Positions 1-64,000 of a stretch of 64,000 nucleotides of DNA are shown in pieces. Location of the stretch: the NCBI GenBank assembly GCA_016927755.1, contig JAFGLZ010000115.1, positions 1 to 64,000 on the forward strand, given 5' to 3'. The notes below the pieces were generated by a model, which saw only the letters and a list, made by a program, of their open reading frames with translations, was not told the origin of the DNA and made no database searches. The stretch comes from Phycisphaerae bacterium (GTDB lineage Bacteria > Planctomycetota > Phycisphaerae > UBA1845 > JAFGLZ01). Both the position numbers and the translations under genes were made by a program. Position 1 is the first letter of the stretch. Each line of letters opens with the position of its first letter.

Positions 1-54
1 ATGCCTGGTGGGGACTTGCACCCCACGGATCGAGTACACTCTCAGGCGCACTAG

Positions 55-104
55 CATGGGCATCTTGCCCATGACGAACACGGGCGAGACGCCCGTGCCA
101 CGGA
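55..104. repeat. Double-hairpin intergenic repeat
   Basis: Two adjacent short palindromes: CATGGGC (55-61) pairs with GCCCATG (67-73), and CACGGGC (79-85) pairs with GCCCGTG (91-97). This pattern of hairpins carrying 'gggcatcttgcccatg' and 'cacgggcgagacgcccgtg' resembles intergenic repeats seen in planctomycete genomes (recalled, not searched). An open frame runs through it into the next gene, but a good ribosome binding site lies after the repeat, so it is treated as non-coding. Confidence 0.6.
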
Positions 105-199
105 GGGGCGGATTCACGCACGGTCATTTTGCCCGCCCGTCCACGGCCCGATGGGGTCGCCCAGGGCGGCGGCGTTTGGTTCACGTCAGGAGATCGATA

Positions 200-1171
200 G
201 TGGCTTGCGCGCGGACGCACGGACCTCGGATCCATACGGGCTATGTCATCGACGGCTACGAGCACATCCTCCTCGAGAACGAGCTGCTCCGCGTCTCGGT
301 GAACGTCGGTCGGGGCAGCCTCATCGACGAGCTGGTCTACAAGCCGGCGGACATCGATCTGATGTTCCATCATCCCGGGCGGCTGCACCCGAGCCGGTTC
401 GTGCCGTCGAGCTACAGCACCGCGCCCTACATGAACACCGGGTCGAGCGGGTGGATGGAGTGCTTTCCCTCGGGCAGCGCCGAGGTCACGTACGCGGGGG
501 CGACGATCGGCTTCCACGGCGAGATGTGGGGTCTGCCGTTCACGTGGCGCGTCTTGTCGGACGGACCCGACGAAGTCGCCGTCGAGCTGCGGTGTGAAAT
601 GCTCCGCACGCCGCTGGCCCTGACCAAGACGCTCCGCCTGCGGAGCGACGACCCGACGCTGTACATCGACGAGGAGGCGGAGAATCTGTCGCCGCAGGCG
701 CTCTCGGTCATGTGGGGGCACCATCCGGCGATCGGTCCGCCGTTTCTGGCCGAGGGGAACATCATCGAGGTCCCGGCCAGGCAGTTCCTGCCCGACCAAG
801 CCGCCGAGCCGCCGAGTGCCTGGCCCGTCGGGCCGGACGGGCTCGACTACTCGATCGTTCGCGGGCCCGAATCCCGAACCGAGAAGATGGTGTTCCTGAG
901 GGACCTGGAGGAGGGGCGATGCCGCATGATCAACCCGGAACTCGAGTTGTCCTTCGACATGACGTGGGACGCCGCCCTGTTCAAATGGTTCTGGATCTGC
1001 GAGATAGCGGGTCGGGTCGGGGCGCCTTGGTTCGGCCGCGCGTACTTCTGCTGCCTGGAGCCGTTCAGCTCGATGCCGCGCGCGCTGGAGACCGGGCAGG
1101 ACACGGTCCCGATCCCGCCGGAGGGATCGATCCGGACATCATTGACAGCGGCGGTTCTCGACATCCGCTGA
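200..1171 (+). CDS. Aldose 1-epimerase-like / DUF4432-type carbohydrate-binding protein
   Basis: A 323-residue protein of the galactose-mutarotase-like beta-sandwich type. Support comes from the opening 'ENELLRVSVNVGRGSLIDEL', the central 'GFHGEMWGLPF' and 'VMWGHHPAIGPPF' segments with conserved histidines, and a late 'CLEPFSSMP' segment, all in the order expected for this fold. The family interconverts sugar anomers or binds sugar rings; the substrate is unknown. The start is placed at GTG 200 because AGGAGA at 188-193 is well spaced. The longer frame from position 8 reads through an intergenic hairpin repeat and is unlikely to be translated. No signal peptide is apparent, so a cytoplasmic role is likely. 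Family assignment is moderately sure; the reaction is not. Confidence 0.7.
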   Translation: MACARTHGPRIHTGYVIDGYEHILLENELLRVSVNVGRGSLIDELVYKPADIDLMFHHPGRLHPSRFVPSSYSTAPYMNTGSSGWMECFPSGSAEVTYAGATIGFHGEMWGLPFTWRVLSDGPDEVAVELRCEMLRTPLALTKTLRLRSDDPTLYIDEEAENLSPQALSVMWGHHPAIGPPFLAEGNIIEVPARQFLPDQAAEPPSAWPVGPDGLDYSIVRGPESRTEKMVFLRDLEEGRCRMINPELELSFDMTWDAALFKWFWICEIAGRVGAPWFGRAYFCCLEPFSSMPRALETGQDTVPIPPEGSIRTSLTAAVLDIR

Positions 1172-1365
1172 CGAACGTGGCGAGCCCGGTGTTATCGGAA
1201 CCGCCGCCGGCACCCACCGGCAGCCACCCGCCATGCCAGCCCTGGTACGCCCGTTTCCAGATCGGGGCGGCCTCGTAACTCCCCTGCCGCCGCGTTTCAC
1301 ACGATATCAGCAGTGTAGGGAATCCATCTCAAAACCAAGCTCTTGACGCAGGGAGTGTGCGCCGA

Positions 1366-3297
1366 ATGGACACGCCAGACAACAAGATCGCGGAAATCAT
1401 CGCCGTGGACGGGATCTCCGTCGAGGCCACGATCACGGCCGACGATATGATCGTCGAGCACGAGGGCCAGCGTCGGCGACTCGGCCAGATCGGTAGCTAC
1501 GTGGCGATCCCGATCGACGACGTGCGCCTGATCGGCTACGTGACCGGCGTGGTCCGACGCGACCCGACGGACGCCGACCTGCCCCACCAGGAGGTCATGA
1601 GAATCCAGATGCTCGGCACGCTGCGCAAGGACTGGTTCGACCGCGGCGTCGACAACTACCCGACGATCGGGGACTCCGTCGTGCTCGCGTCACGGGGAGA
1701 CTTCGAGGGCATCTTCGGCACAATGGAGCAGCTTGCCGGCAGCGGGAAGTACCCCAAGTCGTTCCGCGTCGGCAAGTTCGCCATGAACACGGACTTCGAC
1801 GTGCTCGTGCTGGGTAAGGAGTTCTTCAGCAAGCACATCTGCATCGTGGGCAACAGCGGATCGGGCAAGAGCTGCACCACCGCCAAGATCATCCAAGAGG
1901 TCACCGAGCTCGACAACGCCCAGGTGATCATGTTCGACCTGCACGGCGAGTACGCCGCGGCCTTCAGCGACGAGGACGGCAGCCTGGACGCCAACGTGAC
2001 GTACCTGGGCGAGCAGGACCTGATCCTTCCGTACTGGTTGATGCAATACCAGGAATTGGAGGCCATGTTCGTCGACCATGCGAACCCGCGATACGTAACG
2101 AACCAGATCGCCTTCCTGAAGATGGCCCTCCAGGAGCTCAAGGCCGAGTCCGCGGTGGAGCTCGGCCTGGAGAAGGAGCTCAGCCTCGATACGCCAATCT
2201 ATTGGTCGCTCGAGCGGCTGAAGGTGTACGCCGAGAACATGAACGAGGCACGCTACGTTCTGAATTCCGACCAACTGGCGCTGAGCAAACTGGCACTGCG
2301 GTCGCTGCCTCCGGCCGAACAGCATCAACTGGTCACCTCACAGCGGGTCCAGTTCAACAAGGGCGCGGCCGAGGGCGAGGTGCCGCACCCGCAGTTCTAC
2401 GGCCAGCTCCAGGGAATGCTCACGAAGCTGGAGACGCGTCTGAGCGACCGGCGGTTCGACTTCATGCTGCGTCCGATCCGGCACGCCAAGGAATCGCGCC
2501 ACTTCAAGGACATCCTGAAATACACGAGCACGTCGAAGGAGCTGTCGTCGGCCATGGCCAATCTGGTGCGGCTCCTGAGCGGACAGTGGCCGACGCGGAG
2601 CAACCTGACGATCATCGACCTGTCCGGAATCCCCTATGAGATCGTCGACATCGTGGTGGCCGTGATGACCCGGACGCTGTTCGAGTACAACTTCTGGTGC
2701 CCGCAGCCGCAGCGACATCCGATGCTTCTGGTCTACGAGGAGGCCCACAACTACATCTCGCGACACCTGGATCAGAAGAGCTTCGCGCGACACATCGTCG
2801 AGCGGGTGGCCAAGGAGGGTCGTAAGTACGGCGTCTCGGCGATGGTGGTCAGCCAGCGTCCCAGCGAGCTGAGCGAGACGGTCGTCTCACAGTGCAACAG
2901 CATGGTGGTCATGCGGCTGAACAACCCGGAGGACCAGGAGTACATCGCCAAGGTCGTGAGCGATCAGTTCGGCAGCCAGATGCAGATGCTTCCGGTGCTG
3001 CGCCCGGGCGAGGGGTTCGTGATCGGCGACGCGGTGCTCATGCCCATGCGCACGCTCGTCGAGCTGCCCGCGCGGACGCCTCGCAGCGCCGACGTCGACT
3101 TCTTCAAGCATTGGTCTCTCGGGACGCCATCGAACAACATCGACGAGATTCTCCAGCACTGGTGGCGTCAGGATCGCGGCCTGCTCAATTCCCAACTGGC
3201 ATTGGGGGCCGGGCGGGACGACTGGGCCGACGACGAGCCCGAGACCGAAGAGGAGGGCGAAGCGCAGCCCGCCGCCGCGTACGCCGAGGAGGACTGA
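1366..3297 (+). CDS. HerA-like DNA translocase ATPase (DUF87)
   Basis: A 643-residue HerA/FtsK-superfamily ATPase. An N-terminal beta-barrel-like region (about residues 1-140) precedes a Walker A motif GNSGSGKSCTT near residue 161. A Walker B strand 'MLLVYEEAHNY' lies near residue 452. Between them is the long insertion usual for HerA, and the C-terminal part has 'QRPSELSETVVSQCNSMVVM', typical of HerA/VirB4-like proteins. HerA forms hexameric DNA pumps that normally act with the NurA nuclease in end resection or defence; no NurA-like gene is present in this window. ATG 1366 is chosen over GTG 1357 because GGGAG at 1351-1355 is correctly spaced for it. The acidic C-terminal tail is not informative. 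Confidence 0.85.
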   Translation: MDTPDNKIAEIIAVDGISVEATITADDMIVEHEGQRRRLGQIGSYVAIPIDDVRLIGYVTGVVRRDPTDADLPHQEVMRIQMLGTLRKDWFDRGVDNYPTIGDSVVLASRGDFEGIFGTMEQLAGSGKYPKSFRVGKFAMNTDFDVLVLGKEFFSKHICIVGNSGSGKSCTTAKIIQEVTELDNAQVIMFDLHGEYAAAFSDEDGSLDANVTYLGEQDLILPYWLMQYQELEAMFVDHANPRYVTNQIAFLKMALQELKAESAVELGLEKELSLDTPIYWSLERLKVYAENMNEARYVLNSDQLALSKLALRSLPPAEQHQLVTSQRVQFNKGAAEGEVPHPQFYGQLQGMLTKLETRLSDRRFDFMLRPIRHAKESRHFKDILKYTSTSKELSSAMANLVRLLSGQWPTRSNLTIIDLSGIPYEIVDIVVAVMTRTLFEYNFWCPQPQRHPMLLVYEEAHNYISRHLDQKSFARHIVERVAKEGRKYGVSAMVVSQRPSELSETVVSQCNSMVVMRLNNPEDQEYIAKVVSDQFGSQMQMLPVLRPGEGFVIGDAVLMPMRTLVELPARTPRSADVDFFKHWSLGTPSNNIDEILQHWWRQDRGLLNSQLALGAGRDDWADDEPETEEEGEAQPAAAYAEED

Positions 3298-3387
3298 CGC
3301 GCCACCATCCTCCAAAGAGGTGGACCTCCCAGGCAATGCCCCGCTTGGCCCGAACCGCCACACCCCCCATCCCTCGCCGCGGACAGC

Positions 3388-4614
3388 TCAGGAGGCCGGT
3401 TTCGACTGGGCCAACCTGACGCCACGTGAAGGGCCGCTGCGCTGCCAGCGGTCGACGACCCTACCGCCGATGGTGATCTGTTGAAGCTCGAGCTCCCTCG
3501 GGGACGCGTCGACTCGTGTGAAGCTGTAGTCGTTGTCGTACACGCGGTCGGAGTACTCGGGTCTGAGATTGTACGGCTTGGCCGGGTACAAGCTTGCGCC
3601 CCCCGCGCCGGTCACGATGTACACGATGCCCTCATGAGGCGACGCAATCTTGCCCTTGAGCATCGGCTTCGATCGCTCGTAGAGATGATTGTGGCCGCAG
3701 AAGACGACGTCGACGCCGGCGGCCTCCCATGCGGGCACGAGGACCTGCTGCACGCGTGGATGCGGGCCTCGCTTGGCGCAGGCCGTATAGGCCGGATGGT
3801 GTAGGAAAACGAACCGCCAGCGCTGGCCCGCGGACTCGAACACGTGCTCGAGCCACGGAACAACCCGATCTCGAAGGGCCGCCTCGGCGACGTCCGAGTC
3901 GATCGCGACGAAGCGGGCGCATCCGAAGTCGAACCAGTAGTGTCGCTCCGGATCCGACCCCTTCGGGCCGTTGGTCGGTAGGACGAAGGCATCGAGCAGC
4001 GGTCGGGCGTCGTCGGTCTTGAAATCGTGGTTCCCGATAGACGGCATGAACGGAACCCTCGCGATCAACTCGCGGTACGGCTGATAGAACTTCTTGTCGT
4101 AGTCTTCCGGCTCGCCGGCGGGGTAGATGAGGTCACCCGTATGGATGGCGAGATCGAACCCGTGCTCGAGCATCCGCTCACCCAGCCGGCGCTGGCTGTG
4201 GGTTCCCGTGCCGGAATCACCAAAGGCGACGAATCGAAAGGCCGCGTTCGGTCCGGGATCGGTCTTGCAGGTCCATGGACCCCCGAGCCGGATCTTGGCG
4301 CCCGATTTGCCGAGGACGATCCGATACGTGTACTCCCGCCCCGGCGCCAGTCCATCCGCCCGCGCCACGAACTGACCGTCGCTGAAGTCCGCCTGCTTTC
4401 GAAGGACGGCACGGTCCCCCTCGAACACCTCCAGGTACCCCTTGCCTGGTCGGTTCGTCCGCCAGACAACGGTGAAAGCTGACGGTCCGACCTGTTGCAG
4501 CATAGGCCCGGCCGTGAGGCGGCAGAACAGTTGCAGGTAGACCCAACACGCGCCCAGCGCCACAACGACGCACGCGACGCCCGTGACGATCAGTAGCTTC
4601 GTCTTGCGTTTCAT
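3388..4614 (-). CDS. Purple-acid-phosphatase-like metallophosphoesterase
   Basis: A 408-residue calcineurin-like phosphoesterase anchored or secreted through an N-terminal hydrophobic segment (residues 7-28). A fibronectin-III-like purple acid phosphatase N-domain follows (about 40-125). All metal-binding blocks of the catalytic domain are visible in order: FGDSGTG, HTGDLIY, GNHD, FLHHPAY and GHNHLYER. The enzyme probably hydrolyses phosphomonoesters or diesters in the periplasm. The gene converges on the HerA-like gene and diverges from prfB. ATG 4614 follows directly from the positively charged start of the membrane segment. Substrate is unknown. Confidence 0.85.
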   Translation of the reverse strand: MKRKTKLLIVTGVACVVVALGACWVYLQLFCRLTAGPMLQQVGPSAFTVVWRTNRPGKGYLEVFEGDRAVLRKQADFSDGQFVARADGLAPGREYTYRIVLGKSGAKIRLGGPWTCKTDPGPNAAFRFVAFGDSGTGTHSQRRLGERMLEHGFDLAIHTGDLIYPAGEPEDYDKKFYQPYRELIARVPFMPSIGNHDFKTDDARPLLDAFVLPTNGPKGSDPERHYWFDFGCARFVAIDSDVAEAALRDRVVPWLEHVFESAGQRWRFVFLHHPAYTACAKRGPHPRVQQVLVPAWEAAGVDVVFCGHNHLYERSKPMLKGKIASPHEGIVYIVTGAGGASLYPAKPYNLRPEYSDRVYDNDYSFTRVDASPRELELQQITIGGRVVDRWQRSGPSRGVRLAQSKPAS

Positions 4615-4748
4615 AATGATCCCATGATACGCGAATCAAGCGGCAGGTTGTCAAATCCCGGCGGCCCACGCCTGCTTGTGGCAGGGAGCCGCATGGGCTA
4701 TAGTGGCCCATGAACGAGGGGGCCTTGCGAGAAACGAAGAGAGAAAGC

Positions 4749-5862
4749 ATGCCGAACGACAACCCCACGGAAGCCCTTGAAGACCTGTCGTCCCGGATCA
4801 TCGCGATCCGGGACTCTCTTTGACTTGCCTGGCAAGTCTCGACGACTCGAAGAGCTGTCGCGCAAGATGGAGGCGCCCGATTTCTGGGGTGATCGCGCGA
4901 CCGCCGAGAAGGTCGTCGCCGAGCTGAAGGCACTCAAGGCCGTCGTCGAACCCATCGAGGCCCTGACGTCACGCACGGAGGACATGCAGGTCCTGCTGGG
5001 CCTGGCGGAGGAGGAGAAGGACGAGTCCGCCCTCCACGAGGTGGCCGGCTCCCTGGATGGACTGACCCAGGAGCTCGACCGCATTGAGCTGATGACCATG
5101 CTCTCCGGTACGAACGACGCGGGGAACTGCTACTTCAAGATCCAGTCGGGCGCCGGCGGGACCGAGAGCCAGGACTGGGCGGAGATGCTGCTTCGGATGT
5201 ACCTGCGCTTCTTCGAGCAGACCGGCTACAAGGCCGAGGAGCTTAGCCGCAAGGACGGCGAGGAGGCGGGCATTCAGTCCGTCGAGCTGCTGGTCAAGGG
5301 CCCCTATGCGTACGGCTACCTCTCCTGCGAGGCCGGCGTGCACCGGCTGATCCGATTGAGCCCATTCGACTCGGGACACCGGCGTCACACGAGCTTCGCG
5401 GCGGTGGACGTCCTGGCGGAACTCGAGGACATCCAGATCGAGATCAACTGGGAGACGGACGTTCGCGAGGACACGTACCGCGCCAGTGGCGCGGGCGGTC
5501 AGCACGTCAACAAGACGAGCTCGGCGATCAGGCTGACGCACGCGACCACGGGCATCGTCGTTCAGTGCCAGAACGAGCGGTCGCAGCACAAGAACCGGGC
5601 GTTGGCCCGTCGGATGCTCGCCTCGCGCCTGCTGCGTCGCGAGGAGCAGTTGCGCAACGCCGAGTTGGCGGCCCTATACGACGAGAAGGGGGAGATCGCG
5701 TTCGGGGGACAGATCAGGACGTACTGGCTGCACCCGTCCCAGCGCGTCAAGGACAATCGAACGGGCGTCGAGATGACCAACGCGGACCTGGTGCTCGACG
5801 GCGACATCCAGCCGTTCATCGACGCCGAGCTCCGTCGTCGCGCCTCGCGTCGGAAGAACTGA
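4749..5862 (+). CDS. prfB: Peptide chain release factor 2 (programmed +1 frameshift)
   Basis: Release factor 2 recognises UGA and UAA stop codons and triggers peptide release. The gene is read in two frames: ATG 4749 opens a 24-codon segment ending in an in-frame TGA at 4821-4823, and a +1 shift continues at GAC 4822 to the stop at 5862, giving about 370 residues. The usual RF2 length is about 365. The second part contains the tripeptide anticodon SPF ('RLSPFDSG') and the catalytic GGQ loop ('GAGGQHVNKTSSAIRLTH'). A continuous-frame annotation would wrongly start inside the coding region. The gene stands alone, divergent from the phosphoesterase. Confidence 0.95.
4812..4824 (+). promoter_or_regulatory. 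prfB: prfB programmed +1 frameshift site (CTT TGA C)
   Basis: The slippery CTT codon (4818-4820) followed by TGA (4821-4823) and C matches the classical RF2 autoregulatory site, where low RF2 favours a +1 shift. The internal Shine-Dalgarno-like element normally three bases upstream (AGGGGG in E. coli) is here only CGGGAC, a weak match. Confidence 0.9.
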
Positions 5863-6028
5863 CGTCGCGCTCGAGCGCCGGCCAGGCCGGTGCCTGCCGC
5901 TTGAATCTTCCGTCGAGGCTCCCCTAGAATCTCACCGGTGCCGGTTCGACCGGAGGCGCGGTGGCGCCGCCAATCCGACGACCACCTGCTTCGGATCGGG
6001 TCGGCGGATCGGTAAGACCGAATACCTT

Positions 6029-6448
6029 ATGACGCGACGCACGCGGAACAGACTGCTCATCTGGATCATCGGCCTGGGCATCGCGAACTTCATCGCCTAT
6101 GCGGTTTGCTATTCCTATCTAGGAGGGGATGCGCACAACGGCGAGATCCGCGAGGGGACGTACTACGTGCGCGGGCACTTCCTGCACGGCACCTCCGGCG
6201 CGGAGCGTCCGGTGAGCCGCGGGCTGTGGATCTACAGCTACATCCACTCGATCTCGATCTGGCCGTCGATCGCGGCCGTGCTGATCTGTAACATGGTCTT
6301 GGCGCGACCGCACATCATCGCGACCATGAAGGAAGGGCTCATCAGCGGAGGAACGTTCGTGACCGTCGTCATCACGCTGGTCAGCTTCTTGGCGCTGGTG
6401 GCGACCGTATCGTTCACATTGGACTTCGTCAGGGCGCTCACGCAGTGA
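6029..6448 (+). CDS. Small three-helix membrane protein, function unknown
   Basis: A 139-residue protein with hydrophobic helices near residues 8-28 ('LLIWIIGLGIANFIAYAVCY'), 70-90 and 106-130. Between the first two lies a polar loop containing 'DAHNGEIREGTYYVRGHF'. No catalytic motif is recognised. It sits between prfB and the dinG-like gene on the same strand, with about 50 bases to the latter, so cotranscription is possible. It could be a planctomycete-specific inner-membrane protein; nothing firmer can be said. Confidence 0.65.
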   Translation: MTRRTRNRLLIWIIGLGIANFIAYAVCYSYLGGDAHNGEIREGTYYVRGHFLHGTSGAERPVSRGLWIYSYIHSISIWPSIAAVLICNMVLARPHIIATMKEGLISGGTFVTVVITLVSFLALVATVSFTLDFVRALTQ

Positions 6449-6495
6449 CGCCGAACCGGGATCGTTGAGATCCCCGTATCCTCGGGTCAAACGTC

Positions 6496-8463
6496 ATGGA
6501 GATCACCTCGGTTCTGGGTCCGGAAGGCGCGGTCGCCCGGCGTCTGCGGGGATACGAGGTCCGGCCCGAACAGATCGAGATGGCCGCGGCGGTGGCGAAC
6601 GCCTTCGGCTCCAAGCGCCACCTGCTCGTCGAGGCGGGAACGGGCGTCGGCAAGAGCTTCGCGTATCTCCTGCCGGCCATCGAGCAGATTCTGTCTCGGC
6701 GGACGAAGGTCCTGATCAGCACCTTCACGATCGCCCTGCAGGAACAACTGATCGAAAAGGACATCCCCTTTCTCAACGCGGTGATTCCCGAGGAATTCAC
6801 GGCGATCCTCGTCAAGGGCCGTAACAACTACGTCTGCCTGCGGCGGTTGGAACGCGTGAGCAAGCGTCAGGAGGACCTTTTCAGCGAGCAGCCCGACCTC
6901 GAGGAGCTGTGGCGGATCGAGGACTGGGCCTACCGCACCGAGGACGGGTCACTGAGCGATCTGCCGCAGCAGCCGCGCCCCGCCATCTGGGACCGCGTCC
7001 GGAGCGAACACGGCAACTGCAAGGGACACCGATGCGCCTACCACGAGCGGTGCTTCTACCAGCGTGCCCGGCGTCGGATGCTGCACGCGGACATGCTCGT
7101 GGTGAACCATGCGCTGCTCCTGAGCGATCTGGTCCTCCGTCAAGACGACGGGGCCGCGTCCCTCCTGCCCGAATGCCCGTGCGTGGTGATCGACGAGGCG
7201 CATACGTTCGAGGAGGCGGCCAGCGCGCACTTCGGCTCGTCGATCAGTGACGGGCAGATCCGATTCCTGCTGAACGCGCTCTACCACGAGAAGACGCGCC
7301 GGGGGCTGCTGACCACGGCCGGCACGCAGGACGCGATCAAGGCCGTCAAGCACGCCCGCGCGATGGCCAAGGCCTTCTTCGACGAGTTGGGGCGCTGGCA
7401 GCAGCGGCACGGACGCGAGAACGGAAGGATTCAGCAGCCTGACTCGGTGATCAACGCCCTCAGCCCCGCCCTGTTGGACCTGCAGCGGCGGCTTCGTCAG
7501 GCGTGCAATCGGGCGCAGGACGAGGACGATCGGTTCGAGCTGCACAGCTACATGCAGCGCGTCGGCGCGGTGGCCGAATCCGTGACGGACCTCGTCGGCC
7601 AGAAGTGGACCGATTACGTCTACTGGCTCGAGGCCTCCGCCGGGCGGAACCGGACGACCACGCTGAAAGGCTGCCCCGTCCACGTCGGCCCGCACGTGCG
7701 CGAGACCTTGTTCGATCGGGTGGACAGCGCCGTGCTGACCAGCGCGACGCTCTGCGTGGGGCCGAGCGACAGCTTCGGCTTCGTTCGGCAGCGTCTTGGA
7801 CTCGACAGCATCGAGCCGGACATGCTCAAGCTCGGCTCGCCGTTCGACTACCGCAAACAGGTCACGATCCACATCGAGGCGGGAATGCCGGACCCCGCCG
7901 AGGGAACCGCCTTCCTCACGGCGGTCAGCCGGCGCGTGGAGAAGTACATTCTCGAGACCCGGGGGCGGGCGTTCGTGCTCTTCACCAGCTATCGCACGAT
8001 GGACGAGGTCGCCACGGCACTCGAATCGTTCTTCTCGTCGGAGGGCATCGAGCTCATGGTGCAGGGGCACGCCCTGCCCCGAAACCTCATGCTCGAGCGA
8101 TTCCGGCAGAACGTCGGCAGCGTGATCTTCGGCACCGACAGCTTCTGGCAGGGCGTCGACGTGCCCGGCGAGTCGCTCAGCAACGTCATCATCGTCAAGC
8201 TGCCGTTCGCCGTGCCCGACCGCCCCGTCATCCAGGCCCGTCTGGAGCAGATTCGCAGGGAAGGCGGCAACCCCTTCACCGACTACCAGCTCCCCCAGGC
8301 CATTCTGAAGTTCAAGCAGGGCTTCGGCCGGCTGATCCGCGGCAAGCAGGACAAGGGCATCGTGGTCATCCTCGACCCGCGGATCGTCCGCAAGCACTAT
8401 GGTCGGGCCTTCCTCGAATCACTTCCGGAATGCCAAGTCGTGCAGCACAGCGAAACGCCCTGA
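6496..8463 (+). CDS. dinG: DinG/XPD-family iron-sulfur ATP-dependent DNA helicase
   Basis: A 655-residue superfamily 2 helicase. Walker A 'EAGTGVGKS' lies near residue 44 and the DEAH box in 'CVVIDEAHTF' near residue 231. Four cysteines placed as in the XPD/DinG iron-sulfur cluster are seen: one in 'NYVCLRRL' near 114, then three in 'CKGHRCAYHERCFYQRAR' near 174-185. The C-terminal motif 'QGFGRLIRGKQDKG' is helicase motif VI. These enzymes unwind 5' to 3' at forks, R-loops or quadruplexes. No exonuclease domain is fused. The symbol is given by family resemblance, and a YoaA-type role is equally possible. Confidence 0.88.
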   Translation: MEITSVLGPEGAVARRLRGYEVRPEQIEMAAAVANAFGSKRHLLVEAGTGVGKSFAYLLPAIEQILSRRTKVLISTFTIALQEQLIEKDIPFLNAVIPEEFTAILVKGRNNYVCLRRLERVSKRQEDLFSEQPDLEELWRIEDWAYRTEDGSLSDLPQQPRPAIWDRVRSEHGNCKGHRCAYHERCFYQRARRRMLHADMLVVNHALLLSDLVLRQDDGAASLLPECPCVVIDEAHTFEEAASAHFGSSISDGQIRFLLNALYHEKTRRGLLTTAGTQDAIKAVKHARAMAKAFFDELGRWQQRHGRENGRIQQPDSVINALSPALLDLQRRLRQACNRAQDEDDRFELHSYMQRVGAVAESVTDLVGQKWTDYVYWLEASAGRNRTTTLKGCPVHVGPHVRETLFDRVDSAVLTSATLCVGPSDSFGFVRQRLGLDSIEPDMLKLGSPFDYRKQVTIHIEAGMPDPAEGTAFLTAVSRRVEKYILETRGRAFVLFTSYRTMDEVATALESFFSSEGIELMVQGHALPRNLMLERFRQNVGSVIFGTDSFWQGVDVPGESLSNVIIVKLPFAVPDRPVIQARLEQIRREGGNPFTDYQLPQAILKFKQGFGRLIRGKQDKGIVVILDPRIVRKHYGRAFLESLPECQVVQHSETP

Positions 8464-8497
8464 AGGTTGGCGTCTCCGATCGGCCGATCGCTCGACG

Positions 8498-10375
8498 TCA
8501 TTCCCGAGCCGCGCGGTCGATGCTCATCTTGATGCGGGCCTGAAGGTCCGAGACGGACCGAGGAGCGCTGGGCGCCCCCAGGACAAGGTCGCCCCACCGA
8601 ACCAGTCGCATACCGTCGCCGGCCTCCACCACGGCATCCACGACCGGCTCACCGTCGGCCTTCGCATCCACGAAGCGAACTCCAAAAAGGCACACCGCCT
8701 CGGTCAGCGACGGCAGGTGGAACTCTCGCTGCGGCCCCCGGTAGAGGTGAACGACAAGAAGGGTCCGGCCGCGCCGCCTCTCGATCGACGTCGTGGGGGC
8801 GATGCCGGCCAGCGTGCCGCCGAGGTAGCGCAGGCAGACGCTCACGCCGCGATCGCTGATCACGAGGGGCCGGACCAAATCGAAGCGATCGGGAATCCGA
8901 GCGTCGTCGAGATGCCCGCCGAGCTCGAACTCGATCCGAAGGCTGCTGGTCTTGAGCGTCTGGTCACGAAGCTTGTCGAGATCGATGTAGCGATTGCCGT
9001 GGTCCGTGGCGAAGACGACGGCGGCCAGCGCGTCTCCGCCGCGCTGGACCCCCGCGAAGAACGCCGAGCAGAATCCGTGATTACCGTTCACGCATCGCAT
9101 CGCCAAGTAGGTCGGCTTGTCGGGCGTCCCCCAGTGGGCGATCAGGTTTCGGTGTTGCTCCCAGAAATCCAGGAAGTTGACCGTGCCGAGCGCGAACCGG
9201 GGATGGAGATACGTCGTGCCGGTTAGGGAGATCCGCGACGCGCGTCGACTCCGATTGCCCAGCCCGTTCGGCATCTCGTCGCCGGCCCTGAAGAAGACCT
9301 CCACCTCCTCGCGCGGCTCGGTGAGCGGCTTGAAGTAGCCGGCAAGCTCCGCCGGCCCGCGGTACGGATGCCGCCACCGGTCGATGTCCGGACCCAACGT
9401 GCCCGGCGGAAGAAGCTCGACCGCCTCGCCGAAGGCCCGCTGGATCAGCTCCACGTAACCGGGACCGACCAGATCGCTGTAGGCCCGGCTAAACGGACCG
9501 GCCCACTGTCGCGTCGGTGCGTGAAACCGCCGCGCCAGGTGCGTCCACAGCATGCGGTTGATCTCCATCGCCTTCTCCCGGCGGTCCGGATCGAGGATGT
9601 CCGCCATCATCCTTGAGACGTCCCCCAGGGCGACGCGCGTATAGGTAGGGCTGTTGAACTCGGTGAAGGAGCCGAGCCGCGTCGTGTAGGCGTACCACTT
9701 GTCGAAGAGCCACCGCCCGTGGGCCAGAATCCTGGGATCGTCCAGACGCTCCCCCGCCACAAGCGTCACGTAACTGCTCATCGCGGCGATATTCGTATAT
9801 CCCATGTGGAGCGGGCGGCGACGAATGCATTCGCACGCCATGCGGATGGAGGCACGAACGGCGCTCCTCAGGTCCGGCGGCAACTGGGCGTCATGATGAA
9901 TGATGATGTAGAGCAGCTCCTTGCCGATGAAGGCCGCCCAGTTGAAGTCCGGCATGAACATCTTGCCGAGGGGTTCTTCGGCGTAGTACGGCCACAGGCC
10001 GTAGGTCAGGCTCCAGCGGTTCGTGTCCTGAAGCGAGAGGACCCTCCGGATGATGTCGCACGCGCGAGCGCGGTGCTCCGGATCGTTGGCCTCCAGCAGC
10101 TCGCACGCGTAGCCGATCGAGTCGCGCGTCGGGTGCGCGGGTCGGCCCTGGATCTTGGTGTAGTCGCTCTCTCGCACACGGCCGGTGACGGTCAACCTGG
10201 CCTTGGGATCGTACGCGCAGGCCGCCGCATTGAGGTGTTTCAGCAGCGCCTGCCTATTCGCGCCTTGAAGATACTCGGTCTCACCCATGCTCGGCGCTGA
10301 GGCGACGAGGCAGAACGCCAGAGCGAATCCAGAACCTGACCGGACTGACGATGAGGTATGATGGGGACGATCCAT
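8498..10375 (-). CDS. Secreted heparinase/polysaccharide-lyase-like protein
   Basis: A 625-residue protein with an N-terminal signal-peptide-like segment ('GSGFALAFCLVASAPSMGE'). A helical toroid-like first half (about residues 40-350) has repeated helix pairs and aromatic/His clusters such as 'DFNWAAFIGKELLYIIIHHD' and 'GSFTEFNSPTYTRVALGD'. A beta-rich second half follows. This resembles the (alpha/alpha)6 plus beta-sandwich plan of heparinase II/III-like proteins, but no diagnostic catalytic motif was pinned down. It is probably a periplasmic polysaccharide-acting enzyme. The gene is convergent with dinG, ending 35 bases away. ATG 10375 is the only start that gives a full signal peptide. 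Confidence 0.6.
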   Translation of the reverse strand: MDRPHHTSSSVRSGSGFALAFCLVASAPSMGETEYLQGANRQALLKHLNAAACAYDPKARLTVTGRVRESDYTKIQGRPAHPTRDSIGYACELLEANDPEHRARACDIIRRVLSLQDTNRWSLTYGLWPYYAEEPLGKMFMPDFNWAAFIGKELLYIIIHHDAQLPPDLRSAVRASIRMACECIRRRPLHMGYTNIAAMSSYVTLVAGERLDDPRILAHGRWLFDKWYAYTTRLGSFTEFNSPTYTRVALGDVSRMMADILDPDRREKAMEINRMLWTHLARRFHAPTRQWAGPFSRAYSDLVGPGYVELIQRAFGEAVELLPPGTLGPDIDRWRHPYRGPAELAGYFKPLTEPREEVEVFFRAGDEMPNGLGNRSRRASRISLTGTTYLHPRFALGTVNFLDFWEQHRNLIAHWGTPDKPTYLAMRCVNGNHGFCSAFFAGVQRGGDALAAVVFATDHGNRYIDLDKLRDQTLKTSSLRIEFELGGHLDDARIPDRFDLVRPLVISDRGVSVCLRYLGGTLAGIAPTTSIERRRGRTLLVVHLYRGPQREFHLPSLTEAVCLFGVRFVDAKADGEPVVDAVVEAGDGMRLVRWGDLVLGAPSAPRSVSDLQARIKMSIDRAARE

Positions 10376-10383
10376 GAAACTCC

Positions 10384-10512
10384 CTGGAAGGCGCGAACCA
10401 GCACATTCGCGGCTACTGCTCTTTCAACGATGATGACACATATCCGCCGACATGGGAAGGCGCCACATCGGATGACATCTCCGACTTGACCCGGAGCGCG
10501 GAATTGCTAACG
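10384..10512 (+). pseudogene. Possible remnant of a pseudopilin gene
   Basis: An in-frame stretch reads 'LEGANQHIRGYCSFNDDDTY' followed by PPTWEG. This resembles the region just after the leader helix in planctomycete prepilin-type proteins (a C-x-N-x2-I-x2...-Y-x2-D-x3-YPP pattern). A stop codon lies immediately upstream, and no leader peptide or C-terminus is present, so only about 40 codons survive. The match is by eye and could be chance. Confidence 0.3.
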
Positions 10513-10520
10513 TCGCACCC

Positions 10521-11000
10521 GTGGCCGAGTCATTCAAAACACGCTTGTGGCGATGGACCATCAACCTCTGGCCGTGCTACCGGGGCACCGGCGCGCGCCT
10601 GACCTACATTGCCTCCGACTGGCGCGAGGTCCGCATCAAGCTGCCCCTGAGCCTTCGGACTCGGAACTACGTCGGGACGATCTACGGAGGCAGCATGTAC
10701 GGCGCGATCGATCCGATATACATGCTCATGCTGATCAAGACATTGGGGCCGGGATACGTGGTATGGGATAAGGCCGCCGCGATCCGCTTCAAGCGTCCCG
10801 GGCGCTCGACGCTCCACGCCCGGTGCGCCGTGGATGACCGTGAGATCGAGACGATCAAGGAGCTGTTGACCCGCCAGTCCTCCATCGACCGCGTCTACGA
10901 GATCACGCTGCGGGACGACAAGGAGAAAATCCACGCCGTGATCGAAAAGACGCTCTACATCCGCCGTCGACAGGACGGTGCGTCCGATAACGCCGACTGA
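10521..11000 (+). CDS. DUF4442 hotdog-fold thioesterase-like protein
   Basis: A 159-residue protein resembling DUF4442 members, which are related to PaaI-type hotdog thioesterases. The family-like blocks 'NYVGTIYGGSMYGAIDP' and 'WDKAAAIRFKRPGRSTLHA' are present, with conserved glycines where the hotdog helix begins. It would bind or hydrolyse acyl-thioesters in the cytoplasm. GTG 10521 is the first usable start and no clear ribosome binding site precedes it. It is followed by an RNase Z-like gene 60 bases downstream on the same strand. Confidence 0.75.
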   Translation: MAESFKTRLWRWTINLWPCYRGTGARLTYIASDWREVRIKLPLSLRTRNYVGTIYGGSMYGAIDPIYMLMLIKTLGPGYVVWDKAAAIRFKRPGRSTLHARCAVDDREIETIKELLTRQSSIDRVYEITLRDDKEKIHAVIEKTLYIRRRQDGASDNAD

Positions 11001-11060
11001 TCGCGCTCGCCCGTCGGCGACCTCGCGTCAGCCCGCTCCGATCAGTATCATATCGGGGTT

Positions 11061-11957
11061 ATGCCTACGCACATGATCGAGAAACGAATAGGAGACGTCA
11101 GGCTGGTCGGCTTCTCGCTGGCCGGCGAGGAAACCGTCGTCGCCGCTCCCGAGCTGAACGTGTGCTTCGACGTGGGACGTTCCCCGCGGGAGATCATCAG
11201 CGTCGATACGGTCTGCCTGTCGCACGGGCACATGGACCATGCGGCCGGTCTGGCCTACTACTTCTCCCAGCGGAACTTCGTCGGGAACGCCCCGGGCACC
11301 GTCCTCGTCCCGACGCAGTTGGTCAAGCCCATTCGAGACCTCGTCCGCATCTGGGGCGACATCGAAGGCCATCCCTCCCCCGCCAACGTCATCGGCCTGG
11401 AGCCGAACCAGGACCACCGGCTCCGCCGCGACCTGATCGTCCGTACCTTCGCCGCCGATCACGGCGCGCCGGCCCTGGGATTCTGCGTCATCGAGACGCG
11501 GCGGAAGCTCAAGCCGGAACTCGTAACCCTCAGCGGCCCTCAGCTCGTCGAGCTCAAGAAGAAGGGCGCCGAGATCGAGTACGACGTCGAGATCCCCCTC
11601 GTCTGCTATCCGGGCGACACCGCCGACGGGTCGCACTTCGACCTCGAGTACGTGCGGCAGTGCCGCGTCTTGCTGCTGGAATGCACGTTCTTCGAACCCG
11701 ATCACGTTCGCCGGGCACGGCTCGGCAAGCACCTGCACGTCCGCGACCTGAGAGGCCTGCTGAAGCGACTGGCGAACCCCAACATCGTCCTGATGCACCT
11801 GTCCAGACGAACGAGTCTCAAGCAGGCCCGGCGGTATCTGAAGGAGGTCGCCGGCCAGGAAGACCTGTCGCGGCTCAGCTTCCTCATGGAACGTCCGCGG
11901 CGCGAGAGACCCGACCCGCAAGACGAGGTCCCACAGAGCGATCAGCGACCGTCCTGA
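11061..11957 (+). CDS. RNase Z-like metallo-beta-lactamase-fold hydrolase
   Basis: A 298-residue metallo-beta-lactamase-fold protein. The signature 'LSHGHMDHAAG' (HxHxDH) lies near residue 53. Later metal ligands fit 'ADHGAPALGF', 'CYPGDT' and 'LMHLSRR'. The layout (short N-terminus, PGDT block, a late histidine after 'LLLECTF') matches tRNA 3'-processing endonuclease Z relatives. It may mature tRNA 3' ends, but this branch is divergent and could act on another phosphodiester. ATG 11061 is used; ATG 11073 is an alternative. Confidence 0.75.
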   Translation: MPTHMIEKRIGDVRLVGFSLAGEETVVAAPELNVCFDVGRSPREIISVDTVCLSHGHMDHAAGLAYYFSQRNFVGNAPGTVLVPTQLVKPIRDLVRIWGDIEGHPSPANVIGLEPNQDHRLRRDLIVRTFAADHGAPALGFCVIETRRKLKPELVTLSGPQLVELKKKGAEIEYDVEIPLVCYPGDTADGSHFDLEYVRQCRVLLLECTFFEPDHVRRARLGKHLHVRDLRGLLKRLANPNIVLMHLSRRTSLKQARRYLKEVAGQEDLSRLSFLMERPRRERPDPQDEVPQSDQRPS

Positions 11958-12075
11958 ACCACGACCCTTTGAGCCTGACTCCAGGACCGGCTGGCGATCC
12001 GTTCGCCTCAGTGGTATCTTGCCCTAAGCTGCTTTCATGGAAGATTGAACAGTGCGTCAGAAGGAACCTCTATGT

Positions 12076-12155
12076 GGGTGGCCCATGGCTTTAGCCGTGG
12101 CCGGCGCGAATCTCCGATCGAATTCGTGCCGGCCACCTCTCAAGAGGGGCCACCC
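12076..12155. repeat. Cruciform-forming dispersed repeat, copy A
   Basis: GGGTGGCC (12076-12083) pairs with GGCCACCC (12148-12155), and the 15-base arm 12097-12111 pairs with 12122-12136 with one mismatch. Within the left arm, CCATGGC-TTTA-GCCGTGG forms a local hairpin. The core is shared with repeats at 32077 and 49465. The rest of the 300-base gap (11958-12257) shows no gene. Confidence 0.75.
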
Positions 12156-12257
12156 AAGGTTCGCTAGCTGTCCAAGCATTCTTGCAGGCAGCTTAGGATA
12201 GACCGCCGACGCATATCGAACCACAGGCCAAGGCCCAAGCCACGGGAGACACACACC

Positions 12258-12767
12258 ATGGACGTCTTCGAGGCCATCGAGAAGCGTGCAAGCGTTCGGG
12301 CCTTCAAGCCGGGGGACGTACCCGATGAGCACCTGATCAAGATCGTCGACGCGGGGCGACGAGCTCCGAGCGGCTACAACCACCAGCCATGGGAGTTCAT
12401 CGTCGTCACCGATGCCGAGATCCTCGGCCGGCTCGGCCAGATCCAGGAGTGCATCGCCCAGGCCGGCGCCGCCATCGCCGTCGTCGTCACCGAGACGAAG
12501 TACTGGAAAGAGGACGCCGCCGCGGCGATCGAGAACATGCTGCTTGCCGCGACCGCCCTCGGCTACGGATCGCTCTGGGTCGAAGGCTACGTCCTGGCCC
12601 AGGAGCCGCTGGCCAAGAAGATACTCGGCGTGCCCGAAGAGCCGCACCTGATCGCCATCATCCCCATCGGCCTGCCCGCCAAGAAGCCGCGCCAGGCCGT
12701 GAAACGGCAGATCGAGTCGATCATGTTCTGGAATCAATACGGCCAACGACGCGACCAGGCCGACTGA
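12258..12767 (+). CDS. Nitroreductase-family flavoprotein
   Basis: A 169-residue FMN-dependent nitroreductase-like oxidoreductase. The N-terminal FMN phosphate site is visible in 'IEKRASVRAFKPGDV' and 'RRAPSGYNHQPWEFIVV'. The 'AAAAIENMLLAATALGYGSLWVEG' helix region forms the dimer and flavin pocket. The length is typical of the compact subfamily. Substrate is unknown (nitro compounds, quinones or flavin itself). The gene is preceded by a cruciform repeat and converges on the FAD oxidoreductase gene, with only 5 bases between the stop codons. Confidence 0.85.
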   Translation: MDVFEAIEKRASVRAFKPGDVPDEHLIKIVDAGRRAPSGYNHQPWEFIVVTDAEILGRLGQIQECIAQAGAAIAVVVTETKYWKEDAAAAIENMLLAATALGYGSLWVEGYVLAQEPLAKKILGVPEEPHLIAIIPIGLPAKKPRQAVKRQIESIMFWNQYGQRRDQAD

Positions 12768-12772
12768 GACCT

Positions 12773-15538
12773 TCAGCCACCCGTGGCCGCCGGCCCGTAA
12801 AGACGAATCTCGAAGATCCTCGCCGACTTCGATCCCCACGTCTTGAGCACTTCCACGCGGATCCGCCCCGCCGTCACGGGCTCGAAGCGATGGACGCGGT
12901 GACGCCGCGTGTTGTCGGTAACCGTTAGGACCTCCGCCCATCGATCGCCCTCTGCCCGCAGCACGCGATAGCCTCGGACCAGCTCGGCGACCGGCTCGGC
13001 GGGGACATATCGTGCGTTAACGGCGCTGTCGAACGTCAGACGGACCTCGGCGATCCGCCTCGCCTCGCCCAGATCGAGCTCGACCCACTGGCCCAGCGGT
13101 TTGGCCGGATCGGAGGCCCACAGGTGCGTCTCGTCATCGACCGGGCGGCTCACGCCGTCGATGACGTTCTCGGCGACCCAAACGCCCGGTCGCGCGATGG
13201 GCGGCTCGACGGTGAAGGCGTAGTGTCCGCCGGCCGGATGCCAGACGTCGCCGCCCCGGTACGCCCGTTGACACCCCGGCAGCGCCTCTCGCATGAGTTG
13301 GAGCTTCATCCCCTTGGCCGGCGGGAGATGGAACCAGTAGTATCCGCCGGGCTCCGTCCTACAGTCGAACCGGAACGTCACCCAACCTCGATGCCCGGCC
13401 GGGACGTTGGCCGTCGCGGTAGCCAGGTCGTTCTGCTCCGAGAAGTCGTCCTTGCCCGACGCCCGGCGCAGGTGCATCGTCAGTGGAACGGCCTCCCGAC
13501 GCCGTGAGATGACGTATACCTTGATCGCGTCGATGCGATCCGCGCTGACGCGAAACAGCTCGCCCCGCGGGCAGTTCATATCGTGGCTGGGCTCCCCCGA
13601 AATGCCCGGCGCGAGCGTCTCGAACGTCTGAACGCTGGACGCGGTCACCTTGGCCGTCCTCGCCAGGTCATCGGGATCCTCGTTCCGCAGGCCGATCAGG
13701 TACCCGTCGTCCTTGAGCAGCAGTTGCTGGAGTCGGCGGATGTGCGTCTGGCCAACCTGCCGCGGCGAGGCGTCATGTCGGACGCACAGGGCGGCGGCCG
13801 TGCCGACGGCTTGGCCCATCAGCCCGCAGGTTGCCATCACGCGCGTCGTGCCCAACGCGACGTGACTGACGCTGATGTCCCGTCCCGCGAACATCAGATT
13901 GTCCACGTTCTTCGAATACAGGGCGCGGAACGGGATGCCATAAGGCTTGGGGAAGAAGTTGTGGATGGACGGCTTGCCAGGGTCGTAGATGCCCTCCGGA
14001 GGGTGCAGATCGATCGACCAACCTCCATAGGCCACCTGATCGGGGAATGCTCTGGCCGCCAGGATGTCATGCTCGGTCATGATGACGTCGCCGATGAGAC
14101 GCCGTGACTCGCGCTTGCCGCCGACGTGTCCGACCCAATCGAGACGGTAGTTGGCGTACCGGGCCTTGTGCGCCGGGTGGTTCTTGCAGTGGTCCCACAC
14201 GCCGTAGAGCACGCGGAACAGATGGTCGCGAATCTCCTCCGCGTCCCGGATCGTGTCGAGCTGATTCGGATCCCCCACGACCGCGCGGAGGTCGGGCGTG
14301 GGCGTTCCGCCGCCAAACTCGAACCACCAGTGCCCCCCGCTCGGGACGTCATGCCCGCGGAACGGAAGCTTCTCGCAGGAATCGAACCTGACCACCCACG
14401 GCGGCGCCACATAAGGCCACGGGCCGCCGGCGTCTTCGATGTGCCACAGCAAGGAGGTGCCGAGCGTTCGCCGATCGGGACGCTCCGGCGCGATCGCCTC
14501 CTTGAACTCGGCTTGGCCCTCGCGTCCGACGCGATAGACCGCCCCGGCCGAGGCGCCCATCACGCCGTCGCCGGTGCAGTCGATGAAGATCTTGCCCTTC
14601 ACCACGGACTGCTCGCCCGTCACGACATGAACGGTCTCCACCGCGTCGATGTGCCCCTTGCGGGAGCACTTAGCCGTCGTGCCGCGCGTCAGCAGACAGA
14701 GCGTCAAGTTCGATTCCGCCTGGGCCATCTTTGCCAGGGCCTCCGAGACGGTAGCCTCGCCCCGGGCCAGCTCCATCATCATCTCAACGAGCCCCCCTTC
14801 CCGAGCGTTTGACTGGGCGCCCCCCACCGCCCCCTGGACGGCAACGCGGACCTCGTCGCTGGCATTGCCGCCGAGGACGGGCCGGTCTTGGATGAGGATC
14901 GTCTTGGCGCCGTGCCGCGCCGAGGCGATCGCAGCGCACGAGCCGGCAACACCTCCCCCCACGACGACCACGTCGAATGCTCCGCCGTCTTTGATCGTCG
15001 TGCCGATCCCCGCCAGCTCGCGTCGCGCCTTCTGCAGACCCGGCCGATCGTTCGGCGGCGTGGTGCCGGAATCCGTCGTCAGCACGATGGCGTCGCACCG
15101 ACCGTAGCTGCCGGTCAGGTCATGCAGCACGACCCGATGCCGGCCGGCCGGCAGCTCGAACGCCCCGCCGTTGACCCACCTCCAGTGCGCGTCCTTCTGC
15201 TGACCGAACGTCACCTGTGACAAGTGCGGCCCGACCTTCACCTGAAACCGACCCGGCGAGTAGTCGACCAGCCAATTCCGGCAGCGGACCCAGAGCGTGT
15301 ACCGACCGGCCTGATCGATCATCACGTCCGTATAGGCGTCCTCGACGGGCTGGCAACGCCCGTTGGCCAGCAGGTACGACGATCCCATCTGCTCGATGAA
15401 CTGCCCGTCGGCTACCCATCCGCCCTTCTGCTCGAAGAGCTCGGCCTCGAGCCAGATCGTTCCGCCAGCCGCCAGGGCATGATGCCCCGTAGCAAGCAAC
15501 ACGAACGTAGCGGTCATTTTCGTCGCGGTTGACCTCAT
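12773..15538 (-). CDS. Secreted FAD-dependent oxidoreductase with carbohydrate-binding flanks
   Basis: A 921-residue exported protein. A signal peptide (residues 1-25) leads into an N-terminal beta-sandwich (about 27-165) of the kind attached to sugar-active proteins. An FAD-dependent oxidoreductase core follows, with the Rossmann motif 'VVVVGGGVAGSCAAIASARHG' near residue 188 and later blocks 'FIDCTGDGVMGASAG' and 'NLMFAGRDISVSHVALG'. The C-terminal part (about 790-921) resembles a discoidin/F5-F8 type domain ('AEVRLTFDSAVNARYVP'). This architecture recurs in planctomycete polysaccharide-utilisation regions. ATG 15538 has GGAGG seven bases upstream. A longer frame to 15676 overlaps the divergent gene and is rejected. 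It shares a short divergent promoter region with the CehA-like gene. Confidence 0.85.
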   Translation of the reverse strand: MRSTATKMTATFVLLATGHHALAAGGTIWLEAELFEQKGGWVADGQFIEQMGSSYLLANGRCQPVEDAYTDVMIDQAGRYTLWVRCRNWLVDYSPGRFQVKVGPHLSQVTFGQQKDAHWRWVNGGAFELPAGRHRVVLHDLTGSYGRCDAIVLTTDSGTTPPNDRPGLQKARRELAGIGTTIKDGGAFDVVVVGGGVAGSCAAIASARHGAKTILIQDRPVLGGNASDEVRVAVQGAVGGAQSNAREGGLVEMMMELARGEATVSEALAKMAQAESNLTLCLLTRGTTAKCSRKGHIDAVETVHVVTGEQSVVKGKIFIDCTGDGVMGASAGAVYRVGREGQAEFKEAIAPERPDRRTLGTSLLWHIEDAGGPWPYVAPPWVVRFDSCEKLPFRGHDVPSGGHWWFEFGGGTPTPDLRAVVGDPNQLDTIRDAEEIRDHLFRVLYGVWDHCKNHPAHKARYANYRLDWVGHVGGKRESRRLIGDVIMTEHDILAARAFPDQVAYGGWSIDLHPPEGIYDPGKPSIHNFFPKPYGIPFRALYSKNVDNLMFAGRDISVSHVALGTTRVMATCGLMGQAVGTAAALCVRHDASPRQVGQTHIRRLQQLLLKDDGYLIGLRNEDPDDLARTAKVTASSVQTFETLAPGISGEPSHDMNCPRGELFRVSADRIDAIKVYVISRRREAVPLTMHLRRASGKDDFSEQNDLATATANVPAGHRGWVTFRFDCRTEPGGYYWFHLPPAKGMKLQLMREALPGCQRAYRGGDVWHPAGGHYAFTVEPPIARPGVWVAENVIDGVSRPVDDETHLWASDPAKPLGQWVELDLGEARRIAEVRLTFDSAVNARYVPAEPVAELVRGYRVLRAEGDRWAEVLTVTDNTRRHRVHRFEPVTAGRIRVEVLKTWGSKSARIFEIRLYGPAATGG

Positions 15539-15645
15539 CTCAGCGCCTCCACATCGTCGGCCGATCACAACGGGCTTGACATGCCGCAGCGCTCCGGTTT
15601 TAGGTAATCGTAGCCTGTCACGTCCGGCTCGCAGGAGCGCATGCC

Positions 15646-18201
15646 ATGGCCAAGTTCGTCCCGGTCGACCTATCACGTGTCTACAACACTACCCTAGACA
15701 ACAGGCCCCCGCGTGGCAACAAACGCAAGCCCTGGTCGCCCCTCGTCGAGGACGCCTTGAAGGACCTGCCTCGGGGCCGTGGGCGATTCTGGGGCATCCC
15801 GTTCAAGCTGGGCGCCGAATCACCACGCGCCAAGGCGATGACGCTGCTGCCCGCGGGACGCGAGGATGAGATTCGCATCCCGCTCGGCAAGCGAGCCCGC
15901 TACCTCTGCTTCGCGCATGCCTGCGACTCTCCGAAGATCCCAACGTCGGAGCACCTGGGGCAGACGCTCGCGGAGTACGTCATCGAATACGCCGACGGCC
16001 AGACGCACGCCCAGCCGATCCGGGCCCGGTTCGAGATCAACGGTCTCGGCGTCCCGTGGGGGGGCGACGCCTTCGCCGCCGTCCGAGCAGCCATGCCGCG
16101 CCGCCTCGAGGACACCAAGCTCCAGGAATGGGGCCAGGCCCAGTGCGGCATCCACTTCGACGGGCCGGCGTATCCGTGGATCTACGCGATGAAGAATCCC
16201 CGCCCCGACGAGACGATCGCCGCGGTGATCCTGAGGTCCACGGGCATGCTGACCGTGGGTGTGCTGGGCCTGACCCTCTACAGCGGCACGGCCCACCCGC
16301 TGCGGCACCTGCCTCGCCGCGACTATCGGCTGGTCCTGCCGTCCGGTGAGAAGGTCCTGCCCGAAGCACTGGACGTCTCGATCGACCTGGGCAGCGTGAT
16401 CCAGCTATATGCCCTGCCCGGCATCAACGAGGCCAAGTGGCTCGCCGCCGTCGACGCCGGCTTGGGCGGCAAACCACCTGAGGCAAAGCCGACGAACCAG
16501 TTCTTCGTCGAGGCCGAGGGCGCCCCCGACGCCACGCTCTCGGTGAGAGCCGGCAAGAAGCCCAAACGCGATCTGTCCCTCGGCCAGGCCTTCGAGACCG
16601 GCTCGGCCACGAGCGACGACAAGAAAGTCCGAATCGAGTTGGTCTATCCCCACAAAACGTGGGTGCACGTCAGCGTGACCGACTCGGCGACGAGCCGACC
16701 CGTGCCGACACGCGCGCACTTCCGCGGCAAGCACGGCGAATACCTGCCCCCCTATGGCCACCCGGCCGAAATCAACGACAAGTGGTTCGAGGACGTCGGC
16801 GGCGACCTCAAGCTCGGCGAGATGTCCTATGCCTACGTCCCCGGCCGGTTCCAGACGGAGCTGCCCGTCGGCGAGGTCTACGTGGAATTGAGCAAGGGCT
16901 TCGAGTACCGACCCCTCCGCAAGAAGATCGAGATCAAGCCCGGGCAGCACGAGCTCCATCTTCAGATCGAGCGGTGGACCGACCTGAGCAAGGAGGGCTG
17001 GCGAACCGCCGACACGCACGTCCACTTCCTCTCGCCACAGACCGCGCATCTCGAGGCCCAGTGCGAGGGGCTCAACCTGCTCAATCTCCTGGCCAGTCAG
17101 TGGGGGCGGCTCTTCACGAACGTGGGGGACCTCAGCGGCGAGCTCAACGGCGCCAGCACGGACGAGACGCTCGTCTGGGTCGGCACCGAGAACCGGCACC
17201 ACATCCTCGGCCACATCAGCATGCTGGGCACGCGGGGCGACCCGGTGTTTCCGATGTGCGGCGGCGGGCCGGACGAGGCCGACGTCGGCGACGCGAACTA
17301 TATGACGCTCGCCGAGTGGTCCGATTTGTGCCGGCAGCGCGAGGGGCTCGTGGTCCTGCCGCACTTCCCGTTCCCCCTGATGGAAAACGCGGCGGACCTC
17401 GTGCTGGGCAAGATCGACGCCGTGGAGCTACGCGACTTTATGGGCCTCGTCGCGGCGCGGGGCCTGGACACGTTCGCCGTTCGGGAGTGGTACCGCTATC
17501 TCAACTGTGGCTATCGCGTCGCTGCGGTGGGCGGGACGGACAAGATGTCCGCCGGCATGCCCGTCGGCGGCGTCCGGACGTACGCTCGGATCGATGCGAA
17601 TGAGCCGCTGACGTTCGGCAACTGGGCACGGGCGATCCGATCCGGTCACACCTTCACCACGTCCGGTCCGTTGATCGATCTGACCGTCGATGGCCACCCC
17701 GTGGGCTCGGAGATCCGGATCGGCAACGGCGGGGCGACGCTCGAATGTCAGGCGACTGTTCGATCCGCCCACCCCGTTCACTGCCTGGAGCTGGTCGTCA
17801 ACGGTCAGGTCGTCGCTCGTGAAGCGGACAAGAAGGGCGCCCCGTCGCTATCGCTGCACAAGCACGTCGAGCTGGCGGGCAGCGCATGGATCGCCGCTCG
17901 AGCCCTCAGTAAGCACACCGTGTGGCACTGCTGGCCCATCCACCTGGCCGCGCACACGAGCCCCGTGTACGTCGTCGGCGACGGACGGGAGCTGTTCAGC
18001 CCATCGGACGCGACGTACATGCTGACGCTCATCGACGGCGGGCTGACCTGGGCCGACACCCTAAGCGTTCGTTACGACGCCGAGCGTCACGCCAAGCTCA
18101 AGGCCGTCTTCCAGCAGGCCAAGATGCACCTCGAAGACCGCATGCACGTGCATGACCACGACCACGAGCATGGACACCATTACGGGCATGACCATCGGTA
18201 G
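15646..18201 (+). CDS. CehA/McbA-family PHP-type metallohydrolase with His-rich tail
   Basis: An 851-residue protein. Residues about 1-440 are beta-rich domains without a clear catalytic motif. Near residue 455 the PHP-like metal site begins with 'ADTHVHFLSP', followed by 'WVGTENRHHILGHISMLG', 'VVLPHFPFP' and 'AAVGGTDKMSAGMPVGGVRTY', the usual order for CehA/McbA proteins. The family hydrolyses esters, phosphoesters or carbamates, and the substrate here is unknown. The last 25 residues are a His/Asp-rich tail ('HDHDHEHGHHYGHDHR') that could bind or store metal. AGGAG at 15633-15637 supports ATG 15646. No obvious signal peptide is present. Confidence 0.8.
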   Translation: MAKFVPVDLSRVYNTTLDNRPPRGNKRKPWSPLVEDALKDLPRGRGRFWGIPFKLGAESPRAKAMTLLPAGREDEIRIPLGKRARYLCFAHACDSPKIPTSEHLGQTLAEYVIEYADGQTHAQPIRARFEINGLGVPWGGDAFAAVRAAMPRRLEDTKLQEWGQAQCGIHFDGPAYPWIYAMKNPRPDETIAAVILRSTGMLTVGVLGLTLYSGTAHPLRHLPRRDYRLVLPSGEKVLPEALDVSIDLGSVIQLYALPGINEAKWLAAVDAGLGGKPPEAKPTNQFFVEAEGAPDATLSVRAGKKPKRDLSLGQAFETGSATSDDKKVRIELVYPHKTWVHVSVTDSATSRPVPTRAHFRGKHGEYLPPYGHPAEINDKWFEDVGGDLKLGEMSYAYVPGRFQTELPVGEVYVELSKGFEYRPLRKKIEIKPGQHELHLQIERWTDLSKEGWRTADTHVHFLSPQTAHLEAQCEGLNLLNLLASQWGRLFTNVGDLSGELNGASTDETLVWVGTENRHHILGHISMLGTRGDPVFPMCGGGPDEADVGDANYMTLAEWSDLCRQREGLVVLPHFPFPLMENAADLVLGKIDAVELRDFMGLVAARGLDTFAVREWYRYLNCGYRVAAVGGTDKMSAGMPVGGVRTYARIDANEPLTFGNWARAIRSGHTFTTSGPLIDLTVDGHPVGSEIRIGNGGATLECQATVRSAHPVHCLELVVNGQVVAREADKKGAPSLSLHKHVELAGSAWIAARALSKHTVWHCWPIHLAAHTSPVYVVGDGRELFSPSDATYMLTLIDGGLTWADTLSVRYDAERHAKLKAVFQQAKMHLEDRMHVHDHDHEHGHHYGHDHR

Positions 18202-18297
18202 GGAGAGGGACGAAGTATCCCTCATCGGTCGCGTGGACAAGCGAAGCGACCCCCGAACGGCTTCGCGTTGCGCCGGTCGACCTTGCTCCTCCTACGA

Positions 18298-18759
18298 CTA
18301 GAAGTCAAGGAGACGGTACTTGTCCTGGAAGGACTCCTTGTCCAGGCATCCATCCTTCGGACGAAGGAGGAATCGGTAGCGGAGATCCTTCTGCTGTTCG
18401 GGGAGGATTTGTCCCTCGGCAACTAGCTCCTCGCACCTGATAGACCAGACGCGCTTCAACTGGTTGCCCAGGATAGTCCTACACACCCACAGAACCGGTT
18501 CGTGATTCCCCGTGAGGATTGACCGATCCGGATACACGCGGACCGTCCACGGAAGTCTGTCCGAGTAATACTGGCCTTCCCTGTCATCTTGCCATCTCTG
18601 GAGAACGAGCACGAAGTAGAACGCGTTGATCGCCCTGTGATATGAGAGGTCCCTGGCTGTCTCAACGCGAAAAGGTCTGTCGTTGGGATTCACCAGTTCT
18701 CGGATTCCCTCGAGGAAGCCAACCAGGTCCTCAGCGGTGTGGCCATAGTCCGAGAGCAT
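18298..18759 (-). CDS. Hypothetical protein in a lower-GC pair
   Basis: A protein of about 153 residues with no recognised family. Visible blocks include 'EDLVGFLEGIRELVNPNDRP', 'AINAFYFVLVLQRWQDD' and 'LWVCRTILGNQLKRVW', which suggest a compact alpha/beta protein. A sampled 60-base line inside it is 55% G+C, lower than the adjoining catabolic genes. The start is uncertain: ATG 18759 is used, while GTG 18807 would add 16 residues. It follows another unknown gene on the same strand and may be cotranscribed with it. Confidence 0.5.
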   Translation of the reverse strand: MLSDYGHTAEDLVGFLEGIRELVNPNDRPFRVETARDLSYHRAINAFYFVLVLQRWQDDREGQYYSDRLPWTVRVYPDRSILTGNHEPVLWVCRTILGNQLKRVWSIRCEELVAEGQILPEQQKDLRYRFLLRPKDGCLDKESFQDKYRLLDF

Positions 18760-18886
18760 GCAACAAGGGCTGCATGCACGAGACCTTTCACCCCCTCGAA
18801 GATGCACTCACCTACGACGACCGACTTGGCGTAGAGCTAGGCTGTTTGGATCCCTTGCGTCCACCGGCGCCGACTGCCCAAACGAG

Positions 18887-19312
18887 TCAGGCGAAACGCT
18901 CTACGAGGCTTTCGAGGGGTTGCCGAAGCTCGTTCACTTCCAGCATCTCGCGGTCGCGAAATTGCGGATCGTGTTTCGTTTCGAAAAACGGGGCGAGATC
19001 GTCGGGGATATCCTGGAACGGACGGGCCATTGAGAAGGCCTGCAGCACCTCGCTGGGCGCCCAGTTGTCTCTGAGCTCATGACAGAACTCGTGCTGAAGA
19101 CAATCCGAGAGGTAGGCCACAACTTGCATCACGACGCGACGGAGAGCCTCCGCGGGCTCCCGGCCTGAAGCGGTCTGCCCATAGCGAAGGGACTGCGCAA
19201 TGTATCGCGGCTCCTCATCCCGCCCGGCCGCGACGGACCGGTAGACGAGGATCCTGATGGGGCCGTCTTCGGTGAAGATCTGGCCGAGCAATCGCCATTC
19301 ATCCGGCGTCAT
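18887..19312 (-). CDS. Hypothetical protein with an HExxH motif
   Basis: A 141-residue unknown protein. ATG 19312 is preceded by AAAGGAGAG at ideal spacing; an in-frame ATG at 19327 also has a G-rich upstream. The central 'SDCLQHEFCHELRDNW' contains HEFCH, which fits the HExxH zinc-protease pattern, but no further ligand is obvious and chance is possible. The composition is less GC-rich than neighbours, as for the downstream gene at 18298-18759. The two may form a transferred unit. Confidence 0.55.
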   Translation of the reverse strand: MTPDEWRLLGQIFTEDGPIRILVYRSVAAGRDEEPRYIAQSLRYGQTASGREPAEALRRVVMQVVAYLSDCLQHEFCHELRDNWAPSEVLQAFSMARPFQDIPDDLAPFFETKHDPQFRDREMLEVNELRQPLESLVERFA

Positions 19313-19634
19313 GATCTCTCCTTTCATGTCACCCCCTGGACCTTCCCTGGTCACATTCTCTCGTCACGGAGAGATTATGGCTCGCGGCGATCGGTTGTCA
19401 AGGAATGCGCGTTGCCCGGACCGTATGCGTCTCACTGACTTCTCGCCCCGGGCACGCTGCCCTGGCGGTTCTCAACCCCTCCCGCAACCACTCTCCTCCA
19501 ACCCCTCATCCTACTTCTTCGGCAAACCGCAGTCAACGGTGAACAATCGGTTGCCGCGACCCCGACCTCCTCTGCCGAAAATGTTCCCAGACAACACATC
19601 TCGCTGCCGCGTTGGCCTCGGCTCGAATCGGCTA
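19313..19634. other. Intergenic stretch without a recognised gene
   Basis: This gap separates the divergent hypothetical gene from the 3' end of the M48 peptidase gene. A short imperfect palindrome (TCTCTCGTCACGGAGAGA around 19355-19372) lies upstream of the hypothetical gene. The remainder is C-rich on the + strand and shows no convincing coding pattern. Confidence 0.5.
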
Positions 19635-21191
19635 TCAACCCAAGAACCATCTTGTCACGCGCGGCGTCCAATACGCGATGAAGTGCTCGGGCCAGTAGTA
19701 GTAGGCGCCGTAGGCGCACCCCGCGGCGGTGCCGAGAACCAGCAGCGCCTTCGTGAGGATGATCGTCCGCTTGAACTTGCGATACTTCTTCGGGTCCGCC
19801 GCCAGGGCCCGGACGAAGTCCATTCGCGATGCGATGCTGCTATGTCGCCAACTCCGCGCCTTCGGCGCGATGCCGTTGAGCACGGCGATGCGATGGAGCG
19901 CCTCGGCGAAGACGTCCGCCGCCCCCGGGCAGAGGGCCTTGCGTCGAACGCGCTCCTTCGTGCCGGCCGGCGGATGATGCACCACGCACTCCCGATCGCA
20001 CCCCGGCATGATCTGCCCCACGCATCGGACGCCGAAGATGTCCGCCTGACGCTCGAACCGGCGAGAGACCCAACCGAACCCGAAGATCCAGCACAAAAGC
20101 ACGAGCCCCATCGCAACGAGGTCGACGGTGTTGTTCCACTCGGCCCGGGTGACGTGCAGCCACCCCTTCCAGTAGTTGTACGGGAAGTAGTTGTAGACGA
20201 TGAGCAAGAGACCGCCCACGATCAGCATGCTCAACGCCGCGAAGAGCAGGTAAAAGTGGATATGCAGGTGCTTGACGTGGCCGGCCTCGTGCCCGAAGAC
20301 GGCCTCGATCTGCTCCGTCTTCATCGTCTCCAACAACCCGTCGCTCAGCAGGACGTAGCGAAACCGGGGTACCAACCCCATCACCGCCGCGTTGACCACC
20401 ACCCCGTCGCTCTGCCAGATGAGGATCTGCCGGTACTTCAGTCCAACCTGGTCGCAGATCGCTTGCAGCCCCTGGCGGAGCGGGCCGTCCGGCAAGACCC
20501 GCGTGCTCCACACGTACCGGAGAATGACCGGCGAGATCAGGAACATGAACCCCGCCGAGATCATCAGGGCGGCCTGCTCGGCCCAGTCAAGCTGCGTCCA
20601 CTGCCACAGCTTGTCGGAGTACTTGGCCGCCAGGTCGTAGGCGATCAGGATGCCCACCATCGGAACCACGATCAGCAGAAGCTGGTGACGAATGTTGAAG
20701 ATGAGGTAGTCGCTCAGACGCCAGATGCGCCGGGGCGATCCCCCGTCAGCCTCGCTCCGCTCCATCGCCAGGTTGCGGATGGCGCTGTCGGCCGGGTATT
20801 GGACCGCCCACGAGACGATGATGCCCAGGAAGAACGGCAACATCGTCACGAGGTCGTCGACGGCAACGATCTTGCCCAGACCCCACGTCTTGCGAACCAG
20901 CTCCGGCCACGGCGTGGCGAGCACGTCCAGCCCGAGAAAGACTAGAACCAACGTACGGATCAGCGAGCCGGACCAACCGAAAAGCCGCTGGGCCGGATCG
21001 GCGTCCCAGGGACGTCGCCGAAGCCGACGCATGACCCACAGACCGGAAACAAGCGACAGCAGCGCGATCAGCAGGACTTGCCCGCCAACGAAGCCGTAGG
21101 TCATCCACGCGGAATCGAACAGCCACCATGACCGCGTGGGCGTTCGCGCGCTGAGGACTAAGGCGAAGGCGGCAATGACGACAAAGTGCAT
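19635..21191 (-). CDS. Membrane M48-family zinc metalloprotease
   Basis: A 518-residue integral-membrane peptidase. At least six hydrophobic segments are visible. The zinc motif HEAGH sits in 'VFGHEAGHVKHLHIH' near residue 301, after the approach sequence 'PRFRYVLLSDGLLETM' typical of M48 (HtpX/Ste24-like) enzymes. A third ligand is likely in 'RRFERQADIFG'. It probably cleaves membrane or misfolded proteins at the cytoplasmic membrane face. ATG 21191 begins a hydrophobic helix ('HFVVIAAFALVLSA'); longer starts to 21380 add a non-hydrophobic stretch without a good ribosome site. Confidence 0.85.
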   Translation of the reverse strand: MHFVVIAAFALVLSARTPTRSWWLFDSAWMTYGFVGGQVLLIALLSLVSGLWVMRRLRRRPWDADPAQRLFGWSGSLIRTLVLVFLGLDVLATPWPELVRKTWGLGKIVAVDDLVTMLPFFLGIIVSWAVQYPADSAIRNLAMERSEADGGSPRRIWRLSDYLIFNIRHQLLLIVVPMVGILIAYDLAAKYSDKLWQWTQLDWAEQAALMISAGFMFLISPVILRYVWSTRVLPDGPLRQGLQAICDQVGLKYRQILIWQSDGVVVNAAVMGLVPRFRYVLLSDGLLETMKTEQIEAVFGHEAGHVKHLHIHFYLLFAALSMLIVGGLLLIVYNYFPYNYWKGWLHVTRAEWNNTVDLVAMGLVLLCWIFGFGWVSRRFERQADIFGVRCVGQIMPGCDRECVVHHPPAGTKERVRRKALCPGAADVFAEALHRIAVLNGIAPKARSWRHSSIASRMDFVRALAADPKKYRKFKRTIILTKALLVLGTAAGCAYGAYYYWPEHFIAYWTPRVTRWFLG

Positions 21192-21922
21192 CAGGGCTTC
21201 CGTGGCTTCCTTGTCAGGAGGGGTGACTCGTCCCCCGGCCAGAATACGTGACCCCATTCTAGTCGACGAGTCAGACGGGAGGAAGCCTGACCCACGTTTC
21301 GTTTTGGTTTCCGCGCCGCCGGTCGCAACGCAGCCTCTTCTGACGTAACGCCTCACTCGATGGTCATGCCCGCATGGCAATGAACGAATTGGGTTCGCGC
21401 GTCGAACTCGCCCATCTCACGACGCTCCGAACGCGGCGGATTCCATGATCCTGCTCTGGGGGACGTGATGAAACGGCCTGGATGCAAGCACTGGCCGCCG
21501 AGAAGCCGCTCGACGCTCGAGCCGACGAACCCGAATCGCGGTCCTCGCGCCCGACGCCGTCGGGACGCGACCGCTGAGGCAGAGCCCTTCACCATTCGTT
21601 GAGAACACCCCGCCGAGCCAACGCCCGATAACGGAACGCCACCATGTTGCGCGTCCGTTGCCTCGTGCCGAGCCGTACCTTTCATCTCTATGCAGGCTGC
21701 CGAAAGCCCTGGCCGTCAAGGCCGATCCAGCGCGACGCAAGTGACCTTAATGTCTTAGTTGCTATCCTAAAAAGACTTACGAGCATCCACCGACTCACCC
21801 TCCCCCCCCGCCGACAGCTCCCGAGAATCAGTGTGGACGGACTTCGTGCACGCACGCCTGCCCACCACGGAAATCTTCCGAAAATCGGCGACTAAGGACT
21901 TTTATCGGACGGGAGCCTGTCG
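21192..21922. other. Long intergenic region upstream of flhA
   Basis: Over 700 bases between the divergent M48 gene and the flhA promoter region. Short open frames on the minus strand (for example 21353-21740) have no recognisable domain, start context or codon pattern. The stretch may hold decayed coding sequence or regulatory DNA for the flagellar operon; nothing specific is supported. Confidence 0.45.
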
Positions 21923-21928
21923 TATACT
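21901..21928 (+). promoter_or_regulatory. Candidate sigma-70-type promoter of the flhA operon
   Basis: TATACT at 21923-21928 resembles a -10 box. Seventeen bases upstream is only a weak -35 (TTTTAT-like), so this is a tentative call based on position about 85 bases before flhA. Confidence 0.3.
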
Positions 21929-21942
21929 ATCCTTGACCTAAA

Positions 21943-21982
21943 AGCCTCTTCAAGGCTCCAGGGGTGACGGATCACCTTCTGG
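21943..21982 (+). promoter_or_regulatory. Two-hairpin leader before flhA
   Basis: AGCCT (21943-21947) pairs with AGGCT (21953-21957). Directly after, CCAG (21958-21961) and GGTGA (21963-21967) pair with CTGG (21979-21982) and TCACC (21972-21976) around a CGGA tetraloop. The pair lies between the candidate promoter and the flhA start. Not matched to a known riboswitch. Confidence 0.35.
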
Positions 21983-22011
21983 TTTCTTAGCGACAGACAG
22001 ATAGGGCAAGG

Positions 22012-24129
22012 ATGCCTCTAGCTGCCGTTGCGCAATCCCGACCGTTTCAGATCGTTGCCGCCAACCGCGGCATGGTTGTGCCTATTGGCGCGACCTGCCT
22101 CATCCTCGTTATTCTCATCCCCCTGCCGACGTGGTTCATGGACATCCTCCTGGCCGGCAATATCGCCATCTCGGCGGTGGTGCTGATCAGCGTGATGTAC
22201 ATGACCCGGCCGCTGGAGTTCAGCGTCTTTCCGTCGCTGCTGCTGACGCTGACGCTCTTCAGGCTGGTGCTCAACACGGCCACGACCCGGCTGATCCTGA
22301 CGAACGGTCCTCAGGGCACGGAGGCGGCAGGAAAGGTCATCGAGGTCTTCGGTCAGTTCGTCGCGGCCGGATCCCTCGCCGTCGGCATCATCATCTTCAT
22401 CATCATCGTGGTCATACAGTTCGTCGTGATCACCAAGGGCGCCACGCGAATCGCCGAAGTGGCCGCGAGGTTCACCCTGGACGGAATGCCCGGCAAGCAG
22501 ATGGCCATCGACGCGGACCTCAACGCCGGGCTGATCGACGAGGCCGAGGCCAAGCGGCGACGCCAGGAGATCAGCTCCGAGGCAGACTTCTACGGGGCCA
22601 TGGACGGGGCCAGCAAGTTCGTCCGCGGAGACGCGGTGGCGGGCATCATCATCACCTTCGTGAACATCCTGGGCGGCATCTACGTGGGCATGGTCGAGGC
22701 GGGCATGCCGCTGTTCGAATGCCTCGAGACCTTCACCAAGCTGACGATCGGCGACGGTCTCGTCTCCCAGGTCCCCGCCTTCATCGTCTCGATCGCCGCG
22801 GCCATGCTGGTAACGCGTTCGACCGCCAAGCGGAACATGGGCGACGAGATCCTGGGACAGCTTGGCGCCCAGCCCGTGGCGCTGGCCCTGGCCGCGGTGT
22901 TCCTGGGGATGCTGGCCCTGACCCCCCTGCCCAAGCTTCCCCTGATCTTCCTTGGGGGCTCGCTGGTCGTGATGGCACTGACGCTCAGCCGATCGCGACA
23001 CGCCACGGCTCGGGTCGAGGCCGAGAAGGCCCAGACCAAGGCCTCCCAGGCAGCCAAGTCAGAGCCGATCGAGAAGCAGCTCCTCCCCGACCCGATGGAG
23101 CTGGAAGTAGGCTACGGCCTGATCAAGCTCGTCGATCGCAACAAGGGCGGCGATCTACTGGACCGGATCGCCATGCTTCGGCGTCAGATGGCCATGGACA
23201 TGGGCTTGATCGTCCCGCCGATCCGCATCCGCGACAACGTCCAGCTCGAGCCGAATCAGTACAACATCAAGATCCGCGGCATGGATGTCGCCACGGGAGA
23301 GGCGATGCCCGAGCATCTGCTGGCGATCAACAGCGGGCTGGCGACGGAGCCTCTGCCCGGAATCGAGACGACCGAGCCTTCCTTCGGCCTTAAGGCCTAC
23401 TGGATCTCGGAGCAGGAGCGCGCCACCGCCGAGCACCGCAACTACACGGTGGTGGACGCCCCCGGCGTCGTCACGACGCACCTGACGGAGATCATCAAGC
23501 AACACGCGGCGGAGATCCTGACCCGTCAGGAAACCAACCGCCTCTTGGACAACCTCCGGGAGAAGTCGCCCAAGGTGGTCGAGGACGTCATTCCCGACCC
23601 CCTCAAGGCCGGCGACGTCCAGAAGGTCCTCCAGAACCTGCTGCGGGAACGGATCCCGATCCGGGACATGGAGACGATCCTCGAGACCCTCGGCGACTGG
23701 GGCGCTCGAACCAAGGACACGGACGTCTTGACGGAGTACGTCCGAAACGCCCTGGCCCGGACGATCTGCCAGATCCATCGAGACGACACCAACACCGTCC
23801 ACTGCATCACGTTGGATCCGAAGCTGGAGGAGCAGATCCACGGGCACATCGACCGGAGCGACCGGGGTGCGTATCTGACCATGCCCCCCGCCACGCAGAA
23901 CGCGATCGTCGAGGCCGTCAACGCACAGATCAACGCGACAATTCCCGCCGCCGGCGGCAGGACCCCGGTCATCCTCTGCTCGCCCCAGGTCCGAAGCTGG
24001 GTGCGGCGGCTGATCGAGCCGGTCCTCCCGCAGGTGGGCGTGCTTGGGTACAACGAGATCGTCCGGGGGATCGACGTGAAATCGTTGGGTATGGTGGTGC
24101 TGAGCGATGAATCTGCAAACGTATCGTGA
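22012..24129 (+). CDS. flhA: Flagellar biosynthesis protein FlhA
   Basis: A 705-residue inner-membrane component of the flagellar type III export gate. About eight N-terminal transmembrane helices (to about residue 330) include the hallmark 'PLEFSVFPSLLLTLTLFRLV' and the cytoplasmic FHIPEP-family loop 'ADFYGAMDGASKFVRGDA'. The C-terminal cytoplasmic domain ('RDNVQLEPNQYNIKIRGM' onward) binds export chaperones. It heads an operon with flhF, which overlaps its end by 23 bases. Length and motifs are those of a complete, functional FlhA. Confidence 0.97.
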   Translation: MPLAAVAQSRPFQIVAANRGMVVPIGATCLILVILIPLPTWFMDILLAGNIAISAVVLISVMYMTRPLEFSVFPSLLLTLTLFRLVLNTATTRLILTNGPQGTEAAGKVIEVFGQFVAAGSLAVGIIIFIIIVVIQFVVITKGATRIAEVAARFTLDGMPGKQMAIDADLNAGLIDEAEAKRRRQEISSEADFYGAMDGASKFVRGDAVAGIIITFVNILGGIYVGMVEAGMPLFECLETFTKLTIGDGLVSQVPAFIVSIAAAMLVTRSTAKRNMGDEILGQLGAQPVALALAAVFLGMLALTPLPKLPLIFLGGSLVVMALTLSRSRHATARVEAEKAQTKASQAAKSEPIEKQLLPDPMELEVGYGLIKLVDRNKGGDLLDRIAMLRRQMAMDMGLIVPPIRIRDNVQLEPNQYNIKIRGMDVATGEAMPEHLLAINSGLATEPLPGIETTEPSFGLKAYWISEQERATAEHRNYTVVDAPGVVTTHLTEIIKQHAAEILTRQETNRLLDNLREKSPKVVEDVIPDPLKAGDVQKVLQNLLRERIPIRDMETILETLGDWGARTKDTDVLTEYVRNALARTICQIHRDDTNTVHCITLDPKLEEQIHGHIDRSDRGAYLTMPPATQNAIVEAVNAQINATIPAAGGRTPVILCSPQVRSWVRRLIEPVLPQVGVLGYNEIVRGIDVKSLGMVVLSDESANVS

Positions 24130-25321
24130 CGGCTCGATGGCTGGGGCCTTGCAGAAGGTCAAGAAGGAGCTCGGCCGAGACGCCGTGATCCTTCACACGC
24201 GAACCTTCAAGCGAGGCGGCTTCCTGGGGTTCGGCGGCAGGAACGTCGTTGAGATCACCGCCACTCGGCAAACCAAGACGAAAAACTTGCCGCCGACCTG
24301 GACGCGGAGTAAGATAAGCCAGCGTTCGAGCGAGGACGTCGCCACTTCCAAGATCTGCGACAACCGTCCGGCGCCCTCGGACTCGACGGGCACGCAAGTC
24401 AACGAGTCGCTTCTATCTGAGATGGGCCACATCCGCTCGCTCGTCGAGCAGATGATCGATGAAACGCGTAGGAGCAGTGGTGGCGCGGTCCCGGCGGAGC
24501 TTCTCGACACCTACACCTCTTTGCTCCAACAACACGTGGCCGACGAGTTGGCCCATGACCTCCTCGGCAAGGTTCGACACGACTTAAGCGGCGAGCAGTT
24601 GCGGGAGGGCACGTTGGTTCAGCAGCGCCTGACAGACTACGTGGCCTCGATGATCCCGGAAGCCGGGCCCATCCGTCTCGACGGACCCCTCGGCCGGGCC
24701 AAGGTCGTGGCGCTGGTCGGACCGACCGGCGTCGGCAAGACCACCACCGTCGCCAAGCTCGCCGCGCACTTCAAGCTTCATGAGCGAAAGAACGTCGGCC
24801 TCATCACCATCGACACCTATCGAATCGCCGCCGTCGATCAGCTCAAGGCATACGCCCGCATCATCGACGTGCCCCTGAAGGTCGTCCTGTCTCCCGAGGA
24901 GCTCAGGGACGCCGTGGACGAGATGCGGTGGATGGACCTGATCCTGATCGACACCGCCGGACGCAGCCACAATGACACCATTCGTCTCAACGAGCTCAAG
25001 ACGTTCTTGAGCTCGATCGAGCCCGATGAGATCCATCTCGTGCTTTCGAGCACGGCCACGGCCGGACACCTCCGCGTGGCGGTCGAGCGATTCGGCCGCC
25101 TCGGGGCCAGCCGTTTGATCCTCACCAAGCTCGACGAGGCGGTCGGGTTCGGCGTGATCCTGGAGGCCGTTCGCAAGGTGAACCAGCGACTCAGCTACGT
25201 GACGATGGGCCAGGACGTGCCCGACGACATTGGCGTCGGCAGCGCCACCGAGTTGGCCAGGCTGATCTTGGGACATCGAGACTTGTCGGCATGCACATGG
25301 AGCCCGATGCAACAGGCATGA
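24107..25321 (+). CDS. flhF: Flagellar SRP-like GTPase FlhF
   Basis: A 404-residue SRP-type GTPase that, in other bacteria, sets the position and number of polar flagella with FlhG. The N-terminal basic segment has the family-typical 'GALQKVKKELGRDAVILHTR'. The G1 loop 'GPTGVGKTTTVAKLAAHF' is near residue 204, with 'LITIDTYRIAAVDQLKAYA', 'LILIDTAGRS' and 'LILTKLDEA' as further G motifs. Translational coupling is likely on both sides: it starts 23 bases before the flhA stop, and its own stop overlaps the flhG start. Confidence 0.96.
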   Translation: MNLQTYRDGSMAGALQKVKKELGRDAVILHTRTFKRGGFLGFGGRNVVEITATRQTKTKNLPPTWTRSKISQRSSEDVATSKICDNRPAPSDSTGTQVNESLLSEMGHIRSLVEQMIDETRRSSGGAVPAELLDTYTSLLQQHVADELAHDLLGKVRHDLSGEQLREGTLVQQRLTDYVASMIPEAGPIRLDGPLGRAKVVALVGPTGVGKTTTVAKLAAHFKLHERKNVGLITIDTYRIAAVDQLKAYARIIDVPLKVVLSPEELRDAVDEMRWMDLILIDTAGRSHNDTIRLNELKTFLSSIEPDEIHLVLSSTATAGHLRVAVERFGRLGASRLILTKLDEAVGFGVILEAVRKVNQRLSYVTMGQDVPDDIGVGSATELARLILGHRDLSACTWSPMQQA

Positions 25322-26172
25322 GCGGAACGTCCGACCAAGCCGATCGCTTGCGGGCGCTCGTCCGCGAGAGCCGAGGCGTCAGCCGTCTCGTCGCCGTGAC
25401 CAGCGGCAAGGGCGGGGTGGGCAAGACGAATCTGGCGGTGAACGCCGCCATCTGTCTGGCCGCGCGCGGTCAGCGCGTCGTGCTCATCGACGCCGACCTG
25501 GGCCTTGCCAACGCCGACGTGCTGCTGGACGTCAAGGCCCCATACAACCTGGGGCACGTCATCAGCGGCGAGAAGAACATCGACGAGGTGCTCGTGGACG
25601 CCCCCGGCGGCATCAAGCTGATCCTCGGCACGTCCGGCGTCGGGCGCCTGGCGAACCTCAGCGAATTCGAGCGGCACAACCTCGTCCAATCGATGCTCCA
25701 GCTCGAGTCGCTCGCGGACGTCGTCGTGCTGGACTGTGCCGCGGGGATCTCGCGAAACGTCATCACCTTCGCCGCCGCGGCCGATCACGTGCTCGTCGTC
25801 ACGACGCCGGAGCCCACGGCGCTGACCGACGCCTACGCGACGATCAAGGTGTTGTCGCGCGAGCGAACGACCGCGTCGATCGGAACGGTGGTGAACCTCG
25901 CCACGAACAGCAGCGAGGCCCGGTCGTCGGCCGCCCGGCTTTCCGAAGTGGCACGACGCTTTCTCCGGATGGATGTGGACAACACCGGGTACGTGCTTAA
26001 GGACGAGCACGTGGCGCTGGCGGTTCGCCATCGCGTGCCGGTGATCCTGAGGTACCCGAGGTCGCCCGCCAGCACGTGTCTGGCGGCCGTGGCCAACACG
26101 CTCGCCCGCGAGACGTTCGCGGGCCGGTCGGAAGATAGCTTCTTTCGCAGGGTGGCGAACTTCTTCTTCTAG
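25318..26172 (+). CDS. flhG: MinD-like flagellar number regulator FlhG
   Basis: A 284-residue ParA/MinD-type ATPase. The deviant Walker A 'SGKGGVGKTNLAVNAA' is near residue 30. 'VLIDADLGLANADVLLD' and 'VVVLDCAAGISRNVI' are the A' and B motifs. FlhG partners FlhF to restrict flagellar number. ATG 25318 overlaps the flhF stop as ATGA, a typical coupled start; an upstream ATG at 25291 would add nine residues. The C-terminus ends with basic/aromatic 'FRRVANFFF', plausibly a membrane-contact helix. Confidence 0.93.
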   Translation: MSGTSDQADRLRALVRESRGVSRLVAVTSGKGGVGKTNLAVNAAICLAARGQRVVLIDADLGLANADVLLDVKAPYNLGHVISGEKNIDEVLVDAPGGIKLILGTSGVGRLANLSEFERHNLVQSMLQLESLADVVVLDCAAGISRNVITFAAAADHVLVVTTPEPTALTDAYATIKVLSRERTTASIGTVVNLATNSSEARSSAARLSEVARRFLRMDVDNTGYVLKDEHVALAVRHRVPVILRYPRSPASTCLAAVANTLARETFAGRSEDSFFRRVANFFF

Positions 26173-26241
26173 CGTCTTCCGACACCAGGGGGTTTTCGCC
26201 GCGGCACGGATGGCCGCGGCCTAGCGACAGGGACGTTGCCG

Positions 26242-26562
26242 ATGGTCCGCGTTTGCGGCGCATGCACTGCCCTTTTGGCGTTTGCGGTCACGATCCTTCG
26301 CGGGTTGGCCGTTGAAAACCCGACCGAGGTGATCCTCGCCCGCGCGCTGTGGATGCTGGTCATCTTCCTGATCATCGGGTTGACCGCCGGCTGGATCGGC
26401 CAGACGGCCGTCGCCGAGCACAGTCGAAAACTGATGGAACTGGAAATGCTCGCCCGGGAGGCGGCCCAGGCCGCCGAGTCGGAGGAGGACGATCCGCTGG
26501 ACGAGATTCCTGTGGCAAGCACCGTGGGCAGGCCGGAAGGAGCCGGGTTGCGCGCGGGATAG
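26242..26562 (+). CDS. Small membrane protein of the flagellar operon
   Basis: A 106-residue protein with one or two hydrophobic helices near residues 7-22 and 34-52 ('ALWMLVIFLIIGLTAGWIG') and an acidic C-terminus ('AAESEEDDPLDE'). It lies between flhG and fliA on the same strand, so a flagellar or chemotaxis role is likely by position only. ATG 26242 has AGGGA upstream; a TTG six bases earlier is less likely. Confidence 0.65.
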   Translation: MVRVCGACTALLAFAVTILRGLAVENPTEVILARALWMLVIFLIIGLTAGWIGQTAVAEHSRKLMELEMLAREAAQAAESEEDDPLDEIPVASTVGRPEGAGLRAG

Positions 26563-26650
26563 GTGATGCGGATCCGTCCGGGTCGCACCGGACAGGTCCT
26601 GGAGTCAGCACCCCTCACCCTCATAGAGCTGTCGCTCAAGGAGGAGCCGG

Positions 26651-27433
26651 ATGGCTACGAAAGCCAAGATCGAAAAGAATGTCCTTGCACTCTGGAAAAA
26701 GTACAAGAAGAACGCCAGCGAGGAGCTCCGAAACAAGCTCATTGAGCAATACCTTCCGCTCGTCAAGTACAACGCGGAACGCATCTGCGCCAAGCTGCCG
26801 GACGAGGTCGAGCTGGACGATCTCATGTCCGCGGGCCTCTTCGGCCTGATCGACGCCATCGACGCGTTCGATCTCGATCGCGGCGTCAAGTTCGAGACGT
26901 ACTCCGCGACTCGGATCCGCGGCGCCATTCTCGACGAGCTGCGGACGATGGACTGGGTCCCGCGGCTGGTCCGTTCCAGGGCGCACAAGCTCGACTCGGT
27001 CAGCAAGCAGCTCGAAGCCGAGCTGGGTCGGCTGCCCTCCGAGAACGAGATCGCCCACCGGATGAACATGTCCCGGGAGGAGTTCGACCGTCTGCTTCGC
27101 GACGCCACGGCCGTCACCCTCGTCTCCCTCAACCGAAAGTACTTCGAGACGGACAGCAACAAGGACGTCCGCGAGATCGACGTGCTCGAGGACAAGCGAG
27201 GACGCGACCCCGTCACCGAGATCCAGAAGCGAGACCTCAAGGAGTTCGTCACGAAGGGCCTGACCCGAGCCGAGCGACTCATCATCCTCCTGTACTACTA
27301 CGAAGAGATGACCATGAAGGAGATCGGCTCCACGCTCGACCTGAGCGAGTCGCGCGTCTCGCAGATGCACTCGTCGATCCTGTGCCGGCTCAAGGCCCAG
27401 CTCAACGAGCGCAAACGCGAGCTGCGAGTCTAG
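26651..27433 (+). CDS. fliA: Flagellar sigma factor FliA (sigma-28)
   Basis: A 260-residue sigma-70-family factor of the FliA/WhiG type. Region 2 is seen in 'LPLVKYNAERICAKLP' and 'LMSAGLFGLIDAIDAFD' through 'FETYSATRIRGAILDELR'. Region 3 follows, and region 4 is 'LIILLYYYEEMTMKEIGSTL' with the helix-turn-helix 'LSESRVSQMHSSILCRL'. It would direct late flagellar gene transcription. Its likely target promoter is visible about 60 bases after its own stop. No anti-sigma FlgM is recognised nearby. Confidence 0.95.
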   Translation: MATKAKIEKNVLALWKKYKKNASEELRNKLIEQYLPLVKYNAERICAKLPDEVELDDLMSAGLFGLIDAIDAFDLDRGVKFETYSATRIRGAILDELRTMDWVPRLVRSRAHKLDSVSKQLEAELGRLPSENEIAHRMNMSREEFDRLLRDATAVTLVSLNRKYFETDSNKDVREIDVLEDKRGRDPVTEIQKRDLKEFVTKGLTRAERLIILLYYYEEMTMKEIGSTLDLSESRVSQMHSSILCRLKAQLNERKRELRV

Positions 27434-27490
27434 GGCCATTCCACTCGGATGTCCGATAAGAAACGCGAGCACGCGGCTGACGTGCGGCGT

Positions 27491-27518
27491 TAAGCGATTG
27501 GGAGCCTGCTGCCGATAA
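27491..27518 (+). promoter_or_regulatory. Candidate sigma-28 (FliA) promoter
   Basis: GCCGATAA at 27511-27518 is a perfect match to the enterobacterial sigma-28 -10 element. TAAG at 27491-27494 lies 16 bases upstream, against an optimum of TAAA at 15. It precedes the small gene at 27554 and directly follows fliA. Confidence 0.6.
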
Positions 27519-27553
27519 GTGTAAAGGAAGAGTTTCGCTAGGCAGGATCAGCC

Positions 27554-27883
27554 ATGTCCGGCATCCCCCCTGACATACCGGCCTCCGTTCTCCTGGCAGG
27601 CTTGCAGCAGCACAACGCGAGCGGTGCCCAGGACAGCGAGGTCAATCAGCGCATCTCCATCGCTAGGAAAGTCGCGGATAAGGCCGCCCAGCGCGAGCAG
27701 GACGTCGTGGCAGACGAAGGCGACATGACCGTCACCGCCGACCGGGGCGGACTCGCCGGCCAGGGACGGAACTTCGCCGAAGGCGAGGAAGAACACCAAG
27801 AGCACCATGAGACGCCCCACGAAGACGCCGAGGGCATTACCCAGGACGATACCGGCCACTTCCACGTCGATCTCGAAGCATAG
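27554..27883 (+). CDS. Small acidic flagella-associated protein
   Basis: A 109-residue hydrophilic protein beginning 'SGIPPDIPASVLLAGLQQHN', with a charged middle and an acidic, Glu/His-rich C-terminus. No enzymatic motif is seen. It follows a strong sigma-28-like promoter, which suggests a late flagellar or motility role. Resemblance to short proteins next to planctomycete fliA genes is recalled but not verified. The opposite-strand frame covering the same bases is judged a shadow. Confidence 0.6.
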   Translation: MSGIPPDIPASVLLAGLQQHNASGAQDSEVNQRISIARKVADKAAQREQDVVADEGDMTVTADRGGLAGQGRNFAEGEEEHQEHHETPHEDAEGITQDDTGHFHVDLEA

Positions 27884-27887
27884 CCCG

Positions 27888-28190
27888 CTATCTCGCCCTT
27901 CCCGGCACCGGTATCGCGCCTGTCCCCCCTGCGCCGCCGCCCCTCAAGTGAACCGGCCTGACCGGCCTGCTCGTCGCCACCCCCGCCGGCGCGATCCTCA
28001 TGACCAGCTCCCCCGCCTCCACCTTCTTCCCCACAAGATCCGGCTCCATCTGAACCACGACGCCGTCAACGGGATGGACGACCGTGGCGTTTGACGAAGC
28101 TCCCGCAGGTTATCTACGATGAAGCCCGCCGGGATCCAATGCCCTTCGGCAGGGCTGATCGAGATGGCCTTCCGCCCGGAGAAACGTCGA
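27888..28190 (-). pseudogene. Frameshifted remnant with a lipoyl/HlyD-like segment
   Basis: The minus strand reads 'SNATVVHPVDGVVVQMEPDL' then VGKKVEAGELVMRIAPAG, a good lipoyl or membrane-fusion hairpin-like pattern, ending at a stop at 27888-27890. A stop codon lies just before it. A neighbouring frame supplies 'AISISPAEGHWIPAGFIVDN' LRELRQ immediately upstream, which suggests one gene broken by a frameshift near 28095-28110. No start codon in the lipoyl frame is seen. Function and completeness are unknown. Confidence 0.4.
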
Positions 28191-29002
28191 TGAAGTCAGT
28201 TGCCTCCGATACAACAAGACGAGTGATGGGCGTGCTGCTGGCCTTCGTCTCGCCCGCCCACCTGGCGCTCGGATCCTCGCCCGAGAACGACGCGGTACGC
28301 AAGACCGCCACGAACCGAAAGGCGAAACCCTTGAAGCTCGAGATTCTCAGATCGTTCCCGGAGACCGTCGGCGGTCAGCAAGGCATCGCAACCGATGGCA
28401 AGCACGTTTACGTCCAGGCCACCCTCTACCTGTCCAAGTACGACATGACCGGCAAGCTGCTCGCCAAGAGCGCCAAGGCCCGCTGGCACCACGGCGGCAT
28501 CTGCCACCACGACGGAAAGATCTACGCCGCCGTCTCCGAGTGCGCCAAGGCGGGCACGCGTAAGCACTGGGTCTTCGTCTACGACGCCAAGACGCTCGAG
28601 AGGCTCGCCGAGCACGACGTCGGAGCCAAGTTCGAGGTCTGCGCCGGAGGCATCGCCTATTACGACGGGCACTTCTACGTGGCCGAGTCCTATTGGGACA
28701 ACGACCACGACGACTACGTCGTCCAGTTCGACGCCGAGTTCAAACCCGTCAGATCGTTCAAGATCGGCTTCAAGTGCCCCTACGGCATCCAGGGCCTGGA
28801 CTATCTGCCCTCGACCAAGCGATTCGTCGTGAACTCCCACGGCAAGGATTTCTACCTGATCGACCCGAGCCTCGACAGCAAGACGATCCAGCCGGGTCGG
28901 GCGCCGTTCGAGCTGCAGGACGTGGCCTACCTCAACCCAACGACGGTCGTGGTCAACGATCGCGACGGCAAACGGGTCGTCTTCGCGAGAATCGCCGAGT
29001 AG
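28190..29002 (+). CDS. Secreted beta-propeller-like protein
   Basis: A 270-residue protein with a possible signal segment ('RVMGVLLAFVSPAHLALG'). Repeated strands of the form 'GIATDGKHVYVQATLYLSKYD', 'GGICHHDGKIYAAVSE' and 'GIAYYDGHFYVAESYW' suggest a YncE or glutamine-cyclotransferase-like propeller. No catalytic residues were identified; it may bind a sugar, peptide or metal in the periplasm. ATG 28190 has GGAG at 28178-28181; the longer frame from 28091 overlaps a decayed gene on the other strand. Confidence 0.65.
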   Translation: MKSVASDTTRRVMGVLLAFVSPAHLALGSSPENDAVRKTATNRKAKPLKLEILRSFPETVGGQQGIATDGKHVYVQATLYLSKYDMTGKLLAKSAKARWHHGGICHHDGKIYAAVSECAKAGTRKHWVFVYDAKTLERLAEHDVGAKFEVCAGGIAYYDGHFYVAESYWDNDHDDYVVQFDAEFKPVRSFKIGFKCPYGIQGLDYLPSTKRFVVNSHGKDFYLIDPSLDSKTIQPGRAPFELQDVAYLNPTTVVVNDRDGKRVVFARIAE

Positions 29003-29034
29003 TCCGGCCTTCCGCGCCGCGATCCCAGACGACC

Positions 29035-30387
29035 CTACGACTCCTCCTCCTGCGCCGGAGACAGTGTCGGCGCCTCCAAGCCCAGAACAGAGGCCGGTAC
29101 CTCGTCCGGGTGCCTGACCGCCACCTTGAACGCGTGATCGGTCAGCTTCTTGGCCCCCGGGACGCTCTGCGGTCCGCACCCGCAAACGTAGTTCGTCGCC
29201 GTCATGCCAAGCCTGTCCTCGAACGCCTTCCACATGGCGAAGTTCTCGGTCGAAAGCGAGACCGGGATGTCCCGATCGTGCTTGCGGATCTCGCCGAGGT
29301 AATGCTCGTAGATCATCGCGCGGATCCGCGGCGGGAACGGACTCGTCCGCGTATTCTCCACCGACGCTCGCTCGTCATAGGCCGCCCGAAGGCACTCCGG
29401 ATCGAGCAACTCCGTCCCGAGACGCTCCACCATCGTCTCAACGTCCTGCCACATGTAGACGCACAGGCTGATGATATCCGGCTTCGTCCGATCGAACATC
29501 ATCTTGACCGTCTCAGCCGCCTCCTCGCGCCACCCGACCACGGGGATAATCGGCTTGAACTTGTAGCGAATCTGATAACCCGCCTCGGCCGCGACCCGAG
29601 CCGCCTCGATCCGCTGCTCCGTCGTGCCCGTCTTCGGCTCGATCAGCGCGCTCTGCTTCGGGCCGGTCACGCTCCAGACGATGATCGTGTTGCCGTTGTG
29701 CCGTAGGTCCTCCATCCACCCCGTGTTCCAGCTCTTCGTGTGGATAATCAGATACCGCTCGTCGAGCGTCCCGAACCACTCGATCAGCGGGCCCAGGCAG
29801 CCGTGCTCCGGCTCCAGGCAGAGCGGATCCCCGTCGTCGTCCAACAGGTACGTCTTCTGCCACGGATGACGCTCGACCAACCGCCCGAAGTGCTCACAGT
29901 ACTCCTCGATGTTGACCATCGAGACGAGCAGCCCCCCCAGCGGACAGTAATCGCACCGGTGCGCGCACCCGTGCTGCAGATGCACCCGCCAGCACGGCCG
30001 GCAGACCTTGTCGTGCCGGTGCGGATCGCCCTCCTGGTTGTAGCACGACCAGTGAAACGCGCGATACCCGAGCAGCTCGCGGATCAGATCCTCCGACTCG
30101 ATCCCGAGCGCCTTGAACCGCGCGACCTCCTCGTCGCCCCGTCCGTCGAACCGGAACGTGTTGAACATCAAGATCGGATCGCGCACCTCGGCAAGCGTCC
30201 CCATGGGCTTGCGGTTCTCGATAAGTCCATGCTTGTTGACCAAATCCGGCAGGTCCTCGTCCGAGAAGACGATCGGCTCGACCGGCTCGGCTAGGGCGTT
30301 GACGACCCCCTCGGCCCTGCCCCGATACGTCTCGTTGTCGGCCACGGATTCATGAACGTAGACGGCAGGCGGCGAAAGCTCGTACAA
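29035..30387 (-). CDS. Spore-photoproduct-lyase-like radical SAM protein
   Basis: A 450-residue radical SAM enzyme. The cluster motif CxxxCxxC is in 'GCAHRCDYCPLGG' (C141, C145, C148). The SPL-like features 'TYLLDDDGDPLCLEPEHG' and 'YLIIHTKSWNT' follow. Extra cysteines at 115, 129 and 132 precede the cluster. SPL relatives repair UV thymine lesions, but many non-spore homologues have unknown targets, so repair is only inferred. The gene is convergent with the propeller gene. Confidence 0.75.
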   Translation of the reverse strand: MYELSPPAVYVHESVADNETYRGRAEGVVNALAEPVEPIVFSDEDLPDLVNKHGLIENRKPMGTLAEVRDPILMFNTFRFDGRGDEEVARFKALGIESEDLIRELLGYRAFHWSCYNQEGDPHRHDKVCRPCWRVHLQHGCAHRCDYCPLGGLLVSMVNIEEYCEHFGRLVERHPWQKTYLLDDDGDPLCLEPEHGCLGPLIEWFGTLDERYLIIHTKSWNTGWMEDLRHNGNTIIVWSVTGPKQSALIEPKTGTTEQRIEAARVAAEAGYQIRYKFKPIIPVVGWREEAAETVKMMFDRTKPDIISLCVYMWQDVETMVERLGTELLDPECLRAAYDERASVENTRTSPFPPRIRAMIYEHYLGEIRKHDRDIPVSLSTENFAMWKAFEDRLGMTATNYVCGCGPQSVPGAKKLTDHAFKVAVRHPDEVPASVLGLEAPTLSPAQEEES

Positions 30388-30543
30388 GATGATTCCCCTT
30401 GGTTTCCGTCAGCGACATCGAGTGCTGGCCACGATTGTACCGACCGTGGTCGATGCGTCCAGACACCAGACACCAGCCCCCGACGACGTCGAAACACCGG
30501 CGAATCCCAACGGTTAACCCTGGAACTGCGGCTTTCCTGCCTC

Positions 30544-30549
30544 TACAAT
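30544..30549 (+). promoter_or_regulatory. Possible -10 box of argG
   Basis: TACAAT matches the -10 consensus in five of six positions and lies about 60 bases before argG. The -35 region (TGGAAC-like at a 17-base spacing) is weak. Confidence 0.3.
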
Positions 30550-30611
30550 ACGCCGCTTGTAACTCTGGGTGTCAGAGTCAGTATGCCGGATAGAGAAGGA
30601 GAGCACCTCCC

Positions 30612-31847
30612 ATGTCGTTGAAGGAAATCCTCGCCAAGATCGATGCGGCCACGGTGGCGCCGGTCAAAAAGGTAGCGTTGGCTTATTCGGGCGGTTTGGA
30701 CTCGTCGTTGGCCGTTGAGCTCCTCCGACGTAAGTACAAGGCCAAGCAGATCGTGCCCATCACGATCGACGTCGGCCAGGGCAAGGAGGAGATCGCCGAG
30801 GGCAACAGGAAGGCTAAGGCCCTCAAGGTTAAGCCCATCCTCATCGACGCCAAGAAGGAGTTCTGCGACGAGTGGCTCACCAAGGCCATCCGCGCCAACA
30901 GCGACTACAACGGCTACCCCGTCTCGACCAGCATGACGCGCCAACTCGTCGCCCGAATCGTGGCCCTCAAGGCCCGTCAGCTCGGCTGCGACGCCGTCCT
31001 CGAAGGCTCCACCGGCAAGGGCAACGACCAGTACCGAATGCACAACGTCTTCAAGATGTTCGCGCCGGAGCTGCAAGTGCTCGTGCCCGTTCGAGACTTC
31101 GACCTGGGCCGGGCCGAGGAGGAGAAGCTCTGCAAGGCCTGGGGCGTGCCCGTCAACGAGATCATCACCGGCGGCGACGACAAGACCATGTGGTGCCGTA
31201 GCATCGCCAGCGGAGCCATCGACCTGAACCAGAAGCTGCCCGACCACATCTGGATATGGCTCGTCCCGCCGGAGAAGGCCAAGGCCAAGGGCGACGTCGT
31301 CCAGATCGAGTTCGAGCAGGGCCTGCCGACCAAGCTCAACGGCAAGGCCGTCAAGCTCGACACGATGATCGAGAAGCTCAACGTCATCGCCGGGCGAAAC
31401 GGCATCGGGCGGATCGACATGTTCGAGGACGGCATCATGTGCCTCAAGAGCCGAGAGATCTACGAGGCCCCCGCCGCCCATGTCCTCCTCAAGCTCCATC
31501 GCGACCTCGAGGCCCAGTGCCTCACCAAGGAAGAGATCCACTTCAAGAAGATCGTCGAGGACCAGTGGGCCGTCATGACCTACCACGGCGAGTGGTACCA
31601 CCCGCTCAAGGGCGCCCTGGACGCCTTCATCGCCGCCACGCAGAGACCGGTCTGTGGCAAGTTCAAGGTCAAGCTCTACAAGGGCAACATCGAGATCGTC
31701 GCACGCGAGTCCGAGACGTCGCTCTTCAGCCGCGAGATCCGCAGCATCAAGGCCAGCGGCTTCGACCAGCGGCAGTGTCGCGACGCCGCCGCGATCCGCG
31801 GACTCCCGTTCCAGATCCTGGCCAAGCGGGCCGAGAAGCTGAAATAG
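30612..31847 (+). CDS. argG: Argininosuccinate synthase
   Basis: A 411-residue ATP-dependent enzyme joining citrulline and aspartate, the seventh step of arginine synthesis. The PP-loop 'ALAYSGGLDSSLAVELLRR' is near residue 22. Later family blocks include 'EGSTGKGNDQYRM', which contacts the substrates, and 'FSREIRSIKASGFDQRQ'. The length is standard. It is followed at 4.3 kb by argH on the same strand, with unrelated genes between. A good ribosome site (GAAGGAGAG) precedes ATG 30612. Confidence 0.95.
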   Translation: MSLKEILAKIDAATVAPVKKVALAYSGGLDSSLAVELLRRKYKAKQIVPITIDVGQGKEEIAEGNRKAKALKVKPILIDAKKEFCDEWLTKAIRANSDYNGYPVSTSMTRQLVARIVALKARQLGCDAVLEGSTGKGNDQYRMHNVFKMFAPELQVLVPVRDFDLGRAEEEKLCKAWGVPVNEIITGGDDKTMWCRSIASGAIDLNQKLPDHIWIWLVPPEKAKAKGDVVQIEFEQGLPTKLNGKAVKLDTMIEKLNVIAGRNGIGRIDMFEDGIMCLKSREIYEAPAAHVLLKLHRDLEAQCLTKEEIHFKKIVEDQWAVMTYHGEWYHPLKGALDAFIAATQRPVCGKFKVKLYKGNIEIVARESETSLFSREIRSIKASGFDQRQCRDAAAIRGLPFQILAKRAEKLK

Positions 31848-31898
31848 AAAGAGCAGAGCACGAAGCGAGAAGTGACAACAGCCAAGGATGCAGGGAAT

Positions 31899-32026
31899 AC
31901 GTGGCCACGCTTGCGTGGCCACGTCCATCTCCGGACAATGTTCCGTCACAAGCCGTCCAGCAGCCCGAGAGAATGCCGAGGGGAGGGCGAGGCTCCTGCC
32001 GAGCCTTCTTAGTTGCGGTACGCAAC
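31899..32026. repeat. Mosaic of three hairpin repeats after argG
   Basis: Three hairpins stand in series. A perfect 12-base palindrome arm with a TT loop lies at 31899-31924 (ACGTGGCCACGC / GCGTGGCCACGT). AGGCTC-CTGCC-GAGCCT lies at 31990-32006. GTTGCG-GTA-CGCAAC lies at 32012-32026. The middle element sits in the string GGGGAGGGCGAGGCTCCTGC, and a related string occurs near 37589. No gene is present in this 335-base gap. Confidence 0.6.
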
Positions 32027-32076
32027 CGGCAATGCAGAGGAGCTGCTGAGTTCCTTGGGAGCCGAACCCAGGCAGG

Positions 32077-32117
32077 GCGGGTGCCCCATCGCTTCAGCGG
32101 TGGGGAACTCGAATTCC
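32077..32117. repeat. Dispersed hairpin repeat, copy B
   Basis: Contains CCCCATCGC-TTCA-GCGGTGGGG, a nine-pair stem with one G-T wobble, followed by AACTCGAATTCC. Nearly identical to the copy at 49465-49504 and related to the core at 12076. A CCTCT/AGAGG stem at 32161-32175 further downstream covers the Shine-Dalgarno of the next gene. Confidence 0.75.
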
Positions 32118-32182
32118 TCGCCAATCGTAAGACGTACGCCGCACCCAACATAACGGCAGGCCTCTCTACAAGAGGACAAGCA

Positions 32183-33475
32183 ATGACAAGAACCGCCGTC
32201 AGCCACCAAGCTCGAACCGCATCACCTTGGCTCACCGCTGCCATCCTCGCAACGCTCTGCGGATACCTCGCGTCCGCAACTCACGCCAAGGAACTCGACG
32301 ATCCCCAAAGACCCGGCCGCGTCGAAGGCGTCGTCAAGATCGGCGGAAAGCCGACCCCAGCAACCGACGTTCAGCTCATCAAGAACGATCCGATGCCCAG
32401 CCAAAGGAAAGGCTCGATCCAGGAGCACCGGACAAAGACCGATCACCGCGGCAGGTTCGTCTTCGAGAACGTCCCCCCCGGCGAGTGGCGCGTCGGCCTG
32501 TTCAAGAAATTCGAGCAACGCATCGGCACGATTAGGTCGCCCGGATTCACCCTCAGCCACGCCATCCCCTTCGCGCTGGCCCCCGGGCAGACCGTCACGG
32601 TCCAGATCGGCGGCACCGGCAGGCCCGTCGTTGGCCAAGTCGTCCCGCCCCAGGACTCCGGCCTCGAGCTCGAGTACCAAGGCGGATCGTTCCGACGCGT
32701 CTGGCTCGTAACGGATAGAACCAGCCCGCCCAAAGACCTGTCCGAAGACGACCGCCAGGCCTGGTACAAGAAGTACTACCGCAGCGAGAAGGGACTCGCC
32801 GAATGGCGATCCCACCGAAGCTACGTCGCGGACGTCGAGAGCGACGGCCAATTCCGAATCGACGACGTCCCCCCCGGCGACTACACCGGCCAGATCGAGG
32901 TCGCCAAGAAGGGCGAAGATTTCGGCAAAGCCTCCGGCCGCGCCACCTTGAAGTTCACCGTGCCGCCGATCGAAGGCCTGCGAACCGACGAACCGCTCGA
33001 CCTCGGCCAGATCGTGGTCAAGTTCCCCCCGCCGCCCAAGCTCGCAGTCGGCGACGTCGCCCCAGCCTTCGAGGTCCAGACCCTCGACGGCAAGCCGCTA
33101 AGGCTGGCCGACTTCAAGGGCAAGGTCGTCCTCCTCGACTTCTGGGCCACGTGGTGCGGCCCGTGCAAGGCCGAGACGCCCAACCTAAAGGACGTCTGGA
33201 ACCAGTTCGGCAAGGACCCGCGCTTCGCCATGATCGGGCTCTCGTATGATCAGACCCCGGACGCGCCCCGCAAATACGCCGACAAGAACAAGCTCGGCTG
33301 GATCCAAGCCTTCGCCAAGGGAGGCTTCAACAGCGACGTCGGCAAGGCCTACGACGTCCGCGGAATCCCCACCATCCTGCTCATCGCCCCCGACGGCAAG
33401 ATCGCCGCGATGAAGCTCCGTGGCAAACGGATCGCCAAGGCCGTCGAATCGATCCTGGCCGACAAGCCCAAGTAG
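32183..33475 (+). CDS. Exported TlpA-like thioredoxin-fold protein with regulatory N-domain
   Basis: A 430-residue exported protein. A signal peptide covers residues 1-32. Carboxypeptidase-regulatory-like beta domains follow ('VEGVVKIGGKPTPATDVQL' and 'FVFENVPPGEWRVGLFK'). A C-terminal redoxin domain (about 290-430) carries the CxxC pair in 'WATWCGPCKAETPN' near residue 323. It probably reduces periplasmic disulfides or acts as an extracytoplasmic redox sensor. ATG 32183 has AGAGGA at 32171-32176. A longer frame reaching back to 31256 overlaps argG and is not real. This architecture is common in planctomycetes and Bacteroidota. Confidence 0.85.
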   Translation: MTRTAVSHQARTASPWLTAAILATLCGYLASATHAKELDDPQRPGRVEGVVKIGGKPTPATDVQLIKNDPMPSQRKGSIQEHRTKTDHRGRFVFENVPPGEWRVGLFKKFEQRIGTIRSPGFTLSHAIPFALAPGQTVTVQIGGTGRPVVGQVVPPQDSGLELEYQGGSFRRVWLVTDRTSPPKDLSEDDRQAWYKKYYRSEKGLAEWRSHRSYVADVESDGQFRIDDVPPGDYTGQIEVAKKGEDFGKASGRATLKFTVPPIEGLRTDEPLDLGQIVVKFPPPPKLAVGDVAPAFEVQTLDGKPLRLADFKGKVVLLDFWATWCGPCKAETPNLKDVWNQFGKDPRFAMIGLSYDQTPDAPRKYADKNKLGWIQAFAKGGFNSDVGKAYDVRGIPTILLIAPDGKIAAMKLRGKRIAKAVESILADKPK

Positions 33476-33580
33476 CTGCCCCCGGTAATACTGACCCAAG
33501 AGGAAGCCCCATTGGCCTTCCCGTCCTCAAAACCGTACAATCATGCCGTGATGCAGCGCGTTTCGTTCGGAGCTTACGTG

Positions 33581-34141
33581 ATGGCCGTGGACCGCGTTGA
33601 AAGGCGCCTCAGACGCGTTACGGCCGCCCTGGATGCGGCGGGAATACGTTACGCCGTCGTCGGCGGAAACGCCGTCGCCGCTTGGGTCGCGCGCGTCGAT
33701 CCCGGCGCGACTCGGGCGACCAAGGACGTCGACCTCCTTGTGGAGCGTTCCGACCTGGAGGCCATCACAAGCACCATACAAGGACTTGGTTTCGAGCGGC
33801 AGGACCTGCGGAGTCTGGTGCGCTTCATCGACCCCGACGAGCCCAGCCGTCGATCGGGCGTCCACTTGGTCTGGGCGGACGAGTTGGTTCGGCCCTCCTA
33901 TGCCTGCCCGGCCCCCTCGATGACCGAAGCCGTCCAGGATCCCGAAGGATTCTGGGTGCTCGATCTGCCCGCCTTGGTCCGCATGAAGCTCACGTCGAAC
34001 CGTGACATCGACCGCGCCCACGTCGGCGACATGCTCAGCGTCGGGCTCCTCACCGATGCGTTTGATGAGGTCCTTCCGGCCGTTCTCCGCGAGCGGCTCG
34101 CCGAGATCCGCCGATCACTCGAAGACGACGATCTTCGATGA
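33581..34141 (+). CDS. MNT/AbiEii-like nucleotidyltransferase
   Basis: A 186-residue nucleotidyltransferase-fold protein. 'YAVVGGNAVAAWVARVDPGA' and 'RATKDVDLLVER' give the GG...W and DxD-like metal site, with a later acidic position in 'FIDPDE'. Such proteins are often parts of toxin-antitoxin or defence modules (AbiEii, MNT-HEPN), but many are stand-alone. ATG 33581 has GGAG eight bases upstream; TTG 33512 and ATG 33551 are alternatives. Its stop overlaps a micro-ORF start, and a restriction-modification pair follows. Confidence 0.7.
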   Translation: MAVDRVERRLRRVTAALDAAGIRYAVVGGNAVAAWVARVDPGATRATKDVDLLVERSDLEAITSTIQGLGFERQDLRSLVRFIDPDEPSRRSGVHLVWADELVRPSYACPAPSMTEAVQDPEGFWVLDLPALVRMKLTSNRDIDRAHVGDMLSVGLLTDAFDEVLPAVLRERLAEIRRSLEDDDLR

Positions 34142-34263
34142 CATCCGGCCCAACGCCGGAACAGCACGACGCCACGACAACGCTGAAACGACTCTCAAAC
34201 GAAGGTCACGACGTCGATGTTAGTGCCGGCAACGCCTTTGCCCAGGAGTGCGAGAGACAGTAA
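34138..34263 (+). CDS. 41-residue ORF coupled to the nucleotidyltransferase
   Basis: The ATG overlaps the nucleotidyltransferase stop (ATGA). The predicted product begins 'MTSGPTPEQHDATTTLKRLS', is hydrophilic and ends before TAA at 34261-34263. One base later another ATG (34265) opens a 29-codon frame that runs into the methyltransferase start. The tight spacing suggests translational coupling, but no homologue is known to me and the ORF may be fortuitous. Confidence 0.35.
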   Translation: MTSGPTPEQHDATTTLKRLSNEGHDVDVSAGNAFAQECERQ

Positions 34264-34346
34264 GATGGAAACCGGCGCGGCAGGCCGTGCATGGAAGCTG
34301 GACGTGGTCAATGCCGCCGTTCACGACCTTCCACTGAGGGCTCAAA

Positions 34347-35345
34347 ATGGCTGATCTCAAGCAAGGTCGTGCCCCCAGGAATCGCACGCTCGTCCTGCAA
34401 GACAACGACCGCAACGACTATGGCCAGCGAGTCAAGCGGGTCAATGGGCCCGTCGCCCTGCCGGAAGTCCTGGACTCGACGATATGCGGGGACGCATTCA
34501 ACATCATGGACTGGCTTCCGTCCGCCTCGTTCGACCTGGTGTTCGCCGACCCGCCCTACAATCTGACCAAGTCCTTCAACGAGGTTAAGTTCTCCCGGCG
34601 TCAGCTTGATGAATACGAGGAATGGCTGGATCTCTGGGTCGCCAGACTTCCCCGCCTCCTCAGGCCAACTGCCTCCCTGTACATCTGCGGTGATTGGCGA
34701 TCATCCGCGGCGATTCATCGCGTCGTGCAGAGGTACTTCGTGGTCAGAAACCGGATCACGTGGGAGCGAGAGAAGGGACGGGGAGCCAAGAGCAACTGGA
34801 AGAACTGCGGCGAGGACATCTGGTTCTGTACCGTCTCGGATGACTACACGTTCAATGTTGACACCGTCAAGGTCAAGCGACGAGTCATCGCCCCCTATAC
34901 GGATGATTCCGGCAGGCCGAAGGACTGGGCCGAAACGGACCAAGGCAGGTTTCGTATCAGCCATCCCTCCAATCTCTGGACCGACCTTACCGTGCCATTC
35001 TGGTCGATGCCCGAGAATACGGACCATCCTACCCAGAAGCCCGAGAAGCTGCTGGCAAAGGTCATTCTTGCTTCTTCAAACAAGGGTCACGTCGTTCTCG
35101 ATCCGTTCCTGGGTTCCGGCACGACATCGGTAGTGGCCAAAAAGCTTGACCGCCACTTCGCCGGAATCGAGGTCGATGAAACCTACTGCCTCCTCGCCGA
35201 GAAACGGCTCCACCTCGCAAGGCATGATAAGTCCATCCAAGGTTACCAGGACGGTGTGTTCTGGGAAAGGAACAGCTTGAACGAGCAAAAGAAGAATGGG
35301 AATCGGACGCCCGTGGCCGCCGGCGAGCAAATGCTCTTCTCCTAG
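34347..35345 (+). CDS. Type II DNA adenine N6-methyltransferase
   Basis: A 332-residue methyltransferase of the beta class. The catalytic DPPY motif in 'FADPPYNLTKSF' comes before the SAM-binding motif 'DPFLGSGTTSVVAKKLDRHF', the order diagnostic of that class. 'HPTQKPEKLLAKVI' is a further family block. It modifies adenine at an unknown target sequence, protecting the host from the adjacent endonuclease. GAGG precedes ATG 34347. Lower G+C than argH supports acquisition by transfer. Confidence 0.9.
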   Translation: MADLKQGRAPRNRTLVLQDNDRNDYGQRVKRVNGPVALPEVLDSTICGDAFNIMDWLPSASFDLVFADPPYNLTKSFNEVKFSRRQLDEYEEWLDLWVARLPRLLRPTASLYICGDWRSSAAIHRVVQRYFVVRNRITWEREKGRGAKSNWKNCGEDIWFCTVSDDYTFNVDTVKVKRRVIAPYTDDSGRPKDWAETDQGRFRISHPSNLWTDLTVPFWSMPENTDHPTQKPEKLLAKVILASSNKGHVVLDPFLGSGTTSVVAKKLDRHFAGIEVDETYCLLAEKRLHLARHDKSIQGYQDGVFWERNSLNEQKKNGNRTPVAAGEQMLFS

Positions 35346-35368
35346 GCTGGGCGCGATTGAGGGAGCGA

Positions 35369-36031
35369 ATGAAGAGCCGACTGTTCCTTACCGACGACTA
35401 CAAGACGGTTCAAGAGAACGTGAAATCCTTCCTGAACGGACACCCGAACTTCCTCTCCCCCGACACCGCAAGGAGCACGCGGGCGGCCGGAGACGCGATT
35501 GCGGAAATCCTGGGAGACAACCTCGAGTCAATACTGGGTGAGCACTGCTCGGAATACTCCGCCGGCTTTGCGCGACGCGCCATGGCGGACTTGGCCTTCA
35601 AGGATTCCGATGGGCTGTACTATGTGGTCGACGTAAAGACCCATCGCCAAGACACGAAGTTCAACATGCCCAACCTGACCTCGGTGGAACGCATTTCGCG
35701 CTTCTACGAGGACGACAACAACTACTTCGTCGTCCTGGTCGTTAAGTACGGCCTTGAGGGTATGCGTTGCAGGGCATCGGAGGTGGTCCTCGTACCCATC
35801 GAGTTCCTGGACTGGGATTGCCTGACCGTCGGGGCGCTGGGATGGGGACAGATCCAGATAACCGACTCGAACAGAATCACGCTGCGACCTCAGTTCTCTC
35901 GCAAGAAATGGATGCTGGAGCTCTGTGAGGTCATGCTCCAGTTCTACCCGAGGGAGATCGAGAAGATCCACTCCAGGCTAGGGCACTTCGAGAAGGTACG
36001 GGAGTTCTGGCTTGGCAGACCTGATGAGTGA
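35369..36031 (+). CDS. Probable type II restriction endonuclease
   Basis: A 220-residue protein starting 23 bases after the methyltransferase stop. 'RAMADLAFKDSDGLYYVVD' followed by VKTH gives a D...DxK arrangement, typical of PD-(D/E)xK nucleases. No other catalytic fold is visible. Position next to a beta-class methyltransferase makes it the cognate cutting enzyme. Two sampled 60-base lines are 57% and 53% G+C against 72% in a sampled line of argH. AGGGAG precedes ATG 35369. Specificity cannot be read from sequence alone. Confidence 0.75.
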   Translation: MKSRLFLTDDYKTVQENVKSFLNGHPNFLSPDTARSTRAAGDAIAEILGDNLESILGEHCSEYSAGFARRAMADLAFKDSDGLYYVVDVKTHRQDTKFNMPNLTSVERISRFYEDDNNYFVVLVVKYGLEGMRCRASEVVLVPIEFLDWDCLTVGALGWGQIQITDSNRITLRPQFSRKKWMLELCEVMLQFYPREIEKIHSRLGHFEKVREFWLGRPDE

Positions 36032-36119
36032 GGCTCGTGCCGCCGACCGCCGTTAGCTCGCCCCGTGCTTCTAGCCGTGGCGCATGCGAATCGCGGTCAT
36101 AGGCGCCCCATGTGAGACC

Positions 36120-37475
36120 ATGAAACCAAAACGACTCTGGGACAAAGGCTACGACGTCAACCAAACCGTCCACCGCTTCACCGTCGGCGACGACCACGTG
36201 CTCGATCTAGAGATGGTCGAGGCCGACTGCCTGGGAAGCGTCGCCCACGCCATGACGCTGGCCAAGGCCGGCATCCTGTCACAGCGCGACGTCCAGCGGC
36301 TCCGCAAGGAGCTCGCCGCCATCGCCGCCGACGGACGCGCCGGCAGGTTCAAGATCTCCCTCGACCAGGAGGACGTCCACACCGCCATCGAGAACCGCCT
36401 GACGACCAAGCTCGGCGACATCGGCAAGCGGATCCACACCGCCCGCAGCCGAAACGACCAGGTCATCGTCAACACGCGCCTCTGGGCCCGCCGGCGCCTC
36501 ATCGACCTGGGCGAGGCCATCCTCCAGCTCACCGGCACGCTCGCCAAGTTCGCCAACCGCCACAAGCTCGTCCCCATGGTCGGCCGGACCCACATGCAGC
36601 GGGCCATGCCCTCCTCGGTCGGCCTCTGGGCCGGCGCCTGGCTCGAGGCGCTCCTCGACGACTTCGAGCTCGTCAAGACCGCCTACGCCCTCAACGACCA
36701 GTGCCCCCTCGGATCGGCCGCAAGCTACGGCGTGCCCGTCCCCATCGACCGCGCCTACACCGCCAGGCTGCTCGGCTTCGCAAAGGCCCAGAACAACGTC
36801 CTCTACGCCAACAACAGCCGCGGAAAGATCGAGTCCATCATCCTGGCCGCATGCGCGCAAATCGCCGCCGACCTGAGCCGCGTCAGCCAGGACCTGATCG
36901 TCTTCTCGATGCCCGAGTTCGGCTACTTCACGATCCCCGACGAGCTCACCAGCGGCAGCAGCATCATGCCCCAGAAGAAGAACCCCTGCGGCCTGGAGCT
37001 GACAAGGGCCAAGACCCGTTCCATCATCGCCTGCCACGACGAGGTCATCGGCATCTACACCGCCCTGCCCAGCGGCTACAACCGCGACTTCCAGCAGACC
37101 AAGGGCGCCGCCATCCGCGGCGTCAACCTGACCATCGACTGCGTCCGCGTGATGAACGTCACGTTCAGCAAGCTGAAGGTCAACAAGGATCGGCTCAAGG
37201 CAGGCTTCGCCGGCGAGGTCTTCGCCGTCGACCGCGCCCTACAGCTCGTCGCCGCCGGCATGCCCTTCCGCGACGCCTACCGCAAGGTCGCCGCCGAGCT
37301 CGACCAGCTCGACACCCTCGACCCCGTCCAGGCAATCAAGGACCGCAAAGGACAAGGCATGGCCGGAAACCTGCGACTAGACATCGACCGGAAACGCATC
37401 GCCGCCGGGCGGGCGACGGTCCGGCGATGGCGGAGCGGGGCGGCGAAGGTCCTGCAGTCTCTATTGCACTCGTGA
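36120..37475 (+). CDS. argH: Argininosuccinate lyase
   Basis: A 451-residue enzyme of the fumarase/aspartase superfamily that splits argininosuccinate into arginine and fumarate. The signature 'GSSIMPQKKNPCGLELTR' is near residue 279 and 'GRTHMQRAMPSSVGLWAGAW' carries the catalytic His region. The N-terminal 'LWDKGYDVNQTVHRFTVGDD' is family-like. ATG 36120 is preferred; a start at 36084 would add twelve unconserved residues. It lies downstream of the restriction-modification pair, separated from argG. Confidence 0.95.
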   Translation: MKPKRLWDKGYDVNQTVHRFTVGDDHVLDLEMVEADCLGSVAHAMTLAKAGILSQRDVQRLRKELAAIAADGRAGRFKISLDQEDVHTAIENRLTTKLGDIGKRIHTARSRNDQVIVNTRLWARRRLIDLGEAILQLTGTLAKFANRHKLVPMVGRTHMQRAMPSSVGLWAGAWLEALLDDFELVKTAYALNDQCPLGSAASYGVPVPIDRAYTARLLGFAKAQNNVLYANNSRGKIESIILAACAQIAADLSRVSQDLIVFSMPEFGYFTIPDELTSGSSIMPQKKNPCGLELTRAKTRSIIACHDEVIGIYTALPSGYNRDFQQTKGAAIRGVNLTIDCVRVMNVTFSKLKVNKDRLKAGFAGEVFAVDRALQLVAAGMPFRDAYRKVAAELDQLDTLDPVQAIKDRKGQGMAGNLRLDIDRKRIAAGRATVRRWRSGAAKVLQSLLHS

Positions 37476-37588
37476 CCAACTGGTCAATTGATCAATCTCG
37501 CGGCTGAGGGTCCCGCCCGCGCCGCGGAGCCCGGAGGCGAAGATACGTCGCCAGTCATCTGATGCGCTGCGTGAATCTCAAGGGGAGG

Positions 37589-37618
37589 GCGCGAACCCCC
37601 TGCCGAAACCGACTCGCT
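37589..37618. repeat. Dispersed repeat fragment related to the post-argG mosaic
   Basis: GGGGAGGGCGCGAACCCCCT followed by GCCGAAACC resembles the string near 31979 (GGGGAGGGCGAGGCTCCTGC), with changes in the hairpin arms. Confidence 0.45.
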
Positions 37619-37678
37619 TGACTGAGCCAGCGGCCTCACCCTCCCGCGGACGTTCGTCACCTGACGTTGGAACGGGCA

Positions 37679-38674
37679 CTAATAGGCGACCAGAGACGTC
37701 GGCTTGCCCTGTTGAGCGTAGAAGAGCGTATCGAGCATCTCCAGGTAGGCCTCAAGTATCTTCGTCTGGAGCACGGGATGATAGAACACGGGGATCGGGC
37801 GGCCGCCCGAACGTCCGTCTTCTGCGGGAAAGGCGTCCCGAACCAACTCCACGTGACCGTCGTACGCGGCAACACTGCCCGGCTTTCTACCCCTCCAGTC
37901 CCATTCGTTTTTGTCGTAAACCACGCCCTCGATCGGGGCGCCATGGTACGGACCGATGTAGGAGTCGACGATGTCCATGATCGGATCGGTCTTGTCCCAA
38001 CTGAAACCCATGTCCCCCGGATAGGCCACATAGCCAAACCAGTCCTCGTCCACAACCAGCGGAAGCCGCGAACTCGCGTAAACGGTACTCGGCTTGACGA
38101 TCGGCCCATCGAAACCGATGGCATACGGCGTTCGGCAGTTCCCGTTGTCCTTCTCGTCGAAGTCAACCCTCCCTTTGCGCCCAGTAATGCAGCGGCTGAA
38201 GTTGTATTTGTTCTGATGGCACAGCGAGCTGTTGACCCTCTCGAACTCCGGGCAGCGGTAAAGGGTTTCAAATCGGGTGTATGTGAAGAGCCAACCGTTG
38301 TTGGCCCAATTCGAAGGCCAGTTCTCCTCCGGTTGATCCCAAACGATATCAAGCTCATTGGGCCCCGCCAGCCAGTTCTCACGATCGATGATCTTCGCGT
38401 GTGCAGGCCCCATGAGGGGGTCGCTATCGTCCACACCCCGACCGTAACAAATGAAGGGAAACATCTCGCCGAAGTCGTCGGCATACATGAAGAATGCTTT
38501 GGCGTACTGGGACATCCGCGACGCACACAGTGTGGTCCTTGCCTGCGCCCGCGCCTTGCTAAGACTCGGCAGCAGAATAGAAATCAACAGGGCAATGATC
38601 GCCACGACAACCAGCAGCTCGATCAGCGTGAATCCCTGCGATCGTGCGCCGCTACGAGGGGTACGAGCGGACAT
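37679..38674 (-). CDS. Prepilin-type (pseudopilin) secretion protein
   Basis: A 331-residue protein with a type IV prepilin leader: after 'GARSQG' comes 'FTLIELLVVVAIIALLISIL', giving a cleavable leader, Glu at +5 and a long hydrophobic helix. Next is 'CASRMSQYAKAFFMYADDFG', typical of planctomycete type II-secretion-like pilins. The C-terminal half is large and probably globular, ending 'MLDTLFYAQQGKPTSLVAY'. It would be processed by a prepilin peptidase and assembled in a pseudopilus or surface fibre. A sampled line is 50% G+C, lower than most neighbours. A tail-only homologue lies upstream. Confidence 0.85.
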   Translation of the reverse strand: MSARTPRSGARSQGFTLIELLVVVAIIALLISILLPSLSKARAQARTTLCASRMSQYAKAFFMYADDFGEMFPFICYGRGVDDSDPLMGPAHAKIIDRENWLAGPNELDIVWDQPEENWPSNWANNGWLFTYTRFETLYRCPEFERVNSSLCHQNKYNFSRCITGRKGRVDFDEKDNGNCRTPYAIGFDGPIVKPSTVYASSRLPLVVDEDWFGYVAYPGDMGFSWDKTDPIMDIVDSYIGPYHGAPIEGVVYDKNEWDWRGRKPGSVAAYDGHVELVRDAFPAEDGRSGGRPIPVFYHPVLQTKILEAYLEMLDTLFYAQQGKPTSLVAY

Positions 38675-38854
38675 GAACTGTACCTCCGTGTCGAGAGATG
38701 TGATCCCTACATCAGAAAGGTGCGCTACCTTTCCCTATCTAATCCTACGGGAGAGGAGTTGCCCGGACAACGTTAGGATTCGCTAACTTACTGGTGTTAC
38801 AGGGCCTGGATCAATCATCCTGACCATCATTGACCATCGAGACACAAATACGTC

Positions 38855-38886
38855 GGGGAGGCGCCACTGGCACGCGGCGCCTCCCC
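38855..38886 (-). terminator. Hairpin terminator behind the pilin-tail remnant
   Basis: GGGGAGGCGCC (38855-38865) pairs perfectly with GGCGCCTCCCC (38876-38886) around a 10-base loop, 32 bases after the stop of the truncated pilin tail on the minus strand. A T-tract is weak, so this may also work as a processing or Rho-related structure. Confidence 0.55.
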
Positions 38887-38917
38887 AGACAACCACCCAA
38901 GCGTCAGGCGTCCATCG

Positions 38918-39073
38918 CTAGTATCCCAGCGGCAGCGTCTCCTTGCCCTGCTGCGCGTAGAAGAATTGACCGAGCATGCTCAGGTAGGCGTTCACGACCT
39001 TCGGCTCGAGAAACGCCGGAATCGGACGACCACCGAGGTCCCCGTCTTCCCGGGAGAACCATCGCGGCTTCAT
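38918..39073 (-). pseudogene. C-terminal tail of a second pseudopilin
   Basis: About 51 codons reading 'MKPRWFSREDGDLGGRPIPA' ... 'YAQQGKETLPLGY', clearly homologous to the C-terminus of the full pilin gene (EDGRSGGRPIPVF ... YAQQGKPTSLVAY). The leader, helix and most of the globular part are missing. GGAGG precedes the ATG at 39073, so a short peptide might still be made. The hairpin after it is intact. Best read as the remnant of a tandem paralogue after internal deletion. Confidence 0.7.
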
Positions 39074-39286
39074 AGGACCCTCCGATCTATCGGGGAGAAA
39101 GTCGGGGGAGCGGGACGGCCAACGCAAACGCGGACCGTCCTATATCAATCGTAGACAGCCTCGAATTCGTCCGCCATCAAAGCAAGGACTAACTTCACGC
39201 CCGTTTGGGGGGGTTCGAGCGGCGCTTCAATTCATGCATTGTCGCTTCGAGGAAATGCGGCTCAGGGGCGCGCCTATTGAGAGTCG

Positions 39287-40255
39287 CTACTTGGGCTGAA
39301 CGAGGAGGCTATCGTTGGCATCCTTGGGAATCTTGACGCCGAGGTAGGTCGCGGGCTCATCGCCCTGTCCGTCGCCGGTCACGGTCGCGTTACCCTCGGG
39401 CTCCCGAGACAGCGCCCCGTCGAGAGGAGTGAGCTGCAGCCGCAGACGCCCCTTCTTGACGCCCTGAAGGAGGTCACCCGGAATCACGACGTTCGGATGG
39501 AGCCGCAAATGCAAGACCGGCCGAGGCAGATTCTGCCACGAGTCGCCTGAGAGGTCGAGGTCCTGCTGGCCCTCACCCTCCGTCGGGAGCACCGCATCCT
39601 CGCCGTGTCCCGGGACAACCTGCAGCTTCGGATTGACGTACTTGCGGGGACGGGGTTGCACGAGCAGGAACGGATGGCCCGTATTGCTCGCGTGCTCATC
39701 CTCCAGCACCCCTTGCGGGATGTACGACACCGTGCCCCGCCACCCCGGCGTCGGCGAGTAAGCGCTGTGGTCGCGAGCGTAGCTCCCAATGGCCTCACCG
39801 AGGCCGCTCACACCCGCCGTGTTCTGGGCCTGCTGCGCCCGCCGCTGAACCCCGTAGTAGCTCGGAACGAACACGCCCACGATGATCAGAATCGACGCCG
39901 CAACCGCCAGCACGTCCCTGAACGACATCAACGACGGCATCATCGAGCCGTCGGATTCCGACGGCGACGTAACCAACGATCGATCGAACTTGATCGTCTC
40001 GACCGGTTCGTCCTGTTGCGGAACATCGGCCCCTTCAACCCGAGCCATGATCGACTGAACGAAATGCTTCGGCGAGGGCGCCGGCTGCCACGCATCCAGC
40101 GGGCCGAGGAGACGTGCGAGTCTTTCCTGTTGGGTCTTCAGCGACGGGTCCGCCGCGATCGCCTCTTCCAGGCGCTCACGCTCATCAGGCTCGAGCAGAT
40201 CCATCTGCCTGCCGAGAAGGAGGTCCGTCACGTTGTCGCAAGATCCGTCAGACAT
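39287..40255 (-). CDS. Putative membrane anti-sigma factor
   Basis: A 322-residue protein encoded 70 bases behind an ECF sigma gene. The first 75 residues are helical and acidic ('LLEPDERERLEEAIAADPSL'), as in anti-sigma domains. A single transmembrane helix ('VLAVAASILIIVGVFVPSYY') lies near residue 115-135, followed by a large periplasmic part. No zinc-binding HxxxCxxC motif is evident. Topology and gene order suggest it sequesters the sigma factor and relays an envelope signal; direct proof is absent. Confidence 0.65.
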   Translation of the reverse strand: MSDGSCDNVTDLLLGRQMDLLEPDERERLEEAIAADPSLKTQQERLARLLGPLDAWQPAPSPKHFVQSIMARVEGADVPQQDEPVETIKFDRSLVTSPSESDGSMMPSLMSFRDVLAVAASILIIVGVFVPSYYGVQRRAQQAQNTAGVSGLGEAIGSYARDHSAYSPTPGWRGTVSYIPQGVLEDEHASNTGHPFLLVQPRPRKYVNPKLQVVPGHGEDAVLPTEGEGQQDLDLSGDSWQNLPRPVLHLRLHPNVVIPGDLLQGVKKGRLRLQLTPLDGALSREPEGNATVTGDGQGDEPATYLGVKIPKDANDSLLVQPK

Positions 40256-40324
40256 CGTTTTCCTCTTTCCCCGATCGAAACCTATCGAGACGCCAATCTC
40301 ATTACGACGCGAATCGGGCCACGC

Positions 40325-40939
40325 TCACTCCGGCTCGCCTTCCGAGCCAACCTGCTTCCGGTACGCCTCGGAAAACGCCGCGACCGCCGCGTGCAACCGG
40401 CTCTTGACCGTCCCTAACGGAACACCCAGGATCTCGGCCATATCCTTGTAAGGAAATCGGTGGTAGTAAGCCAAGATCAACGTCTCCTTGAGATGCTCCG
40501 GCATCTGCTCAACAGTACGCCGGACGATTTGCTCTTGTTCGGCCTTCTCCATCGGCCTGTCGGGCTCCAGATCGGTCCCGGCCAGAAAGTCCGAAAATCG
40601 CTGTCCCTGGCCGCTTTCCTCGTCCACGCTCGCGTCGAGCGAGACTTCCGATCGTCTGGCTTTGCCCCTCAACAGGTCGCGGGCCTTGTTGGCCGCTATC
40701 GTGAATAGCCACGGTTTGAACCGTCGCGATGTGTCGAACGTGCTCGCCGAAAGATGAACCTGCAAAAACGCCTCTTGAACCACATCCTCGGCGGTCGCAG
40801 TCCCTCCCGTGAACCTGACCAGAAAGTGATACAGCTCTTGGTTATACCGTTCGACGAGCATCTCGAAGCGTCCGGGAACCCCCTGGGCATGTTCTGCTAC
40901 GAGTTGCTCGTCGCTCGGCTCGGTCAACGCTTCACTCAT
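40325..40939 (-). CDS. ECF-type RNA polymerase sigma factor
   Basis: A 204-residue sigma factor with region 2 ('LYHFLVRFTGGTATAEDVVQ' and 'RRFKPWLFTIAANKARDLLR') and region 4 ('LILAYYHRFPYKDMAEILGV' then PLGTVKSRLHAA, the helix-turn-helix). There is no region 3, as usual for ECF factors. An acidic linker of about 40 residues separates the regions. ATG 40939 is chosen; a GTG at 41008 would add residues without homology. It is likely cotranscribed with the downstream anti-sigma gene and controls an envelope regulon. Confidence 0.9.
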   Translation of the reverse strand: MSEALTEPSDEQLVAEHAQGVPGRFEMLVERYNQELYHFLVRFTGGTATAEDVVQEAFLQVHLSASTFDTSRRFKPWLFTIAANKARDLLRGKARRSEVSLDASVDEESGQGQRFSDFLAGTDLEPDRPMEKAEQEQIVRRTVEQMPEHLKETLILAYYHRFPYKDMAEILGVPLGTVKSRLHAAVAAFSEAYRKQVGSEGEPE

Positions 40940-41090
40940 CCTTACGAACCTGCGGCCGTGAAGGTTCGCGGCCTGCGGAATTTTGCCGATGATAGCATCC
41001 CGGCGCACGAGGTCAATTTCTCCTTGACATTTGAGCGGGCTGAAAATACTTTCTCACCAAGACTTACGACACCCAAGGAAGGTCCAAGCA

Positions 41091-41738
41091 GTGCGGGTTC
41101 ACCCATCCAGACGTTCAGCCCCCCCATCGCGCAGGGGCGGTTTCTCCCTCCGCCGATGCCTCATCGCCGCCGGCGCTACCGCCGCCCTCGGCGCCGCCGT
41201 CGGCGCGCTCGGTTCGGTCCTCGCCGGAACGTCGGCCATGGCCGGAAGCCCCGGTGCCGAGCTGTCCGACACCGTTCGCGACCCCCGCGTCGTCATCGTC
41301 AAGCACGAACGCGCCTTGTACCTCTTTGACGGGCAGCGGCTCGTCAAACGCTATCGGATCGGCCTTGGCCGCCAACCCGTAGGGGAAAAAGTGCACGCCG
41401 GCGACGATCGGACCCCCCTCGGCGAATTCGCCCTGTCACGACGCAACCCCGACAGCCGCTACCACCGTTTCCTTGGAATCAACTACCCCAACGAGCGCGC
41501 GGTCCGGCGGGGCCTGCACGGGGGCTGGATCTCCCGGGGACAGGCCGAAGCCCTATTGCGTGACCTCGCCGAAGGACGCCCCCCCGACCAAACCACCGCG
41601 CTCGGAGGAGGCATCGGCATCCACGGCGGAGGAAACGACCGGGACTGGACCGCCGGATGCATCGCCGTGACCAACGACATGATCGAAGAGCTCTACGCCG
41701 TGCTCCGCGTGGGCGACCCCGTGGAGATCCTCCCGTGA
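41091..41738 (+). CDS. L,D-transpeptidase (YkuD family)
   Basis: A 215-residue exported enzyme. An N-terminal arginine-rich stretch ('RRSAPPSRRGGFSLRRCLIA') precedes a hydrophobic segment, possibly a Tat-like or lipid-anchored signal. The YkuD catalytic block 'GIGIHGGGNDRDWTAGCIAV' gives the His and the nucleophilic Cys. It would form 3-3 peptidoglycan cross-links or attach proteins to the wall. GTG 41091 has AAGGAAGG upstream; a TTG at 41031 is less likely. It is divergent from the sigma factor gene. Confidence 0.85.
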   Translation: MRVHPSRRSAPPSRRGGFSLRRCLIAAGATAALGAAVGALGSVLAGTSAMAGSPGAELSDTVRDPRVVIVKHERALYLFDGQRLVKRYRIGLGRQPVGEKVHAGDDRTPLGEFALSRRNPDSRYHRFLGINYPNERAVRRGLHGGWISRGQAEALLRDLAEGRPPDQTTALGGGIGIHGGGNDRDWTAGCIAVTNDMIEELYAVLRVGDPVEILP

Positions 41739-41847
41739 CGGCGACGCCCGGCCACACGCCGCGCAACGAGCCCGAATCGCCGGCGACCGCGGCGTCGGCA
41801 CATTGATCGACAAGACCCCCGTTCCGCCTGTAGGATGAACGTCAGCC

Positions 41848-43350
41848 ATGGCCGTCCAATCTCGAACATTGCCGCAGCGAACCATGGCGTCTCTCATCGA
41901 GGCGTCGACCGCCATCAATGCCTCGCTCGATCCCCAGGCCACCCTCCATGCGATCGCTCGCTCGGCCGCGACCGTCATGAACGCCGAGGCCAGCAGCGTC
42001 CTGCTCCTCGACCGGCGCCGCAACAAGCTCATCTTCACCGCCTCGGTCGGCGGAGGCGGCGACAGCCTGCTCGGAGAGGAGTTCGATGCCGATCTCGGAA
42101 TCGCCGGCCAGATCGCATCCGCGGGCCAGCCGATCCTCGTGACCGACGTTCGCGAGCACAAGAAGTGGTTCAAGGGCATCGACGATCGCAGCAAGTTCGA
42201 CACGCGGAGCATGGTCGCCGCGCCCTTGGTCCACCAGGACGAGATCATCGGCGTCGTCGAGGTGCTAAACCCGATCGGCGGAGAGAAGTTCACCGAGTAT
42301 GACGTCGAGCTCATCCAAATCTTCGCCAACCTCGCCGCCAGCGGGGCCGTCAATTCGCAGCGATACGAGCAGCTCAAGCGAGAGAACCGGGGGCTGCGAG
42401 AGGCCTTCCAGGCGCGCGACGAGATCGTCGGGCAAAGCGAGGCCCTTCGAGCGGTTCAAGATCTCTGCTACCGCGTGGCAAAGAGCAACGCCACCGTCCT
42501 GCTCCTCGGCGAAACGGGCACCGGCAAGGAGCTGATGGCCAAGGCCATCCACAACGCCAGCCCCCGCGCCGAGAAACCCTGCGTGGCCATCAACTGCGCG
42601 GCGCTGCCCGAAACCTTGCTCGAGAGCGAGCTATTCGGCCACGAGGCGGGCGCCTTCACGGGGGCCGTGGCCCGAAAGCTCGGACGCTTCGAGCTCGCCG
42701 ACGGGGGAACCCTGTTCCTCGACGAGATCGGCGATCTCTCCCCGGCCATCCAGATCAAGCTCCTCCGCGTCCTCCAGGAGCGCGAATTCGTCCGCGTGGG
42801 TGGCACCAAGACCGTCGCATGCAACGTGCGCATCATCGCCGCGACGAATCGGGATCTGCAGGCCGCCATGAAGGAGGGAACGTTCCGAGAGGATCTCTAC
42901 TACCGCCTCAACGTCTTCCCGATCACCTTGCCCCCGCTGCGTCAGCGCCGCGAGGACATCCCCCTGCTCGTCGAGCACTTCACGCAGAAAGCGAGCGTCG
43001 AGCTGAACATGCCCAAACCGACGGTCTCGGACGCGGCGATGGCCAGCATGGCGAGCTATCGCTGGCCCGGCAACATCCGCGAGCTGCAGAACGTCATCGA
43101 GCGCGCCGTGCTGATGGCCGATGGGAAGCCCCTCGACAGAACACACCTGCCGCGCGAGCTGGTCGGAGAGTCGGTCGAGGCCGTCGTCGCCGAGGGCGAC
43201 AGCAGCCTCTGGGGCTATGAGAAAGCGATGATCGTCAAGGTGCTCCAAGAGAACAACTGGAACCAATCCAAGGCCGCTCGCGCCCTGGGCATCAGCCGCG
43301 ATAACCTCCGCTACCGCATCAAGAAGTTCAAGATCCAACGACCCAGATAG
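41848..43350 (+). CDS. GAF-domain sigma-54-dependent transcriptional activator
   Basis: A 500-residue enhancer-binding protein. An N-terminal GAF sensory domain (about 20-165) precedes an AAA+ domain with Walker A 'GETGTGKE' near residue 221 and the sigma-54 contact loop GAFTGA near residue 269. A Fis-type helix-turn-helix lies at the end ('[20 protein letters not shown]'). It opens promoters with RpoN in response to a small-molecule or redox signal. No response-regulator receiver domain is present. Its target genes are not evident in the window. Confidence 0.93.
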
Positions 43351-43354
43351 GAAA

Positions 43355-43729
43355 TCAGTCGACCCCGTAGCTCGCCCGACACCGCGGCGCCTCCGACACC
43401 GTCACGCGCGTCAGCAGCTCGGGCCGATCGAGCGCCTCCCGCAGAGACTCGAAGATCGATCGCGCGACGTTCTCGGCCGAGGGATTCGTCTGCCCGAAGC
43501 ACGGGAGATCGTTCAGGTGCCGATCCCGGTATCCCGCTAGCACGTCGTCGAGGATGCTCTCGACGTGGACGAAATCCACCAGAACGTCGATCTCGTCAAG
43601 CTCCGCCCCCGCCATGCACGCCCACACGTGCCAGCGATGCCCGTGCATCGGCTCGACCGAACCGTCATACACGCGAAGCTGATGCGAGGCGGAGAACTCG
43701 GCCTCCACGGAGACGTGGTATCTGCCCAT
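43355..43729 (-). CDS. 6-pyruvoyltetrahydropterin synthase/QueD homologue, PTPS-III-like
   Basis: A 124-residue T-fold protein. Zinc ligands are visible in 'FSASHQL' and 'MHGHRWHV'. The motif before HGH is V-E-P-M, so a glutamate stands three residues before the histidine, and the N-terminus has no cysteine. QueD enzymes use CxxxHGH. An ExxHGH form without Cys is reported for PTPS-III, which replaces FolB in folate synthesis. The role in folate rather than queuosine synthesis is therefore inferred from one motif. The gene ends four bases from the convergent activator gene. Confidence 0.75.
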   Translation of the reverse strand: MGRYHVSVEAEFSASHQLRVYDGSVEPMHGHRWHVWACMAGAELDEIDVLVDFVHVESILDDVLAGYRDRHLNDLPCFGQTNPSAENVARSIFESLREALDRPELLTRVTVSEAPRCRASYGVD

Positions 43730-43827
43730 CAGAGCCCCTTAACGCTGTCCCGCAACGTGATGGGCATTCTAAAGGCCGTCGAGCGTCTGTCAAGTCGGAG
43801 AGGACGAACGCTGAACATAATGAGGAG

Positions 43828-43853
43828 GGCGGGTCGGCTTTCGCCGGCCCGCC
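43828..43853 (-). terminator. Hairpin terminator of the TadG-like gene
   Basis: On the minus strand GGCGGG-C-CGGC-GAAA-GCCG-A-CCCGCC forms a stem with one mismatch and a GNRA tetraloop, 38 bases after the stop of the VWA gene. Confidence 0.6.
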
Positions 43854-43891
43854 CTGATGATCCCCCTCCCTGCTCATTGACTCGTACGCGA

Positions 43892-45697
43892 TCAGTCGAT
43901 CAGCATGACCGGTCGCTTGCCGCCCAGCGTCTCGAAGATCGCCTGGAGCTGGGCGCTGTAATCCTCGATGGAGCCTTGGGCGTAGAAGTGAGTGCCCTTG
44001 CCGATCTGGGCAATCTGCTCCATGGTGTTCGTGTCGGCCGAGCTTCCCACGCTCACCGCATAGATGCGGATCCCCAAAGCGGCCGCGTCCCGAGCGGCCT
44101 CGACCGCATAGATCGGGCCGTTCGTGTAGTCGCCCACCGATCCCCACTCGGTAACGTTGGCCCAGCCGTCCGTCAGAAGGATCATGACCTTGGTCGCCGA
44201 GTGGCGGGCCCGGTCGCTGGTCAGCTCCTCGATGCCACGCTGGATGCCCCCGCCCATGTTGGTCCAACAGTCGTAGTGGCCGGCCTGCATGTCGTTGAGC
44301 CGATTGCTGACGTCAGCGTACTCGAACGTCAGGTCGACCTCGTGTCGGGCCGTCTGGGCGTAGATCTCGAGGCTCACTTGATCGTCCGTGTCGAGCCCCT
44401 CGATGATCTGCATCATCCGCGTCACCGAGTCCTTGACCGCCTGCATCGGCTGCGTCGGCGTGAACCGCAGGTCGGGACACTCGTTGTAGCACCGCCGGTT
44501 CTCGAGGAGGTAGTTCATGAACGTCTTGGCGCCGAAGCGGTACTTGAAGTTCGAGTTCCCCTGGCTGGTCATCGCCGTGCTGTTCTTCATGTAGTCGCAG
44601 TACTCGCTCCACGACCCGCCGGGATAGGGGTAGCTCTCGACCCACGTCAGCTCCGAACTCCAGCTCACGTAGCTGTTGCCGTTGCCGGCCGCCAGACCCT
44701 CCGCCTGCCACTTGCCGGGCTGCCCGGAGGAATCGACGCCCATCCCGCTTCGCCACACCGCAAGGCCCAGGGCCACGCACGCCCGCGCCTTCCATACCGT
44801 GCTGTCACTATCGTTGGCCGACGACATGATCGCCGCGATCTCGTCGGCGTTGTAGTTCTGCGCCTGCAACATCGCCGTGAGCGCCGCGTTGTTCCAGGTG
44901 TTGTAGCGCGGCAGGTAGAGCAATCCGGAATCCGTGGTCGGATCGTAGCTCGAATCCAGCGTCATCTCGCCAAAACCCGCCTGCTCCATCCAGGTTCCCC
45001 AGGTGGGACCGGCCTTCTGAGGGCTCCAGTTCGGATCCCCCTCGTCCATCCCGCCCGGCATCGCCGCCCACACGTCGTAGAGATTCACGGTCGTGTCGTT
45101 GATCCGGCACAACTCGCTGTCATCCGTATGGGAGGCCGACAGGTCCGCCACGATCGCGATGTCGCGCGGCACCAGGATCGCCGTCGCCTCCGCGAACATG
45201 TCCTTCTCGCTTCGTCCGAAGATGTTCGCGAAGAAGAGCGCCACGGCGCCGTTGGGAGAGTCGGAAGTCTTGCGCACTCGGACCCGAACCGCGTCGATGG
45301 GTTGCACCCCCGCGGCAAAAACATAGCGGTTCGACTGGGTGTCAAGTACGGCCTGCCCGAAGACGACGTCGACCTCCGGATCGAGATACATCGTCTGATT
45401 CGCCACCAGGTTCTTGGCCGCGTAATCGACGGCCATCTGCCTGGCAAGCTCGAATCGGGAGTCCTCGATCGTGGCCAACTGACCGGCCGCGGCCAGGGCC
45501 GCGGCATCCGCCGAGACCTGCAGCTCGGCCTTGACCATGTAGAGGTAACCGATGTCCACGGAGAGGGCCGCAAAGCCCAACATCGTGGTCATGCCCATCG
45601 CGGTCCAAACGACCACCGCACCTCGGCGACGAGCATGGCTTCGTCCCTGACTTCTTTCCCTTCCTTTCACGGCTTCTCCCTCCGGCAAATACGCCAA
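43892..45697 (-). CDS. TadG-like von Willebrand factor A protein
   Basis: A 601-residue protein with a TadE/TadG-type N-terminal membrane helix ('GAVVVWTAMGMTTMLGFAAL'), followed by 'AELQVSADAAALAAAGQLAT', typical of TadG. A VWA fold supplies the MIDAS motif 'VADLSASHTD' near residue 184 and 'MILLTDGWANVTEW' near residue 506. The two blocks normally lie about 100 residues apart, so some 200 residues are inserted between them. It is probably anchored at the cytoplasmic membrane and part of a Tad-like pilus or surface adhesion system. A tail-only homologue lies upstream. Confidence 0.8.
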   Translation of the reverse strand: MAYLPEGEAVKGRERSQGRSHARRRGAVVVWTAMGMTTMLGFAALSVDIGYLYMVKAELQVSADAAALAAAGQLATIEDSRFELARQMAVDYAAKNLVANQTMYLDPEVDVVFGQAVLDTQSNRYVFAAGVQPIDAVRVRVRKTSDSPNGAVALFFANIFGRSEKDMFAEATAILVPRDIAIVADLSASHTDDSELCRINDTTVNLYDVWAAMPGGMDEGDPNWSPQKAGPTWGTWMEQAGFGEMTLDSSYDPTTDSGLLYLPRYNTWNNAALTAMLQAQNYNADEIAAIMSSANDSDSTVWKARACVALGLAVWRSGMGVDSSGQPGKWQAEGLAAGNGNSYVSWSSELTWVESYPYPGGSWSEYCDYMKNSTAMTSQGNSNFKYRFGAKTFMNYLLENRRCYNECPDLRFTPTQPMQAVKDSVTRMMQIIEGLDTDDQVSLEIYAQTARHEVDLTFEYADVSNRLNDMQAGHYDCWTNMGGGIQRGIEELTSDRARHSATKVMILLTDGWANVTEWGSVGDYTNGPIYAVEAARDAAALGIRIYAVSVGSSADTNTMEQIAQIGKGTHFYAQGSIEDYSAQLQAIFETLGGKRPVMLID

Positions 45698-45922
45698 GGC
45701 GACCGCGCCCGACGGGTTCAGGTCCTACGCCAAAGGTCCGGACCCTCGGGAGCCAAGTCACCGGCTTGAATATGCAAAACGAAACGAAGAAGGGCAAGTG
45801 AATTTGGGAAGTTTAGCGAAAACAGGGGGTCTTTCCACCTCGCTCTGCGGCTGTTCCAGGCTCAGTCTCTCGCTCCATTGTCCATAAGGCACTTTGACAA
45901 AACCACTTCCGACCAAGACTAG

Positions 45923-45953
45923 GCTGGCGGGCCGGCGATGCCGGCCTGTCAGC
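45923..45953 (-). terminator. Hairpin terminator behind the VWA-tail remnant
   Basis: A 14-pair stem (45923-45936 with 45940-45953, two G-T wobbles, loop GAT) lies 17 bases after the stop of the truncated VWA tail on the minus strand. Confidence 0.6.
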
Positions 45954-45970
45954 TCTCCCCCGCATCGCGA

Positions 45971-46051
45971 TCATTCAATAAGCATGATCGGGCGCTTTCC
46001 GCCGAGCGTCTGGAAGATCCCCCGCAGGCCGATACCCCACGTGCCTTGTGA
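45971..46051 (-). pseudogene. C-terminal tail of a second TadG-like VWA gene
   Basis: Twenty-six codons ending 'LRGIFQTLGGKRPIMLIE' and a stop, matching the last residues of the full gene (LQAIFETLGGKRPVMLID). Many differences in the DNA are at third positions, so the copy diverged under protein constraint before the rest was lost. No start codon or upstream domain remains. The gap 45698-46160 otherwise holds only the terminator hairpin. Confidence 0.7.
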
Positions 46052-46160
46052 GCCCCGTCCGCCATCCGTATAATGCCCCGCTGTTGCTTATGGCGGCGAC
46101 CAACACTGGCCACCCGTCGGTCAATGGCTCGTGCCGAGCGAATTTGAGAGATGTAATATC

Positions 46161-47306
46161 ATGAATAAGCTACGACTACTGACCCCGGGTCCGACGTCCG
46201 TCCCGGCCGAGGCCCTTCTCGAGATGGCCCGGCCTGTGGAGCACCATCGGACCCCCGAATTCCGAGCGATGTTCAAGCAGGTCACCGAGGATCTGCAATA
46301 CGTCTTCCAGACCGCAAACACCGTCCTGACCGTCACCGGATCAGGAACCTCCGCGATGGAATCCGCCATCGTGGGAACCTGCCCCCCGGGCAGCAAGGCC
46401 CTCGTCGTCCGAGGCGGCAAGTTCGGCGAGCGATGGGCCGAGATCTGCGCCGCATTCGACATCGATCACGTCGCTTGCGACGTCGAATGGGGCCATGGCG
46501 CCAAGCCCGAGATGATCGAGGACTGCCTGAGCAAGGACCCATCCATCACGACCGTCATCGTCACGCACTCGGAGACGAGCACCGCCGCCGTCAGCGACCT
46601 CGAGGGAATCGCTCGCGTCGTTCGACAACGAGGCGACGACATCCTCCTGATCGTCGACGGCATCACGAGCGTCGGCGCCATCCCCGTAAGGACCGACCAA
46701 TGGGGCGTCGACGTCGTCGTCACAGGCAGCCAGAAGGCGCTGATGCTGCCGCCGGGCCTGGCGTGCCTGGCCGTCGGCGATCGGGCATGGAAACGGGTCG
46801 ATTCGTTCTCGTCCCGGTCGTTCTATCTCTGCCCGAAGGCGTATCGAAAGAGCATGGCCGATTTCGACACGCCCTATACGCCGAACAACGTGATGATCCG
46901 CGGGCTTGCCGTCACGCTCAAGATGATCCGCGACGAGGGAATCGAGAACGTCTGGGCGAGAACCGCCCTGCTGGCCCGCGCCACCCGCGCTGCGGCCGAG
47001 GCCATCGGAATCAAAGTCTACGCCGCCGATCCCTCCGACTCCGTCTCGGCGCTCTGCATGCCCGAGGGCATCGACGAGTCGAAGCTCCGCAAGACCGTCC
47101 GACAGCGATACGGCGTGCACCTCGCCGGCGGCCAGGGCAAGCTCAAGGGAAATGTCATTCGCATCTCGCACATGGGCTACGTCGACGCGCTCGACACGAT
47201 CGGCGCGATCTCGGCCATCGAGATGGTCCTGTCGGAAATGGGCCACGACCTGAAGCTCGGAAGCGGCGCGGCCGCGGCAATGACCGTCATCGCGCGTCGG
47301 TCGTAG
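46161..47306 (+). CDS. Class V aminotransferase (alanine-glyoxylate/serine-pyruvate type)
   Basis: A 381-residue PLP-dependent enzyme. The N-terminal 'LLTPGPTSVPAEALLEMARP' and 'EHHRTPEFRAMF' are typical of alanine-glyoxylate and serine-pyruvate aminotransferases. The PLP lysine is in 'VTGSQKALMLPPGLA' near residue 191, and 'LLIVDGITSVGAIPV' carries the Asp that contacts the pyridine ring. It may move amino groups between alanine or serine and glyoxylate. GAGAG upstream supports ATG 46161 over an earlier non-conserved start. Confidence 0.88.
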   Translation: MNKLRLLTPGPTSVPAEALLEMARPVEHHRTPEFRAMFKQVTEDLQYVFQTANTVLTVTGSGTSAMESAIVGTCPPGSKALVVRGGKFGERWAEICAAFDIDHVACDVEWGHGAKPEMIEDCLSKDPSITTVIVTHSETSTAAVSDLEGIARVVRQRGDDILLIVDGITSVGAIPVRTDQWGVDVVVTGSQKALMLPPGLACLAVGDRAWKRVDSFSSRSFYLCPKAYRKSMADFDTPYTPNNVMIRGLAVTLKMIRDEGIENVWARTALLARATRAAAEAIGIKVYAADPSDSVSALCMPEGIDESKLRKTVRQRYGVHLAGGQGKLKGNVIRISHMGYVDALDTIGAISAIEMVLSEMGHDLKLGSGAAAAMTVIARRS

Positions 47307-47651
47307 GCCGGAATTCCGCCCCGAGGTTATCGGCCAATCCGCACTGTCAGAGTAGGCAATTGGGCGAAGATGGCGACCGACCACCGTCACCACCGTCACG
47401 CTCGCATCGGCCAGATGCCCGAGATTATGGGAAGCCGTTGGCACGCCCGTACTATCCCCCTTGCCGCCCAGCGCCTTTACCTCTCACCCCAATTGAGTTT
47501 TCCAACGATATCGTAAAGGTGCAATTCGCTCTCCGCCCGGCCGTATCGTATGGTACACGTGGCCCGGTCGGACCCATCGGGGCTGCACGGAGGCACGCGG
47601 AACCTGGCGCGGGACGCACACCCTCGTTTCTTGCGCCGATATGAGCAGCCC

Positions 47652-48179
47652 ATGAAGGACATAGAGACATTCCATCCCACGCCCGTGATGATGAAGATGC
47701 TCGACGCGCTGAGCAACAAGCTGGCCCAAGAGCGTAAGTCGAACGTCAACCGGCGTTGGCGCGAACGTAAGCCACTCAAGGCGCCGTGCAAGGTCTTCTT
47801 CCTGGTCGGCGGCGCCAATCGCACGATGTCCATCTCGGCAAAGACGCGCAACATCTCCGGCAAGGGGCTCGGCATCGTCGTCAAGCGAGCCTTTCATCAG
47901 GACGAGCCGGTGGAGGTCTGCCTCCAACCCGCCGGTCGCCCGCCCCTATTCATGGCCGGCCTGACTCGCTTCTGCCGTTACGTGGCCGATGGGTTCTTCG
48001 AGGTCGGTATCGAGCTCATGGTCGCCAAGCCGGAAGCCATCTTCGCCAACAACCCCATCCAGGCACTGCAGGCCTTGCCCTGGCTGGCGGAGTCCCTCCA
48101 GCGCAAGCACGATAGTGCCTTCATGAACGATCAGCGACGCAAGATCGAGAAGGTCGACAAGCTCGTCCGAGCCAAGTAG
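47652..48179 (+). CDS. PilZ-domain c-di-GMP-binding protein
   Basis: A 175-residue protein with a PilZ domain. The RxxxR motif lies in 'NRRWRERKPLKAPCKVFF', and the N/DxSxxG motif in 'KTRNISGKGLGIVV'. PilZ proteins bind cyclic di-GMP and modulate motility, adhesion or polysaccharide export. The short helical ends may contact a partner. The start at ATG 47652 is chosen because the upstream 34 residues are unconserved and Arg-rich; no strong ribosome site is visible. Confidence 0.75.
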   Translation: MKDIETFHPTPVMMKMLDALSNKLAQERKSNVNRRWRERKPLKAPCKVFFLVGGANRTMSISAKTRNISGKGLGIVVKRAFHQDEPVEVCLQPAGRPPLFMAGLTRFCRYVADGFFEVGIELMVAKPEAIFANNPIQALQALPWLAESLQRKHDSAFMNDQRRKIEKVDKLVRAK

Positions 48180-48326
48180 ACCCCGCGCCAACCTCAGCCC
48201 GATCCGCCTATCCCCAACGTCCCATCACCGTCCCGACCGTTTGCCTCCCCGCGCCCTCGACGCTACAAATCGCAGGGTGATAACCGACACACACCGGCCC
48301 AAACCCGAGAAATCGAGGCAGGTCAC

Positions 48327-49439
48327 ATGAACTCGATGATGCTGTTCATCGTGGCGGCGATGTTCGTCGCATGCAGCTCGAATGCCCTTGCCGCCCCCGA
48401 AACGGCCCCGGACTGGATCCGAGCGCTGCAGGTTCCCCATGAACCGCCCCCCGACACCAAGCCTCCGGTCGTATACGATCTGATGAAGGCCCCCGACGGC
48501 TCTAAGATCACCACCCCCGCGCAGTGGCAGACCCAGCGGCGTCGCATCCTCGACAAGTGGACCAAATTCCTCGGGCGGCTTCCCGAGCCGCGCTGCCCGC
48601 TCTCGCCCAAGACCACCGAAACCGTTCCGCTCGACGGCAATATCACCCGCAAGCTCATCGAGCTGCAGGTCGAGCCCGACGTCTGGATGAGGTGCTACCT
48701 CTTCATCCCGCCCGGAAAGGGCCCATTCCCCGCCTGCGTCTGCCTGCACTCCACGAACGACGAGACGATCCGCCAACCTGCCGGGCTCGGCTCACAGCCT
48801 GAGAAAGCCTTCGCCCTGGACCTCGTCAAGCGCGGCTACGTCACCATCGCTAGCGAAAACTTCGAGTGGCGCTATCCCGGCAGACCCACCACCGGCAAGG
48901 CCTGGGACCGCTATCACGCCGTCGCCCGAATCTTCCTCGACAAGTACCCCGGCGTGAAAGGCATGACCAAGATGATCCACGACGCCTCGCGCTGCGTCGA
49001 TTACCTCTGCACCCTCCCGCAGGTCCGCAAGGATCGAATCGGCGCCATCGGCCATTCCCTGGGCGCAAAGGAGGTCACGTACCTGCAAGCCTTCGACGAC
49101 CGCGTCGTCTGCGGCGTCTCCAGCGAGGGCGGCGTCGCCTTCGAGTTCACCAACTATCACGACCCCTGGTACCTCGGCCCCGACATCCGCAAGAAAGAGA
49201 CCAACCTCTTCGCCCACGAGGTCGTCGCCCTCATCCCCCCGCGTGCCTGGCTGCTCATCGGCGGCAACAACACCGACGGCGACAAGAGCTGGCCCTACGT
49301 GCGGCCCGTCATCCCCATCTACCGCCTGCTCGGCAAGCCCGCCAACGTCGGACTCTTCGTCCACACCAAAGGACACGCCGTCCCCCCGGAGGCCAGAGAC
49401 ATCGCCTTCCGATGGCTGGACTACCATCTAAAGAAGTAG
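48327..49439 (+). CDS. Secreted alpha/beta-hydrolase (acetyl-xylan-esterase-like)
   Basis: A 370-residue exported hydrolase with a signal peptide ('MLFIVAAMFVACSSNALA'). The serine nucleophile is in 'IGAIGHSLGAKEVTYL', with an Asp likely in 'GGNNTDGDKSW' and a His in 'FVHTKGHAVPPEARD'. The N-terminal domain and 'VWMRCYLFIPPGKGPFPACV' are like those of acetyl-xylan esterase or dienelactone-hydrolase relatives. It may deacetylate plant or algal polysaccharides. The gene ends in a hairpin-repeat region and converges on the GH30-like gene. Confidence 0.8.
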   Translation: MNSMMLFIVAAMFVACSSNALAAPETAPDWIRALQVPHEPPPDTKPPVVYDLMKAPDGSKITTPAQWQTQRRRILDKWTKFLGRLPEPRCPLSPKTTETVPLDGNITRKLIELQVEPDVWMRCYLFIPPGKGPFPACVCLHSTNDETIRQPAGLGSQPEKAFALDLVKRGYVTIASENFEWRYPGRPTTGKAWDRYHAVARIFLDKYPGVKGMTKMIHDASRCVDYLCTLPQVRKDRIGAIGHSLGAKEVTYLQAFDDRVVCGVSSEGGVAFEFTNYHDPWYLGPDIRKKETNLFAHEVVALIPPRAWLLIGGNNTDGDKSWPYVRPVIPIYRLLGKPANVGLFVHTKGHAVPPEARDIAFRWLDYHLKK

Positions 49440-49464
49440 CGCCAGCCCGGTAGGAACGGTCGAC

Positions 49465-49504
49465 GGGGTGCCCCATCGCTTCAGCGGTGGGGAACTCGAA
49501 TTCC
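49465..49504. repeat. Dispersed hairpin repeat, copy C
   Basis: Matches copy B at 32077-32117 almost exactly through the CCCCATCGC-TTCA-GCGGTGGGG stem and AACTCGAATTCC. It lies between the convergent esterase and GH30-like genes, where a terminator role is possible. Confidence 0.75.
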
Positions 49505-49621
49505 CGTTCCGGCTCCTACCCCTCGCCTCGCACGGGTCGAGCCGGATAGGGTGCGCCGTCTCCACCCCCCTACTCCCTCTGTTCCAGCGACGGTCCATCC
49601 ATGGCCGCGCACGTCTCAACA

Positions 49622-51595
49622 TCACCGCACGATCTCGAACCCCGCCGGCAACCGCCCCACCGCCACATCCGACAGCGTCACGATCGCCCCCGGAGCCACG
49701 ACCACGCCCCCGCCATCAACCCCCTCACCCGCGCAAACCGCGTTCTCGTGGTAAGGATCAACCCGCTCCATCTCCCTCGGAGCCCCGTCCACCCCCTCCA
49801 ACCGCACCCGCCGCGGAACCGTCGATCGGTTGAGAAGCACAATCGTCCGCGCGCCGTCCCCGCCCACGAACGCCGTCGCCAGCAGGTCCTCCGACGAGCT
49901 CGCCGCCCCCACGCGGGTCATGCCCTCCCTGATCCGGCGACTGTACGCCCCGAACACGCGCAACTGATGACTCGACGCCGCCGGAACGAAGCCGTGTAAT
50001 CGATCCGGAACGCACAGCGTCCTCGACCACCCATACGTCGGCTGCTCCACGTTCAACAACGTCCAGCAGTAGCAGATAGCGATCGCATCGACGAGCGTCA
50101 GGTTCTTGTGATAGAGCTCACCCATCACCAGGGCAATCCGATAGCTCGTCCGCTGATACCGACCCGAGTTGATGCACAGCTCCGTCGACAGGAACGGCCT
50201 CTCCTTCGTCAGGTCGTGCCACGTCACCAGGAGCTCGTCATACTTGTCCGGATCGGTGAACCGCGACTGATAGTCGTACATATGCGTCGCCGAGTAGTCG
50301 ATCTTGCCCCACGCCTCGGCCGACTCCTTGAACGCCTTGGCACGATCAATCCCCCCCCGCAAGTGCCCGTGGTCGCTCATATGGATCCGAACCGCGCCAA
50401 ACCCCGCCTCATCCAGCGCCCGCCGCAGCGACAGCGTCATCTCGTGCCAGATCTCCGCCGGCTGCGTCACCTCGTTCTGTATCCCCACGACATCCGGCGG
50501 CGCCCCCGCCCGTTCCTTCGACGTCCTGCAGTAATTCACCATCGCCTTGGCATGGACCTCCGGGTTGGCCACCCCCTTGTGGACCTTGCCCGAGCCGTCC
50601 TTCCAGTCCTGCTTCGCCCAATGCGGCAGATCCCAAAACTCGAAGAAGACCTTCCCACCCAGGCGCCGCAGCGTCTTGATGTACGCGAAGTCGCTGATCT
50701 CCCCGTTCGGGAAGTTGTCCCCGTAGTAGTGCGGCGTCGCGTCCGCTAGCGTGTCCCAGTTCGTCATCTGCTCGTCGAGGCGCGTCCCGATCGGATACTC
50801 GCGCTGGATCAGCAGGTTGTACTCGCAAACGAGTCCCCACCATCGACGCTTGCCCTCGGCGCTGAGCTCCGCGTAGGCCGTCGGCGTGGCGATCCCCCCG
50901 AACCCCATCATCGTCTGGTAACGCTTGCCCGCATCGATCCGCACCACCGCCTCGGCCGGCGGCGGACTCAGGATCCGCCCGACCACCGTCCCGCCTTTGC
51001 CCGTTAGTCGGAGCTGATGCCGATGCACGTCCAGTGCGCACTCCTGATGCAGCAGCTCCTTGCCGTTGAGCCGAACCGCTAGCCCCAGCTTATGATCGAG
51101 AACCACGCCGACCGATCGCAGCGCGCCGTCATGCGTCACGGAGGACTCGAACCACCGCCGCTCCGGATGCCGCTTCGCCCGAACCTTCTCGCCCTCGAGA
51201 TCCGTCAGCCCGAACGAGTCGTAGAACCGCTGAGTCAGCCGAACGCCCTTGCCGTCGACCTCAACCGTGAACCCCCCGCGATCCCCCGTGAAGATCCACG
51301 ACAGCCCCCCCTCCTTGAGATCGAGCGTCTCGAGCACCAGCGTCCGCTCGAACAGCGCCGGCAGCAGCTCTTCGCCAAAGAACAGCCCCGACGTCGTCGC
51401 CCCGCCCCAAATATGCATCGCCTTGCCGCCCGCCCCCACGCGAAACGGAGTCGCCGTCCACCCCTCAGGCGCCGACCACTCCGGCAACGTGCTCCCCACG
51501 GCCGACGCCCCCGAAACGCTCGCAGCAACCTGGTGCAGTCTCACCTCACACACCGGCCCCAACACGCCCAGCACCACAACCAGCAGCGCATTCAT
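49622..51595 (-). CDS. GH30-like glycoside hydrolase
   Basis: A 657-residue exported enzyme with a signal peptide ('MNALLVVVLGVLGPVCEV'). A first beta-sandwich domain (about 20-230) precedes a TIM-barrel opening with 'RYQTMMGFGGIATPTAYAEL', the family-like GFGG entry strand. The acid/base is probable in 'VGIQNEVTQ' near residue 374, and the nucleophile in 'LSTELCINSG' near residue 471. A C-terminal beta domain completes the usual GH30 layout. Target glycan unknown (xylan, glucan or fucan). GGAGGAGAG precedes ATG 51595. Confidence 0.8.
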   Translation of the reverse strand: MNALLVVVLGVLGPVCEVRLHQVAASVSGASAVGSTLPEWSAPEGWTATPFRVGAGGKAMHIWGGATTSGLFFGEELLPALFERTLVLETLDLKEGGLSWIFTGDRGGFTVEVDGKGVRLTQRFYDSFGLTDLEGEKVRAKRHPERRWFESSVTHDGALRSVGVVLDHKLGLAVRLNGKELLHQECALDVHRHQLRLTGKGGTVVGRILSPPPAEAVVRIDAGKRYQTMMGFGGIATPTAYAELSAEGKRRWWGLVCEYNLLIQREYPIGTRLDEQMTNWDTLADATPHYYGDNFPNGEISDFAYIKTLRRLGGKVFFEFWDLPHWAKQDWKDGSGKVHKGVANPEVHAKAMVNYCRTSKERAGAPPDVVGIQNEVTQPAEIWHEMTLSLRRALDEAGFGAVRIHMSDHGHLRGGIDRAKAFKESAEAWGKIDYSATHMYDYQSRFTDPDKYDELLVTWHDLTKERPFLSTELCINSGRYQRTSYRIALVMGELYHKNLTLVDAIAICYCWTLLNVEQPTYGWSRTLCVPDRLHGFVPAASSHQLRVFGAYSRRIREGMTRVGAASSSEDLLATAFVGGDGARTIVLLNRSTVPRRVRLEGVDGAPREMERVDPYHENAVCAGEGVDGGGVVVAPGAIVTLSDVAVGRLPAGFEIVR

Positions 51596-51740
51596 GAATC
51601 TCTCCTCCACCACACACTTCCGCCAAGCGCCCCAAAACCTAAGCCATGCCCACGCCGCCCGCAAGACACCCACCCATCCCCAATAGCCGTGCGCAAATTC
51701 ATGCGTGCACCCTCAGGCCCGAAGGGCCGGCGGAACGTAG

Positions 51741-51781
51741 CCAGGGGTGTAGTCCGCCGCCTCGGCGGACGGAACCCCTGG
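51741..51781. repeat. Nested hairpin intergenic repeat
   Basis: CCAGGGGT (51741-51748) pairs with ACCCCTGG (51774-51781), enclosing GTCCGCCG (51752-51759) with CGGCGGAC (51763-51770). A related GC-rich string (AGCCCCGGAGGGGCGG) follows near 51804. Similar 'CCAGGGGTG' elements occur in other planctomycetes (recalled). Confidence 0.6.
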
Positions 51782-51964
51782 TAACCGCCCCCACACACCC
51801 ACTAGCCCCGGAGGGGCGGAGGAGCGCTCCATCCAACCGAACGCCGACCCCCTTATCCACCTAAGCGCATCGCACCGACGACGCGCCCGCGGTCCGCTGA
51901 CCCAGGATCTATCCACGGCATGAAACGAGCCACCTCACCAACGCCAGGAGACCAGATATGTGGC

Positions 51965-52029
51965 GCATTCCGAAGTATCCCGATGCATTCCGAGACATTC
52001 CGGGACATTCCGAGACATCTCGGGACACG
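51965..52029. repeat. 10-bp phased repeat array 1
   Basis: Six and a half units of a 10-base repeat with consensus (G/A)CATTCCG(A/G)G, for example GCATTCCGAG-ACATTCCGGG. The unit length equals one turn of B-DNA. Confidence 0.85.
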
Positions 52030-52092
52030 ACGCCCCCCAGCGCCAGCGCCGCGCGCCCCCCGGGAGCCCGAAGCCCGGGGCCTCGAAATCAG

Positions 52093-52156
52093 CGCATTCC
52101 CGCGCATCCCCGCGCATTCCGGGACATTTCGGGACATTTCGGGACATTTCGGGACA
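52093..52156. repeat. 10-bp phased repeat array 2
   Basis: Six 10-base units: three start GCAT(T/C)C and three are identical ACATTTCGGG, then a broken seventh ACACC. It lies 128 bases from array 1, start to start. Confidence 0.85.
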
Positions 52157-52171
52157 CCGCTCCTCCCCGCG

Positions 52172-52206
52172 CCCCGTTCCCCCCACACCCCGAAACCCCG
52201 AACCCC
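52172..52206 (-). other. Potential G-quadruplex 1
   Basis: Five C-tracts of four or more at 52172-52175, 52179-52184, 52188-52191, 52196-52199 and 52203-52206, with loops of two to four bases, giving a strong G4 pattern on the minus strand. Confidence 0.6.
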
Positions 52207-52255
52207 GCCGTCCATCGTGCGACACCAGCCGTGCCCCAGGAACCCCATATGGCGC

Positions 52256-52320
52256 GCATTTCAGCGCATTCCGGTGCATTCCGGGACATTCCGGGACATT
52301 CCGAGACATTCCGAGACATC
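52256..52320. repeat. 10-bp phased repeat array 3
   Basis: Six and a half 10-base units from GCATTTCAGC through three ACATTCCG(G/A)G units to ACATC. It ends, like the others, in ACA(C/T)CG followed by C-rich DNA. Confidence 0.85.
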
Positions 52321-52340
52321 GCTCCCCGGACATCCCGCCG

Positions 52341-52371
52341 CCCCTCCCCAAACCCCAAACCCCGGACCCCC
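52341..52371 (-). other. Potential G-quadruplex 2
   Basis: Five C-tracts (52341-52344, 52346-52349, 52353-52356, 52360-52363, 52367-52371) with one- to three-base loops. Read on the minus strand it contains GGGGTTTGGGGTTTGGGG-like DNA, with TTTGGGG units reminiscent of telomeric repeats. Confidence 0.6.
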
Positions 52372-52462
52372 TGTCTCACTGGCGATCACCGCCCCCGCAG
52401 CACATAATGACCCCTTCGCCCCGGATCTTCTCTCCCCCGCGCAGAAGGAGGCATCGCACCCA

Positions 52463-54136
52463 ATGAATCTCGCCACGATCGCACTTGCCCTCATCCACGC
52501 ATGCGCCGCCGCCCCCCCAACGTCGACACCCACCAGAGGCCCCGTCGACCTCGCCCTCACGTATCGATCCGACATCGACGGCACGATCCAGCCCTACCGC
52601 CTCTACCTGCCCTCGGCCTATGACGGCACGCGCCGCCTGCCCCTGTTCATCGCCATGCACGGCACCGGTGGCGACCAGAACAAGTACTTCGATCACCCCA
52701 CCTACGGCGACGGAATCTACAAGCGCCAGGCCGAGAAACGCGGCATCGCCGTCGTCTGCCCCCACGGACGCGGCACCACCGAGTTCCGCGGTATCGGCGA
52801 GAACGACGTCCTCACCGTCCTCCAAGAAGTCTGCAAACGATTCCGAATCGACGAGGACCGCATCATCTGCAGCGGACAGTCGATGGGCGGCACCGGCACG
52901 ACCTATCTCTGCTGCCGCTATCCCGACCTCTTCGCCGCAGGCGCGCCCCTCGCCTCGACCTACGGCCACATCGCCCTCGTCGAGAATCTCCGCCACGTCC
53001 CGATGCTCTACGTCCAAGGCGCCAAGGACTGGCCCATCTACGCCAAGGACGGCCCCATCCCCATCACCAAGCGCATGAGCGAGCTCGGCTACGCGGGCCG
53101 ACTGTGGATGATCCCCGACGTCCAGCACAACACCATGGCCGTCAGCACGGAGGCCGTCCTCGACTGGGCGCTACAGCAGCGCCGCGTCACCCACCCCAAG
53201 CGGGTCACCTTCCGCGCGTACCTGCCCATCCACGGCAAAGCCTACTGGACCGAGATCCAGGACATCGACGAGATCGGCCCCTTCGCCGAGATCGACGCCC
53301 AGATCAAACCCGGCAACGCCATCGCCGCCACGATCAAGAACGCCCGCCGCGTCGCGCTCCGACCGGACCCCGCCCTGCTCGACCTGACGAAACCAATCCG
53401 CGTGACCGTCAGCGGCAAGCAGGTCTTCACCGGCCCATGCTCCCACCAGCAGGAGATCAGCCTGACGAAGTCCAATGGCCACTGGCAGGCCGCCGCGGTC
53501 CCGCGAAACCCCCGCCCCCCAACGGCCTATCGCACCCACAAGATCGGCAAGGTCATCACCGCGCCGACGCAAGCCGGCAAGGCCGAAACCTCCATGGGCA
53601 CCTGGATGGCCGACATGATCCGCGACGCCGCCGGCGCCGACGTGGCCATCTACAACCGCCGCTACTATCGCGGCGTCCCCTTCCGCGACGGCCAGGACGT
53701 CTACATCGTCGACCTGCTGAACTGGATCCGTCCGTGCAACCGCTGCCTCAGCACGTTCACGATCACCGGCAAGGATCTGCTGGAGATCATTGAGGACAAC
53801 ATCCGAGACGACCCGAAACAGGCCGAGTTCCTGCTCCAGGTCTCCGGCTGCCGCTACGCCTTCGACCGCAATCGAGCCAAGGGCCAAAGAACCGTCGAAA
53901 CGGACATCCTGCCCGACAAGTCCTACACCGTCGCCTGCGAGAATCAGGTCCTCAGCCGGGGCGACACATGCTTCCTCGCCGGCCGGTTCGACAAGATCCC
54001 GTACGAGAATCTGGTGATCACCAACATCACCGGCGCATGGCGCTACATTCACAAGCAAGGCGGAAAGCTCGATGGCCATACGGACGGACGCGTCAGGGAC
54101 CTCACACCAGGAACTACATCGAGGCCCCGACTGTGA
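52463..54136 (+). CDS. Esterase fused to a 5'-nucleotidase C-terminal domain
   Basis: A 557-residue exported protein. The signal peptide starts at ATG 52463 (AGAAGGAGG at 52443-52451). Residues about 25-250 form an alpha/beta-hydrolase of the feruloyl-esterase/PHB-depolymerase kind, with 'GQSMGGTGTTYLCC' near residue 140 as nucleophile elbow and a likely His in 'DVQHNTMAV'. Residues about 365-500 match the 5'-nucleotidase C-terminal domain: 'TSMGTWMADMIRDAAGADVA', 'FTITGKDLLEIIEDN' and 'CENQVLSRGD'. That domain normally supplies the nucleotide base pocket and lacks the metal-catalytic half here. The combination is unusual. A longer frame from 51920 reads through the repeat arrays and is not favoured. 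Confidence 0.75.
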   Translation: MNLATIALALIHACAAAPPTSTPTRGPVDLALTYRSDIDGTIQPYRLYLPSAYDGTRRLPLFIAMHGTGGDQNKYFDHPTYGDGIYKRQAEKRGIAVVCPHGRGTTEFRGIGENDVLTVLQEVCKRFRIDEDRIICSGQSMGGTGTTYLCCRYPDLFAAGAPLASTYGHIALVENLRHVPMLYVQGAKDWPIYAKDGPIPITKRMSELGYAGRLWMIPDVQHNTMAVSTEAVLDWALQQRRVTHPKRVTFRAYLPIHGKAYWTEIQDIDEIGPFAEIDAQIKPGNAIAATIKNARRVALRPDPALLDLTKPIRVTVSGKQVFTGPCSHQQEISLTKSNGHWQAAAVPRNPRPPTAYRTHKIGKVITAPTQAGKAETSMGTWMADMIRDAAGADVAIYNRRYYRGVPFRDGQDVYIVDLLNWIRPCNRCLSTFTITGKDLLEIIEDNIRDDPKQAEFLLQVSGCRYAFDRNRAKGQRTVETDILPDKSYTVACENQVLSRGDTCFLAGRFDKIPYENLVITNITGAWRYIHKQGGKLDGHTDGRVRDLTPGTTSRPRL

Positions 54137-54160
54137 GGAGAGTCTCCACGGCGACGTATG

Positions 54161-54190
54161 CCGGTCCTCCTCGAGACCGAGGAGGACCGG
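54161..54190 (+). terminator. Perfect 13-bp hairpin after the esterase fusion gene
   Basis: CCGGTCCTCCTCG-AGAC-CGAGGAGGACCGG lies 25 bases after the stop codon; there is no strong T-tract. Confidence 0.65.
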
Positions 54191-54225
54191 CCAACGATCG
54201 CAAACGACGTATCACGTCACAACCG

Positions 54226-55494
54226 TCACGCCTGCCCCGACGGCTCCGGATTCGGCGGCGGACCAGACGGCGGCCCCGATGCGTCGTCCTTATCTAATTT
54301 GGAGCCCTTAATGTTAGAGTCAGACTCCGTCGCCGGCACGAACACGCCGGCAGAGCCCCCCCGCCGTTGCTGCCACCACTGCAGCGCCGCCCCCAAGCCA
54401 AGCAGCGCGAACGCACCCAGAAGCATCGTGAACCCCTTGCCCCCCCGCCACCGAACGACAGCCGAAGTCGACTCCATCATGCCCGCTACCGCCGGCGCCG
54501 CCAGCGACAGCACCACGAACCACGCCCGCCAGAGCAAGACGCCCGTCACCGCCAACATCGCCGACGCAAACGCCCAACTCGCGTACAACGGATACCTCGG
54601 ACGAGAAAGCGGACCGTGCAGCCAGTTTGCAGGCAGATCGGCCGGCGCCGAGCTCCCAGCGGCCACCACCGAGTACATGACCGCCGTGCCCATCATCGCC
54701 CAGGCCGCATGATATCCTCGCCCGCAAGCACTACTGAGTGCCACCGCCACCACGCCGTATGCCAACGCAATCGGCGTCACATACCAGGCCGTGAAGCCCA
54801 CGAACTCCGCCCTCATCACAGCCAGAAGCTGACACACGCCCAGTACGCTCAACATGCCGACCACGAGCCACGATGCCCACCACTGCCCCAGAGGTCGCCC
54901 CCAATTGGCAAAACCCCGCCGCGACTGCCAGGCAACCAGCACCAGATGCGCCGCGACGAACAACGCCGCCACCCAACACATAACGTAGCCGGCCCCGTGC
55001 TGCGTCGTCCGCGTCGACGACAGATGCTCCAGAATCGGAGCCGGCGCGGCCAGCACCACCAGCCATCCCACGCAAAGAACGCCGGCAAAGGCCGGCATCC
55101 GGACGCCGAGCCACCGTTGCGCCATCACCAGCCGAGCGGCCGCCAGCCCCACCGCTATGATCGACACGCCCGTCGCCCAAGGCGCATCGGCCGCGTGCAG
55201 CTCGTTCAGCGCCATGAAAACCATCCCCGTCAAGAACAACGCGAACAGCCCCGACCGCGCCGCATCCGCCGCCAGCGCATGGCGAACCTGCCACCGTCCC
55301 AGCAACAGCAGCAGCCAGATGTACAGCTCAAACCCCACGACGGTCACGTAGACATGACCCGTCTCCCCGCATGTTCGGTCGAAAGGACTGATCAACACCC
55401 ACATCCCGGCCAGAAGCAGCCCCAGGCTGGCCCAGTACGTCACGGCCGCCAGCCGGTGGACCGTCCGACCCGATACGAACGTCGTCTCGTACAT
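54226..55494 (-). CDS. Polytopic membrane protein of unknown function
   Basis: A 422-residue protein with about ten to eleven hydrophobic helices (for example 'ASLGLLLAGMWVLISPF', 'LVVGMLSVLGVCQLLAV' and 'GFTMLLGAFALLGLGAALQW') and a polar C-terminal tail rich in Pro, Ser and Asp. No transporter or enzyme signature was recognised. ATG 55494 has AAGGGG upstream. It lies between the esterase fusion gene and the sialidase-like gene, so a link to glycan uptake or envelope function is only positional. Confidence 0.6.
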   Translation of the reverse strand: MYETTFVSGRTVHRLAAVTYWASLGLLLAGMWVLISPFDRTCGETGHVYVTVVGFELYIWLLLLLGRWQVRHALAADAARSGLFALFLTGMVFMALNELHAADAPWATGVSIIAVGLAAARLVMAQRWLGVRMPAFAGVLCVGWLVVLAAPAPILEHLSSTRTTQHGAGYVMCWVAALFVAAHLVLVAWQSRRGFANWGRPLGQWWASWLVVGMLSVLGVCQLLAVMRAEFVGFTAWYVTPIALAYGVVAVALSSACGRGYHAAWAMMGTAVMYSVVAAGSSAPADLPANWLHGPLSRPRYPLYASWAFASAMLAVTGVLLWRAWFVVLSLAAPAVAGMMESTSAVVRWRGGKGFTMLLGAFALLGLGAALQWWQQRRGGSAGVFVPATESDSNIKGSKLDKDDASGPPSGPPPNPEPSGQA

Positions 55495-55935
55495 GATCCG
55501 ATCCCCTTTTCCATGGTCCATCCGCCTCCCCGCCGCGAGCGGACCGACAACGTCCCGTCCCGGTGCGGCGCGCGGATTCTCCGACGACGACTCGCCCGCT
55601 CAAGGCAAGACGCTCAGACGAGCCGAACATGAACGTGTATGTGAAAGGGAACCGTCACATGGGGCGTAAAGGAGCAGACCACACGCTCGGTGCCGGCGTG
55701 CCGATGGGCCTACACGCCTGTAACGCCGAGGCCCCCGGACCTGTGGCGGGATGCAGAGAAAACGAATGAGAACGAATGATACCTGTGTAGGTGTCGTCGG
55801 ACACCGAACCATCCCGCCTCGAGGCCGCTCTGCACGGACGCCCTCTCGGCTCCCGCTAACTCATCTACCTAACTCTATCCCACGTTCGTGGAACCGTCAA
55901 AAAGGCTTTGGCGTGTTTTCGCGAATTCATGTGAC
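55495..55935. other. Intergenic region upstream of the membrane protein gene
   Basis: No gene is supported. It contains a short hairpin (GGTGTC-GTCG-GACACC near 55790) and a direct repeat GAACGAATGA near 55763-55783. These may be part of the promoter or terminator signals of the flanking minus-strand genes. Confidence 0.45.
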
Positions 55936-57258
55936 TCACTTCAGGCCAAGCGTGTACTTGTACGCGTCGGCGCCCCAGAAGTCCTCCGTATTCTCACCGA
56001 GGCGCGTCAGATAGATCTCGAGCGAGTGGTCCTCGCGGTTCTCCAGCAGCGAGAAGTTCGACAATTGCAGCCGATCGCTCTCGCCCTCGCGACGATCGTC
56101 GATCAGCGAGACCGTACGCCGCTTGATCGCCGGAATCTTCTCGTCGACCTCGGCGATGACGAGCGGGTAGCGCGGCGAGTTGGCGTGGGCCGGTCCCGGA
56201 CTGATGTTGCCGATCCAGTAGAGCTTGCCCGTAACCGTGTGCCGGAACATCCGGTGAATGGACGACGGCGAGTAGAACGCCACCCCGTCGTCATACGTCC
56301 ACGGCTTCGGCTCGGTAAGCGTCCGCCCCCCGTCGGTCGAAACGCTGTAGTACTTGTGACCGGGCCGCTCTTTCACATCGAGAGAGGCGTTCGACGTCCG
56401 CCAGACAACCAACACGCGACCGCCCGTCAGCTCCGCCACCTCCGGCTCCATAAGCCCGCGCGAAGACACCTCTCGCGAGACCCACACCGGCTTGCCCCCC
56501 GCCCAACGGTAGTCGCCCAGCGTCTCGTCCCACGTCCCGATGAAGCACACCGAGCCGATGCTCCGCGCGTCCGCCGGGATGCCCATGACGTTCAGGCGTT
56601 TCGGATTCGGAATCGGCACCCCCTTCGGGATGTTCACCCCCGCCCCCGCGTGAATCAACGTCCCATTGCTGTGGCGAATCGTGTTGTTCCCGATGTAGGC
56701 CTGGTTGTTCTGCAGGAATCCGGGCTTGAACGGCTCGGCCGGGTCGAACGCATCGCCCGCCTCGTAGGTGAGCTGCCTCGGCGCCGACCACGTCCGCCCC
56801 ATGTCCCGAGACAGCCGCGAAAAGAGCTGGTTGTAGTAAACGCCCTTCAGATGCGTCTGTCGCAGCCAGATCGAAACGACCGCCTTCGCCGCCGGGTCGT
56901 AGAGCTCCGCCCCGCCGTCCCAGTACACCCTCACCCCCTGAGGATGCGTCACGACCTCCGGCAGCGTCTCGAAATCAGACCACGTCGCCCCGTTGTCCTT
57001 CGACCAGCGCCGCTTGGGCTTCTCAGGCGTATCGCTGCGGCTCATCGTGGAGTATCGCTCCTCCCGAACCAGCCCTGGCCCCACATAGCGGACCGAGACC
57101 CACATGGACGTCTTCACACGAGGATGCCTGGAGTAGACCTGCCTGGACACGTCGGCGATCGGCGCATTGGATACCCAGGGCATCGAAGGTTTCTGCCCTG
57201 CTGGCGCCTCGCCTGGCACCGCAACGATCAGCGCAAACAGTACCGAGGGACAACACAT
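55936..57258 (-). CDS. Secreted sialidase-like (BNR-repeat) protein
   Basis: A 440-residue exported beta-propeller. The signal peptide is short ('CCPSVLFALIVAVPGEAPAG'). Three Asp-box motifs of the S-x-D-x-G-x-T type are visible: 'WSKDNGATWSDF', 'RLSRDMGRTWSAP' and 'VSTDGGRTLTEP'. This supports a six-bladed sialidase-like fold, but the arginine triad is not confirmed. Target may be a sialylated or sulfated glycan. ATG 57258 has GGGAGGTG upstream; longer starts to 57399 overlap the CYTH gene. Confidence 0.75.
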   Translation of the reverse strand: MCCPSVLFALIVAVPGEAPAGQKPSMPWVSNAPIADVSRQVYSRHPRVKTSMWVSVRYVGPGLVREERYSTMSRSDTPEKPKRRWSKDNGATWSDFETLPEVVTHPQGVRVYWDGGAELYDPAAKAVVSIWLRQTHLKGVYYNQLFSRLSRDMGRTWSAPRQLTYEAGDAFDPAEPFKPGFLQNNQAYIGNNTIRHSNGTLIHAGAGVNIPKGVPIPNPKRLNVMGIPADARSIGSVCFIGTWDETLGDYRWAGGKPVWVSREVSSRGLMEPEVAELTGGRVLVVWRTSNASLDVKERPGHKYYSVSTDGGRTLTEPKPWTYDDGVAFYSPSSIHRMFRHTVTGKLYWIGNISPGPAHANSPRYPLVIAEVDEKIPAIKRRTVSLIDDRREGESDRLQLSNFSLLENREDHSLEIYLTRLGENTEDFWGADAYKYTLGLK

Positions 57259-57319
57259 GATGAAACACCTCCCGGGTTGACGATGGTTCACACGCCAACT
57301 GAGACCAAGGCGAACTCGC

Positions 57320-57913
57320 TCACGAAGCCTTATTGCCAGCCTCGTCATGGGCGAAGACGATCCTGTCCGCCGCAATCCCACGCTCACGGCAATGCCCAAT
57401 CAGCAGCCCGATGTAGCTCTCCTTGACGATCGGAAGCCCGTCGAGGCCCAGGCGTGTCAGGACGTCTCGCACCGCCTGGGAGTCAGGACCCTCGACCTCG
57501 ACGTAGGACCCCAGGCGCGGCAACTCGTCCAGCTCCACGTGACAGCCGCCGGCCAGCCACGTCTCGCGGCGCTTCTCGAACGCCAGAACCGTGACGAATC
57601 CCAGCGCAACCAGCAATTCGACGGCCGCGCCCGCGTCGGAGACGGACAGCTCGACCTCCCGGCGCGTCTTGAGCTCGTCGGGCGTTCTAGGACCCTTGTA
57701 CGTCAGCGTCGCCGACCGATCCGGCCCGTCGATCACCTCAATCCGGCGGACCCGGAGACCCTGATCGGTCGCCAGGAACGTTCGGTCAGGGCTGTCGAAG
57801 ATCGTGTTCGTCTCGAGCACGCAGCCCACGCGCTCCGCGCCGGCGGCGCCGAGCCGCTGGCGAATCGGCTCATGTGACGCCACCTTCAGCTTCGCCTCGA
57901 TCTCGACCGCCAT
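57320..57913 (-). CDS. CYTH-domain phosphatase/adenylyl-cyclase-like protein
   Basis: A 197-residue protein of the CYTH superfamily. The ExExK signature is 'MAVEIEAKLKVASHEP' at the N-terminus, followed by alternating charged tunnel strands such as 'RVRRIEVIDGPDRSATLTYK' and 'GCHVELDELPRLGSYVEVEG'. Members include class IV adenylyl cyclases and triphosphatases acting on thiamine triphosphate or inorganic polyphosphate. ATG 57913 is chosen at the motif; an earlier start adds 13 residues. It precedes the sialidase-like gene on the same strand by 61 bases, but shared function is unlikely. Confidence 0.82.
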   Translation of the reverse strand: MAVEIEAKLKVASHEPIRQRLGAAGAERVGCVLETNTIFDSPDRTFLATDQGLRVRRIEVIDGPDRSATLTYKGPRTPDELKTRREVELSVSDAGAAVELLVALGFVTVLAFEKRRETWLAGGCHVELDELPRLGSYVEVEGPDSQAVRDVLTRLGLDGLPIVKESYIGLLIGHCRERGIAADRIVFAHDEAGNKAS

Positions 57914-58211
57914 GGCCACCCCAGACCCTACACGTTCCTGACAACGACCCATTGAACCCCTGCCCGTGGATCATAGCCCTTTCCGCGACCACCCGCCAAG
58001 CCGCTAAACGTCGTCGGATTGCCCTCTTTCTCGTTGAAGCGGCGCGCGATACGCGGTAAAAGGATCTACAACGCGGAGCGGTGATCGTCCGGGGCGCCTG
58101 TCCGGCAAGGAGGGGGGGTGCGAAAAACCCGTCCGCGGGATCGCCTAGATCCGTGGCCTGTCGGACATCAAACCCCGTGGCCCTGGACGTACATTTCAAG
58201 GAGACTGTGCG

Positions 58212-58727
58212 ATGAGAAGCCTGGTTGCAGTGGTAACGGTGATGGGCATGGTGTGCTGTACCGGCTGTATGACGGTTGCCAAGCAAACGTTGGCCGAGGC
58301 CAAGGGCGCCTCGGCCGACGTCCAAGCGCTCAGAGTCCTGTCGCCTGGGACGGCCAAGTCCGCCTCGTCGCTCAAGGTCGGCACCATCAGCAGCGACGGC
58401 GCGGGGGCCCAGATGATCCGGGCGCCGCTCCAGCAAGCGCTAGCCAAGGAGATCGCCCAGGCCAAGGGCAAGGGTAAGATCACGGGAAGCGGCGGCGCGC
58501 TCACGATCAATGCCGTCGTCCGCTACGTCTCCTCGGAGGGCGCCGGCAAGCTTCTGGGCGGAATGTCCTTCGCGATCGTTCGCGTCGACGTGACCGGCGC
58601 CGACGGCCAGCCGGCAGGCAGCGCCGACGTCCTGGCCAGCACGAAGGCGATGCGGTCGGGAATGGATGACCTGGCCAACGCCCTGGCCAAGAAGATCGTC
58701 GAGTGGGCCACCACCGGCAAGACGTAA
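58212..58727 (+). CDS. Lipoprotein-like DUF4410-type protein
   Basis: A 171-residue probable lipoprotein. The signal segment ends 'MVCCTGCMTVAKQ', with a lipobox-like CTGC whose Cys would be lipidated. The mature part resembles DUF4410 proteins ('SSLKVGTISSDGAGAQMIRA' and 'LTINAVVRYVSSEGAGKLL'), which occur in outer-membrane lipoproteins of unknown role. A clear hairpin terminator follows. The gene appears to be its own transcription unit. Confidence 0.65.
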   Translation: MRSLVAVVTVMGMVCCTGCMTVAKQTLAEAKGASADVQALRVLSPGTAKSASSLKVGTISSDGAGAQMIRAPLQQALAKEIAQAKGKGKITGSGGALTINAVVRYVSSEGAGKLLGGMSFAIVRVDVTGADGQPAGSADVLASTKAMRSGMDDLANALAKKIVEWATTGKT

Positions 58728-58755
58728 CCCCTCGAATACACGGCTTGACGCGCGG

Positions 58756-58788
58756 GGGCGCGCGGGCGCCGACGGCTCCCGCGCGCCC
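58756..58788 (+). terminator. GC-rich hairpin terminator
   Basis: GGGCGCGCGGG (58756-58766) pairs with CCCGCGCGCCC (58778-58788), followed by TTGCTTTAT. It fits a Rho-independent terminator for the lipoprotein gene. Confidence 0.7.
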
Positions 58789-59217
58789 TTGCTTTATCCT
58801 CTCCCGACACCCGCTCGTCTCAAGCAAACGCCCCACATGATCCGATAACTTACAGTGTACGCCCCCTGACACGGGGGCGCCGGCTCCCGATACGGGAGCA
58901 GCCTTCTCGAGCGAGGGCGATTCCGGTGACAACACGTAGTCCGCTGTGCCCATTCGTGGAATGGGTGGATTCCCGGTGCGCGTCGCGACAGACGCTGGGC
59001 GGAATCGGCGATACGTTCCGCCTCTGCGCGGGTGACCCCCATTTGTGCCCTGTGTACCATGAACTCCGCCGAGAGCAGCTCCTACACCATGCGCGGCAAC
59101 GTCTCGCTCGCACCGCCTGAGGAGGTCCGGCGCCAAGGCGCCTACTCCTTGCCCCCGGCGCCCGGCGTAACGCCGGTGCCGCGCGCCGACCATTCGCCAC
59201 CAAGCCCGCAACCCGTC
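58789..59217. other. Intergenic stretch with short hairpins
   Basis: Contains GCCCCC/GGGGGC near 58861 and GCTCCCG-ATA-CGGGAGC near 58883, both plausible small structured repeats. Further GC hairpins (GGCGCC, CGGCGT) lie near 59130-59190, within a frame that could be the N-terminal extension of xerD if an upstream start is used. No separate gene is supported. Confidence 0.5.
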
Positions 59218-60108
59218 GTGTTCGCCAACGCCCTCGAGCAGTTCATGGGCTACCTGCGGATCGAGTGCGGACTCTCCGAGAACACGCTGCAGGCCTACGG
59301 GCGAGACCTGACGAATCTGATCGGCTTCCTGGCTCGACGCGGTGTCCAAACCGTGCCTGATCTGAAGGCCGAAGAGATACACCTGTTCCTCAGAAACCTG
59401 CACGATCGGGGGCTGGCCATCGCCTCCATCACCCGGCATCTGGCCTCGATACGCGTATTCCTGCGTTTCTGCCTCTCGAACAGGTGGCTCGAGGACGACG
59501 TCGCCGCAAAGCTCGAGACGCCGAGCGGGTGGCACAAGCTGCCCGGAACGCTCAACCTCAAACACGTGGAAGCCCTGCTCGACTCCCCCAATCCGGAAGA
59601 CGCCCTGCACCTTCGCGACAGGGCGATCCTCGAGCTGCTCTACGCCACGGGTCTGAGGGTCAGCGAGCTGTGCGATCTTCGCACGGGCGACGTGAATCTC
59701 GAAATCGGCTACCTGCGGTGCGTCGGCAAGGGGCGTAAGGAGCGCGTCGTTCCGGTCGGCGCCAGCGCGCGAGAGGCGCTCCAGCAGTACCTCTCGAGGC
59801 TGCGCCCCAGTCTGGCCTCCAGTCCGGGAGCCGACTACCTGTTTCTATCGCGGACGGGCAAGCGGCTGGGGCGAGAGAACTGCTGGCGCCTGGTGGCCAA
59901 GTACGCGACACGCGCGGGTCTCTCGACGTTCGTCTCGCCGCACACGCTCCGCCACAGCTTCGCCACCCACATGCTGGAGGGCGGTGCCGATCTTCGTGTA
60001 GTCCAGGAGCTTCTCGGGCACGCCAACGTCGCCACCACCCAGATCTATACCCACGTCGACCGACGACGGCTCAAGAGCATCCACTCTCGGTTTCATCCGC
60101 GGCAGTAG
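59218..60108 (+). CDS. xerD: XerC/XerD-type tyrosine recombinase
   Basis: A 296-residue tyrosine recombinase that would resolve chromosome dimers at dif or act in integration. The SAM-like N-domain includes 'YLRIECGLSENTLQAYGRDL'. Catalytic residues: Arg in 'YATGLRVSELCDL', Lys in 'CVGKGRKERVVPVG', HxxR in 'HTLRHSFATHML', His in 'LLGHANVATTQIYTHV', and Tyr in the same block. GTG 59218 gives the usual XerD length; ATG 59089 would extend it. XerC versus XerD cannot be settled from the sequence alone. Confidence 0.85.
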   Translation: MFANALEQFMGYLRIECGLSENTLQAYGRDLTNLIGFLARRGVQTVPDLKAEEIHLFLRNLHDRGLAIASITRHLASIRVFLRFCLSNRWLEDDVAAKLETPSGWHKLPGTLNLKHVEALLDSPNPEDALHLRDRAILELLYATGLRVSELCDLRTGDVNLEIGYLRCVGKGRKERVVPVGASAREALQQYLSRLRPSLASSPGADYLFLSRTGKRLGRENCWRLVAKYATRAGLSTFVSPHTLRHSFATHMLEGGADLRVVQELLGHANVATTQIYTHVDRRRLKSIHSRFHPRQ

Positions 60109-60183
60109 CTCGATACGCACCCCTTCCCCCCACCACCCTTGCACGACTTGCGGGACTTGACCGCGAAGTCCTCAGGGCCTGAT

Positions 60184-61290
60184 CTAGGCTCCGGCCTCGG
60201 CGATGGTTCGCCGGAAGACATCGATCTGCTGGTGAACCGTAGTGGTGCTCGGAAGCTGTCGCACACGGTCTCGCAAGGCGCTCAGGTTCCCTAACGTATG
60301 AGTAACGGTCCGTTCGTAGGATTCCTGATCGCGCCTCTTGAAGAGGATAACGCCCTCGGGACGCGGCACCGCGTCGCTGGCGATGGTCGGAACCCCGAAA
60401 TGCATCGCTTCCCTGATCGAGACCGCATCCCCGTCCGTGCTCGTCGGTCTGACAAACAGGTCAACCAGGCTGTAGATGGGATAGAACGTCGACAGCGGCG
60501 TACAGAACATCCAGTGACCCTGCAGACCACGCCGCTCGACCTCCGCCCGCATCTTCTGCTCGTATTCGGGAAGGGAACCGACGAAATCCAGCATGAACCA
60601 CAAGACGCCAACGCCGGGGAAACTGCTGCGCAATCGATCCACCATCTCGATCGTCATGTCAATGCCGTACAGGTCTATCGGGGCGTCGCCCGGGGCCGGC
60701 GCTCGCAGAATGGGGGCCCCCACGGCCAGGACGGCGGGGTCGTGGTTCCGACAGAAGCTCTTGACGGCCTCCGGTACATGCGCCATGTCCTCGTCACGAC
60801 ACACCGGCGGAATGAACGCCGGGGTGACCAACGTCTTGTGCCCGAGGCCGCCGACCTCCTCCAGAAAATCGCGAATGTACTCATTGACGGCAAAGAGCCT
60901 CTCGGCCGATCGAAGACCGCTCAGCAGCATCTTGCGGAAGACGGAACCGTGGGATTGCCACGCCCGGCACACGGATTCGCCGTGAAACGCGATGATGATC
61001 TTCTTGCCGCGCACGTGGGTCGAGTACCAACTCCCGAGCCACGGTGCCCACTGATTGGCGGACAGGAAGACGACCCGCTCACGACCAAACAGCAACTGTC
61101 TCGCGAACCACCGATGCCGATGAGCGGCAATAGAGACGACCCGGCCTGGGACTTCGGACTTGCCCACCGTGTTGTACAACATGTAGTCAATCCCCGCCTC
61201 ATCCAGATGCGCAAGGAGTCTCTCGTGATAGACCGCTATGCCCCCATACGGGGGAGGATAGGCGCCGATGATGGCTAGGCTTCTTACCAC
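60184..61290 (-). CDS. GT4-family glycosyltransferase
   Basis: A 368-residue glycosyltransferase of the GT-B fold. The N-terminal 'AIIGAYPPPYGGIAVYHERL' is the family-typical glycine-rich start, and 'FVRPTSTDGDAVSIREAMHF' with GVPTIASD supplies the ExxxxxxE-like donor site near residue 295. It transfers a sugar to a glycan or lipid acceptor. GTG 61290 has AAGGACC upstream. The next genes to the right, on the same strand, are a PfkB kinase and a WecA-like transferase, suggesting surface polysaccharide synthesis. Confidence 0.85.
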   Translation of the reverse strand: MVRSLAIIGAYPPPYGGIAVYHERLLAHLDEAGIDYMLYNTVGKSEVPGRVVSIAAHRHRWFARQLLFGRERVVFLSANQWAPWLGSWYSTHVRGKKIIIAFHGESVCRAWQSHGSVFRKMLLSGLRSAERLFAVNEYIRDFLEEVGGLGHKTLVTPAFIPPVCRDEDMAHVPEAVKSFCRNHDPAVLAVGAPILRAPAPGDAPIDLYGIDMTIEMVDRLRSSFPGVGVLWFMLDFVGSLPEYEQKMRAEVERRGLQGHWMFCTPLSTFYPIYSLVDLFVRPTSTDGDAVSIREAMHFGVPTIASDAVPRPEGVILFKRRDQESYERTVTHTLGNLSALRDRVRQLPSTTTVHQQIDVFRRTIAEAGA

Positions 61291-61299
61291 GTAAGGTCC

Positions 61300-61659
61300 T
61301 TGAAAATCAGTGCTTCCACGATTGTCTGGAGTCTATCAAGCCCACCTGACAGCAGCAACCAAGAGCCCAATCGACCTGACTGCAAGGAGGCGAGCCGATC
61401 GGATCAAGTTCGACTGAAAGATCACGAGATCCGACCTCGTCGCCGAGCGGCTGGACTCCGCGATACTCGCGCTCCGTCGCCGAAGGCGCCTCGGGCTTAC
61501 TCATAGACCGCCAATTCGCCAATCAACATCTGCGCCCCCGGCTGGTCGGGTCCGTCCGCCCGAATCCATGCCGCGCTTCAAACGAACGGTTCTTTCCCCG
61601 ATCCAGTCTTGGTCGTGACCGGCTCCATCGGCATCGCTGCCAAACGTCCCGCACGCCAG
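61300..61659. other. Non-coding or decayed stretch between the micro-ORF and GT4 genes
   Basis: No intact gene. Near 61505 the minus strand has a short frame ending 'GAQMLIGELAVYE' and a stop, which resembles the tail of a secreted lectin/LamG-like protein, with a stop codon about 25 residues before it. It may be the other end of a secreted gene whose start is the 61660-61779 ORF; this is speculative. Confidence 0.35.
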
Positions 61660-61779
61660 TCAAGCGTTGACGTAGGGCGCGTCGGCCGGCCCGGCGCCTT
61701 GGGCGGAGGGCAAGGAACTCGAGTCTGAGACGCCAGACGTCGCCAGCGCCGTCGCCGCTATCCAGAGGATCTCGGTCAT
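61660..61779 (-). CDS. 39-residue ORF behind pfkB-like gene
   Basis: The start lies 15 bases after the kinase stop, with AAAGGTGG just upstream. The product begins 'MTEILWIAATALATSGVSDS', a weak hydrophobic segment that could be a signal peptide or small membrane anchor, and ends soon after. It could be a genuine small protein or the surviving N-terminus of a broken secreted gene. Confidence 0.35.
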   Translation of the reverse strand: MTEILWIAATALATSGVSDSSSLPSAQGAGPADAPYVNA

Positions 61780-61793
61780 GAGCCACCTTTCGA

Positions 61794-62732
61794 TCAGGAA
61801 GGTTGCGCTTGATCAGCGTGATCGCGGAGAAACCGCTGCACCTGGCGCAGGGTCGGTAGCGGCGCGCGAGGGCTCAGCGCCGTACAGCAGATCGCCCCGG
61901 CCGCCGCCGCGAATCGCATGGCCTTCGGAAGCGACCAATCGCGGAGCGCCCCATAGGCGATGGCGCCGTGAAAGGCATCTCCCGCGCCTACGGTGTCGAC
62001 GACCTCCACGTTGAAGGCGGGCTGACGAACCAACTGATCCCCGGCGATCCCGATCGATCCGTACTCTCCCAGCGTCACGCCCGCCCACCGGGGACCCATC
62101 TTGGCCAGTTCCCGGGCGGCCTCCTCGAAGCGGCGATGCCCGAAGAAGCCCTCGACGAACTCGACCGGCGCGAACACGATGTCACATCCGCGCACAAGAG
62201 CCTCCGCGCTTTGGTCGGCATGCGTGATGTCTAGAGACGTGATCACGCCGGCCTTGCGGGCGCGTTCCATCGCCGGTAACGCCAAATCAGGGAAGAATCC
62301 GTCGAGATGCAGAAGCCGGCTGCCCTCGAGGACAGACCAGAAATCTCGACCCACATGGGTCGGGCCCAGAGAGAGACGTTCGGGTTTCATGGCCAGAAGC
62401 GTCTTCTCATCGGTCCCCTTGACGGCGATGTTCAAGCTGACTTGCGTCCGTCCGCCACGAACCATGCGAACGAAACGCGCATCCACCCCTTCTCGCTTCA
62501 GATCCTTGATCAGGAAGCGCCCCGGCTCGTCGTCGCCCACGCACGTGGCAAGAGCACACCGCGCCCCCAAGCGGCGAATCGTGATAATCGCGTTCGAGCA
62601 CATCCCCCCGCCCGCTCGTGTGTACTCCAACAGCTTGCCGCGATCCCCCTCCGGCCACCGCTCGATCATGGCCGCTAGGTCAAAGCAAGTCAGTCCCACG
62701 CCAATGGCATCCAAACCCTTGGGTTGACTCAC
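61794..62732 (-). CDS. PfkB-family sugar kinase
   Basis: A 312-residue ribokinase/PfkB kinase. The C-terminal signature 'VVDTVGAGDAFHGAIAYGAL' carries the catalytic Asp and anion hole, and an N-terminal 'YTRAGGGMCSNAIITIRRLG' gives the substrate-site glycines. It phosphorylates a sugar or nucleoside, identity unknown. GTG 62732 has AAGGAAGGGACC upstream. The longer frame to 62831 overlaps the end of the upstream WecA-like gene and adds an unconserved N-terminus. It may supply phosphosugar for the neighbouring glycan genes. Confidence 0.88.
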   Translation of the reverse strand: MSQPKGLDAIGVGLTCFDLAAMIERWPEGDRGKLLEYTRAGGGMCSNAIITIRRLGARCALATCVGDDEPGRFLIKDLKREGVDARFVRMVRGGRTQVSLNIAVKGTDEKTLLAMKPERLSLGPTHVGRDFWSVLEGSRLLHLDGFFPDLALPAMERARKAGVITSLDITHADQSAEALVRGCDIVFAPVEFVEGFFGHRRFEEAARELAKMGPRWAGVTLGEYGSIGIAGDQLVRQPAFNVEVVDTVGAGDAFHGAIAYGALRDWSLPKAMRFAAAAGAICCTALSPRAPLPTLRQVQRFLRDHADQAQPS

Positions 62733-62805
62733 GTCCGGTCCCTTCCTTGGCACGGTCCAACAACCCCCCACTGGATGCCTCAACTCGGGTCTGCGCGCCG
62801 GGCGA

Positions 62806-64000
62806 TCATCCTGCGGACGCCTCGCCCTCATCCCTCTCGGAATCCCCCGCTTCCTCGTCCAACTCCTCCGAAAACGCCTCCTTGGGGAGTTGCCGAATCG
62901 TCTCGTCGCTGATCCGATCGCTCGGTCCCATTCGATGCAGTTGGAAGCTCGTGGTCACCAGCGTCATGATCCCAATCACGAACGCAACCACGATGAACCC
63001 GTACCGAACTCGGAGCATCACCATCATCAACCCGGCCAAGGCGAAGAAGGCTGCCAGGACGTAGAGCATCGCCACCGCCTGGCGAACGGTAAGGCCCTGT
63101 CGGATGAGCTGATGATGCAAATGATGCGCATCCGGGGAAGCCGGACTCTTGCCCGCCCGGACCCGCCGGAAGATGGCCAGGGCCGTGTCCATCCCCGGAA
63201 GGCCAAAAACCATGAGAGCCGCGTAAAACCATCGGATATTCGGCGTGTTCTCGCCCAACAGCAAGAAGAGCGAAGCGGCAACGAAGCCCAGAAGCATGCT
63301 GCCCGCGTCGCCCATGAAGATGCTCGCAGGGTTGAAGTTGTAGGGAATGAAGCCAAGGATCGCGCCCAGAATCGCCATGCAAACGATCATGCGCGTGGGA
63401 TCAAAAACCTCGTTGTAATCGTACCGGGCAAGCGTCAGCGCCAGTACCGTCAAGGCGCCGACCATGATCACGATCACACCAGAGCACAGACCGTCTAGTC
63501 CGTCGAGTAGATTCACGGAGTTGCAGACCGCCAGCACGACAAGTACAGTCAGCGCCGCCGACACCACCGGGCTCACTGACGGCGGTAGAGTCAGGCCGAG
63601 CGGCCCGAACAGAACATCCCCGATCTTCAGCCCCACCCCACAGAAGATCAGGGCACACGCTGCCGCAAGCTGGCCGCCGACCTTGATCACGGGCTTGAGG
63701 TCGATCACGTCGTCCAGCAAACCGATTCCCGTGGCGATCGTGCAGCCGATGATGATGCCGATAAGGGGGGTATTCTCGCTCGGCCCCGACAGGAAGAACA
63801 TGCCCCCGAGAACGGCGGCCGCCAGCCAGGCCACCAGCATCGCGAGGCCCCCGAGGTATGGCGTAGGGTTCTTGTGGACTTTTCGACCGACGGGTCTGTC
63901 GACGATGCCCAGCGATCGGGCGAGGCGGCCACTGACGGGCGTGGCGAGCAGGGAGATAACCATCGCCACCAGGAAAACCCACAGGTAATCCGTCAGAACA
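62806..64000 (-). CDS. WecA/MraY-type undecaprenyl-phosphate phosphosugar transferase, 5'-partial
   Basis: A polytopic transferase that moves a sugar-1-phosphate from a UDP-sugar to undecaprenyl phosphate, starting polysaccharide or wall-glycan assembly. The visible blocks 'GIGLLDDVIDLKPVIKVGGQ', 'NSVNLLDGLDGLCSGV' and 'FMGDAGSMLLGFVAASLFLL' are the aspartate and DGDAGS-like motifs, and 'PASPDAHHLHHQLIRQG' the histidine loop. About 387 residues plus an upstream stretch ('LTDYLWVFLVAMVISLL') lie in the window. The frame stays open to base 64000, so the real start is beyond the edge. A long acidic C-tail is present. Confidence 0.9.
   Translation of the reverse strand, partial: VLTDYLWVFLVAMVISLLATPVSGRLARSLGIVDRPVGRKVHKNPTPYLGGLAMLVAWLAAAVLGGMFFLSGPSENTPLIGIIIGCTIATGIGLLDDVIDLKPVIKVGGQLAAACALIFCGVGLKIGDVLFGPLGLTLPPSVSPVVSAALTVLVVLAVCNSVNLLDGLDGLCSGVIVIMVGALTVLALTLARYDYNEVFDPTRMIVCMAILGAILGFIPYNFNPASIFMGDAGSMLLGFVAASLFLLLGENTPNIRWFYAALMVFGLPGMDTALAIFRRVRAGKSPASPDAHHLHHQLIRQGLTVRQAVAMLYVLAAFFALAGLMMVMLRVRYGFIVVAFVIGIMTLVTTSFQLHRMGPSDRISDETIRQLPKEAFSEELDEEAGDSERDEGEASAG

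Follow-up and report, generated by a model that had tools for sequence, protein, structure and literature searches.

What kind of element are the three arrays of 10-bp repeats that lie between a GH30-like gene and an esterase gene of a Phycisphaerae bacterium? In the window (the whole 64,000-nucleotide stretch of DNA that was analysed), we confirmed three strictly 10-bp-phased arrays on the plus strand, at about 51965-52029, 52093-52163 and 52256-52325. They alternate on the same strand with C-rich spacers (52030-52092 and 52164-52255) and are followed by a C-rich tail (52326-52375). The gene to the left (49622-51595, minus strand) encodes a GH30 beta-sandwich (C-terminal) domain (PF17189, E 1e-5), and the gene to the right (52463-54136, plus strand, start codon set by inspection) encodes an esterase with a 5'-nucleotidase C-terminal domain (PF02872, PF00326 and PF00756); both are outside the element. 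The arrays stand out clearly from background, as a 37-mer array pattern matched five times in the window and not once in 100 shuffles. The sequence-only reading had described exact 10-base units. The units are in fact degenerate, exact RCATTCCGGG being present only four times, and the corrected consensus is (GCATTYCNGC)n-(RCATTYCGRG)n-ACATCGCYC. The order that had been proposed, from GCAT to ACAT to ACAYCG units, is correct and was also found in most arrays of the host genome. The spacing is compatible with putative helical-phase protein binding to the 10-bp arrays.

The arrays are not confined to this gap. In the host genome (9.25 Mb in 274 contigs, with 7.5% estimated contamination; the sole member of its family in our genome set), a three-unit array pattern had 397 matches, versus none for the reversed control, and BLAST with the window region hit 82 places. 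We retrieved 49 further host loci for cluster analysis and counted 91 arrays of at least four units in the 50 examined clusters; a second locus set added further clusters (L122, L124, L125, L127, L130 and L136). The suspicion that the element occurs only here does not hold, with copies at more than 55 host loci and in a further genome of the class, and these many copies also rule out a single local promoter element. What had been read as a promoter-region element between two genes is instead one module, the arrays, of a composite repeat that is spread over the genome beside genes of all kinds. Many contigs of the host assembly end in element copies, but an assembly error is unlikely, since the array order recurs in divergent copies and in the second genome. 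Other short-period repeats were also detected. Degenerate 7-nt tandem arrays (CCCTAGA, CTTCGTC, CTTCTCA and TGAAGCC) and 8-nt TCGACGTT arrays are common in host intergenic regions (for example, at L061:1039 and, in L128, downstream of a helix-turn-helix (HTH) gene). In the same 1 Mb of the host, we counted 93 arrays of period 10 and 29 of period 7.

Upstream of the arrays we identified, using flank k-mers, a promoter-like dispersed motif (module A, GTTCRCCC ... C.GWACGCCGACCCCCTTATCC), located in the window at 51804-51858 on the plus strand with its core CCGACCCCCTTATCC at 51844-51858. In most host clusters the core precedes the arrays by 100-370 bp on the same strand, and many clusters without it are truncated by contig ends. 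In 45 aligned copies the core columns are fully conserved (2-bit), and less strongly conserved positions extend as far as 35 bp upstream. Genome-wide the motif had 104 matches in the host, compared with 25 for the reversed control; copies lacking arrays are mostly at contig ends. Many copies carry a ribosome-site-plus-ATG motif (GAGGAYGCCATGC) 60-68 nt past the core, found at up to three mismatches in 42% of 64 copies versus about 5% of random positions; the window copy has a weak match (AGGAG and ATG, 51946-51960, plus strand). The clusters comprise one to five arrays of three to nine units apiece, all on one strand, and TCCGATGTCGACGTNTCGAC comes after some arrays. Module A followed by one to five arrays and sometimes by a B/C motif (TCCGATGTCGACGT) gives a BOX-like A-(B)n-C modularity. 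CRISPR arrays have repeats of about 20-50 nt and unique spacers, whereas these are head-to-tail 10-nt units without spacers.

Homology between paralogous copies starts about 2-60 bp upstream of module A and extends into the arrays; the flanking sequences show no relation to one another. Identity reaches 85% over 500 nt between L084 and L088 and 82-84% over 260-295 nt among L066, L103 and L108. A homology block with unrelated flanks is the pattern that a discrete dispersed element would leave. The host holds a multi-copy composite unit, consisting of module A, often the ribosome-site-plus-ATG motif, one to five polar arrays and C-rich spacers, in unrelated intergenic contexts.

Several individual loci deserve mention. 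At window 51715-51765 (minus strand), a REP-like palindrome scores 28.1 bits to the Acido-Lenti-1 RNA (gathering threshold 37), and palindromes akin to it (AAAAGGTGTCAGGAACCTTTT and GTAACGCAGGCTTCCAGCCTGCC) recur within other element copies. A second, array-less module A at L106:6076 (+) is upstream of a glycoside-hydrolase-like gene, and its leader ORF of 43 codons ends in a stop overlapping the start of that gene (ATGA). L128 (C21:79137-79907, minus strand) has a copy of module A and, about 200 bp downstream of it, a phage small-terminase-like HTH gene, the 3' end of which contains a two-unit array remnant encoding RAFRDIPP. A second copy of this gene, apparently broken, lies across C242/C109. 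We saw one intact and one apparently broken copy of the HTH gene, and no general link of its protein to module A.

A 149-codon ORF with FRDIPGHSET-type repeats and no Pfam match runs across all three arrays of the window (51958-52407, plus strand). Here all three frames are open across the arrays. In all 18 array-bearing copies, the frame set by the ribosome-site-like motif and ATG is free of stops through the arrays, compared with 25 stops in the other two frames. This difference is suggestive of a degree of translation or of selection that removes stops. The unit positions, on the other hand, vary equally in all three codon phases, and the leader ORFs have a flat codon-position composition, compared with a G+C of about 85% at third positions in host genes. 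Because of this equal variability, the lack of host codon bias and the absent Pfam match, we place the constraint at the nucleotide level. The proposal of a DNA- or RNA-level element was supported by the frame tests, and the stop-free frame keeps a coding repeat as a minor rival. Gene annotation will probably list stop-free frames across 10-nt arrays, the 149-codon ORF among them, as hypothetical proteins.

A stable stem-loop RNA was not found (fold z-scores from +2.2 to -1.4), nor did the element match Rfam 15 above the gathering threshold, and a structured RNA was ruled out on these two grounds. From the sequence, we also considered CsrA-, Rho- or TRAP-like RNA sites as a speculative alternative. 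The C-rich spacers had also been proposed to hold minus-strand G-quadruplexes. Two such motifs are present, one in the second spacer (52165-52206) and one reaching into the tail (52324-52371), but the first spacer has none by the G3+N1-7 rule and 0.98 are expected from dinucleotide shuffles. G-quadruplexes in the window are thus barely above chance.

The Pfam domains of 40 downstream genes showed no common function, and a regulon was rejected for lack of such a theme; the products include ribosomal S2, DnaK, DXR, acetate kinase, a Rex-like protein and glycoside hydrolases. The element and the next gene downstream point the same way at 32 of 45 host loci and at 15 of 22 loci of the second genome. 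Among tandem gene pairs only, the sense excess in the host is just 12 versus 6. Neighbouring genes occur in all relative orientations, with about 30% of the downstream genes convergent.

The arrays are absent from all 113 other genomes of the order. Across the class (397 genomes), short arrays turned up in four genomes, which belong to another family (f13). Using a sequence-model search, we detected at least 28 copies of the 68-nt leader of a related element in the MAG Phycisphaerales bacterium palsa_1353 (G206, record PMAK01000101.1), which belongs to another family than the host. Judged by these matches, a related element is present, in a simpler form, in another family of the class. Seven G206 copies align well, most with an ATG after a ribosome-site-like motif, and the array (GGACATTYCSGGACATT) follows about 100 nt later. 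The leaders of both genomes have TTCACCC and then a pyrimidine tract about 31 nt further on, a likeness seen by eye. Two G206 copies, L209 and L210, share 99% identity across 361 nt and lie in different flanking sequence, and their ends form a possible imperfect inverted repeat, seen only in that pair. Six G206 copies have a candidate left end, CAGGTTCNCTTCC, about 125 bp upstream; the matching inverted right end was found only in L209/L210, where inspection revealed no clear target duplication.

Related short repeats were observed elsewhere. At G206 loci L200, L196, L207 and L202, other 10-nt units (GGGACCTTYT) follow the same leader, and the arrays of this type are preceded by a CCCCCCGGGGGG palindrome. 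Of four stray short arrays in other MAGs, one (L111) lies in G206; short ACATTTCGGG arrays are present in Deltaproteobacteria and Rhizobiaceae MAGs (L110, L112 and L113). An Arthrobacter plasmid (NZ_AP024656.1, L303:3501-3547) carries a perfect intergenic (TCCGGGACAT)4.7 array, 1.3-2.6 kb upstream of ISL3 transposase fragments. The homology search of plasmids and phages yielded this plain Arthrobacter array only and none in phages, and viral contigs gave 0 matches. BLAST with the bare array had no hits, probably because low-complexity filtering masked the query.

The element nearly always points the same way with respect to the strand composition around it. Its strand is the C-rich strand of the surroundings in 49 of 50 host copies and 19 of 20 G206 copies (P about 2e-18 if independent), the G206 exception being a weak copy without a visible array. 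Genes, used as a control, show no such strand preference (0.47-0.57). The host bias persists after removal of the element together with 1.2 kb of DNA to either side (upstream flank negative in 33/34, downstream in 37/42) and, with the same masking, both within sense genes (42/47) and within antisense genes (44/46). With GC skew as a proxy, orientation follows the replication strand as it does in IS200/IS605-like elements. Around the window element, strand composition peaks over 44001-60000, where the GC skew of the element strand is about -0.15 to -0.22; at 1-12 kb the skew is close to zero. Mean host skew is about -0.13 to -0.18 upstream, with -0.18 in the adjacent kb, and rises to about -0.02 at 8-9 kb downstream. 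The mean step at host elements is +0.041, versus -0.009 at control positions, and is positive in 15 of 22 cases; the steps at the C15, C3 and C21 elements run the opposite way. On long contigs, we saw a skew peak at the C170 element and sharp steps at C34 and C112, and neither at C151 and C3. In G206, both flanks are similarly skewed. Host GC skew also shifts in sign and strength over tens of kb within contigs (for example, C15, C34, C112 and C4), which is unusual for a single-origin chromosome; in the first 6 kb of C4 (L276) it flips from about -0.29 to +0.24, and no element was detected there.

On balance, and with about even confidence, we read the arrays as the 3' part of a non-autonomous dispersed element of BOX/MITE-like form with replication-coupled insertion. 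We favour this reading because a fixed orientation is known for IS200/IS605 and Tn7, the insertion of which occurs at replication forks in an orientation set by replication direction (PMC5371812). Copies would be inserted in trans by machinery that uses the replication fork or single-stranded DNA, and this link to replication would fix their orientation. The 10-bp units may form a row of one-turn-spaced sites for a putative nucleic-acid-binding protein, which might be the one that mobilises the element or one that represses module A. The number of units would change through slippage or unequal recombination, and ORFs across the arrays would be tolerated or mildly maintained, the peptide itself probably being unimportant. 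We found no transposase, convincing target duplication or consistent terminal repeats in the element copies, and Y1 transposase genes are not enriched (nine in the host and six in G206, versus 0-20 in relatives). Against a mobile element, the conserved islands in strongly diverged copies and the more strongly skewed upstream flanks fit a host function equally well. That function could be polar and tied to replication, with copies acting on forks (initiation, loading, pausing or translocase orientation) through multi-site binding arrays and partly causing the local asymmetry themselves, a reading that we consider rather unlikely. The orientation lock in two genomes, the islands conserved between diverged copies, the skew that is strongest just upstream, the mean upward step, and the sharp changes at C34, C112 and C170 would all suit it. 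The steps are inconsistent, however, both G206 flanks are alike, and the skew also flips where there is no element. A bacterium with more than 55 origins would be extraordinary, and no cluster of DnaA boxes was demonstrated. The stronger version, in which the elements are polar replication-related sites such as unidirectional start or loading sites at dozens of chromosome places, creating the skew gradients that they top, seems highly improbable to us. The composite repeat would be one of two things, a replication-coupled dispersed element of a new kind or a polar site of the chromosome.

Readings without a link to replication have to account for the same anatomy. The element could be a regulatory leader, with module A as the promoter, a translated leader ORF, and arrays that act, as DNA or RNA, to regulate the gene downstream. 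The promoter-like and strongly conserved module A, the enriched ribosome-site-plus-ATG motif with its stop-free frame, and the co-oriented downstream genes speak for such a leader. The convergent share and unrelated functions of the downstream genes, the small sense excess in tandem pairs and the absent RNA structure make it unlikely. The same start motif and open frame would be expected of a family of small repeat proteins, in which a 10-nt array encodes one and the same cyclic peptide whichever frame is read (FRDIPGHSET repeats). We consider this very improbable, as synonymous and non-synonymous unit positions are equally variable, the leader composition is flat and Pfam matches are absent; some G206 ORFs, by our reading of the sequence, also end before the array. 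It is likewise improbable that the arrays are neutral STRR-type short tandem repeats, whose spread needs slippage and recombination but no machinery. Degenerate 7-nt and 8-nt arrays do occur in the same genome, and such heptamer repeats are known in cyanobacteria and Xanthomonas (PMC4692102 and PMC4679880), but fixed polarity, defined array ends and same-strand linkage to module A are unexpected of plain microsatellites.

The proposal that no element of this form had been described agrees with our searches of Rfam, the literature and the phage collection, which found none. The replication-coupled element that we favour resembles several known systems in part. BOX of Streptococcus pneumoniae (boxA-boxBn-boxC; PMC3049150) is likewise dispersed, intergenic and modular with a central module in variable number; ORFs can run through it, and its neighbours belong to no functional class. 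BOX RNA, however, forms stable stem-loops, which the host element does not, and the repeated module here is itself a 10-bp array; period and composition differ, and no sequence relation is known. Heptamer families, namely GGGNATC in Xanthomonas and Nostoc (PMC4692102) and TAACTGA in Beggiatoaceae (PMC4679880), also place short direct repeats at many intergenic sites of one genome. TAACTGA adjoins start codons and GGGNATC forms G-quadruplexes; the period is 7 rather than 10, and the abstracts describe no linked 5' module. IS200/IS605 and Tn7 (PMC5371812) share orientation by replication direction, and the mechanism suggested here is by analogy with them; they differ in that our element has no transposase gene, demonstrated ends or target rule. 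MITE/REP-type repeats are also non-coding, multi-copy, intergenic and presumably mobilised in trans, whereas the element is not palindromic and has possible terminal inverted repeats in one recent pair only (L209/L210). The full anatomy is matched by none of BOX, the heptamer families and MITE/REP: a promoter-like head, a translated-looking leader and one-helical-turn arrays, orientation-locked in two distantly related genomes.
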